A DNA stretch of 32,610 bases from Candidatus Zixiibacteriota bacterium (GTDB lineage Bacteria; Zixibacteria; MSB-5A5; GN15; JAAZOE01). Location of the stretch: NCBI GenBank assembly GCA_030668485.1, contig DAOUTW010000052.1, positions 1 through 32,610 of the forward strand, written 5' to 3'. Below, in pieces: positions 1 to 32,610 of the stretch. The translations under genes were made by a program, and so were the position numbers. Numbering within the stretch: the first letter of the stretch is position 1; every line of letters starts with the position of its first letter. The notes beneath the pieces are model-generated. The model saw only the letters and a program-made list of their open reading frames with translations. It did not search any database and was not told the DNA's origin.

Positions 1-361
1 ATCAGACGACGAGTCAGGTTGATCGATTCTTTTAGAGATGAACGAAGTTGTGAAACAATAATTTATACGCAAATAAAACTACTAAACGAAAAACTCGCGG
101 ATTGCCCATGAACTAATTTACACAATATTACTTGCACTACCTTCCAAACTTTACTATTGACATAATCCCCACCAATGCTATATTTAGTTATTACTATCTT
201 AAAGCAAGGGTAATTTCTTTCGGCGCACATGAAACATTTATTTTAGGCCCTCATCTAGGAAAAATAGTATTTTATATATAATATGACTAGCATATGCCAA
301 TGCATGACATATTAAGTCAATCTTATCTTTTACCGGTCTTGTGATACTTCTATAGGAGGGT
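1..361. other. Non-coding 5' region of the window
   Basis: No convincing gene is visible on either strand in these 361 bases. The sequence is AT-rich and the short open frames lack ribosome-binding sites. It holds the promoter of the large dockerin-repeat gene (157-184) and about 170 bases of AT-rich leader. The leader ends in a strong Shine-Dalgarno sequence (AGGAGGG, 354-360). Confidence 0.6.
157..184 (+). promoter_or_regulatory. Sigma70-type promoter for the dockerin-repeat gene
   Basis: A perfect -35 box TTGACA (157-162) is followed by a 16-base spacer and a -10 box TATATT (179-184). Transcription would start near 191, giving a leader of roughly 175 bases. The same -35/-10 pair with the same spacing lies before the tRNA-Leu gene at 22140, which supports it being a genuine housekeeping promoter in this genome. 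Confidence 0.55.
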
Positions 362-367
362 ATGACA

Positions 368-3300
368 ATGAAGTATTCTTGCAGGATTCTTTGTTCATGT
401 TTATTAGTTTTAGTTTTCTGGTTATCGTCGGCTTCGTATGCCGCAGACAAACCTGAAATACCGCGGCATCGGCAAATTTATATGCCGGCTCGCAATGCGC
501 CGGTATACAGCTTTGCGGGCGCCGAAAGGGGAATGAATATAACCCCCGTAAAAAATCCCGGTAAAATTTCACTCCGTACCCAAGCGTCCCGCGGCTCCGC
601 CGATACTGTCGGTTACACAACCTATGACCAGCAGAGCAATTGCACCATGGGGTGGCAGATTGAGCATCGAAACACCGGAGTCGTTCACATGGATTGGATG
701 TTCCAGGACAATGGCATCCTTGGTAGTGGCCGCAATATCCATTATCAGGCTTTTACTGAGAGGGATTGCAGTCAGGCCTTCGCAGATAGCGGCATCATTG
801 TTGAAACCTCTTATTCCGGATATTGTAATTTGGACGTTGCTGAGGACGCCTGGGGTATCCCTACGGCGCATACTAACATTGACGGAAATTATTATGCGAT
901 GGCCTATTGGGATTTGTATATTGCACCCCCGCCTCCTTTTGGAGCATTCGCGCCGGATGCGCCGTATGATAGATTCGGATGGTATTTGAACAATGGTACC
1001 GGACCCGGCAATGAAAACATTTGGCCCAAAATCGCATACCAATGGAACGCCCCGGGCGATCCGGTTCTTCATTTGGTCACTGCTGAATCCGGCGGGTTAT
1101 CCGAAGACCCGCAGACTATTTCGTATTATCGACGGGTCGGTCCCTATGGCGCCGGTCTTGGTATTTGGTCAAGCCAGCGACTGATTGATACCGTCAAGAA
1201 TATAAACGTGACAGTTGTTTGCTCAAGAGTCACCGGCAAGGTGGCGATTGTCTGGAACGCCCCGGTCGATTACAAACGTGATACGCCTGACGAGTTTCTC
1301 AGCCAATTGGAAAATGATGTCTGGTATGCGGTCGCCAATGACTTTGGGGCCACATGGGCATCGGCGTCTCCCGGCCCTTCGATTGGCCATCAGGTTGACA
1401 TAGGTGCGTATGCGGGCGCCAATATCACTCAATATACGCCTGAAAGCGAATGGAAGGCATACTGCGATATGGCGGCAGCAATTACATCCACGGATGAACT
1501 TCATATATTATGGGGTTGCCGTCAATGGATGGATGGCGGTGCGACGGTTGCCCGCCGTAATTCGGCTATTTTCCATTGGGCTGATCTTACGCCTTTGGTC
1601 ACCAGAACAGTGGTTAGAGCCACCTACGATGACGGCGGTGATGGTTACGCCCATTCCTGGGGCAGCGACGTAGCCAAAATGTCTATTTCGGAATGCGATG
1701 GCAAGATGTACTGCCTTTACACTCAGTTTGGGCGATCTGATAATCCGAGCGGCGATGCGGACTATAATACTCGTATCCTGAATGGCTATTTGTACATGTC
1801 GGCATATGATCCTGCCTTGGATTTCTGGGACAGGGGTCAGCGGGTCACAAATACGCCTGAAACTCCATACGGCTGTACTCCGGGCGATATGAGCGGCCCC
1901 GGTGACTGCAACAGCGAATACTGGGCAACGATGGCTCGCTCCGGCCGTTACGACAGTTGCTGGGCAGATCCTGAGGATTGGGTTCTGGATATCCTTTATA
2001 TAAACGACTATGCTCCCGGCGCCTGCGTACATTCCGCATCCGGCGTCTGGACTGTCAATCATGTTATCTGGGCAAGATATCCATGCCGTGAGGCGACTCC
2101 CACACCGGATTACACCGATAATGCCGGCGATGGCTACGGCATTTGCTATGACCATCCGGAACTGGTGGTTCCTCCCGATCATGATACCTCATGGTCTCTG
2201 GAGATGGAAAACTACGGTACTGCCCTTTGTAGCATCAACGTCATTACTGTCACACAGAATGATCCCAATGTATTGATCACGGTTGTTCCCGGCGCACCAC
2301 CCGTAATTACTATACCTCCCTTCGGCGGCATGGTATCGACTACTATTAACATTTCAGCAGGCCTCGGCGCAACCGATCCATCGACGGTAGTAGATACAAT
2401 CACCATAACACATAATGCCCTGTTCGGTCCTCGGATAATTCCGGTTTGTGTTACAGTATCGTCCACTTATGTTCCTCTCGATTCAGCCATCCTGGCAACT
2501 ACCTGTCAAAGTAATCGGATTTTGAACGATGGCGGGCTTAGAGAAAGTATGGGTTTTCTTGACGAAACCGGTTGCGCTGAAAAATATCTTTACGACGGTT
2601 CTCCGATTGTATGTCGTGAAGTTGAAGGTCAGAAGCGGTGCTACCTTTCAGTATTCAGCCATACATACCGCGATGAAAGAGCGCTGCGTCAGGTGACTCC
2701 GGTCACCGTCAATACCGACAGCGCCGATTATATCAAAGCCTCGGCGGAATTTATTACCGGCGATACAGCCATAAGGTTGGCCGCGGAATACTATGTGCCT
2801 ACGGCTCCTGTCGATTGCGGGTATATAATTCAGAAATTATTATACTGGAATATAACCGGATCCGTTTTGCCTGGCGTGGCGGTTGGCGAAATCGTTGACT
2901 GGGATGTTCCGTCGTATGAAAGTGAATTTGATAACGAATCAGGCTTCGACGCGGATCGTCGGTTGATATACCAGTACGCCTGCGGTATGGACCCGTGCGC
3001 AACAACAGAAGCGGTCAATCGGTATGCAGGATTGGCGGCCTATCAGCACCAGCCGTTCAAGAATTATTTTACGCTTGAAAACGATGTCTGGGTACACAGC
3101 AGCGGTCCTTATGGTGAAGAAGCGCCCTTCCCGGATGAGGAAACTTATGCATTGATGACGGGTTTTGACGGATTCAATCCGGCCGTGATTCCCGCCTGTG
3201 AAGACCTGACGACTTTGGTTACATTCGGTGTTTACGACATGGAACCGGAGGATACAATTTGCGTGATCAAGATTTTGACAACATCGAGATATGATATCAA

Positions 3301-3634
3301 CGGGTCATATATGAAGGATAACGTGGATTTGGCAAACACTTTTATCGATGATCATCCGGAAATAAAATGCTTTTCATCATGCGATTGCAGACCGGGTGAT
3401 GCCAATGCTGATAGCTCCGTCATTGTTGCTGATGCCGTATACCTGATCAGTTGGATCTTCAAGGGCGGTCCACCGCCGGTGCCTTACCCAATTTGCAGTG
3501 GTGATGCCAACTGCGATTGTACGGGTAATGTCGGTGACGCCGTTTATCTTATCAATTATGTCTTTTTGGGCGGCCCGCCGCCATGTACCTGTGATGAGTG
3601 GCTGGCTAACTGTGGGCCGCCATTGAGGAAATAA
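368..3634 (+). CDS. Large secreted protein with C-terminal dockerin-like repeats
   Basis: This is an exported protein of 1088 residues with no recognised enzymatic fold. A signal peptide (basic MKYSCR, hydrophobic stretch, cleavage near ASYA-ADK) directs it out of the cytoplasm. The start at 368 is preferred over the in-frame ATG at 362 because AGGAGGG at 354-360 sits 7 bases before 368 but only 1 base before 362. The middle is rich in Cys, Asp, Gly and aromatic residues. A region near residues 615-700 resembles an Ig-like/Calx-type beta sandwich. The last 65 residues hold two type I dockerin-like calcium-binding repeats, GDANADSSVIVADAVYLI and GDANCDCTGNVGDAVYLI, each followed by a GGPPP tail. 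Such repeats are frequent at the ends of secreted proteins in Zixibacteria-like genomes, where they need not mean cellulosomes. The gene is monocistronic, with its own promoter and terminator. The function of the main body is unknown. Confidence 0.9.
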   Translation: MKYSCRILCSCLLVLVFWLSSASYAADKPEIPRHRQIYMPARNAPVYSFAGAERGMNITPVKNPGKISLRTQASRGSADTVGYTTYDQQSNCTMGWQIEHRNTGVVHMDWMFQDNGILGSGRNIHYQAFTERDCSQAFADSGIIVETSYSGYCNLDVAEDAWGIPTAHTNIDGNYYAMAYWDLYIAPPPPFGAFAPDAPYDRFGWYLNNGTGPGNENIWPKIAYQWNAPGDPVLHLVTAESGGLSEDPQTISYYRRVGPYGAGLGIWSSQRLIDTVKNINVTVVCSRVTGKVAIVWNAPVDYKRDTPDEFLSQLENDVWYAVANDFGATWASASPGPSIGHQVDIGAYAGANITQYTPESEWKAYCDMAAAITSTDELHILWGCRQWMDGGATVARRNSAIFHWADLTPLVTRTVVRATYDDGGDGYAHSWGSDVAKMSISECDGKMYCLYTQFGRSDNPSGDADYNTRILNGYLYMSAYDPALDFWDRGQRVTNTPETPYGCTPGDMSGPGDCNSEYWATMARSGRYDSCWADPEDWVLDILYINDYAPGACVHSASGVWTVNHVIWARYPCREATPTPDYTDNAGDGYGICYDHPELVVPPDHDTSWSLEMENYGTALCSINVITVTQNDPNVLITVVPGAPPVITIPPFGGMVSTTINISAGLGATDPSTVVDTITITHNALFGPRIIPVCVTVSSTYVPLDSAILATTCQSNRILNDGGLRESMGFLDETGCAEKYLYDGSPIVCREVEGQKRCYLSVFSHTYRDERALRQVTPVTVNTDSADYIKASAEFITGDTAIRLAAEYYVPTAPVDCGYIIQKLLYWNITGSVLPGVAVGEIVDWDVPSYESEFDNESGFDADRRLIYQYACGMDPCATTEAVNRYAGLAAYQHQPFKNYFTLENDVWVHSSGPYGEEAPFPDEETYALMTGFDGFNPAVIPACEDLTTLVTFGVYDMEPEDTICVIKILTTSRYDINGSYMKDNVDLANTFIDDHPEIKCFSSCDCRPGDANADSSVIVADAVYLISWIFKGGPPPVPYPICSGDANCDCTGNVGDAVYLINYVFLGGPPPCTCDEWLANCGPPLRK

Positions 3635-3662
3635 ACTGACAGCTCGCCCCATATAATCCGAT

Positions 3663-3697
3663 GCCCGCCTGTATTTAAAGACAGGCGGGCCTTTTTT
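3663..3697 (+). terminator. Rho-independent terminator of the dockerin-repeat gene
   Basis: A perfect 10-bp stem, GCCCGCCTGT (3663-3672) with ACAGGCGGGC (3681-3690), encloses an 8-base loop and is followed by a run of six T (3692-3697). It lies 29 bases after the stop codon. There is no matching A-run on the left, so it serves the plus strand only, not the convergent gene that ends at 3727. Confidence 0.95.
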
Positions 3698-3726
3698 ATT
3701 GGTGGATAATTGATGAAAGACTCAGT

Positions 3727-5451
3727 TTACAATTCCAGCAGAACACCTGACGATTCAAAGCGGGTGCGCACCCGAAAAGTATCGGGAGAAGTGATAAAAG
3801 GTTCCGCCAGTTGATAGGGGATGATTGAACCGTAGTCGAACCTTCCGTTACGGTTGCGGTCGATGAAGGCAGAGATCGTATAATACCCCGGGATAAGATT
3901 AGTAATGAACTCCTGTTGGCCCGGCATCACCGATAAACTTCCCGACTGTCCCTCCCCCGCCGGATTAAACTGTAATTCAACCGGGTACGCGGCATCGTTC
4001 TGTTTGGAAAACTGAATTTCTCCGCTAAGCTGCCCCAAAGTATCCAATCCGATAGTACTGAATTCGATGGTCATAGACGAATCAGAAAGCTGATTGCCGG
4101 ACGTGTCCCGCAATATTTTGGAATCAAGGAATAGTTTATAAGATTGACCAAAGCCCAGTCCGGCCGTCGCCCTTCCGGAAAGAGAAAAGCTGTTCTGCAA
4201 AGTCAAAATTACCGCGGTGGTGTCCTCATCGGAGTTAATTAACCTGACGGCGGTAACGGCCGAGGCGGTGTCGATCAACTCTGAAAACCGGAATATAAAC
4301 GATGAATCAGGCGCTACATTGACAGCTCCGGCGACCGGGAAAGATTCCAATAGAACCGGCGGATTTTTATCCTCTCCCTCAGGAACGGTGAAACTGTAAT
4401 TCAGCATCCGCAGCGAATCCGCAACTTGCGGATAGAGCCGCTGGAGATCGAATGAAATTTGATAGGTCTTCCCCGCCGTCAATGTTTCAGTAACAAAGAG
4501 ATAGTCGCTGGCCGGATACGCCGACAGGTTGGAGTATTCAAGAATGCCTTTGGCAGTCGTACTATCGGCCTCCTCTTTCAGGATGGCAAGCGAAATAAGA
4601 GTATCCGCCTCCAAATGATCCAGCTTCTTGCTAAAGCGCACTTTCAGATACTGATCCGGATTGACAGATACCGAACGCAAACCCGGCAATGAGGGATCTG
4701 ACAGATGAAGTTGAATACCAATTTCGGTCAGCTTTGTGTTCGCCGAATCGATCACCGTCGATGCATACGGTACACCGATCATCTCCCGGGCAGGATTGAT
4801 CCGGCGGTTCTTGTTTTTATCCTCGAATGCCGCCAGATAAAAAGCACCGTCGGGCAAATAATCAAAAGTGAAAAGGCCGCCCTCCCCGCTTTGCGTGATA
4901 TAGCTCGGCACAAGGGAATCTATCGGCAGACCGGCCCGATCCGGTCGGTCTTCAAATAAGGCCAGGCTGACTCCGGGAGTACCCTTCCCGTCTTTAAATA
5001 CCGCTCCCTTAACCGATCCGGAGTCAATGGTCTCTCCGGTTGAAAAGGCAATGTTGACCGATTGTTCCAGATTGACCCGATGGGCGTCTTTTAGATCCGT
5101 TCCGATAGTAACCACATAAGTTTTATCCGGCAGTAAATTCTCTCGGGGAACAATTACAATAGCGTCGCTTTTGACTTTTATTTTCGGATCCTGATCGGGC
5201 AAAGGCGAAATAAAAACTGCCTTCTCAGCGGTTTGACGGTCGATACCTTCTGAGAATTTGATTTCGATTCGGGAGTCGAGTGGGATGCCTACCGAGCCGG
5301 AAGGCGGATCGGTGATGAGAACTGTCGGAGGAGTTTTATCCTCGGGGCCGCCGGGAGGACCGATCGATTTGGCGCAGCCCATAATCAGAATAATGACGCC
5401 GGTGACGATGATAACTAAGTGAAAAAGCCGCTTCCCTGCCGAGGTTTTCAC
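3727..5451 (-). CDS. Ig-like (Big_5) domain outer-envelope lipoprotein
   Basis: A 574-residue lipoprotein. It has an N-terminal hydrophobic segment and a lipobox ending in LIMGC (Cys 26), followed by the SIGPPGGPEDKTPP stretch typical of SbsA Ig-like (Big_5) lipoproteins in the Bacteroidetes/FCB group. A first Big_5 domain follows (about residues 40-140, with IPLDSRIEIKFSEGID), then a carboxypeptidase-regulatory-like section (about 145-230, TPGVSLALFED and DKNKNRRINPAREMIG). A second Big_5 domain (about 365-465, NVAPDSSFIFRFSELID) and a C-terminal region with DRNRNGRFDYG, which may bind calcium, complete it. The start codon is GTG and overlaps the stop of the upstream TPR lipoprotein gene in a GTGA (5448-5451), so translation is probably coupled. 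The partner is likely the TPR protein; the role is probably in the cell envelope but is not known. Confidence 0.9.
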   Translation of the reverse strand: MKTSAGKRLFHLVIIVTGVIILIMGCAKSIGPPGGPEDKTPPTVLITDPPSGSVGIPLDSRIEIKFSEGIDRQTAEKAVFISPLPDQDPKIKVKSDAIVIVPRENLLPDKTYVVTIGTDLKDAHRVNLEQSVNIAFSTGETIDSGSVKGAVFKDGKGTPGVSLALFEDRPDRAGLPIDSLVPSYITQSGEGGLFTFDYLPDGAFYLAAFEDKNKNRRINPAREMIGVPYASTVIDSANTKLTEIGIQLHLSDPSLPGLRSVSVNPDQYLKVRFSKKLDHLEADTLISLAILKEEADSTTAKGILEYSNLSAYPASDYLFVTETLTAGKTYQISFDLQRLYPQVADSLRMLNYSFTVPEGEDKNPPVLLESFPVAGAVNVAPDSSFIFRFSELIDTASAVTAVRLINSDEDTTAVILTLQNSFSLSGRATAGLGFGQSYKLFLDSKILRDTSGNQLSDSSMTIEFSTIGLDTLGQLSGEIQFSKQNDAAYPVELQFNPAGEGQSGSLSVMPGQQEFITNLIPGYYTISAFIDRNRNGRFDYGSIIPYQLAEPFITSPDTFRVRTRFESSGVLLEL

Positions 5452-7172
5452 TCTTTTAATTTCTCCTCAATGATAATACTGTCCGGGTCGATATCCAGCG
5501 CCCGCTGGTATGAACTTTCGGCCTCGTTCAGATTTCCCAGGGCTTTGTAGACATCGCCCAGGTGTTCAAAAACTACGGGATCATTATCGAGCAGATCAGC
5601 CGCTTTTTTCAATTCGGACAGAGCAACCTGAAAATTGCCCAATTTATACTGCACCCAGGCATAGCTGTCAAGATAGGCTCCGTTATTGGGTGATATTTGC
5701 ATCGCTCGTTCAATCAATTCAAGAGCGTATATTAAATCTTCTCCGCGATCGGCCAGCATATAGCCGAGATAATTTAATGCCGGGGCATGATTTTTCTCTC
5801 GCTCAATCAAGTCCTTGAAAATATTGACCGCTTCGTAAAACTGTCCGTCTCTTTCCAGAGCTGCGCCGATAGCAAAGGACAGTCGGATACTGTCCTCATG
5901 TGCCGGTGCATAGGACATACCATCCCGATACGTCTTCAGAGCCATCCCCAAGCTATCCTGCTGAGATAAAACGAATCCCAGATTGAGCCAGCTATCGACA
6001 AAGGCCGGTTCTTTTGAAGCCGCCTCGAGAAAGAAATATTTGGCCTCATCAAGGCGTTCCTGTTCGACAGCGATCCGGCCCCGATAAAAGAAATTGAAGA
6101 CATTATCATCACCAAAATCAATACGGCTATTAAACAGGGAATCGGCGGCGACCAGTTGATCGTTGCTGTAGAGCAGGATTCCCAGCCGGCGCTGAGCCAT
6201 CCAGTCGGAAGGAACCAGGGCGACAAGATCCCAGGATACATCAATTGCTTTTTTTATGTCCTCACGGCCCAGATACATCGCCAGCATCTGTCGATAGATA
6301 CGCACATCGTCGGGTGACATTTTCAGGATTTTATCGTAGATTTCTTCGGCCCGTGACAAAGAATCCATCGCGTCATAAGTGGTTGCCAGCCCCAGATAAG
6401 CGCCGGTATTTTCCTTACTCGAATCCAGCTTGAGACAGGTCTCGAAGGCATTCAAAGCGCCTTCATATTTCTCCGCCCTGCCCAGGAGAACACCCAAATC
6501 CAGCCAGGTCCGAAGATTGGCCGACTTGTCGGGGTTAAGTTCAATCGCCTTAAGGAAAGCTTTCTCCGCTTCATCGAAACGTTCGCCGGTTGCCAGCCAG
6601 GTGCCGAGTTCAAAATAAATTCGGTCGGTTTCCAGCAGGCGGGCCAGCTCATAATAGGTTGCAATAACCGAATCGGCCTGATCGGTTTGCCTGAAATAAC
6701 CGGCCAGATACCAATAGGCATTCACGTTTTCAGAATCAAGATCGATGGCCAGTCGATAATATTTGGCTGCCGGCTCCCAATCGTCCTGAAGGCGATAGCA
6801 GTCGCCGATCAACAGGTATACTTCAGATGTTTTCGGTTCTATCTGCATCGCCTGCTCGAGCGCCTCAGGGATCTTGGATACCCGAAACAACAGGCGTGAA
6901 TAATCGGTCCGGATCGTTACCGATTCGGGAAAATATCTCAGGGCATTTTGATATTCCTGGATCGCATCCGGGTAGGCGCCGAATATTTCGAGGAGATTGG
7001 CATTGACAAAATGATTATATCCGGTCGGGGACACCGATTCTTCCGGCGTTTTGCTTTGTTCCGGGAGAGTCGTTATATGTCCTTTGCCGCCACCACAGCC
7101 GCTAATAATGAAGATTAGCAGGAGAATCACGGGGGTCAGCTTCAAGGTGTTTTTAAAAAATTCAGTTCTCAT
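5448..7172 (-). CDS. TPR-repeat lipoprotein
   Basis: A 574-residue tetratricopeptide protein anchored as a lipoprotein. After a hydrophobic leader the lipobox IISGC is followed by GGG. From about residue 50 to the end the sequence is a continuous run of TPR units. Examples are AIQEYQNALRYFPESVTI, AAKYYRLAIDLDSENVNA, AEKAFLKAIELNPDKSAN and the last unit AESSYQRALDIDPDSI, together a long superhelical binding surface. It starts 38 bases after tyrS and ends in a 4-base overlap with the Big_5 lipoprotein, so the three probably share one transcript. TPR lipoproteins of this kind scaffold envelope assemblies; the specific partner cannot be told, but the coupled Ig-like lipoprotein is the obvious candidate. 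Confidence 0.92.
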   Translation of the reverse strand: MRTEFFKNTLKLTPVILLLIFIISGCGGGKGHITTLPEQSKTPEESVSPTGYNHFVNANLLEIFGAYPDAIQEYQNALRYFPESVTIRTDYSRLLFRVSKIPEALEQAMQIEPKTSEVYLLIGDCYRLQDDWEPAAKYYRLAIDLDSENVNAYWYLAGYFRQTDQADSVIATYYELARLLETDRIYFELGTWLATGERFDEAEKAFLKAIELNPDKSANLRTWLDLGVLLGRAEKYEGALNAFETCLKLDSSKENTGAYLGLATTYDAMDSLSRAEEIYDKILKMSPDDVRIYRQMLAMYLGREDIKKAIDVSWDLVALVPSDWMAQRRLGILLYSNDQLVAADSLFNSRIDFGDDNVFNFFYRGRIAVEQERLDEAKYFFLEAASKEPAFVDSWLNLGFVLSQQDSLGMALKTYRDGMSYAPAHEDSIRLSFAIGAALERDGQFYEAVNIFKDLIEREKNHAPALNYLGYMLADRGEDLIYALELIERAMQISPNNGAYLDSYAWVQYKLGNFQVALSELKKAADLLDNDPVVFEHLGDVYKALGNLNEAESSYQRALDIDPDSIIIEEKLKE

Positions 7173-7210
7173 ATATTATATAACGATTTAAGGCGGCGCA
7201 GTTTCCCAAA

Positions 7211-8428
7211 TTATTTAATTATTCTGAAAAACTTGCGTTTTCCGACCTTAAATAACATCCCTTCCGAAAGCTCGATTTCCAGCGAATCGTCAGATATTCG
7301 CTCATTGTCAAGATACAACCCGCCGCCTTTGATCAGCCGGCGCGCCTCTCCCCCGGACTTCAACATTTTGGTATTCGTGAGAAGCTTGACCACCCAGATT
7401 TTTTCACCCAGTTCGGAGATAGTAAATTCGGGGACATCGTCCGGAATACCGCCTCCGGAAAAAACTCTTTCGAATTCAGCCTTGGCTTCAATCGCAAGTT
7501 TCGGGTTATGATACATAGTTGCCAGAGTGACCCCCAGCTCCATCTTCAGATCCCGCGGATTAAACTCCGTGGAAAAAAGCTTGGTTTTGGCCTCCTCCAG
7601 ACTAGCCTTATCAGCATCGGTGACCAGTTCGAAATAGGAATAAATCAGGTTATCAGGAATCGACATGACTTTCCCGAATATTTGCTTGGCCGACTCGTCG
7701 ACACCGATATAATTGCCAAGAGATTTACTCATCCGGTTGACCCCGTCCAGGCCAACCAGCACCGGCAAGGTCAAAATACATTGCGGTACCTGACCGTAGG
7801 CTTCCTGAATATGTCTTCCGGCGACCAGGTTGAATTTCTGCTCGGTGGCGCCGATCTCGATATCGGCTTTAATCATAACCGAATCATAAGCCTGCATGAG
7901 CGGATAGAAAAATTCGTGCACGGCAATCGGGAGTCCGCCCCGGTATCGTTTTTCGAAATCGTCCCGTTCAAGCATCCGGGCTACGGTAAATTTGGATGCC
8001 AGCGCCATGATTTCACGGAGTTGCATTTTGTCGAACCATTCTCCGTTAAAATGAACCTCTGTCTTCGACTTATCGACGATTTTAAAAAACTGTTCCTGAT
8101 AAGTCTCGGCGTTCTTCATCAACTGATCGTAAGCCAGTTGCGGCCGGGTTGCGGATCGTTCCGATGGATCGCCCACCAGACCGGTATAATCACCGATGAT
8201 TAAAACCACCTGGTGCCCCAGGTCCTGAAACTGGCGCAATTTGCGCAATCCAACGGTGTGCCCGAGGTGAATGTCAGGCGCCGTGGGGTCAAAACCCTGT
8301 TTAACCCGGAGAGGTTTGTTGTTGGCGATCGAATTTTTCAGTTTTTCGACGAACTCATCTTCGGGCAATATTTCTACCGTGCCCTTTTTGATCAGTTCCA
8401 GTTGTTTTTGTAATTCTTGGTTTGCCAT
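7211..8428 (-). CDS. tyrS: Tyrosyl-tRNA synthetase
   Basis: This enzyme charges tRNA-Tyr with tyrosine using ATP. It is a class I synthetase of 405 residues, the normal length for the second bacterial subgroup (TyrZ-like). The HIGH signature appears as HLGH (residues 54-57), and the KMSKS loop as RMSKS (232-236). GDYTGLVGDPSERSATRP near 79-96 is a family hallmark. An S4 RNA-binding domain forms the C-terminus (from about 340, GGEARRLIKGGGLYLDNERI). The ATG at 8426-8428 gives the conserved N-terminus. The gene is divergent from the PBP gene, with 129 bases between them. No T-box leader is visible in that gap, so tRNA-sensing attenuation is unlikely. Confidence 0.97.
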   Translation of the reverse strand: MANQELQKQLELIKKGTVEILPEDEFVEKLKNSIANNKPLRVKQGFDPTAPDIHLGHTVGLRKLRQFQDLGHQVVLIIGDYTGLVGDPSERSATRPQLAYDQLMKNAETYQEQFFKIVDKSKTEVHFNGEWFDKMQLREIMALASKFTVARMLERDDFEKRYRGGLPIAVHEFFYPLMQAYDSVMIKADIEIGATEQKFNLVAGRHIQEAYGQVPQCILTLPVLVGLDGVNRMSKSLGNYIGVDESAKQIFGKVMSIPDNLIYSYFELVTDADKASLEEAKTKLFSTEFNPRDLKMELGVTLATMYHNPKLAIEAKAEFERVFSGGGIPDDVPEFTISELGEKIWVVKLLTNTKMLKSGGEARRLIKGGGLYLDNERISDDSLEIELSEGMLFKVGKRKFFRIIK

Positions 8429-8557
8429 AATAATATATTCGGTTTTTCCTTCGTTAATTTCACTAATTCTCCAAACCTGAAACTATACGCAATGTATAAT
8501 TAAATGGCAACGATTTTCCTTGCCTAAAAGATTTTGCCGATGTAGGTTCTACACGAG

Positions 8558-10705
8558 ATGACTATGGAAATATTAAAGAAAAACAAGCGCAAGCCCCGCC
8601 AATGGTATGCCAGACCTTATGTCTGGGTACTCGTGGCGATGGGTTTGATCCTGATCTGGAGCAGTCAGAGAACATATCATATTTACCAATATGAGCTGCC
8701 GTCGATTGAGGAAGTTTACAATATTGAACCTCCCCTGAAAACCAAAATTTACGCCCACGACGGCACCCTGCTCCAGGAATTCTACAATCAGAATCGGGTC
8801 ATGACCCCCTTTATCGAAATGCCTGAAGATATCGTCAATATGCTTCTGGCGGTCGAGGATCAGCAGTTTTATGATCATTGGGGGATCAATCCCCGGCGGA
8901 TATTCATTGTCGCGGCCAACAATCTGCTTAAAATGCAGATTGAAGGCGGAGCCTCGACGATCACTCAGCAAGTCGCCCGAATGCTGTTTCTCACCCGGAA
9001 GCAGACCTTTGAAAGGAAATTCAGAGAGGCTCTGACGGCTATAAAGCTGGAAAGAACTTATTCCAAAAATGAAATCCTTGAGATGTATCTCAACCTCTAT
9101 TATTTCCACCGAGCCTACGGTATTTCAGCCGCATCTCATGCCTTTTTCACTAAAAAAGTCCCCGAACTAAATATCAACGATTGTGCCATCCTGCTCGGTA
9201 TGCTCCGGGGACCGGTCGTCAATTCTCCCTTCAATAATCCCGACAAATCGCTGAAGGCCCGTAATCGGGTGCTCTATTCCTATTACAAGAACGACGGTAT
9301 CGACAAGGAGACCTTTGACTCACTGCGCGCCGCGCCGCTGGAGATAAATCCACCGCAGGAGAGGATCGGACGAGCGCCGTATTTTACCGAATACATTCGA
9401 CAGTATATCGAAAAGACTTACGGGGTCGATAAACTATACAACGGTGGCCTCAAGGTCTATACCTCCCTCGATTGGGATTTGCAGCAGGTGGCCGAGGCGA
9501 GCGTCACCGATCATCTCGATTCATTGCAAGCTAAAATTGAAGCCCGCCGCAAACCGACCGACCGCAAATATACCCGGATCCTTCCCGATACTCTGGATGA
9601 AAACGGCGACAGTATCAGGGTTTATAAACAGATTCAGGGCGCCGCCCTGGTGATCGACAACAGTAATGGCAATGTTCTGGCTATGGTCGGCGGCCGTGAT
9701 TTTGACAAGACCAAATTTAATAGAGCGGTCCAGGCACCGCGTCAGCCCGGATCGGCATTCAAACCGTTTGTTTATACAGCGGCGATTGATAATGGCTGGA
9801 CGCCCGATTCGATTCTATATGATAATTCCATCGTCCTCGATATCCCCGGCAGCGAGGATTGGCGTCCCCATAATTTCGACGATAAATATCTGGGCCGAAT
9901 GACCATTCGTATGGGGCTTAAAAAATCCCGCAATATGATCGCCATCAAACTGTTGCTTAAAATCAGGCCGGAACTGGCGGTCTTTTACGCCCACCAAATG
10001 GGTATTAAAAGCGATCTGCGGGCCGTACCATCGCTGGCTATCGGCACCAGTGAGGTATTTTTACAGGAACTGGTATCGGCCTATACGGTCTTCCCCAACG
10101 GCGGGATTCGGATTCCTCCTCAGCATATTCTCAAGATTATTGATCGCTATGACAATATCCTTGAGGATAACAGCGCGATTCAGAAAGAAGAGGTTCTTGG
10201 CGCTGAGACGGCTTATATCATGGTCAATATGCTGCAATCGGTTATGGAGCCGGGCGGCACCGGATACGGCGCTCGCTGGCGCGGTTTTACTCGTCCGGCA
10301 GGCGGTAAAACCGGAACCTCCGACGATTTCCGCGATAATTGGTTTATGGGCTTTTCGCCCCAGATCACGACCGGAGTTTGGGTAGGTTTCGATGACAACA
10401 CCTCTATCGGCTACAATATGACCGGTTCGGCCAATGCCCTGCCTATATGGACCAAAATCATGCTGGCGGGTCACCAGAATCTTCCTGTGGAGGATTTCGA
10501 GGCGCCACCGGGAATAATATCAGCCGATATTTGCGTTGAAAGCGGCATGCTGGCGACCAAATATTGCCCGGATGTGATCAAGGAGCTTTTTACCGAGAAC
10601 ACTATCCCGGTCGAAACCTGTGATATCCATTCCGGCGAGGGATCGTACTCTTCTGATGATATGCAGGGTTCTCCCCCCGATACCGCCGACGCGACCCGGT
10701 TTTAG
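8558..10705 (+). CDS. mrcA: Class A penicillin-binding protein (PBP1A family)
   Basis: A bifunctional peptidoglycan synthase of 715 residues. It polymerises lipid II (GT51 glycosyltransferase) and cross-links the stem peptides (DD-transpeptidase) at the outer face of the cytoplasmic membrane. A single N-terminal membrane anchor spans about residues 20-37. The GT51 domain follows, with catalytic Glu 100 in AVEDQQFYDHWGI, GGASTITQQVAR (130-141) and the SKNEILEMYLNLYYF block (169-183). The transpeptidase has the SxxK motif SAFK (Ser 399, Lys 402), SRN (457-459) and KTGT (584-587), so all active-site motifs are intact. ATG 8558 and ATG 8564 are both possible starts. The extreme C-terminus, from about DDMQGSPPDTADA, lies in DNA that is repeated at 22007, so the last residues may have been supplied by an insertion event. 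Confidence 0.96.
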   Translation: MTMEILKKNKRKPRQWYARPYVWVLVAMGLILIWSSQRTYHIYQYELPSIEEVYNIEPPLKTKIYAHDGTLLQEFYNQNRVMTPFIEMPEDIVNMLLAVEDQQFYDHWGINPRRIFIVAANNLLKMQIEGGASTITQQVARMLFLTRKQTFERKFREALTAIKLERTYSKNEILEMYLNLYYFHRAYGISAASHAFFTKKVPELNINDCAILLGMLRGPVVNSPFNNPDKSLKARNRVLYSYYKNDGIDKETFDSLRAAPLEINPPQERIGRAPYFTEYIRQYIEKTYGVDKLYNGGLKVYTSLDWDLQQVAEASVTDHLDSLQAKIEARRKPTDRKYTRILPDTLDENGDSIRVYKQIQGAALVIDNSNGNVLAMVGGRDFDKTKFNRAVQAPRQPGSAFKPFVYTAAIDNGWTPDSILYDNSIVLDIPGSEDWRPHNFDDKYLGRMTIRMGLKKSRNMIAIKLLLKIRPELAVFYAHQMGIKSDLRAVPSLAIGTSEVFLQELVSAYTVFPNGGIRIPPQHILKIIDRYDNILEDNSAIQKEEVLGAETAYIMVNMLQSVMEPGGTGYGARWRGFTRPAGGKTGTSDDFRDNWFMGFSPQITTGVWVGFDDNTSIGYNMTGSANALPIWTKIMLAGHQNLPVEDFEAPPGIISADICVESGMLATKYCPDVIKELFTENTIPVETCDIHSGEGSYSSDDMQGSPPDTADATRF

Positions 10706-10706
10706 T
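10639..10706 (+). repeat. Left copy of a direct repeat covering the PBP gene 3' end
   Basis: The last roughly 68 bases of the PBP gene recur in direct orientation at 22007-22075. The core runs from GATATGC (10658) through the G-run, TTCTCCCCCCGAT and CCGCCGA to GTTTTA. By eye about 40 of 47 core positions match, with one or two single-base gaps. Both copies read the same peptide: DMQGSPPDTADA here, DMRGSPPDSADA at the right. All of the minus-strand genes between the two copies form one block, so the repeats look like island boundaries. A dispersed repeat whose G-run/C-run forms a small hairpin is the alternative. Confidence 0.75.
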
Positions 10707-10728
10707 CTTTCCGCCGATTCGTTCACAG

Positions 10729-10753
10729 TGGTAGATGTGGGGAGCTCAAAATC
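10729..10753 (+). repeat. tRNA-Leu-like fragment downstream of the PBP gene
   Basis: These 25 bases match positions 22208-22232 of the intact tRNA-Leu(CAA) gene (D-loop through anticodon loop) at 20 of 25 positions without gaps. The shared parts include TGGTAGA and CTCAAAATC. No acceptor stem, T-arm or 3' partner can be folded around it, so it is a relic and not a gene. It follows the left PBP-end repeat in the same order and orientation in which the true tRNA follows the right copy. The rest of the 10707-10938 gap shows only a 7-bp inverted repeat (CAAAATC...GATTTTG) around 10747-10770. Confidence 0.6.
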
Positions 10754-10938
10754 AGAATCATGCGATTTTGCAGCCTCGTAAACATCAACATATAATATTG
10801 ACAATTAATCGGTTACCACAATTTATTACTTATTTACTTTAACCTCGAAGGGAATCCTTTCCCCTTCTTGGCCTGTGGCACTAGAATTTACGCCGTATTG
10901 CAACCAGATCGTGACCATCAACGATGGCATATGATAAG

Positions 10939-11148
10939 CTAATTTGCCAAACCAAAAACTCTGTACTTTCCGATCAACGCAATAAAACGTGGATTATCGT
11001 ATAGGGGTTCAAATATCGGATCGGCCATCAGGTATTCCGAGGAACACCAGGCTGGGATCGATAAGGCGTATTCCAACTCATCAATTGCCAGATCATATTC
11101 CCCAACGATAGTATATATAATGGCCATGACCATGACCGCATCCGGTCC
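10939..11148 (-). pseudogene. C-terminal TPR remnant of the Ser/Thr kinase gene, beyond an in-frame TGA
   Basis: This stretch continues the reading frame of the kinase gene directly after its TGA (11149-11151), with no frameshift. It reads GPDAVMVMAIIYTIVGEYD and then about 50 more residues, ending FIALIGKYRVFGLAN before a normal stop. Kinase/TPR proteins of this family normally end with just such a segment (GEYD.AID.LEY.LSIP followed by a DP.F.PL...PRF motif). The remnant is therefore the true C-terminus of the ancestral protein, now cut off by a nonsense codon unless the TGA is read through. An ATG at 11131-11133 could restart translation but has no clear ribosome-binding site. Confidence 0.75.
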
Positions 11149-13587
11149 TCACCAATGGCAGAGATCAACCGGCATTACCTCTTTGGCTGTCTTACCTGCA
11201 TCGATCGCAAGATCATTCATTCCCAACTTAGCGTAAGTGAGGCCAAGCTCTGCATATGCATGAAACTCAGCGCTCCCTTGATCGATTATATTGTTCAAGA
11301 AAATCCTGGAAGAATCAAAATAAATAAGAGCTGAATCACGTTCTCCCATAAGATCGAATAGTTGTGCTATATTCATATATCGGACCTGGGTAGACCTTTC
11401 CTGGGTCATCTCGCGAAGTCTTTCAATTGCCTCTAAAGGATCAATCCTATCAATAATGAAGCGCCATAATCCAAGTGATGTCGAGGAAGCCAACTCGTAG
11501 GTCGATATATTTGTCCATCCGGCATCCTCGGTAAGCTTATTAAAGGGAGTGTCCTTGGTGTCGATACTGCCGTGCTGCAGCAGATTTATCATCACCATGA
11601 AGAAGGCAGCGTCGACGTTACTCGGATCCAGGGCAAGGGCACGGCGTAAGTACTGATCAGCCGATTCGTAATCACGCAACATCGAATTGGCTGTTGCCAG
11701 GTAGAAATATCTCTGCCCTGACAAGGGGTCAATCCTGGCCGCCTCCTCGAATTTTGACAGTGCATCCTGCCATCTTCCCTGACGCATCCTGACAATTCCG
11801 ACAGCCTCGGAGAGTTCGGCATTGCTGGTTATTTCCGACTTGGCCATCGCGAACGACGCCAGGGCTTTATCATAGTCATTCTCAACCATGTTATAGTAAA
11901 TCCCCCGCGCAATGTGCGCTATCGGCAGACTGGGATTAAGGGCGAGGGCTTTTTCAGCAGCTTTCAGAGCTTCCTCTCGATGGTAGGTTGCCTCCACCGT
12001 CGTATAGGTAAAAGTGAACTCAGAATGGTTGATAGATTTTTGCGCCCAGGCTAAAGCAAAATTTGAATCGAGAGCAATAGCTGAGTCTTGCATTCTGATA
12101 GACTTACGAAAATCAGACATGTACCAGTTCTGACCTGCAATCTCAATACCCCGCAGGTAGAAGTTGTAAGCCGCCATATTGGAGGTCGGGGCGTAGTCCG
12201 GAGCATCCTGACCCGGTTTCAGCAAGGTCAGCCCTAGAGCAACTACGATTTTGTTGGCTATCTGCGACTGAACCTCAAATATCTGTACTAACTCTTGATC
12301 ATAATTATCCGCCCATATTAGATAATTGTCACTGGCCTTAGTCAATTTGGGTGTAACTCGGAAACGATCGATTTCCCCGGATTTATCCCATCGAATTGTC
12401 GCCTCAAGAATATAGTCGGCGCCAGTTTCCTGCCCAATTTCCTCAAAACTTTTTTTTGTGTTCTTGTATTTATCTGCACTTCTTGGGGAAATGACCCGCA
12501 GTCCTTCCACAGTCATCAGACGTGAACCAATCTCTTCCCTGATACCGACGGAGAAGTAATCGTCCTCCATCGAACCAAGATTCTCAAACGGCAGCACAAC
12601 CAGCACAGGTGCAGCGGCCTGAGTTGGCTCTTGGGTATCCGTCCGAAGGATTGAGATGAAGTAGCCCCCGACAACGATTATGACTGCGGCGGCTGCCCAC
12701 AGTGCGGCCCGGCTCTTCCTGGGGCCTTTTGATTCAATATTCAAGCGCTTCAAGTCGGCCAGCATTTCGTCGGCGTGCTGGTAGCGCATTGACGGATCCT
12801 TGGACAAGGCTTTATTGATGATTTGCTGCAATTCGCCGGTAACGCCCGATTTGAATCGGGCTATCGGCTCGGGATTCGAATCAGTAATAGCCTTGACAAC
12901 AGCGGCATCGTTATCTCCGGTAAAAGGACGTCGGCCGGTAATCATCTCATAAAATATCACTCCAACTGAGAAGAGATCGGCCCGTTTGTCAACTTTTTTA
13001 CATACAATCTGTTCCGGCGCCATATATCCAACGGTACCCAGGGTAGAGCCGGTTTTGGTCAATTTATCTTCACCCGACACTGTTGCTAACCCAAAATCCA
13101 AAAGGCGCGCCCTGTTTGAATTATCGATGATGATATTGCTCGGCTTAATATCCCGATGAACGATACCAGCATTATGGGCTTCATTTAGCCCTTCGCAGAT
13201 CTGCATAGTTAAATCGATAGACTCGGATAATGAGAGTTTACCTTTCTTAATGACATCACGAAGCGTTTCGCCTTCGATATGTGCCATAGCAATAAAAGGG
13301 CGATTCTGGAACTCCCCGACTTCATACACCGGAACTATATTCGGATGGTCAAGTTTTGCGGCAGCCTGAGCTTCACGGGTGAAACGCGACCGCATATCAT
13401 CATCCGCAGCCAAATGAGCCGGCATGAACTTCAGCGCCACCCGACGTTTGAGCTTTGTATCCTCCGCCAGATAAACCTCACCCATCCCACCGGCTCCGAT
13501 TTTCTCGATTATCCGGTAATGTTGCACCATTTTTCCTTGTGTCAGAACTACTTGGGTGCGGGTGTTATCGTCATTATGATTTGTCAT
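11149..13587 (-). CDS. Membrane Ser/Thr protein kinase with TolB/FlgO-like and TPR domains (C-terminus truncated)
   Basis: An 812-residue Hanks-type kinase. The kinase domain (about 24-285) has the glycine loop GAGGMG (31-36), Lys 53, Glu 72, HRDIKPSN (144-151) and DFG (164-166), so it should be active. A transmembrane helix (about 295-314) leads to an extracytoplasmic region. That region begins with a TolB/FlgO N-terminal-like fold (about 327-455, VLVVLPFENLGSMEDDYFSVGI) and continues into TPRs. The substrate is unknown. The start codon overlaps the stop of the ribbon-helix-helix gene in an ATGA (13584-13587), so the two are coupled. The reading frame stops at TGA 11149-11151 although homologous sequence continues in frame for about 70 more residues, so one to two C-terminal TPR units are lost. 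Kinase and transmembrane parts are intact, so partial function is possible. Confidence 0.9.
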   Translation of the reverse strand: MTNHNDDNTRTQVVLTQGKMVQHYRIIEKIGAGGMGEVYLAEDTKLKRRVALKFMPAHLAADDDMRSRFTREAQAAAKLDHPNIVPVYEVGEFQNRPFIAMAHIEGETLRDVIKKGKLSLSESIDLTMQICEGLNEAHNAGIVHRDIKPSNIIIDNSNRARLLDFGLATVSGEDKLTKTGSTLGTVGYMAPEQIVCKKVDKRADLFSVGVIFYEMITGRRPFTGDNDAAVVKAITDSNPEPIARFKSGVTGELQQIINKALSKDPSMRYQHADEMLADLKRLNIESKGPRKSRAALWAAAAVIIVVGGYFISILRTDTQEPTQAAAPVLVVLPFENLGSMEDDYFSVGIREEIGSRLMTVEGLRVISPRSADKYKNTKKSFEEIGQETGADYILEATIRWDKSGEIDRFRVTPKLTKASDNYLIWADNYDQELVQIFEVQSQIANKIVVALGLTLLKPGQDAPDYAPTSNMAAYNFYLRGIEIAGQNWYMSDFRKSIRMQDSAIALDSNFALAWAQKSINHSEFTFTYTTVEATYHREEALKAAEKALALNPSLPIAHIARGIYYNMVENDYDKALASFAMAKSEITSNAELSEAVGIVRMRQGRWQDALSKFEEAARIDPLSGQRYFYLATANSMLRDYESADQYLRRALALDPSNVDAAFFMVMINLLQHGSIDTKDTPFNKLTEDAGWTNISTYELASSTSLGLWRFIIDRIDPLEAIERLREMTQERSTQVRYMNIAQLFDLMGERDSALIYFDSSRIFLNNIIDQGSAEFHAYAELGLTYAKLGMNDLAIDAGKTAKEVMPVDLCHW

Positions 13588-13763
13588 GATTGCACGTCCC
13601 TGCCCGATGATTTAATAAGCTTTTGATGGATCAAATCTTCAACAAGCTGCTGAATCGTGGCGCTTGCCTGAGCCGCGTAAATCTTGAGCCGCCTGTGTGT
13701 TTCGTCATCCAAACGAACATGAATCATCCGACCCTTGGGGGATTTCCGAGGCTCTTTATTCAT
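13584..13763 (-). CDS. Ribbon-helix-helix DNA-binding protein
   Basis: A 59-residue protein with the CopG/Arc-type pattern. A short strand, RMIHVRLDDETHRRLKIYA, is followed by helices AQASATIQQLVEDLIHQKLI. Such proteins bind operators as dimers through the beta-strand. The ATG at 13763 is preferred over a TTG one codon earlier; a GGAA lies 8 bases upstream. Its stop overlaps the kinase start (ATGA), so it is the first gene of a two-gene unit and may control that unit. It resembles antitoxin-type RHH proteins, but no toxin gene is next to it. The kinase in the toxin position is unusual. Confidence 0.8.
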   Translation of the reverse strand: MNKEPRKSPKGRMIHVRLDDETHRRLKIYAAQASATIQQLVEDLIHQKLIKSSGRDVQS

Positions 13764-13766
13764 CAA

Positions 13767-14078
13767 CTAAATTCCGTTATTTGTTAAGGAAGCTACAAAT
13801 GTAACATAAAAGCATACGGAGCCAAGCTTAAATAGGATTGAATTAGCCCGCATTAAATGTTTCCTATTAATAACTACAAAATAATCAGGGTATTCTATGA
13901 CTGGGGACAGGGGGCAGGAGTCGGCATAACTGGCTGTGATATTGTTACTTGCTGTCAGGTGGCTGTACTTGACACTGGCGGGGTTGACCTCACAATAGAC
14001 AGAATTTTTGAATTATAGTTTAAGCTTGCGCGGAGAAGTGCATTACCTGCCCCGATGCACCAGTCATGGTGAATAAGA
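13767..14078. other. Gap between the kinase/RHH unit and the antiporter gene
   Basis: This 312-base stretch contains no credible gene. It should carry the promoter of the RHH-kinase pair at its left end, but no clear -35/-10 pair was found there. The right half is taken up by a 173-base element with terminal inverted repeats (13896-14068). A phrase around 13979-14001 (GGGGTTGACCTCACAATAGA) resembles IS end sequences, but no transposase coding can be recovered. Confidence 0.5.
13896..14068. repeat. Small element with imperfect terminal inverted repeats (MITE-like)
   Basis: The left end (13896-13919: ATGACTGG, a variable centre, GGGGCAGG) and the reverse complement of the right end (14045-14068) match at about 17 of 24 positions: two 8-base blocks, ATGACTGG and GGGGCAGG, separated by a divergent middle. 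The 173-base unit lies wholly between genes and codes for nothing. This is the architecture of a miniature inverted-repeat element or a decayed insertion sequence. No target-site duplication was established, so the call is tentative. Confidence 0.45.
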
Positions 14079-15782
14079 TCAGGAGTTTTCATCTTCGGAG
14101 TGGTCGCGGATAACCAATGCCCTTTTGGCAATCTGCTGATTGTTTACCTGATGCCTTTTCAGTAGCTGAATAGCAACCTGCACGGCGGCTTCCCGCTCGG
14201 CAGGTATGACCTCATCGGCACCCGCTGCGAGCAGGGGCTCGATATCGAGTAAGTAAAAAGTCCGTACGGTTATGAATAAACGCGGAACGAGCTCTCGAGC
14301 AACCCGCACTGCCCGCTCTGCCGCGCTTGGGTCGTTTATCAGGAGAACAAGTTCTCGCGCATTCTCAATCCCCAACCTGTTGAGCACTCCCTCGCTTGTA
14401 ACATCCCCGAATACCGCTTTCCCTGTTTCTTCAGATGCCTTTCTGACATTCTCAATATTTAGATCCACTATCACATATGGGATATCGTACTCATCGAGAA
14501 CCTGTGCTAACTCCCTTCCGGCAAAACCGTACCCGCTGACAATTACATGGTCACGCATTTTGCAGATGGTATCGGGTGCGTCCTCGGCGGAATCTACCTT
14601 GAGCAGGTTCTTAAAGCGTGTGAACTTGCCAAGGCCGGCTGCAAGCTGAGGACTATATGACATGGCGAAAGGGGTTAGGAACATCGAGAGAATCGCCGCA
14701 GCGATGATACTGTTCTCAAGAGATTTTTCGATCAGCCCGGTTCCCTGTATGGAGAACAATAGAATGAAAGAAAATTCTCCGATCTGCGACAATGCGATAG
14801 CCGCGAATAAACATGCTCTTATCGGCATGCGCAGTACTGATGCGGCAACGAAGACGATCAGAGATTTTCCGAATAGGATTGCCGCCAGAATAGCAGCGAT
14901 TGGGACCAGATTGTCAATAATCATCAATGGTGACAGCAACATTCCAATCGATACAAAAAACAGACTGGCAAAGACCTCCCTGAACGATATCATATCCGCC
15001 AATGCTTGATGTCTATATTCGCTTCCTGAAACCACCAGTCCGGCCAGGAACGCTCCGACCGCAAGAGAGGCGCCGGATTTGGTAACCAGCCATGCCGTTC
15101 CCAGGCAAATCAGAAATACCGAGAGAATGAACAATTGTCTTTGCCTGGTCCTGGCAACGAAGCTTAGAATTCGAGGCACTACAAGCATGGCCAGGAGTAG
15201 GACGGCGACAACTATTCCCACAGACTTCGCCAGCGTGACAAAGAACGCCCCGGTATTCAAGTCCGCTCCGATCAGTAGCGGGATGATCAACATAATCGGC
15301 ACGACGCTGAAGTCCTGGAATACAAGAATTCCCAATATCAGGCGACCGTGGGGCGCGTCAACTTCCCCTCTTTGCTGCAATTCTCGCAAGACAATGGCAG
15401 TACTGGATAAAGCCACAACCAGGCCGATTAATAAGGCCGAGCTACTCGGCAGATCAGTCATTCTGGCTATAACGTAGACAACCGCTGTGGTAAGTCCCAC
15501 TTGAAGAAGACCACCAACCAAAGCGAGTCTCCACAGGCGCTGGAGTTTCTTCAGCGCAAGCTCCACCCCTATCCCAAACAGAAGTAATGCGACCCCGATC
15601 TCGGCCAGCAGTTCGACCTGGTGGACATCATTGATCAACCCAAGACCCTGGGGGCCTACGAGTATCCCTGACAGGATGAATCCAGCTATGGGGGGTAATT
15701 TCAGCTTGTGGAATACGATTACAATAATAACCGCAAAACCGAGTATTACTACGAGATCCTGGAGATAAGCCAATTCATGCAT
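14079..15782 (-). CDS. CPA2-family cation/proton antiporter with TrkA-N domain
   Basis: A 567-residue membrane protein that should exchange K+ or Na+ for protons. The N-terminal 380 residues form about 12-13 transmembrane helices. They carry Kef/Nap signatures: PPIAGFILSGILVGPQGLGLI at the start, then ALLLFGIGVEL, ALSSTAIVLREL and ILVFQDFSVVP. A cytosolic TrkA-N/Rossmann domain (about 405-530) follows, with VIVSGYGFAGRELAQVLDEY as the nucleotide-binding loop. A TrkA-C domain is missing, so the length matches the shorter KefB-like proteins. It is the last gene of the NhaR-kinase-transporter operon, 60 bases after the receiver gene. This position and the NhaR-like regulator favour a Na+ or K+/pH homeostasis role. 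The exact ion cannot be told from the sequence. Confidence 0.92.
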   Translation of the reverse strand: MHELAYLQDLVVILGFAVIIVIVFHKLKLPPIAGFILSGILVGPQGLGLINDVHQVELLAEIGVALLLFGIGVELALKKLQRLWRLALVGGLLQVGLTTAVVYVIARMTDLPSSSALLIGLVVALSSTAIVLRELQQRGEVDAPHGRLILGILVFQDFSVVPIMLIIPLLIGADLNTGAFFVTLAKSVGIVVAVLLLAMLVVPRILSFVARTRQRQLFILSVFLICLGTAWLVTKSGASLAVGAFLAGLVVSGSEYRHQALADMISFREVFASLFFVSIGMLLSPLMIIDNLVPIAAILAAILFGKSLIVFVAASVLRMPIRACLFAAIALSQIGEFSFILLFSIQGTGLIEKSLENSIIAAAILSMFLTPFAMSYSPQLAAGLGKFTRFKNLLKVDSAEDAPDTICKMRDHVIVSGYGFAGRELAQVLDEYDIPYVIVDLNIENVRKASEETGKAVFGDVTSEGVLNRLGIENARELVLLINDPSAAERAVRVARELVPRLFITVRTFYLLDIEPLLAAGADEVIPAEREAAVQVAIQLLKRHQVNNQQIAKRALVIRDHSEDENS

Positions 15783-15842
15783 AATGCTTTATCGTCGTTT
15801 GACGCTTATGGTTGCCTATTCATCCCACCGAATTGCTTGAGA

Positions 15843-16331
15843 TTACTTCTCTTCATCATCCAGCTTCTTGAGTTCCCGCAAGATACCGAGCGCACTGGAG
15901 CCGGTTGCCAGTTTGGCGATCTTGTCCATCCGCGCTTGATCTACCTTGAATTTTTTCTCCATGCGCACTTTATAAGCTTGTTGCAAAGTGTCAAGCAGCT
16001 TCTCCAGTTCGTATGGCTTGGGCAGATATCCGAAAGCGCCAAGCTTGGTGCAGTCGACTGCTGAATCGACAGATCCGTGACCGGTCAAGATTATTACCTC
16101 AATATACTTATGTTCCCGCTTAAGGATCTCAAGCACCTGTTTCCCATCCATGCCTGGCATCTTGAGATCCAACAAGGCAAGATCGAATTTCTCCTCGCGT
16201 GTGATTTCGACAGCCTGCTCACCGCGGGTGGCTGTCCGGACATCGAAACCCCTCATCTCCAAACGCTTGGCAATGGATTCGAGGAACTTCTCTTCATCGT
16301 CCACAATCAACAACCTGATTTTATTAGACAT
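15843..16331 (-). CDS. Stand-alone response-regulator receiver protein
   Basis: A 162-residue CheY-like receiver. The acidic pocket is Asp 11/Asp 12, the phospho-acceptor Asp 55 lies in LLDLKMPG, and Thr 83 (ILTGHGS) and Lys 105 (LPKPYE) complete the active site. After the receiver (ending near 122) there is a 40-residue charged helical tail (MEKKFKVDQARMDKIAKLA) instead of a DNA-binding or enzymatic output domain. The sequence is clearly a paralogue of the receiver fused to the transporter encoded just upstream, sharing LLDLKMPG, LTGHGS and the KP motif. It lies 19 bases after that gene, with a strong AAGGAAGG ribosome-binding site. It may act as a phosphate sink, or as a partner of the histidine kinase at 18980-20674. 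Confidence 0.93.
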   Translation of the reverse strand: MSNKIRLLIVDDEEKFLESIAKRLEMRGFDVRTATRGEQAVEITREEKFDLALLDLKMPGMDGKQVLEILKREHKYIEVIILTGHGSVDSAVDCTKLGAFGYLPKPYELEKLLDTLQQAYKVRMEKKFKVDQARMDKIAKLATGSSALGILRELKKLDDEEK

Positions 16332-16350
16332 GGTCTATTCCTTCCTTTGC

Positions 16351-18384
16351 CTAAAACCCTATATATCGCCAATAGCCGAATATAGTCCATCCCCAAAGAA
16401 CTGCAAACGATAATATCAGTACTACGGCGCCATGCTTAAGGAAATCGGAGAGAGTCACCAACTGCTCGCCTGTCACCGGATCTTTAGCCATTGCATAGGC
16501 AATTGCATTAGAGGGTGTGCCGATTATAAGCATGTGAGCAAACGATGAAGCGAAGGCGGTCGCAAAACCAATCATCCAGGGGTGGGTACCGCTGATAGTT
16601 GCCATCGGCACGGTAATTGGACCGATCGCTGAAACTGTGGCTCCGTCGCTCATGAAATTAGTTGTGATCCCGGCGAACAAACTGGCAGCCATAGCTAACC
16701 CTGATCCATCGCTCATGAATTCCGGGAGAATGCTGAGAAAACCGTCGGCCATGAATAACGCTCCGCCGGTTTCAGCCAGGCCTTTACCCAAGGCGCTGGC
16801 ACTGGCATACAAGGCTACCACCTCCCAATGAATCGAGGTAATGTCTCGCCATTTGAGTATTCGCATTATGTTCAAAGCCACCAATCCGAGGATGACGGGA
16901 CCTCCCATCCCGAATATATCGCTGGCTCCGATCCAAAGAGCTATGACGACTACCAAAACAGCCGCCGTGAGATACTCGTTTCGATTCATGGGACCAATTT
17001 GGTCGGAAGCCTGACGTACTATGGCTGAGACATCGAGTGATTTAACCTTGAGTTTTGAGCGGAAACGCAAGTAGAAATATGCTGCGATAACCAGGGCCAT
17101 TATCGGTACAAAGGGCATTCCGTAGGTCATCCACTCACCGAAAGTCGGGGCAATGTTATAGTCCTGCAATATACCCATCATGATTGCGTTACGACCGCCG
17201 GCAGCAGGCGATCCTGGACCTCCAGAGTTTGCTGTATAACAGAGAGTCAAGGCGAACATGACTGCCAGCGCTCGATCTTTTTTAACGCCTGCCGCTCGGA
17301 TCGATGTGACGTAAACCATCATGAACAAAGGCATAATAAAGGCTACCAAAGCATGCTCGGATACCAGTGAGCAGGCCATAGCCAAAAGCGGCAGAAAAAT
17401 GAAAAGAAGTCGTGGTAAAGTCTTTGCAGGACCGAGGAGCAGCAGACCGATTCGCCTGTCCAGCCCGGTTTTGGAGATCGCCATCGCAAGAGCCAGGACC
17501 CCGAAGATGAAGATGACTGCATCCTTGGCGTAGGCCTTGGCAATGTCATCGGGACGAAGAATACCGGAGAAGTACATTAGCACCCCGACAAGCAAAGCCG
17601 TGATCCCAATAGGCACTGCCCCCGAGGCCCAGAACAAGGCTGCCACGATCAGCGTAGCCAACATTACGCGAGCTTTCGTTGACACCTCCTCAGGACTCTG
17701 AGACACTTTGATGCTGACACCGCTGGTATCCAGGACCGTACTGTAAATTTTGTTCTTGCGACTATAGTATTCGGCGATAGTCTCATCTTCGCTCATTTGC
17801 CGATATCCAGCAAATCCAACGTTTATGTCAGTCAACTCCCCGGTCTTGGGGGCTGAAAGAATGTTGAGCAGGCGATCCGGCGTTGGGGCCAACAACATGG
17901 CAGCGAAAATCAATGCCCCGAGAATTATTACTCCGGGACGGGAGTTATGCGTCCCCATTAACCACTTCTTCACCGATCCCTTCACTATATGAGGAATTTC
18001 ATGGCGGGCCATGACATGGGGACGGTCTTCACGGGCCGCCTCTATCGTCTCGAGCAACTTGTCCATTTCACAAGGCTTCTCAAGATAAGCATAGGCCTCC
18101 ATTCGTCCGATTTCCATAGCCGATGTCATCGAACCATGTCCGGTAAGCATAATCACCTGAACCGCCGGTCGGTACTTTCTCAGTTCTGCGAGGGTCTGTT
18201 CTCCACTCAGGCCCGGCATTTTCAGGTCCAGCAGAACAACGTCAATATCATAGTCGCTCCTGGCGAGCTTGATAGCACCCTCACCATTACCCGCCTCAAT
18301 GGTCTCATAACCACGCAGGTTTAATCGCTCGGCCAGATCCGAACGAAACTTATTTTCATCATCTACGAGCAATATTTTGGCCAT
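16351..18384 (-). CDS. Receiver domain fused to a DASS/SLC13-type membrane transporter
   Basis: A 677-residue fusion. Residues 1-122 are a complete receiver (Asp 8/Asp 9, phospho-acceptor Asp 53 in LLDLKMPG, Thr 81, Lys 103). A short linker leads to a first transmembrane helix (about 150-168) and then a polar loop of about 70 residues (170-238). From residue 239 to the end it is a divalent anion/Na+ symporter-like permease with about 10 further helices, recognisable from FWASGAVPIGITALLVG, TANSGGPGSPAAGGRNAI and GTPSNAIAYAMA. The usual SNT motifs of the dicarboxylate/sulfate carriers appear as SEH (342-344) and SDG, so the substrate is probably not a standard dicarboxylate. The start has GAGGA 8 bases upstream and lies 4 bases after the CBS gene. 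The frame is continuous, so this is not an assembly join. Phosphorylation would be a direct switch on transport. Confidence 0.93.
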   Translation of the reverse strand: MAKILLVDDENKFRSDLAERLNLRGYETIEAGNGEGAIKLARSDYDIDVVLLDLKMPGLSGEQTLAELRKYRPAVQVIMLTGHGSMTSAMEIGRMEAYAYLEKPCEMDKLLETIEAAREDRPHVMARHEIPHIVKGSVKKWLMGTHNSRPGVIILGALIFAAMLLAPTPDRLLNILSAPKTGELTDINVGFAGYRQMSEDETIAEYYSRKNKIYSTVLDTSGVSIKVSQSPEEVSTKARVMLATLIVAALFWASGAVPIGITALLVGVLMYFSGILRPDDIAKAYAKDAVIFIFGVLALAMAISKTGLDRRIGLLLLGPAKTLPRLLFIFLPLLAMACSLVSEHALVAFIMPLFMMVYVTSIRAAGVKKDRALAVMFALTLCYTANSGGPGSPAAGGRNAIMMGILQDYNIAPTFGEWMTYGMPFVPIMALVIAAYFYLRFRSKLKVKSLDVSAIVRQASDQIGPMNRNEYLTAAVLVVVIALWIGASDIFGMGGPVILGLVALNIMRILKWRDITSIHWEVVALYASASALGKGLAETGGALFMADGFLSILPEFMSDGSGLAMAASLFAGITTNFMSDGATVSAIGPITVPMATISGTHPWMIGFATAFASSFAHMLIIGTPSNAIAYAMAKDPVTGEQLVTLSDFLKHGAVVLILSFAVLWGWTIFGYWRYIGF

Positions 18385-18388
18385 ACAA

Positions 18389-18955
18389 TCAGTCCTCGAT
18401 ATTTGCGTTGGTAGCCGTCTGTCGCATTTGTTCCATCACTTCATCACAGAGGTCGACCAGGCGAACCAGGCCAATCGGTCGGTCCTTATCCGTGACCAGA
18501 ACCGATAAGGTCTGCCACATTCTCATTTTGTGAATTACCTCACAGATTGGCGCGCTCACATCGATATGCTCCTTGAATGGATGCATAATAATACGGACCG
18601 GTAAAGTAGCCGCTCCGATGCACATTTCTAATAATCCCAACTGAAGAGATCGAAAGTGCCTAAGGGTCGTTTCCATGGCCGCATCGCCAACGCCGGCTCT
18701 ATTGAGAGTATTCTGGTCACAAGCAACGTGGCTTTTTGGTTCCAGGGCTCGTAATAGAGCCATTTGTCCGATTTTACCGACTATATTGCCATTCTTATCG
18801 GCTACCAATACGGCCTGAAATGGTTGTCTATCCGGATCCGATTTGCGCCGGGATTCAGATAATCGATTGACAGCATCCAGAACGGTAGCCGAGGAATCCA
18901 CAATCGGGTACTCATCAAGAAGGACCATGATGTCCCCCGCCTTTTTTGCACTCAT
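18389..18955 (-). CDS. Two-CBS-domain regulatory protein
   Basis: A 188-residue soluble protein with two CBS motifs. The first is about residues 4-80 (DIMVLLDEYPIVDSSATVLDAV ... AVLVADKNGNIVGKIG); the second is about 110-175 (PFKEHIDVSAPICEVIHKM ... LSVLVTDKDRPIGLVRLVDL). CBS pairs usually bind adenine nucleotides and regulate attached or neighbouring transporters and enzymes. The ATG at 18955 is chosen. An in-frame TTG at 18979 would extend the protein by eight residues, but the GAGGAG (12 bases before the ATG) lies inside that extension. It sits 24 bases after the histidine kinase and 4 bases before the receiver-transporter fusion. A role as energy or ionic-strength sensor for the transporter is inference. 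Confidence 0.88.
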   Translation of the reverse strand: MSAKKAGDIMVLLDEYPIVDSSATVLDAVNRLSESRRKSDPDRQPFQAVLVADKNGNIVGKIGQMALLRALEPKSHVACDQNTLNRAGVGDAAMETTLRHFRSLQLGLLEMCIGAATLPVRIIMHPFKEHIDVSAPICEVIHKMRMWQTLSVLVTDKDRPIGLVRLVDLCDEVMEQMRQTATNANIED

Positions 18956-18979
18956 GTTATCAACTACTCCTCTTGGCAA

Positions 18980-20674
18980 TCACCGTTTCAATTTTATTGG
19001 TAAGGCCAGTATAAAGGTGGTTCCAACGTCCCTGGTACTTTCGACTTCGATCTCGCCGCCCAGCCCATTCATAATCCCATAGCTTACAGAAAGCCCAAGG
19101 CCTGTGCCTTTACCAACTTCCTTGGTAGTGAAGAAAGGCATAAAAACTTTTTCGAGTTGTTCGGTGGTCATACCACATCCTGTGTCTCGGATTGAAATCA
19201 ATATCTCATTTCCGCGCCGGGAGGTACTGATACGGATTGTTCCCGAGGCGTCTCCGATTGCATCCGTGGCATTATTGATGACGTTCAAGATCACCTGCTG
19301 GAGTTGGTTGGCGTCGGTGGTCAATTTCGGCAGGGTTCGATCGTAATTGCGCTCCAGCTTCACATTCGAGACCTCAATCTCCGGTCCCAGTAGATCGTCG
19401 GTGATGCCGTCGACGATGTCATGCACATCATGTTCCCGCAAGTCAAAGTCTGTCTTCCTGACAAAACGAAGCAGCTTGCGCGTAATATCTCGGCAGCGAA
19501 AAGCCGAACTCTGTATCGTATCCAATCGCTCTCGCAGTTCCTTCTCTTCAAGCGTATGACCAAATTGGGGGTCCGTATAGTCCATGAGGAGACCGCATCC
19601 TTCGGTGATCACTGCCAGCGGGTTGTTGATTTCATGAGCTATACCGGAGGCGAGTTCGCCGACCGATGCCAGCTTTGCAGCGTGCTCCAATTGTGCGCGG
19701 GTCTGATCAGTTTCCTTCTGCTGAGCCACGAGTTTGCCTGCACGATTGACAATAACCACTACCGCAAGCAGCAGTAAACCGGCCGAAACGATCAGCGAGG
19801 AAAGTCGCATATTACCGAGAAACCCGCCGGTGTTTTTTACTGACTGAACTATCAGAGACCAATCAGCGTTGCGGAGCCACTGAAAAGCGTATAGACGGGA
19901 TGCATCGTCAATCTTTATCATGCCGTTACCGAAGTGCTTCTCGCTGGATATTGGGATGGGACAATCGTCAAGAGGACGCCCGGCGTGTTCATCTACCAGT
20001 TGGTAGACTCCCCCGGCGTTGACCAGGCATGTGATAACATCCCCCGCCGCCTGCTGAGACTCAATGTATTCATACATACGACCCGGATCGAGTGTGGCTC
20101 GAAGCACCAAAAACTGATTCTCCACCAGTCGACTGACCGCAATAGTGAAGTGCAGTTGCTGGCGAAATCCGAGATACACATCTGTAATGACAGAATTAAC
20201 TTCCGCATTGCGGAGCGTTAAATACCAGTCTTCCTCTCGGTAGTCCTGCAATTCCAGCGAGGGATGAGGGCCGGAGTATGCGACTTGCACACCGGAGGAA
20301 TCAAAGAACCCAAGATCGACAAAAGCAGCGCTCACACGCCCAAGATCACTCAGGTAATCAGCCATCTCTTCGGATGAAGGTGGGATCGAGAAACGAGGAT
20401 GATCAATCAAATTAGCCAGATTTACTCGGCGTTCGGTCAAGAACAAATCGAGCGTATTGGCCTGATGCTCTGCGATGGCGCCAAGATGTATACGACGACT
20501 GTCGTCTTCGAGACCGACATAACGGTACTGAAAATAGACAATCAGGATAACCAGCGGAGCAATATAGGTAATGGCCATTCGTATGATTTGCCGCCGTCGC
20601 CATTCGCGATAATGCTCAGCCTTAAACGGCAACGCTTCGGCCGAAACCACCTGTTGTCGCTTCACCTTGGCCAT
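18980..20674 (-). CDS. dCache sensor histidine kinase
   Basis: A 564-residue membrane histidine kinase. One transmembrane helix (about 31-52) is followed by an extracytoplasmic region of about 240 residues with a dCache pattern (FVDLGFFDSSGVQVAYSGPH, YREEDWYLTL). A second helix spans 291-309. The HisKA dimerisation domain has the phospho-acceptor His 347 in GIAHEINNPLAVITEG. The HATPase domain has an N box around NVINNATDAI (464-473), G1 DTGCGM (497-502), an F box (FMPFFTTKEVG) and G2 GKGTGLGL (522-529). No HAMP or PAS domain is evident. It is the only histidine kinase in the window and precedes two receivers lacking output domains, so these are its likely targets. The ribosome-binding site overlaps the stop codon of the small ORF upstream (TAGGAATGTAAATG). 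Confidence 0.95.
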   Translation of the reverse strand: MAKVKRQQVVSAEALPFKAEHYREWRRRQIIRMAITYIAPLVILIVYFQYRYVGLEDDSRRIHLGAIAEHQANTLDLFLTERRVNLANLIDHPRFSIPPSSEEMADYLSDLGRVSAAFVDLGFFDSSGVQVAYSGPHPSLELQDYREEDWYLTLRNAEVNSVITDVYLGFRQQLHFTIAVSRLVENQFLVLRATLDPGRMYEYIESQQAAGDVITCLVNAGGVYQLVDEHAGRPLDDCPIPISSEKHFGNGMIKIDDASRLYAFQWLRNADWSLIVQSVKNTGGFLGNMRLSSLIVSAGLLLLAVVVIVNRAGKLVAQQKETDQTRAQLEHAAKLASVGELASGIAHEINNPLAVITEGCGLLMDYTDPQFGHTLEEKELRERLDTIQSSAFRCRDITRKLLRFVRKTDFDLREHDVHDIVDGITDDLLGPEIEVSNVKLERNYDRTLPKLTTDANQLQQVILNVINNATDAIGDASGTIRISTSRRGNEILISIRDTGCGMTTEQLEKVFMPFFTTKEVGKGTGLGLSVSYGIMNGLGGEIEVESTRDVGTTFILALPIKLKR

Positions 20675-20682
20675 TTACATTC

Positions 20683-20883
20683 CTACCGCGTATCTCCGTA
20701 TTCTTGCTGTGTGCTTTCTTCTCTCTTGAAGACGCCACATCTGTCAGCCAAATATGGTAATTGAATATCTAAGGGCAAGTGGTTTTCATTGGCGCCTGAT
20801 CCTCCGGCGAAAATTCCGCTGGTCTGGTTCGTGTGACGTTCTTCATATTTTCTCATCTCTTCGACCGCCAAACGCCCGGTCAT
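20683..20883 (-). CDS. Small hypothetical protein between the NhaR-like gene and the histidine kinase
   Basis: A 66-residue, strongly charged open frame without recognised homology (begins MTGRLAVEEMRKYEERHTNQ). It is supported only by position. Its ATG overlaps the stop of the LysR gene (ATGA, 20880-20883), its TAG forms part of the ribosome-binding site of the histidine kinase, and it fills the gap between them exactly. It has no membrane segment and no cysteine motif (one Cys). It could be a real coupled small protein or a leader that keeps ribosomes moving into the kinase gene. Chance cannot be excluded. Confidence 0.4.
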   Translation of the reverse strand: MTGRLAVEEMRKYEERHTNQTSGIFAGGSGANENHLPLDIQLPYLADRCGVFKREESTQQEYGDTR

Positions 20884-21782
20884 TTCTGGAATATACCATT
20901 CTTCGCGTTTTCCACAATTGCCAGCACCGCCGGATGCTTTATCCGCCTATCCATAGAAACGGCAAAATATTTCTCAACAACGCCATCCAGGCGACCCACT
21001 TCACGAACATGATATTGCTTCGCGACCTCACTTCCAACAACGCTCGGAGCCGCGAAAAATCCCAGCCCTGCCTGGCCCATTGCCGTCAGCAGCGCGCTAT
21101 CATCGCATTCCGCCACAACTCGGGGACGAATTTTGCGAGATTCAAACCATTGTTCCAGCGACCGACGAAGCACTGTTCTGTCGCCCGGTAGAAGACAGGG
21201 GGCTCCGTCCAGTGACTCTGGAAAACCCCGCTTAAAACGTGTTGCGTGCTCCGAATTGGCAAATACTGATATCTCACTCTCGCCTAGTAGATGACTGAAT
21301 CCGCGAACCCTAAGGTCGGCACTGATCGGCGCGTCGGTAAGCACCATATCCAGATCATGTAATATTAACTGGGAAACCAGATTATCCGGATGATCTTCTC
21401 GGCAGACCAGATGGATCCCCTGGGGATCGTCCATAATCGGTTCCAAGAGCTTGACCGCAAGGAGTTTTGGAATGACGTCGGCAATGCCGATTTGGAAACG
21501 TATCGGACGACTATGCGGTCGATCTTCAAGCGCATCCTTTAACTCTCGTCCAAGCGCGAATATCTCCTCGGCATATCGATATACGATTTGACCGACATCG
21601 TTCAGTACCAGTTGACGCCCCGATCGATCAAAGAGTTTGTATCCCAATACATGCTCAAGTTGTTGTATCTGAGTACTCACCGTTGAGGGAGATAGGCAAA
21701 GCTCCTTAGCAGCGGGTGCCAATCCCCCCTTGCGTACAACCGTCCAGAAATAGAGTAAGTGATGGTAGTTCAGCAAATTCAT
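20880..21782 (-). CDS. nhaR: NhaR-like LysR-family transcriptional regulator
   Basis: A 300-residue LysR regulator. The N-terminal winged helix-turn-helix (about 1-60: NYHHLLYFWTVVRKGG, LSPSTVSTQIQQLE) closely follows the pattern of NhaR, the activator of Na+/H+ antiporter genes (INYNHLYYFWHVYKEG in E. coli, from memory). LysR substrate-binding folds occupy about 90-295. The ATG at 21782 gives the conserved NhaR N-terminus. An upstream in-frame start 24 codons earlier would add a segment that overlaps the promoter and has no counterpart in the family. It is the first gene of the operon that ends in an antiporter, so it probably activates this operon in response to Na+ or pH, and may be autoregulated. 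Confidence 0.88.
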   Translation of the reverse strand: MNLLNYHHLLYFWTVVRKGGLAPAAKELCLSPSTVSTQIQQLEHVLGYKLFDRSGRQLVLNDVGQIVYRYAEEIFALGRELKDALEDRPHSRPIRFQIGIADVIPKLLAVKLLEPIMDDPQGIHLVCREDHPDNLVSQLILHDLDMVLTDAPISADLRVRGFSHLLGESEISVFANSEHATRFKRGFPESLDGAPCLLPGDRTVLRRSLEQWFESRKIRPRVVAECDDSALLTAMGQAGLGFFAAPSVVGSEVAKQYHVREVGRLDGVVEKYFAVSMDRRIKHPAVLAIVENAKNGIFQK

Positions 21783-21789
21783 GCTTGTA

Positions 21790-21818
21790 AAGATAGTTCG
21801 AGTCACTAGAAATGTCAA
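21790..21818 (-). promoter_or_regulatory. Promoter of the nhaR-led operon
   Basis: On the minus strand a perfect -35 TTGACA-type box (TTGACA, 21818-21813) is followed by a 17-base spacer and TATCTT (21795-21790) as the -10. The expected start of transcription, about 7 bases further, falls within a base or two of the NhaR start codon at 21782. The message would then be leaderless or nearly so, which fits the absence of a Shine-Dalgarno sequence before that ATG. Confidence 0.6.
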
Positions 21819-21822
21819 CACC

Positions 21823-21845
21823 ATATTATGATATATACAAAATAT
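21823..21845. promoter_or_regulatory. Imperfect palindrome upstream of the nhaR promoter (possible operator)
   Basis: A 23-base AT-rich dyad, ATATTATGATATATACAAAATAT, is symmetrical at all but two position pairs. It lies 4 bases beyond the -35 box of the nhaR promoter, the usual place for a LysR activator or autoregulator to bind. The AT richness makes chance symmetry more likely, so this is only a candidate NhaR-like site. Confidence 0.4.
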
Positions 21846-22006
21846 CAATGTCACCGTATTTTATATACAAGGCGGAATATTGGGATAGCTAAAATTCCTC
21901 CGAGGATAAGTATTATGGATAAGGACGTTGTCATAATAACGGGCATCCTTATCGGGTTAAATGATTCGGATGAAGGTATTATATTGTCCGAAGGAGAGAG
22001 TCGGCA

Positions 22007-22075
22007 GGTATCGTATTGATTCAATTGATATGCGGGGTTCTCCCCCCGATTCCGCCGATGCCCCCAGTTTTAATA
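22007..22075 (+). repeat. Right copy of the direct repeat: orphan PBP gene 3' end
   Basis: About 69 bases repeat the end of the PBP gene at 10639-10706 in direct orientation. In frame they read SIDMRGSPPDSADAPSF, against SSDDMQGSPPDTADATRF in the intact gene. There is no PBP sequence to the left, so this is an orphan tail. It stands 116 bases before the tRNA-Leu gene. Between it and the LysR promoter (21846-22006) there is no convincing gene. The repeat is probably the far boundary of the 11.3-kb block, or a relic of the uninterrupted PBP-tRNA junction. Confidence 0.7.
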
Positions 22076-22139
22076 TTATTCTCGCATATTGAATCTTAGA
22101 ATCCGGCCTTATTAGGTTGCCTAAATTTGGTGAAACTAC

Positions 22140-22167
22140 TTGACAAAAGGGACACTGGAGGTATATT
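22140..22167 (+). promoter_or_regulatory. Promoter of tRNA-Leu
   Basis: TTGACA (22140-22145), a 16-base spacer and TATATT (22162-22167) end 24 bases before the first base of the mature tRNA. Spacing and boxes are identical to the promoter at 157-184. Confidence 0.75.
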
Positions 22168-22191
22168 TTTGGCTGCGAAATTGATATTAAT

Positions 22192-22275
22192 GCCGGAGTG
22201 GTGAAATTGGTAGACGCAGGGGACTCAAAATCCCCCGATGGCAACATCATGTCGGTTCGATTCCGACCTCCGGCA
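22192..22275 (+). tRNA. trnL-CAA: tRNA-Leu (anticodon CAA)
   Basis: The 84 bases fold into a class II tRNA. The acceptor stem is GCCGGAG paired with CTCCGGC, with discriminator A. The D-loop contains TTGGTAGA. The anticodon stem GGGGA/TCCCC has loop CTCAAAA, giving anticodon CAA. A long variable arm (GATG-GCAA-CATC) and a T-arm GTCGG/CCGAC with loop TTCGATT follow. The CCA end is not encoded. It reads UUG codons. A partial copy of its D-to-anticodon region is found at 10729-10753, and a copy of the PBP gene end lies just upstream, so this tRNA may mark an integration hotspot. Confidence 0.97.
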
Positions 22276-22346
22276 TTTAATTAACCGACACAGACTCTCC
22301 CACCATATGTATAATATCTTGTAATCTCAGAGCTGTAAGGTTAGCG

Positions 22347-23789
22347 TTACCACCAGGGATAATGACTCCGCATAACACAAAAACTGCCGTCCGAGGGAGA
22401 CTCGGTTAGGTTTACCATGAATTCCAGCGGTGGATTATCGTTAAGATACATCCCGACGATACGTATGGTATACTCGCCGGGAGGCAGACGCTTAACCGAA
22501 TAATCGATATTAAATAGGCAGAGGCAAAAACATCCATCTCCGCCTTCCAGAATTTCGTCTTCTTCAATGACTATAATATTGTTGGAGAAATCCACCAATT
22601 CGGCGAACTGCTCCAAAGGACAGCAATTAAATCCGGCATTTTTATGATGAATATTCAATACCGATTGACCATCATAATCCCAGAACAGACAATCCTGATT
22701 CGCCGGTATGCTGTCGGAACTAATCCCCTTTTCAAAATTCTTACACCACAAAAGATCTTCAATCAGCGAAACATATGGAGGGCAACAGGGACTCTGGCCA
22801 TTTTTAAATACGTAATTGACGGTAAATACACCATCGCCAATATTAAGGGCGCCATCGCCATTTGCATCACCTGCCTCCGGTGGAACGGGAGACGGACCAC
22901 CCCTGAATACATAACTCACCATGTACACAACATCACCAACATTACACGCACTATCGCCGTTGGCATCACCGCATAAATAGTCGCACGCCTCGCCGATACC
23001 GTCGCCGTCACTATCGGTCTGATCGGGATTATAATCTTTACGGCAATTGTCGATATCGTTGCCGACCCCGTCGCCATCCGAATCCGGAATCTCTTCACAG
23101 TAGCACCATTCTACCCCAATGAGGAAATTATGATCGGTTGGATATTGGATCCACTCCTCGGCCCAAAAAGAGTGTCTTCCGGTTCCCGAGGCGCCATCAT
23201 CTGCAAGCAAAGCGACTGCGGCATCGGGTGTCGCATTACCTGTTGTAACGCCGATATGAAACTCCTCCCCGGTAAAATATGTAAGATCGAATGAGGAAAT
23301 ATCAGCGCCGACATATGCAATACTCGTAGGCAGTTCGTCAAACGAAATAGTGATACGAGCCAATTCATTGTATGGGTATCCGAAATTATCGTCATCCCAT
23401 ATAATGATATCCAAATCCGGCTCGCCGACAAAAGCCGGTGGATAGACCCCAACCCACACTGTCGTCAAAGAGCAATAGGCATTGTATCCGAAGCCAGCGG
23501 ATAGATAGGTAGTGAAACGCATATTATAATAATCATAGAAACCGAGATCAGGATTTCCCGAAACGGTAAAATAATAGGCGGCATTCCCACCGGAGTAATC
23601 AATGTAGTCGCATTCAGCCTTAGTTTGTGCCGTGGCCGGGATCAGGTTTGCGGCACCCATATCCGGCAAACGGGATTGCGGTTCTTCCGCGGGTTTATAA
23701 TTATTTAAGTGTCCGATGTTGTGTTGAGTCAAGGCGGTCAGGCAAAGGATGAACACCAAATAGCAAGTGATCAAAATTCCCTTAACCAT
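22347..23789 (-). CDS. Secreted protein with thrombospondin type 3 and dockerin-like calcium repeats
   Basis: A 480-residue exported protein. The ATG at 23789 is chosen over an upstream in-frame start because GGGAGG sits 5 bases before it and the signal peptide (MVKGILITCYLVFILCLTAL) then begins correctly. Residues about 60-235 form a Cys/aromatic-rich beta domain of unknown type. Two thrombospondin type 3 repeats (DSDGDGVGNDIDNC, DSDGDGIGEACD) follow around 237-272. Then come two dockerin-like repeats (GDANGDSACNVGDVVYMVSY and GDANGDGALNIGDGVFTVNY), and finally a C-terminal beta region of about 140 residues, so the dockerins are internal here and not terminal. Many Asp side chains imply calcium binding. 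It shares the repeat type with the protein at 368-3634 but is otherwise unlike it. The function is unknown. Confidence 0.9.
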   Translation of the reverse strand: MVKGILITCYLVFILCLTALTQHNIGHLNNYKPAEEPQSRLPDMGAANLIPATAQTKAECDYIDYSGGNAAYYFTVSGNPDLGFYDYYNMRFTTYLSAGFGYNAYCSLTTVWVGVYPPAFVGEPDLDIIIWDDDNFGYPYNELARITISFDELPTSIAYVGADISSFDLTYFTGEEFHIGVTTGNATPDAAVALLADDGASGTGRHSFWAEEWIQYPTDHNFLIGVEWCYCEEIPDSDGDGVGNDIDNCRKDYNPDQTDSDGDGIGEACDYLCGDANGDSACNVGDVVYMVSYVFRGGPSPVPPEAGDANGDGALNIGDGVFTVNYVFKNGQSPCCPPYVSLIEDLLWCKNFEKGISSDSIPANQDCLFWDYDGQSVLNIHHKNAGFNCCPLEQFAELVDFSNNIIVIEEDEILEGGDGCFCLCLFNIDYSVKRLPPGEYTIRIVGMYLNDNPPLEFMVNLTESPSDGSFCVMRSHYPWW

Positions 23790-24089
23790 GATTTCCTCCC
23801 AAAGGATTATATATCTTAACTTAACAATCATCGAGTATTAAGTCAATTAATACTTTGAATGACTTTGCGGCTCGTCCCGCGAATTAGTGCTATTTTTACT
23901 CTCGACCATTTCCTTATTGAGCTGCCAGCAGCCATTTTTTCGGGCCTTTTCAATCCAAAAATAGTCTACCCAGCTCTACCGGCTGAAACTGGCCGGGCCG
24001 GACAAAATACCGAAATGCAAATTTAATTTTAGAAAAGGCGCCAAGCTTCCGATTAAATAAAGGAGAACACAGCTTTGGGAGTTTTATCT
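23790..24089. other. Divergent intergenic region
   Basis: This 300-base gap separates the minus-strand dockerin gene from the plus-strand PilZ gene. It holds the ribosome-binding sites of both genes and a candidate minus-strand promoter (23818-23846). No clear plus-strand promoter, RNA gene or repeat was found. Confidence 0.5.
23818..23846 (-). promoter_or_regulatory. Candidate promoter of the dockerin/TSP3 gene
   Basis: On the minus strand TTGACT (23846-23841), a 17-base spacer and TAAGTT (23823-23818) form a plausible sigma70 pair, giving a leader of about 22 bases. A better -10 hexamer, TATAAT (23811-23806), lies closer to the gene but has no matching -35 and would leave almost no leader. 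Confidence 0.35.
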
Positions 24090-24521
24090 ATGCAAGTAGC
24101 TAATCAGGAAAGACAGCAGAAAATTAGAAGAAAAGCCTCTACCCCATTACTGGTCTATGATTTACACACCGAATTACCGATGGGACAAATCCTGGATATG
24201 TCGGCCAAAGGTATGAAACTTATGACCGAGGATCCGATCGATGTCAAACAGGTATATTACCTCAAAATACCATTGGACAAAAAGATCAAAAAACGGAAAG
24301 AAGTCTTTTTCGACGCCGAATGCCGCTGGTGTAAACTGTCAGACGAAACCGGTTGGTACAATTCAGGCTATGTTCTCCGCTTCCCATCGCCCAAAGACGC
24401 CGAAGTTATCCGTGAATTAATGCATGTCTGGATGGCCGATGAGACCGGAAAATTCAAATCCAAAACTTCAAATTCGGCCGGAAAGAAACGTGGATATTTT
24501 AGGAAAATATTCAGTCGTTGA
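24090..24521 (+). CDS. PilZ-domain c-di-GMP-binding protein
   Basis: A 143-residue cytoplasmic protein made almost wholly of one PilZ domain, which binds cyclic di-GMP and passes the signal to motility, adhesion or secretion machinery. The binding motifs are an N-terminal basic cluster with arginines (RQQKIRRKAS) and LDMSAKGMKL, matching the [D/N]xSxxG signature. The C-terminus is a basic tail (KKRGYFRKIFSR). ATG 24090 has GGGAG 8 bases upstream. An in-frame TTG at 24075 has a better AAGGAG 9 bases upstream, so the protein could be five residues longer. No diguanylate cyclase or phosphodiesterase is nearby. Confidence 0.88.
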   Translation: MQVANQERQQKIRRKASTPLLVYDLHTELPMGQILDMSAKGMKLMTEDPIDVKQVYYLKIPLDKKIKKRKEVFFDAECRWCKLSDETGWYNSGYVLRFPSPKDAEVIRELMHVWMADETGKFKSKTSNSAGKKRGYFRKIFSR

Positions 24522-24624
24522 TTCTACGCACGAAACAATCAGTATTATAACCTCAGTCTGGACTGCACCAAATTCATGAAGCAGGGAACAATCGAAATGA
24601 TCCAATTGTTTTAAACATCAGGTT

Positions 24625-25614
24625 ATGAAAATTGTGTTTAACAAATGGATCCTGCGCTGGGGGAATATCCCGAAGTATATCACCTTGTCATTGGGGATAC
24701 TGGGTCTGGTATTTTTAAATTTAAACACTCCTTCGGCGACGGAGGTTCAACAGGGAAACGACATGAAATATAATAAATTAAGCCCGGAGGAAGAACAAGT
24801 CATTATCCACAAAGGCACCGAGCAGCCTTTTTCGGGAAAATTCAACGATCACAAACAATCCGGAACATATACCTGCAAACAATGCGACGCCCCCCTTTAT
24901 AAATCGGAGGATAAGTTCGATTCCCGATGTGGCTGGCCGAGTTTTGACGATGAGATCCCAGGAGCGGTAAGACGGGAGATTGATGTCGACGGCCGTCGCA
25001 CCGAAATCCTTTGCAACTACTGTGGCGCTCATCTGGGACACGTTTTTGATGGCGAACAACTGACCGATAAAAATATCAGGCACTGCGTCAATTCCATCTC
25101 GCTCAACTTCGACCCTGCCAAGCAGGAAAAGAAAACAGAGACGGCCTACTTTGCCGGCGGTTGTTTCTGGGGCGTCGAATATTTCTTCCAGAAAGAGGAT
25201 GGTATCGTCTCGACCAGCGTCGGATATATGGGAGGCCACAAAGACAATCCCACCTATCAGGAAGTTTGTGACGGAAATACCGGTCATGCCGAAGCGATTG
25301 AAGTCGTTTTTGATCCTTCGCTGATTTCTTTTGAGAAACTGGCGAGGCTGTTTTTCGAGACTCATGACCCTACCCAGATCGACCGACAAGGACCGGATAT
25401 CGGTGACCAGTACCGTTCGGCCATCTTTTACACCGGCGATGATCAAAAACAGACGGCAGAAAAACTTATCAAGGTTCTTACCGACAAGGGGTATAAAATC
25501 GCCACCGAAATAAATGCCGGGAGCAAATTCTGGAAAGCCGAAAATTATCATCAGGACTATTATCTGAATAAGGGTGGGCAACCATACTGCCACGGCTACC
25601 AAAAACGATTTTAG
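24625..25614 (+). CDS. msrAB: Exported bifunctional methionine sulfoxide reductase (MsrB-MsrA fusion)
   Basis: A 329-residue repair enzyme that reduces both stereoisomers of methionine sulfoxide in proteins. An N-terminal hydrophobic segment (about 17-34, ITLSLGILGLVFLNLN) acts as a signal peptide or anchor, so the mature enzyme is probably periplasmic. The MsrB domain comes first (about 48-163), with zinc ligands CKQC (84-87) and CNYC (130-133), Cys 102 in SRCGWPSF and catalytic Cys 154 in RHCVNSISL. The MsrA domain follows (about 172-325), with catalytic Cys 180 in GCFWG and a resolving Cys near the end (QPYCHGYQ). An internal ATG at 24763 (MKYNKLSPEE), exactly at the start of the MsrB domain, has AGGGA 6 bases upstream and might also be used to make a cytosolic form. 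Confidence 0.96.
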   Translation: MKIVFNKWILRWGNIPKYITLSLGILGLVFLNLNTPSATEVQQGNDMKYNKLSPEEEQVIIHKGTEQPFSGKFNDHKQSGTYTCKQCDAPLYKSEDKFDSRCGWPSFDDEIPGAVRREIDVDGRRTEILCNYCGAHLGHVFDGEQLTDKNIRHCVNSISLNFDPAKQEKKTETAYFAGGCFWGVEYFFQKEDGIVSTSVGYMGGHKDNPTYQEVCDGNTGHAEAIEVVFDPSLISFEKLARLFFETHDPTQIDRQGPDIGDQYRSAIFYTGDDQKQTAEKLIKVLTDKGYKIATEINAGSKFWKAENYHQDYYLNKGGQPYCHGYQKRF

Positions 25615-25795
25615 TACAGCCTGCCTTTCGATCCTTTTATATTTTCATTGCGGTATGATACCGAACCGAAAATCAGGATATTATCATTGTCAACGGCATC
25701 CAAAATCGTTATAGTTTAGTTTAGCCGCCATTCAAGGCATCGGAGACGGGCGGGAATCGATTGATAATGCCTTATTATATACCAGGCAGGTGGCA

Positions 25796-27007
25796 ATGAC
25801 CTACACAAGACGAGAATTTAGTAAGACAATCTTGAAGGCTGCGGCCGGAATAGCGGTTTCCGGACCGATGCTTTCCTCACTCGGATGCGCCTCGCGACGA
25901 TATCCAAAAACGGACCGTACTATCCCCCGGGTTCTGGCCGACCTTCATATCCATGTCGATATAAACGACTGGAATAAAAACACCCCCCTGGGCATTGAAA
26001 ACCCGCTGCTGACTTATGTGGCCGACAAATTTGTAAATAAAACCGGCCTCGACTGGAAAAAAAGTCATGAGGCGGGAGTCGACCTCATTTGCGCCAGCCA
26101 TTTCAATGTCTTTGATGAATGGCTCTCGATGCCGACCGATCCAAATCCCCACGCCCCGGCCAATACTCATCGGATGATGGATCGACTTGAGCAGAAACTC
26201 CGCGGACCGATCGAGCCATATGCCCGGCTGGTAAAAAACAGCGGCGAAATGAAACGATCCCTGGCTATCCCCAAGACCGATCCCGATTACCGAATAACGG
26301 TGGTGCATACGGTCGAGGGTGGTCATGCCCTCGGCGGCGATCTCGGAGCCCTTGAATCTATGGCCAAACGCGGATTGGCGATGCTGACCCTGACTCATTT
26401 TTTCAACAAGGGAATCGCCTCTGCCGGAAATTCCTTTCCCTTCTTCCCCGATGCCAACAGCGACTGGCCGAATCAGGGTTTAAGTGAATTCGGGCGCGAA
26501 GTGATACAGGAGATGGAAAACCTGGGGATTATTGTAGATGTCATCCATTCCACTCCCACGGCAATGGAAGATATCTTTGAAGCTTCAACAAAGCCACTCG
26601 TTTCCAGTCACTCGGCGGCACGGACTCTGTCGGACCATCCCCTCTCATTAATTGATGAGCATATCCAGGAAATAGCTCACCGCAACGGGATTATCGGCGT
26701 TATCATCGATCCTTATCTTCTCAGCAATTACGCCACTCTAACTCAGGCCGAAACCAAAGCGACATTAAGCGATGTTGTGCGCAATATCCGCTATCTGGTA
26801 AAAATGTGCGGCAGTCATAAGAATGTCGGCATCGGCAGCGATTTCGCCGGATTTATAACCGGGCCAACCGACATGCTGCATATCAGTCAGGTCGGGCGTC
26901 TGCGGGCTATGCTTCTGGATGAATTCGGAGACGAGCGGATCGTAAATGATATCATGGCCAACAATGTGATCGAATTTCTGATCAAAAACTGGCATTCCGG
27001 AGTCTGA
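25796..27007 (+). CDS. Tat-exported membrane dipeptidase (peptidase M19)
   Basis: A 403-residue renal-dipeptidase-like metalloenzyme that hydrolyses dipeptides (in bacteria often with D-amino acid at the C-terminal side) using two zinc ions. Metal and active-site residues are visible in LADLHIHVD (His 51, His 53), VHTVEGGHAL, VDVIHSTP, SSHSAARTLSDHP and GIGSDFAGF. The N-terminus carries a twin-arginine signal, TRREFSK, then a hydrophobic stretch and SLGC (Cys 31), so it may be a Tat-dependent lipoprotein. ATG 25796 is preferred over GTG 25790 because the AGG ribosome-binding site abuts the GTG. Three bases separate its stop from the next gene, so the two are co-transcribed and probably act in the same envelope compartment. 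Confidence 0.94.
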   Translation: MTYTRREFSKTILKAAAGIAVSGPMLSSLGCASRRYPKTDRTIPRVLADLHIHVDINDWNKNTPLGIENPLLTYVADKFVNKTGLDWKKSHEAGVDLICASHFNVFDEWLSMPTDPNPHAPANTHRMMDRLEQKLRGPIEPYARLVKNSGEMKRSLAIPKTDPDYRITVVHTVEGGHALGGDLGALESMAKRGLAMLTLTHFFNKGIASAGNSFPFFPDANSDWPNQGLSEFGREVIQEMENLGIIVDVIHSTPTAMEDIFEASTKPLVSSHSAARTLSDHPLSLIDEHIQEIAHRNGIIGVIIDPYLLSNYATLTQAETKATLSDVVRNIRYLVKMCGSHKNVGIGSDFAGFITGPTDMLHISQVGRLRAMLLDEFGDERIVNDIMANNVIEFLIKNWHSGV

Positions 27008-27010
27008 TAG

Positions 27011-28687
27011 ATGAAAATACTAACAATACATGCGATGATACTGATGCTTTCACTCTTCGCCTGCGCCCCGGCATATTCCTGGGAAGAATATGAGCACCAG
27101 CAGGTCAGTGACAGCGCCTTTTTCACGGTGATGCAAATATGTTGTCGCCCTTCCGGAGATTCTGCCTTCGTACCGATAGGCAGCGGCGGAGAGTCAATAA
27201 TTCCCCTTCATCTTCGATCCGATATGACTTTCGGACAGGTAGTCGCCGGATTTGCCGGTGATGACCTGGCGCGCAATCGTTTCCACGACTATGGTCGATC
27301 CATTCAGGAACAGCTTGAAATGTTGACCGCCGAACAGATCGAAGCCGCATGGAATGCGATCAAAGACTCTTCGTCAAATCAGGCAAAGGCAATTTATGTT
27401 GAATCGGCAATGTCTCCTCCAAAATTCTTTACCAAAAATACAATAAGCGCCTATCTCCTTTATCATATGCTGGCCATGCGTATGGCTAAGGAGGCAGGCG
27501 CTTCCGTGGCTGGCAATCGGGATCATCTATTGAAGGCGATGATACTGGAGGCGATCGCCCAGGGCCATCTTGCCGATGCTTTCTCTGCCGGTCATATCCT
27601 CACACCGGTGTCTGACTTTCTGGCCCCTTTACATTGCTGCAATACCATAGAGTCGCATAATTATCATCGCAGCAAGGGGGTCTATGTCGTTAACTCGCGC
27701 GGCGATGCCTGGCAGACCTTCGGTGATAAGCTGATGCACTGGTATGCGCCGACTTATCGCCCGGTCTTCGAAGCCTGTTATTTTTCATTGATGGAAATTA
27801 TGACGGTTTACTATAACGCCGGTGATTCTGATCTACCTGACGGTCTTGAACAGTGGAATAAATCAACCGTCCCGGGTGTACGGGTCAAACACGAGGTTTC
27901 GATCTGGACCTCCGGTCATGACGGGGATTATTTTTATACCCACCGGTATTTGCCAACCCTGATGCTCTTGCCAATGCCGACAGCGGCCACCTGGAGTATC
28001 CGAACATATGAGAATGATGAGCATAATATCAGGAAACGCCGGCACTTTCCACAGCTTTACGAGAACGGTTTCCATGATCCGGATGATTGGGATATCGACA
28101 AAAACTTTCTATATTCGCGCAACGATATCCCTGCATGGTTAATCCCGCCCGGCTTTCTTACCGATAACCCGGTCAGTCCCGATTCGCTGATAAAATTTCA
28201 TCCCGATTGGGCCTCGGTTCGCTGGCACCAAATCAGGTATGCTCCCCCTAGCTATAAAGGATTATTATTGGGTTTCGGCAGTGTCTTATTGTTTGAGAAC
28301 AATGATGGCCATGGACGCACCGGAGGAATGGTCAGGCTTGGTTATGGCCTTTGGGATGATTTGATGTTGTTGAAAAACATTTCCCTCAATACCACGTTGC
28401 TGCCTTCCGCATATGATGAAGGACGGCTGTTGCTGGCGACGTCATTGGGGCTTGGAATTCCGTCCTTGATGCCGAAATATTATAAGGCTCTGCACCTTGA
28501 AGGCGGTGCCGCCTTTGGTCTCAGATCCCAGTATAACGATCACGGCGTTATGCTGACGGCCGGTATAGACAGCAATGTTCTGCCTTTCGGCTTCACCAAT
28601 GCCGGATTAACATTCAGGCTGAAATATCAATGGTTCCTGCTGGGCAGGATAATACACGGCCCCGCCCTCGAAGTCATTCTGCAATAA
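27011..28687 (+). CDS. Secreted protein with zinc-phospholipase/P1-nuclease-like N-terminus and beta-rich C-terminus
   Basis: A 558-residue exported protein of unproven function. The signal peptide is predicted to be cleaved at AYS-W, leaving Trp 24 as the first residue, followed by EEYEHQQVSDSAF. A free N-terminal Trp plus internal His/Asp clusters is the hallmark of zinc phospholipase C and S1/P1 nucleases. Here the helical region of about residues 85-200 contains FHDYG, YHMLAM and GHLADAFSAGH (His 185, Asp 188, His 194), close to the HxxxDxxxxxH zinc motif but with one residue fewer in the first spacing. The last 160 residues have alternating hydrophobic strands (LLLGFGSVLLF ... GGMVRLGYGLW ... 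HLEGGAAFGLRS ... GLTFRLKYQWFLL), as in outer-membrane beta structures. It follows the M19 peptidase gene by 3 bases. The enzymatic assignment is inference. Confidence 0.85.
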   Translation: MKILTIHAMILMLSLFACAPAYSWEEYEHQQVSDSAFFTVMQICCRPSGDSAFVPIGSGGESIIPLHLRSDMTFGQVVAGFAGDDLARNRFHDYGRSIQEQLEMLTAEQIEAAWNAIKDSSSNQAKAIYVESAMSPPKFFTKNTISAYLLYHMLAMRMAKEAGASVAGNRDHLLKAMILEAIAQGHLADAFSAGHILTPVSDFLAPLHCCNTIESHNYHRSKGVYVVNSRGDAWQTFGDKLMHWYAPTYRPVFEACYFSLMEIMTVYYNAGDSDLPDGLEQWNKSTVPGVRVKHEVSIWTSGHDGDYFYTHRYLPTLMLLPMPTAATWSIRTYENDEHNIRKRRHFPQLYENGFHDPDDWDIDKNFLYSRNDIPAWLIPPGFLTDNPVSPDSLIKFHPDWASVRWHQIRYAPPSYKGLLLGFGSVLLFENNDGHGRTGGMVRLGYGLWDDLMLLKNISLNTTLLPSAYDEGRLLLATSLGLGIPSLMPKYYKALHLEGGAAFGLRSQYNDHGVMLTAGIDSNVLPFGFTNAGLTFRLKYQWFLLGRIIHGPALEVILQ

Positions 28688-28706
28688 CCGGATCATTTTC
28701 GGCGCT

Positions 28707-29171
28707 TTACGACATCTCAAAACGAAGAACGATCGGATCGACCAGGCGATTATAATCGGCATATGACATTTTAAACAGGTCGGAATGCGTACAGGCCTTA
28801 AAGGCGATTTCATCATCTTCGGCCAACTTTTGCGCCACATAAATGTCCAGACCGTAGAGATTGCCGAACGGCGGCATAGCGCCGATTTCACAATCGGGAA
28901 ACAAATCCTTGAATTCATGCTCTCGGGCCAACTCGACATCGTCCGATCCGACCACCTCTCGCAACAAGGCAAAATCTACACGGCAGGAGGCCGGTAGAAC
29001 CGCCATCGCCAATTTCCCCTGGATTTTGATAATAACCGTTTTGGCCAACTCTTTTCCGGAAATATGAACCGCTGCAGCCACCTGCTGAGCCGTGTATTTA
29101 ACCGGATGGCTGATTTCCTCATAATCGACCTTATGCTTGTCGAGATACTCTTTGAGCTTTTCTGAAGGCAT
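28707..29171 (-). CDS. ybaK: YbaK/EbsC-family aminoacyl-tRNA deacylase
   Basis: A 154-residue single-domain editing enzyme related to the INS domain of prolyl-tRNA synthetase. Such proteins hydrolyse mischarged tRNA (for example Cys- or Ala-tRNA-Pro) in trans. Family features are VDYEEISHPVKYTAQQVA at the start, GKELAKTVIIK with the conserved lysine, and IGAMPPFGNLYGLDIYV near residues 96-112, which corresponds to the GxxxPxG loop. The ATG at 29171 has GGAGG 5 bases upstream. It converges with the preceding gene with 19 bases between the stops. It stands apart from the ser operon, separated by that operon's terminator. The precise substrate cannot be assigned. Confidence 0.93.
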   Translation of the reverse strand: MPSEKLKEYLDKHKVDYEEISHPVKYTAQQVAAAVHISGKELAKTVIIKIQGKLAMAVLPASCRVDFALLREVVGSDDVELAREHEFKDLFPDCEIGAMPPFGNLYGLDIYVAQKLAEDDEIAFKACTHSDLFKMSYADYNRLVDPIVLRFEMS

Positions 29172-29477
29172 AATTACCTCCGTTTCTGTGGATTATCATT
29201 TTCGGGACTAACCGGAGGAAATCACGTGCGGCATCATTGTCCCGCGGATTTCATCTGAGCGGCGTTATCGATTCGCTACCTCGATGTTCAATTATTCTGA
29301 GTCAAATCCAATGTCGTAGTATTATATTCAGCGTTCGGGCGCCATATATTATACGCATCAGGTGCGTAGGTGGTTTAGTTTATTGACGAGCAAAAAAGTG
29401 GCCGGCATCTGTGAGACACCGGCCATTACTAATGTGTTACTTTATATATAACGCATTACTACCGTATACAAAATAGC
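29172..29477. other. Intergenic region between serC and ybaK
   Basis: These 306 bases hold the serC terminator (29392-29425) and the leader of ybaK with its GGAGG ribosome-binding site. TATAAT on the minus strand (within 29344-29354) could be a -10 for ybaK, but the matching -35 is poor. A short 5-bp hairpin (ACGCA...TGCGT, 29353-29367) is also present. No gene was recognised. Confidence 0.45.
29392..29425 (-). terminator. Rho-independent terminator of the serine operon
   Basis: Read on the minus strand, TGGCCGG pairs with CCGGCCA (29425-29419 with 29405-29399), and the pairing can continue inward with wobble pairs. The stem is followed by CTTTTTTG (T-run 29397-29392). It lies 53 bases after the serC stop codon. 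Confidence 0.9.
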
Positions 29478-30566
29478 TTACTGGTTGGCATTCATGAATG
29501 TCTCCATGAATTCCGCCAGTTTGGTAGCGCCCTCCAGAGGCATCGCATTGTACACTGAAACCCTCACGCCGCCAACCGAACGATGACCTTTGAGACCGAC
29601 AAAACCGGCCGCCTTGGCATCGGCGATAAGCTTCTTCTCCAGATCCTCATTGGGAAGGCGCATGGTGATATTCATCCAACTGCGACTATCAGGTTTGACC
29701 GTTCCCTTAAAATAATCGGGATACTTGTCGATCATGCCGTAGATCGTATCCTTCTTGGCCATATTAACCTTTTCGACCGCCTCCAAACCGCCCTGGTTCA
29801 TGATCCACTCAAAAACCAGCTTCATGACATAAATGCCGAAGGACGGCGGAGTATTATAGAGAGAGTTCTTGGCGGCGTAGGTCTGATAATTGAACATCGA
29901 GGGCAGTCCCTCTTTACATTTAGCCAGCAGGTCTTCTTTGATGACCACCAGAGTCACACCGGCGGGGCCCAGATTTTTCTGAGCTCCGGCATAAATCAGA
30001 GAAAACTTCGAATAATCGATTTTCCGCGATGCGATATCGGATGACATATCGCAAATCAACGGCACTTCGCCGGTATCCGGGAACTGATGAAACTGGGTTC
30101 CCTTGATGGTGTTATTCGAGGTTACGTGAAGATAAGCGGTATTGTCCGGATATGAAATATCTGCCGGTTTGGGGACGAAGGTATAGCCGTCATCCTTGGT
30201 CGACCCCGCCAGATGCATGTTGCCGATAATCTGGGCCTCTTTGATCGCCTTAGTCGACCAGGTACCGGTATCGACATAAGCACCGACCTGACCGTCATTC
30301 AGGAAATTGAGCGGGATATATGCGAACTGGCTCGAGGCGCCACCGGTCATGAAAAGAACTTTGTAATTATCGCCCAGTCCCAGAATCTCTTTGGCCAGGG
30401 CCATGGCCTGATTGTTAACTTCGTCGAACTCCGGAGAACGATGCGAGCTCTCGATGATCGACATGCCTGTCCCGCGATAGTCGATCAGTTCCTCCTGGAT
30501 AATCTTGAGAACATCCAACGGAATCGTCGACGGGCCGGGATTGAAATTGAAGACTCTATTTGCCAT
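29478..30566 (-). CDS. serC: Phosphoserine aminotransferase
   Basis: A PLP enzyme of 362 residues, the standard length. It converts 3-phosphohydroxypyruvate and glutamate to phosphoserine and 2-oxoglutarate, the second step of serine synthesis. The N-terminus FNFNPGPSTIPLDVL, the ESSHRSPEF block (39-47), GGASSQFAYIPLNFL (75-89) and the PLP-binding Lys 197 in IYAGAQKNLGPAGV are all present. It is the third gene of the ser operon, 39 bases after serA, and is followed by a strong terminator. The ATG at 30566 has GAGG upstream. Confidence 0.97.
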   Translation of the reverse strand: MANRVFNFNPGPSTIPLDVLKIIQEELIDYRGTGMSIIESSHRSPEFDEVNNQAMALAKEILGLGDNYKVLFMTGGASSQFAYIPLNFLNDGQVGAYVDTGTWSTKAIKEAQIIGNMHLAGSTKDDGYTFVPKPADISYPDNTAYLHVTSNNTIKGTQFHQFPDTGEVPLICDMSSDIASRKIDYSKFSLIYAGAQKNLGPAGVTLVVIKEDLLAKCKEGLPSMFNYQTYAAKNSLYNTPPSFGIYVMKLVFEWIMNQGGLEAVEKVNMAKKDTIYGMIDKYPDYFKGTVKPDSRSWMNITMRLPNEDLEKKLIADAKAAGFVGLKGHRSVGGVRVSVYNAMPLEGATKLAEFMETFMNANQ

Positions 30567-30605
30567 TTTTATTGCCTCACATCAAAAAGCGTTGAAACCA
30601 GTTTA

Positions 30606-31481
30606 CTACTTGTTTACGTACTCGCCGATCAACTGATCGATGATATCGCCGATCCGCAGCAGGTTTTCTTTGGTGGAAGCCCCGATATGCGGGATCGCAA
30701 TTACATTCGGCGCGTTCACGAGAGGCGAATTTTCCGGCGGATCGGAATACCAGACATCATTACCGTATCCGGCCAGTTTGCCGCTTTCGAGGGCCGCGAC
30801 AACATCTTCTTCGACAACGCATTTGCCTCGTCCGGTATTGACTATATAGGCGCCGTCCTTACACATCGCCAGCGTATCCTTGCTGATAATACCCTTGGTA
30901 TCATCGGTCAGTGGCATGTTGAGCGAAATATAATCGGACTCCGGCAGGACGTCTTTAATATCTTTCTTCATCTCGGCCACGTTATGATGATGCACGAAAG
31001 GATCGTAAGCGATAACATTCATACCGAAAGCCTTGGCCCTAAGACCGATCTCGGTTCCGATACGTCCCATGCCGAGAATACCCAGCGTTTTCTTGTAGAG
31101 CTCGGTTCGCTTCAATTGCTTCTTGATCCACTCGCCCTTCTTCATCGAGGCATCGCCTTTGGTGACATGATTGGGCATGGCGATCATCAGAGCAAAGGCC
31201 AGCTCGGCCACGGCAATTGATGACGCCGCCGCAGTATTATGGACGATTATCCCCTTCTCCTTGGCATACACAAGGTCGACATTATCGAGGCCGACACCGC
31301 CACGAATCACTAGCTTGAGATTGGGAGCCGCGTCGATATATTCCTTGGTGACCTTGGTCTTGCTGCGAATGAGTACCACTTCGCAATCAGCCACCCTGCC
31401 CTTGTCGTCGGTCACCTCGCCATATTTGGCCAGCTTTTCCGGGAGTCCCGGATCAAAAGCGTCGGATAACAAAATAAGCAT
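30606..31481 (-). CDS. serA: D-3-phosphoglycerate dehydrogenase, short form without regulatory domain
   Basis: A 291-residue NAD-dependent dehydrogenase that oxidises 3-phosphoglycerate in the first step of serine synthesis. The nucleotide-binding motif is LGILGMGRIG (about 134-143), substrate-side residues lie in RGGVGLDNVD, and the catalytic His is in IPHIGASTKENL near residue 270. The protein ends just after the catalytic core. The ACT (and intervening) domains that allow feedback inhibition by serine in longer SerA proteins are absent. The ATG at 31481 is chosen because GAGGT lies 8 bases upstream; a GTG five codons earlier overlaps that site. It sits 19 bases after the DUF1015 gene. Confidence 0.95.
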   Translation of the reverse strand: MLILLSDAFDPGLPEKLAKYGEVTDDKGRVADCEVVLIRSKTKVTKEYIDAAPNLKLVIRGGVGLDNVDLVYAKEKGIIVHNTAAASSIAVAELAFALMIAMPNHVTKGDASMKKGEWIKKQLKRTELYKKTLGILGMGRIGTEIGLRAKAFGMNVIAYDPFVHHHNVAEMKKDIKDVLPESDYISLNMPLTDDTKGIISKDTLAMCKDGAYIVNTGRGKCVVEEDVVAALESGKLAGYGNDVWYSDPPENSPLVNAPNVIAIPHIGASTKENLLRIGDIIDQLIGEYVNK

Positions 31482-31500
31482 ATTTATGTACCTCACTTTC

Positions 31501-32610
31501 CTAGTCGCTTAAGAGGTTTACCACCATACCGCTGCGCAGCTTCGGCTCAAACCAGGTCGATTTGGGCGGCATTACCTCACCGGCATCAGCAACTTTTATT
31601 AATTGTTGTATTGTCGTCGCAAAAAGAGAAAAAGCTAATTTGTATCGATTAGAATCGACCAGCCTGACCAGTTCCCCGGTGCCCCGGATACCGCCGACGA
31701 AATCGATTCGTTTGTCGGTCTTCGGATTATCGATACCGAGAATCGGAGAAATAAAATTGTCGCCCAGGATCGCGGCATCGATCGAATGAGTCGGGCTGGA
31801 GGCATCATAACTACCTTCTTTGGCCTTCAAGAGATACCATTTATTTTCGCAGCAAAGTCCGAATTGATGTGGTTCCGGCGGATTCACTTCGTCGTCATTG
31901 GATGACACCTCGAATTTCTCCGAGGCTTTTTCGAGAATCTGTTCGACGGTCATCCCGTTCATATCTTTGACAACCCGATTGTACGGCAGGATATTCAATT
32001 CCTTATCCGGAAAAAGCACATTGAGATAATAATTGAACGGTTCCGAACCGGTAAATCCGGGAGTCTTTTCGCGACTTCGGCGACATACCTCGCTGGCCGA
32101 GGCACTGCGATGATGACCGTCGGCAATATACAATTCGGGTATGGCGGCGAAAGCGCCGACAATATCACCGATAATCTGCGGATCATCCACAACCCAGAGC
32201 TCATGGCGGATTTTGTCATCGGCAACAAAATCGGTTGTCGGCGAACCGGCCGTCACCTTTTTGAATATATCATCTACCCGTTGATCAAATTTGTACGTGG
32301 TCAGCACCGGCCCTACCTGAGCCTCAAGGTAAGTTATATGGTTGGCCCGATCCTTTACCTTTTCCGGGCGAGTATGTTCATGCCTCTTGATTATTCCCCG
32401 GTCGTATTCGTCCACGGAATTCAGCGCCACCAGTCCGGTCTGGCTCCGGTTATTCATCGTAATCCGGTATAGATAGAGCGACGGATTTTCATCGCGAACC
32501 ATGATACCGTCATTATAGAGACGCATCAGGTTTTCTTTACCCCGTCTATATACTTCTTCGCTGTATTGATCGATTCCATCGTCAAATTCAAGTTCCGGCT
32601 TATTGACCCG
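31501..32610 (-). CDS. DUF1015 (COG4198) family protein, 5' end beyond the window
   Basis: The visible 369 codons run in frame through the window edge. The upstream residues (RVNKPELEFDDGIDQYSEEV) fit the family, so the ATG at 32526 is internal and the gene is partial. The hallmark YIADGHHRSASA (motif DGHHR) is present, as are RRHEHTRPEK-type (KRHEHTRPEKVKDR) and FVGGIRG segments. The DGHHR motif recalls the ParB/sulfiredoxin-like fold, in which a free-serine kinase (SerK) of archaea is found. The family is repeatedly encoded beside serA and serC. A role in phosphoserine/serine metabolism is therefore reasonable but unproven. It is the first visible gene of the operon. Confidence 0.9.
   Translation of the reverse strand, partial: RVNKPELEFDDGIDQYSEEVYRRGKENLMRLYNDGIMVRDENPSLYLYRITMNNRSQTGLVALNSVDEYDRGIIKRHEHTRPEKVKDRANHITYLEAQVGPVLTTYKFDQRVDDIFKKVTAGSPTTDFVADDKIRHELWVVDDPQIIGDIVGAFAAIPELYIADGHHRSASASEVCRRSREKTPGFTGSEPFNYYLNVLFPDKELNILPYNRVVKDMNGMTVEQILEKASEKFEVSSNDDEVNPPEPHQFGLCCENKWYLLKAKEGSYDASSPTHSIDAAILGDNFISPILGIDNPKTDKRIDFVGGIRGTGELVRLVDSNRYKLAFSLFATTIQQLIKVADAGEVMPPKSTWFEPKLRSGMVVNLLSD

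Follow-up and report, generated by a model that had tools for sequence, protein, structure and literature searches.

The window, a stretch of 32,610 nucleotides from a Candidatus Zixiibacteriota bacterium, encodes on its reverse strand a 677-residue protein in which a response-regulator receiver domain is fused to a complete DASS-type permease (Table 1). On balance, we favor reading this protein as a putative sulfate importer that serves dissimilatory sulfate reduction and would be controlled post-translationally by a dedicated two-component system. The initial annotation had proposed a transporter opened or closed directly by aspartyl phosphorylation from the neighboring kinase, a reading that is partly supported by the comparisons presented herein. 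Dissimilatory sulfate reduction begins with the uptake of sulfate, and the control of the affinity and rate of this step is poorly understood.

Table 1. Features of the receiver-DASS locus and of related loci (window positions unless a locus is named).
Feature	Position	Strand	Basis
Receiver-DASS fusion, 677 aa	16351..18384	(-)	Frame, Pfam, alignment, AlphaFold model
Receiver domain, residues 1-117 (D8, D9, D53, T81, K103)	18034..18384	(-)	Pfam, invariance, fold
Linker, residues 118-150	17935..18033	(-)	Alignment
First membrane helix (150-167), periplasmic insert (168-230) and DASS core (231-677)	16354..17937	(-)	Pfam, alignment, model
Sensor histidine kinase, 564 aa	18980..20674	(-)	Pfam, 52-sequence alignment, AlphaFold model
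CBS-domain protein, two weak CBS matches	18389..18979	(-)	Pfam
Receiver-only protein, 162 aa	15843..16331	(-)	Pfam, alignment
Receiver-CBS fusions adjoining unfused second-class DASS permeases	L110:6976-7923; L151:11730-12704; L144:8477-9424		
Kinase and receiver-only orthologues without receiver-DASS	L152:5687-8896; L153:4353-6578		

The gene is a single frame with no internal stop, as first annotated, and the residues of the receiver's phosphorylation site lie at the positions originally assigned to them. Pfam matches to the fusion protein comprise Response_reg (residues 4-114, 2.9e-23) and Na_sulph_symp (residues 230-674, 1.2e-35), both well over the cut-offs, as well as CitMHS (residues 250-610), while the NCBIfam dass model (TIGR00785) gives 173.8 bits, under its curated cut-off of 198.6. 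Structure prediction, which had been suggested as a check, agrees with the proposed domain order: the AlphaFold model (mean pLDDT 89, pTM 0.82) contains a receiver fold, placed ahead of the first helix, followed by a complete DASS fold. In a fold search with this model, the top PDB matches were human NaS1, NaCT, and VcINDY, the sulfate carrier NaS1 being the best, and TM-scores against solved DASS chains reached 0.82. The fusion protein has the full DASS fold in common with these three carriers at 20-24% identity, but differs from them in that both SNT motifs are replaced, a receiver has been added, and the first two helices are separated by a periplasmic insert.

Relatives were sought in one scan of 84,980 species genomes, which returned 194; the best 80 were examined at full length and, together with the window protein, make up an 81-protein alignment. 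All 80 align over the whole length of receiver and permease, and by depositor name their carriers include Zixibacteria, Desulfobacteraceae, other Deltaproteobacteria, Acidobacteria, Planctomycetes, Gemmatimonadota, Calditrichaeota, Myxococcales, and Fibrobacteria, among others; no plasmid-borne relative with the architecture is among the matches listed. A frameshift, chimera, or assembly artefact can be ruled out because the fusion is conserved at full length in these 80 further loci, from dozens of independent genomes. A degenerate receiver can likewise be dismissed, given that the phosphorylation site is kept in the aligned copies: every one of the 81 proteins has D8, D53 (whose loss would have told against the initial annotation), T81, and K103, and 80 of them have D9. 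The carrier output had also been described as rare, which holds for the kind of output and fails for the architecture, with 194 relatives in one scan. In a tree of the permeases, all fused proteins fall into one group (support 88/86) whose sister group is receiver-less, so that a single event joining receiver and permease would be the simplest reading.

Within the host's order, close homologues with 64-90% identity are full-length in other genomes; one further genome (G037) has the gene in split form and another (G001) has the 3′ part alone. The latter remnant (L249:7251-8027, on contig C47) retains residues 419-677 at 91% identity and is followed by intact receiver-only and CPA2 genes, with kinase and CBS genes not found upstream; it represents either a truncation or an assembly join.

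From 5′ to 3′, the operon consists of the histidine kinase, the CBS-domain protein, the receiver-DASS fusion, and the receiver-only protein, with intergenic gaps of 0, 4, and 19 bases, respectively. The kinase is present where it had been annotated, while the CBS protein, the receiver-only gene, and the replacement of both SNT motifs had been overlooked. This arrangement recurs: where the flank is long enough, a histidine kinase lies directly upstream of the fusion in 59 of 61 loci, 40 of 61 have an upstream CBS gene, and a receiver-only gene follows downstream in 70 of 77. The kinase combines a membrane-anchored dCache-type external sensor with HisKA and HATPase_c domains, and its phospho-acceptor, H347, is situated within the motif HEINN in an alignment of 52 sequences, throughout which the external-domain residues G128, Y133, G135, Y145, W150, G169, R171, H175, F176, and R192 are invariant. 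The Pfam dCache_1 match is below cut-off in the window kinase and above it in the kinase of a relative (L152); a fold search with the AlphaFold model of the kinase matched kinase cores only and gave no indication of the ligand.

The receiver-only protein has an intact phosphorylation site (D11, D12, D55, T83, and K105 in the window protein), which is kept in 68 loci, and a tail that is mostly about 44 residues long. No DNA-binding domain was found by Pfam in the window protein or in the copies scanned, and a DNA-binding output is thus absent from both receivers of the conserved operon. Among the receiver domains of the host genome, counted as 62 matches and recovered as 63 distinct domains, it is the closest to the fused receiver, both overall (43% identity) and in helix alpha-1 and the kinase-specificity positions, and hence the simplest reading is that one kinase may serve both.

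An NhaR-like LysR regulator (window 20880-21854) and a KefC-like CPA2 antiporter (14079-15782) flank the operon; they were dropped as candidate parts of the system, since among the 80 loci they occur only in close kin (both at L035, LysR alone at L047). Downstream of the operon, the window encodes a PknB-like Ser/Thr kinase with C-terminal TPR repeats (11149-13587). Two open frames of the window (362-3634, 1090 aa; 27011-28687, 558 aa) have no Pfam match at 1e-5. At L149:4541-6595 and L187:4898-6940, the sensor kinase of the cluster carries an N-terminal receiver within a single frame, and this frame precedes the receiver-DASS gene.

Related clusters show that the same parts are joined in different ways. 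A second class of permease, with SDH and ADG motifs, is unfused and is accompanied by a kinase, a single or double receiver, and a receiver-CBS fusion. Candidate fusions of this class with receivers (open frames of 771-928 aa) were rejected, as at L144 TAA parts the genes and the L145 frame has no receiver match. In three genomes of the Desulfobacteraceae family, the first class of permease also lacks the receiver, with separate receivers nearby; the receiver is therefore not essential to the carrier. The appearance of receiver, CBS, and permease in varied fusions within one kind of system points to a single functional unit, a classic line of evidence for joint action.

The main alternative is a transceptor that signals in reverse, wherein the permease's receiver would dock on the kinase and substrate occupancy or flux would alter the kinase or drain phosphate, with the receiver-only protein as the target and the permease as co-sensor. 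It gains from the second receiver of the same kind next door, the closest in the host genome, and from two dsr-positive relatives (L152 and L153) that lack the fusion yet retain the kinase and receiver-only genes; moreover, sensor-type fusions of transporter and kinase are known in CbrA (PMC7096432) and Ks-Amt5 (PMC5764959). Nevertheless, a fused receiver is a phosphoryl acceptor rather than a source, the kinase is already equipped with a conserved external sensor, and the receiver-only protein has no recognizable output, and reverse signalling is thus considered unlikely. At L152, the kinase and receiver-only genes adjoin a TauE/SafE-family permease, a neighborhood that would fit some role connected with the transport of sulfur oxyanions.

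As for the substrate, of which the initial annotation had named none, genome context points to sulfate, and the evidence is indirect though strong. In a sample of 60 genomes of the host's order, the fusion occurs in 18 (split and truncated copies included), every one of which has dsrA, and in none of the 34 genomes without dsrA, while eight dsr-positive relatives lack it; the association is significant by Fisher's test (1.7e-9 over the 60 genomes, with kinship ignored and carriers in three families). Among 50 carrier genomes reached through other loci, 47 have substantial dsrA/B or aprA matches: dsrA is above cut-off in 40, and the other ten comprise five genomes with a full aprA, two in which aprA is broken into long pieces, one with no more than an aprA fragment where a contig ends, and two that lack convincing matches. 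The host genome itself encodes sat, qmoC, QmoA/B-like proteins, aprA, dsrA, dsrB, dsrC, and dsrM on contig C57. DsrD was set aside as a marker of reductive Dsr, as it had no matches in any genome in a search run without a positive control. Given this co-occurrence, the host's pathway, and the substrate assigned to related clusters in passages of a recent study (PMC11887813), we infer sulfate as the substrate, and a sulfate importer is our best guess for the fusion permease.

The permease itself departs from characterized DASS proteins. In an alignment to VcINDY variants, S342-E343-H344 and S579-D580-G581 align to the two SNT motifs, and SEH and SDG replace SNT in all 81 proteins, in all of which GGRNA (residues 396-400) also takes the place of the GTPPN-type stretch; a canonical DASS paralogue in the host genome keeps SNT at both positions. 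Two SNT motifs form the sodium/substrate signature of DASS/SLC13 proteins, and with both replaced the fusion is filed as a divergent DASS-fold carrier rather than a canonical sodium symporter, and Na+/sulfate symport should not be taken for granted. The acidic residues that stand where asparagines would be expected, together with the invariant R398, suggest that a different coupling ion or anion chemistry may be used. DASS members also include dicarboxylate carriers. Both the altered motifs and this family breadth would suit a carrier that moves another anion (sulfite, thiosulfate, or a dicarboxylate) or exports, or a DASS part that acts as a non-transporting sensor, an alternative to which we give little probability: the linkage to dsr/apr genomes is tight across phyla, the substituted residues do not drift but are invariant, and in the 81-protein alignment no part of the fusion protein is better conserved than the permease core, unlike in a dead carrier.

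DASS proteins are dimeric elevator carriers, and receivers commonly pair upon phosphorylation. In the favored scheme, the upstream kinase would sense an external ligand, probably sulfate, via its dCache domain and would phosphorylate D53 of the cytoplasmic receiver at the permease N-terminus. The resulting change in the receiver, probably an altered pairing of receivers across the permease dimer, would pass through the short linker to the first scaffold helix and alter the rate of elevator-type transport; phosphotransfer and gating are what we infer here, and either activation or inhibition may result. The linker of 33 residues between receiver and first helix is identical in length in 74 of the 81 proteins, with E129, W141, G144, R149, and P150 each conserved in at least 99% of them, and a near-constant, short linker with conserved residues is more easily reconciled with mechanical coupling than with loose tethering. 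The receiver-only protein may be a second target of the same kinase, serving as a phosphate sink or connecting the system to other partners. The CBS protein may add control through a cytoplasmic ligand.

Clusters like the window operon, with a DASS permease, Cache-type kinase, response regulators, and CBS protein, have been described as sulfate transporter clusters of Desulfobacteraceae in passages of two papers (PMC11887813; PMC5840216, 2018). The window operon holds all four of these parts together, as the related clusters do in passages of the former paper (PMC11887813, 2025), where they are assigned to sulfate uptake and drawn as transcriptional circuits; the window system differs from these clusters in lying outside Desulfobacterota and in a conserved operon without a DNA-binding regulator, hence without the WalR-type promoter regulator of that model. 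An ordinary transcriptional circuit, in which the kinase drives transporter expression via DNA-binding regulators while the fused receiver serves only to tether or to buffer, or reflects a quirk of expression, would accord with the response regulators placed at promoters in those passages (PMC11887813) and with the NtrC-like regulators found near some clusters. We hold it to be quite improbable, as neither receiver of the conserved operon has a DNA-binding domain, and the phosphorylation site conserved in 81 proteins, along with a linker of near-constant length, points to a role for the fused receiver itself.

The permease that we take, by gene spacing, to correspond to HRM2_38230 lacks the receiver, and the reported low-sulfate induction therefore backs the substrate loosely. 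For HRM2_38300, passages of PMC5840216 give two contradictory statements on sulfate dependence. One relative's genome encodes a receiver-DASS protein of 691 aa, which is the upper length of group Cii as given in part of that paper (PMC5840216). Both papers treat proteins of the fusion's group or related clusters, and the main-text passages searched in PMC11887813 and PMC5840216 make no mention of a receiver as part of the transporter.

Literature searches, which covered few subscription papers, likewise turned up no account of a receiver-transporter fusion. In LacS-type sugar carriers, a fused IIA domain is phosphorylated to tune transport, by way of PTS histidine phosphorylation; in the window fusion, the modification would instead be aspartyl and would come via a sensor kinase. 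The SLC5-STAC kinases CbrA and CrbS and the fusion Ks-Amt5 (PMC7096432, PMC5764959) also physically join a transporter to two-component signalling, but on the kinase, as input, whereas the window fusion involves another transporter family carried on a receiver, the presumed output, with the kinase encoded by a separate gene.

More tentatively, and with somewhat less than even confidence, these proteins may form a widespread response-regulator class with a secondary transporter as output, in which environmental sulfate would set its own import rate for sulfate respiration, with no transcription step, through aspartyl phosphorylation acting directly on the carrier; the ion/substrate site of this carrier would be unlike that of characterized DASS proteins. 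If the favored reading is true, a sensor kinase encoded next door could adjust sulfate uptake directly and not via gene expression. Should phosphorylation gate the carrier, two-component signalling would gain a membrane-transport output, and a single kinase, a single protein, and a point mutant at D53 would suffice to test how sulfate respiration is controlled.

Follow-up and report, generated by a model that had tools for sequence, protein, structure and literature searches.

Serine kinases of two kinds share the fold discussed here. SerK is the ADP-dependent free serine kinase of Thermococcus and Pyrococcus (PDB entries 5x0b and 1vk1), which the available part of one study proposes for serine assimilation in archaea (PMC5120207), and SbnI phosphorylates free serine for the synthesis of staphyloferrin B. 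A survey of ParB-fold proteins treats both of them, with no mention of DUF1015 or COG4198 in the portion accessible to us (PMC12704722). COG4198, which is the same family as DUF1015, appears in an excerpt of another paper among Firmicutes genes placed under a glycine riboswitch (PMC2211319). The last step of the serine pathway, on the other hand, is a recognized gap. According to the accessible part of a 2022 survey, 450 human gut genomes from diverse Firmicutes encode SerA and SerC yet lack all four of the phosphoserine phosphatases considered (PMC9026213), and Roseburia is described likewise, with SerA and SerC and no phosphoserine phosphatase, in an extract of a further paper (PMC7478625). 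The part of the GapMind paper that we could consult lists no SerB gap for two Bacteroidetes (PMC7311316). Our literature search, outside which preprints and most subscription papers lay, found DUF1015/COG4198 rarely, with DUF1015 mentioned in passing, and none of the other identifiers; we do not claim priority. Here, we describe a serine operon containing a DUF1015 gene in a stretch of 32,610 nucleotides from a Candidatus Zixiibacteriota bacterium, called the window below.

The serine operon at the edge of the window

On the minus strand, starting at the right edge of the window, the DUF1015 gene is followed by serA, serC and a terminator:

31501–32610, minus strand: DUF1015 gene (PF06245) of the serine-linked type, from ORF and Pfam; about 370 of about 415 codons, the 5′ end being cut by the contig end
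30606–31481, minus strand: serA, coding for a short (about 291 aa) 3-phosphoglycerate dehydrogenase with the catalytic core only, from ORF and Pfam
29478–30566, minus strand: serC, phosphoserine transaminase, above the TIGR01364 and NF003764 cut-offs
29399–29425, minus strand: operon terminator of the intrinsic type, with 12 pairs and then a T run

The layout given in a preliminary description of this DNA, with intervals of 19 and 39 bases and a common terminator, agrees with the ORFs. The DUF1015–serA gap is 19 bases (31482–31500) when the ATG at 31481 is taken as the serA start; this ATG has a GAGG upstream, and a GTG at 31496 is a possible alternative start. The serA–serC gap is 39 bases (30567–30605), and the hairpin at 29425–29399, with its 12 pairs followed by CTTTTTT, is by far the strongest downstream of serC. 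The contig ends exactly at 32610, inside DUF1015, and about 44 first codons are missing from the window. A DUF1015 start fragment coding for MAIVRPFKG...NPISF sits at the very end of another contig (C115), where it is preceded by a promoter-like stretch and the inverted repeat CTGTGAAAATGTTCACAT; the in-frame ATG at 32526 was rejected as the DUF1015 start in view of this N-terminal coding fragment.

The DUF1015 protein of the window scores 268.5 bits against PF06245 (Pfam gathering score 25.8). It contains, on the minus strand, the motifs HEHTR (32368–32382), DGHHR (32107–32121), the latter already pointed out in the preliminary description, and PPKSTWFEPK (31540–31569). SerC is an Aminotran_5 protein in Pfam and lies above both curated cut-offs. 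SerA does end after its catalytic core, as had been described: Pfam finds only two 2-Hacid_dh domains (catalytic and NAD) and no ACT domain, and SerA scores 284 bits against TIGR01327, whose full-length cut-off is 454 bits, the match covering only 300 of its 525 positions.

The absence of a visible phosphoserine phosphatase, also claimed at the outset, holds within the window and has to be softened for the genome, which is 99.95% complete. No protein in this genome exceeds the serB cut-off (TIGR00338; 144.15 bits), and the best match scores 77.9–78.2 bits, so that no clear serB was found; the weak candidate is a 215-aa HAD protein on contig C59, which matches the phosphoserine phosphatase of M. 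jannaschii at 1e-12 over nearly its full length. The other HAD phosphatases of the genome are MtnX-like and PGP-like, and it has no PF00300 protein. A gap at the last-step phosphatase is likely in this genome, and is not proven because the weak SerB-like HAD is present.

Predicted fold and conserved motifs of serine-linked DUF1015

The structure was predicted with AlphaFold2 for a relative (L063) aligned with 75 others (76 rows), and not for the cut protein of the window; the model has a pLDDT of 96.2. Foldseek returned nine PDB chains for this model at E ≤ 1e-3 (2.5e-8 to 1.5e-5), and all nine are free serine kinases, namely SerK, its P. furiosus homologue and SbnI. Their VIA Z scores are 11.2–13.6, compared with 4.7 for the next row, a ParB-type protein. 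The link to SerK, which had first been drawn from the DGHHR motif, is thus borne out by the structural comparison. ACT-like matches for model residues 253–377 reached VIA Z scores of only 2–3 and were set aside.

The three SerK motifs also recur in the same order: PHEQL (from residue 28), IVDGHHR and SPKTT in SerK, and HE, DGHHR and PPK(S/T)T in DUF1015. DGHHR and PK(S/T)T of the two families align in order with hhalign, albeit weakly (E 1e-4, one pair), and the HE of DUF1015 was equated with that of SerK by motif order and structural range rather than by a residue alignment. Sequence searches of the PDB returned no relative for a single DUF1015 protein and no SerK match up to E 10 for a DUF1015 profile. 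In SerK, Glu30 stands in KPHEQL, and the E30Q and E30A PDB entries show the altered letter; this glutamate serves as the catalytic base. In the 76 rows, H122–E123, D209–R213, P394–K396 and T398 (L063 numbering) are identical throughout, and HE and DGHHR, present in 76/76 rows, are also found in the window protein. Finally, the extra N-terminal region of about 90 residues of DUF1015 carries an invariant PYD, E51 and Y66.

Gene neighbourhoods, SerB and upstream control

GTDB genomes from many phyla yielded 585 DUF1015 loci, of which we kept 80. At 48 of these 80, serA and/or serC lies within 6 kb of DUF1015, in varying gene orders (D-A-C, C-A-D, A-D-C and others, where D is DUF1015, A serA and C serC). 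SerC (70) and SerA (68) lead the neighbours among 139 clustered loci, the next family being counted 12 times. Linkage to serA/serC was seen at 77 of 106 loci with a PPK[STV]T motif versus two of 28 without it, five of the 139 loci being left out of this count for lack of a called DUF1015 ORF. The neighbours of unlinked copies show no common theme (guanylate cyclase, ArsP, SBP_bac_5, VanZ, HhH-GPD and others). Long frames of 604 and 718 aa, considered as gene fusions of DUF1015, look by eye like overlapping extensions. For Porphyromonas, a passing mention in the literature places DUF1015 next to serC and a dehydrogenase.

Among 83 Zixibacteria genomes, DUF1015 is present in 51, with 44 of the window type and seven divergent (families f7 and f18; below 250 bits), and SerC is above its cut-off in 43. 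Window-type DUF1015 and SerC occur together in 42 genomes, SerC alone in one (G011), DUF1015 alone in two (G018 and G058) and neither in 38 (Fisher 5e-20, kinship being ignored); in the three discordant genomes contigs break at the operon. SerB above the cut-off was found in none of the 83, including those without SerC or window-type DUF1015. HADs that resemble SerB with scores over 50 bits are present in 6/43 genomes with SerC and 3/40 without, and hence do not track the serine pathway.

Outside Zixibacteria, SerB is above the cut-off in one of 50 other genomes with window-type DUF1015, which represent 50 of the 77 loci first chosen; the one with both is a Dysgonomonas genome (locus L130 in G127). 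Clostridia give no SerB contrast, since some DUF1015 occurs in 156 of 196 genomes and SerB in none of the 196. Likewise, the argument from gammaproteobacteria that have DUF1015 and lack SerB is void, as in a sample of that class (the class of G117) just 36 of the 140 genomes have SerB above the cut-off. SerB absence, as these two classes show, is common in any case.

Bacteroidota do provide a contrast. DUF1015 occurs in 105 of 118 genomes, SerB in 39 and both in 37, and for PF06245 as a whole an anti-correlation had to be rejected (SerB in 37/105 genomes with DUF1015 versus 2/13 without, p 0.2). The anti-occurrence appears only for the window subtype, after separation of the DUF1015 types. We retrieved the DUF1015 proteins of 36 of the 37 SerB-positive genomes (the 37th being Dysgonomonas) and of 44 of the 68 SerB-negative ones, and called the window type by 35 or 36 matches at 36 key columns. 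It was found in 34/44 SerB-negative and 0/36 SerB-positive genomes, the latter carrying other DUF1015 types, and serA or serC lies near DUF1015 in 35/44 and 0/36, respectively. Including Dysgonomonas, the window type is present in 1/37 SerB-positive versus 34/44 SerB-negative genomes (p 1e-12). In a quick tree the window type forms one clade (support 97), with none of the 14 sampled SerB-positive rows inside; because the pattern is clade-structured, it reflects few independent events.

Control regions point in two directions. In four clostridial loci (L083, L073, L094 and L175), a T-box leader lies upstream of serC–serA–DUF1015, and its specifier loop, read by eye, shows UCC, a serine codon; the operon is therefore under biosynthetic control, with induction by serine shortage. 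No glycine riboswitch precedes DUF1015 at the gathering score in 36 loci scanned, and the scanned Zixibacteria loci showed no riboswitch or leader ahead of the operon. In these bacteria, a scan with the Rex operator consensus gave a Rex-like upstream site in 13/31 loci versus 12/594 sequence windows of the same loci (upstream regions included). Such putative Rex-like control, judged from sequence, would suit NADH use (serine to 3-phosphoglycerate) better than NADH production.

Proposed direction of the reaction and comparison with known systems

The association of DUF1015 with serA and serC is real and conserved, and its assignment to the last serine step, through an enzyme of serine-kinase fold, is a testable proposal. 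We consider, with a probability of about 0.58, that DUF1015 belongs among the enzymes with the SerK/SbnI (ParB/sulfiredoxin) fold and would convert phosphoserine to serine, in which case DUF1015, SerA and SerC would form a complete pathway without SerB. The preliminary description had left three roles side by side: last step, kinase run in reverse, or regulator. The last step probably fits best, given the anti-occurrence with SerB and the serine T-box. For a kinase to run in reverse, ADP or ATP would have to be formed at the expense of a low-energy phosphate ester, at the end of a pathway already uphill at its start; being energetically poor, this is unlikely. Phosphoserine hydrolysis is then the best reading, because of the T-box control and these energetics. 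It is slightly better than an even bet that the serine-linked DUF1015 clade as a whole is a new non-homologous phosphoserine phosphatase on a serine-kinase fold, filling the last step across many Firmicutes, Bacteroidota and Zixibacteria and in further phyla.

We infer both the direction of the reaction and the roles of the residues. Phosphoserine would be held as in SerK; Glu123 (L063 numbering), the counterpart of SerK Glu30, would protonate the leaving serine oxygen, DGHHR (209–213) and Lys396 of PPKST would hold the phosphoryl group, and water or a histidine would take it up.

The main rival, which we regard as unlikely, sees in DUF1015 a SerK-like kinase of free serine; SerC and SerA would then run in reverse, and serine, or glycine via serine, would be turned into 3-phosphoglycerate with NADH. 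Several observations side with it or count against hydrolysis. The known members of the fold and the top structural matches are kinases, and the catalytic glutamate is retained; exclusion with SerB is also expected of a serine kinase, which would thereby avoid a futile cycle; Dysgonomonas has both proteins, and Zixibacteria without SerC or window-type DUF1015 lack SerB above the cut-off too; and the Rex-like sites of the 13/31 Zixibacteria loci would favour NADH use. Moreover, the glycine riboswitch reported ahead of COG4198 genes in Firmicutes would agree with a kinase, as would Desulfurococcales, where SerK lies near serA and an aminotransferase gene and where, in the available part of the source, reverse flow has been proposed (PMC5120207). 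Against a kinase stand the serine T-box ahead of the four clostridial operons, the lack of any glycine riboswitch at threshold in the loci that we scanned, and the many host genomes that it would leave with serA and serC and no serine-finishing step.

An improbable alternative is that DUF1015 works alongside SerA or SerC without catalysis or as a regulator, for instance as a phosphoserine or serine sensor replacing ACT, while an unrelated phosphatase ends the pathway. The short SerA of the window would suit this role, and SerB-like, MtnX-like and PGP-like HADs are at hand in its genome, the first of which counts against our proposal as well. The short SerA, however, is not the telling clue that it had been taken for, as short and long SerA both adjoin DUF1015 (L083 of Clostridium magnum and L070 of Pelosinus propionicus, the latter with 528 aa); furthermore, the polar residues of SerK type are invariant in all 76 rows, and SerB-like HADs do not follow SerC in Zixibacteria. 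Least probable is that the genome of the window uses the HAD on contig C59 as its SerB and DUF1015 has another role, since this protein, despite its nearly full-length match to the M. jannaschii enzyme, stays at 77.9 bits, far under the serB cut-off, and such HADs occur in only six of the 43 SerC-positive Zixibacteria genomes.

If DUF1015 does hydrolyse phosphoserine, a conserved and assayable candidate in many phyla would close much of the phosphoserine phosphatase gap, and false predictions of serine auxotrophy would be corrected. It would also show one fold serving phosphoryl transfer both ways, a kinase fold having been turned into a pathway phosphatase.

Among known systems, SerK has the same fold over residues 91–415 of the model, shares the HE, DGHHR and PK(S/T)T motifs, and in some archaea is encoded near serA and an aminotransferase gene, as DUF1015 is. 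It differs in length (242 aa versus 415 aa, DUF1015 having the N-terminal extra of about 90 aa), identity is about 14%, and, unlike SerK, DUF1015 is found in bacteria with SerA and SerC, usually without SerB, and under a serine T-box in clostridia. SbnI has the fold in common with DUF1015 (Z 11.2–11.9), and its gene sits in a siderophore cluster, not in a serine operon. The other types within PF06245 are a clostridial DGNHS type, a Bacteroidales PQKST type and a clostridial type adjoining hom–thrB; the DGNHS type is without any of the three motifs (19/19) and without serA/serC linkage, and the PQKST type is likewise unlinked to serA/serC. SerB, the HAD phosphoserine phosphatase, would share the reaction and the place in the pathway with serine-linked DUF1015, whereas its fold and sequence are unrelated, and the two are rarely found together in Bacteroidota. 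For Thermus thermophilus, a title cited in PMC10665431 names a 'novel type' phosphoserine phosphatase; this enzyme is not DUF1015 as far as a Thermus composti control, without PF06245, can show. Finally, iPSP, of the histidine-phosphatase type (SerB2 in the accessible part of PMC9026213), belongs to a family unrelated to DUF1015 and is likewise a non-homologous replacement of SerB.

Rex-like repeats upstream of DUF1015

In 13 of the 31 Zixibacteria loci, an inverted repeat that matches the Rex consensus TTGTGAANNNNTTCACAA lies 5′ of DUF1015, about 41–75 bases from its start.

Putative Rex-like inverted repeats, by match to this consensus (L-numbers, collected DUF1015 loci)
L042:7605-7630: near the end of C115, another contig of the window's genome
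Upstream regions of L009, L010, L011, L025, L027, L030, L031 and L035

Other DUF1015 types and their neighbours

In L186 and L187, a clostridial DUF1015 variant with DGHHR and without PPKST is located immediately 5′ of a threonine gene set, which in L187 comprises homoserine dehydrogenase, homoserine kinase and an aspartate-kinase-like protein; judged from gene sizes, L185 is likewise followed by such a set. A third type (L149-L167, Clostridia) carries DGNHS in place of DGHHR, is devoid of the remaining SerK motifs and has neither serA nor serC nearby in these loci. In Bacteroidota with SerB over the cut-off (L194-L229), PQKST-type DUF1015 has conserved gyrA/scpA-like surroundings in many loci (labels assigned by eye from the proteins), where serine genes are not its neighbours.

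Other genes of the window

28707-29171, − strand: YbaK/prolyl-tRNA editing domain protein, 3′ of the operon's terminator
24625-25614, + strand: putative fused methionine sulfoxide reductase (MsrB-MsrA), identified by eye

The N-terminus of the putative MsrB-MsrA fusion appears signal-like on visual inspection.
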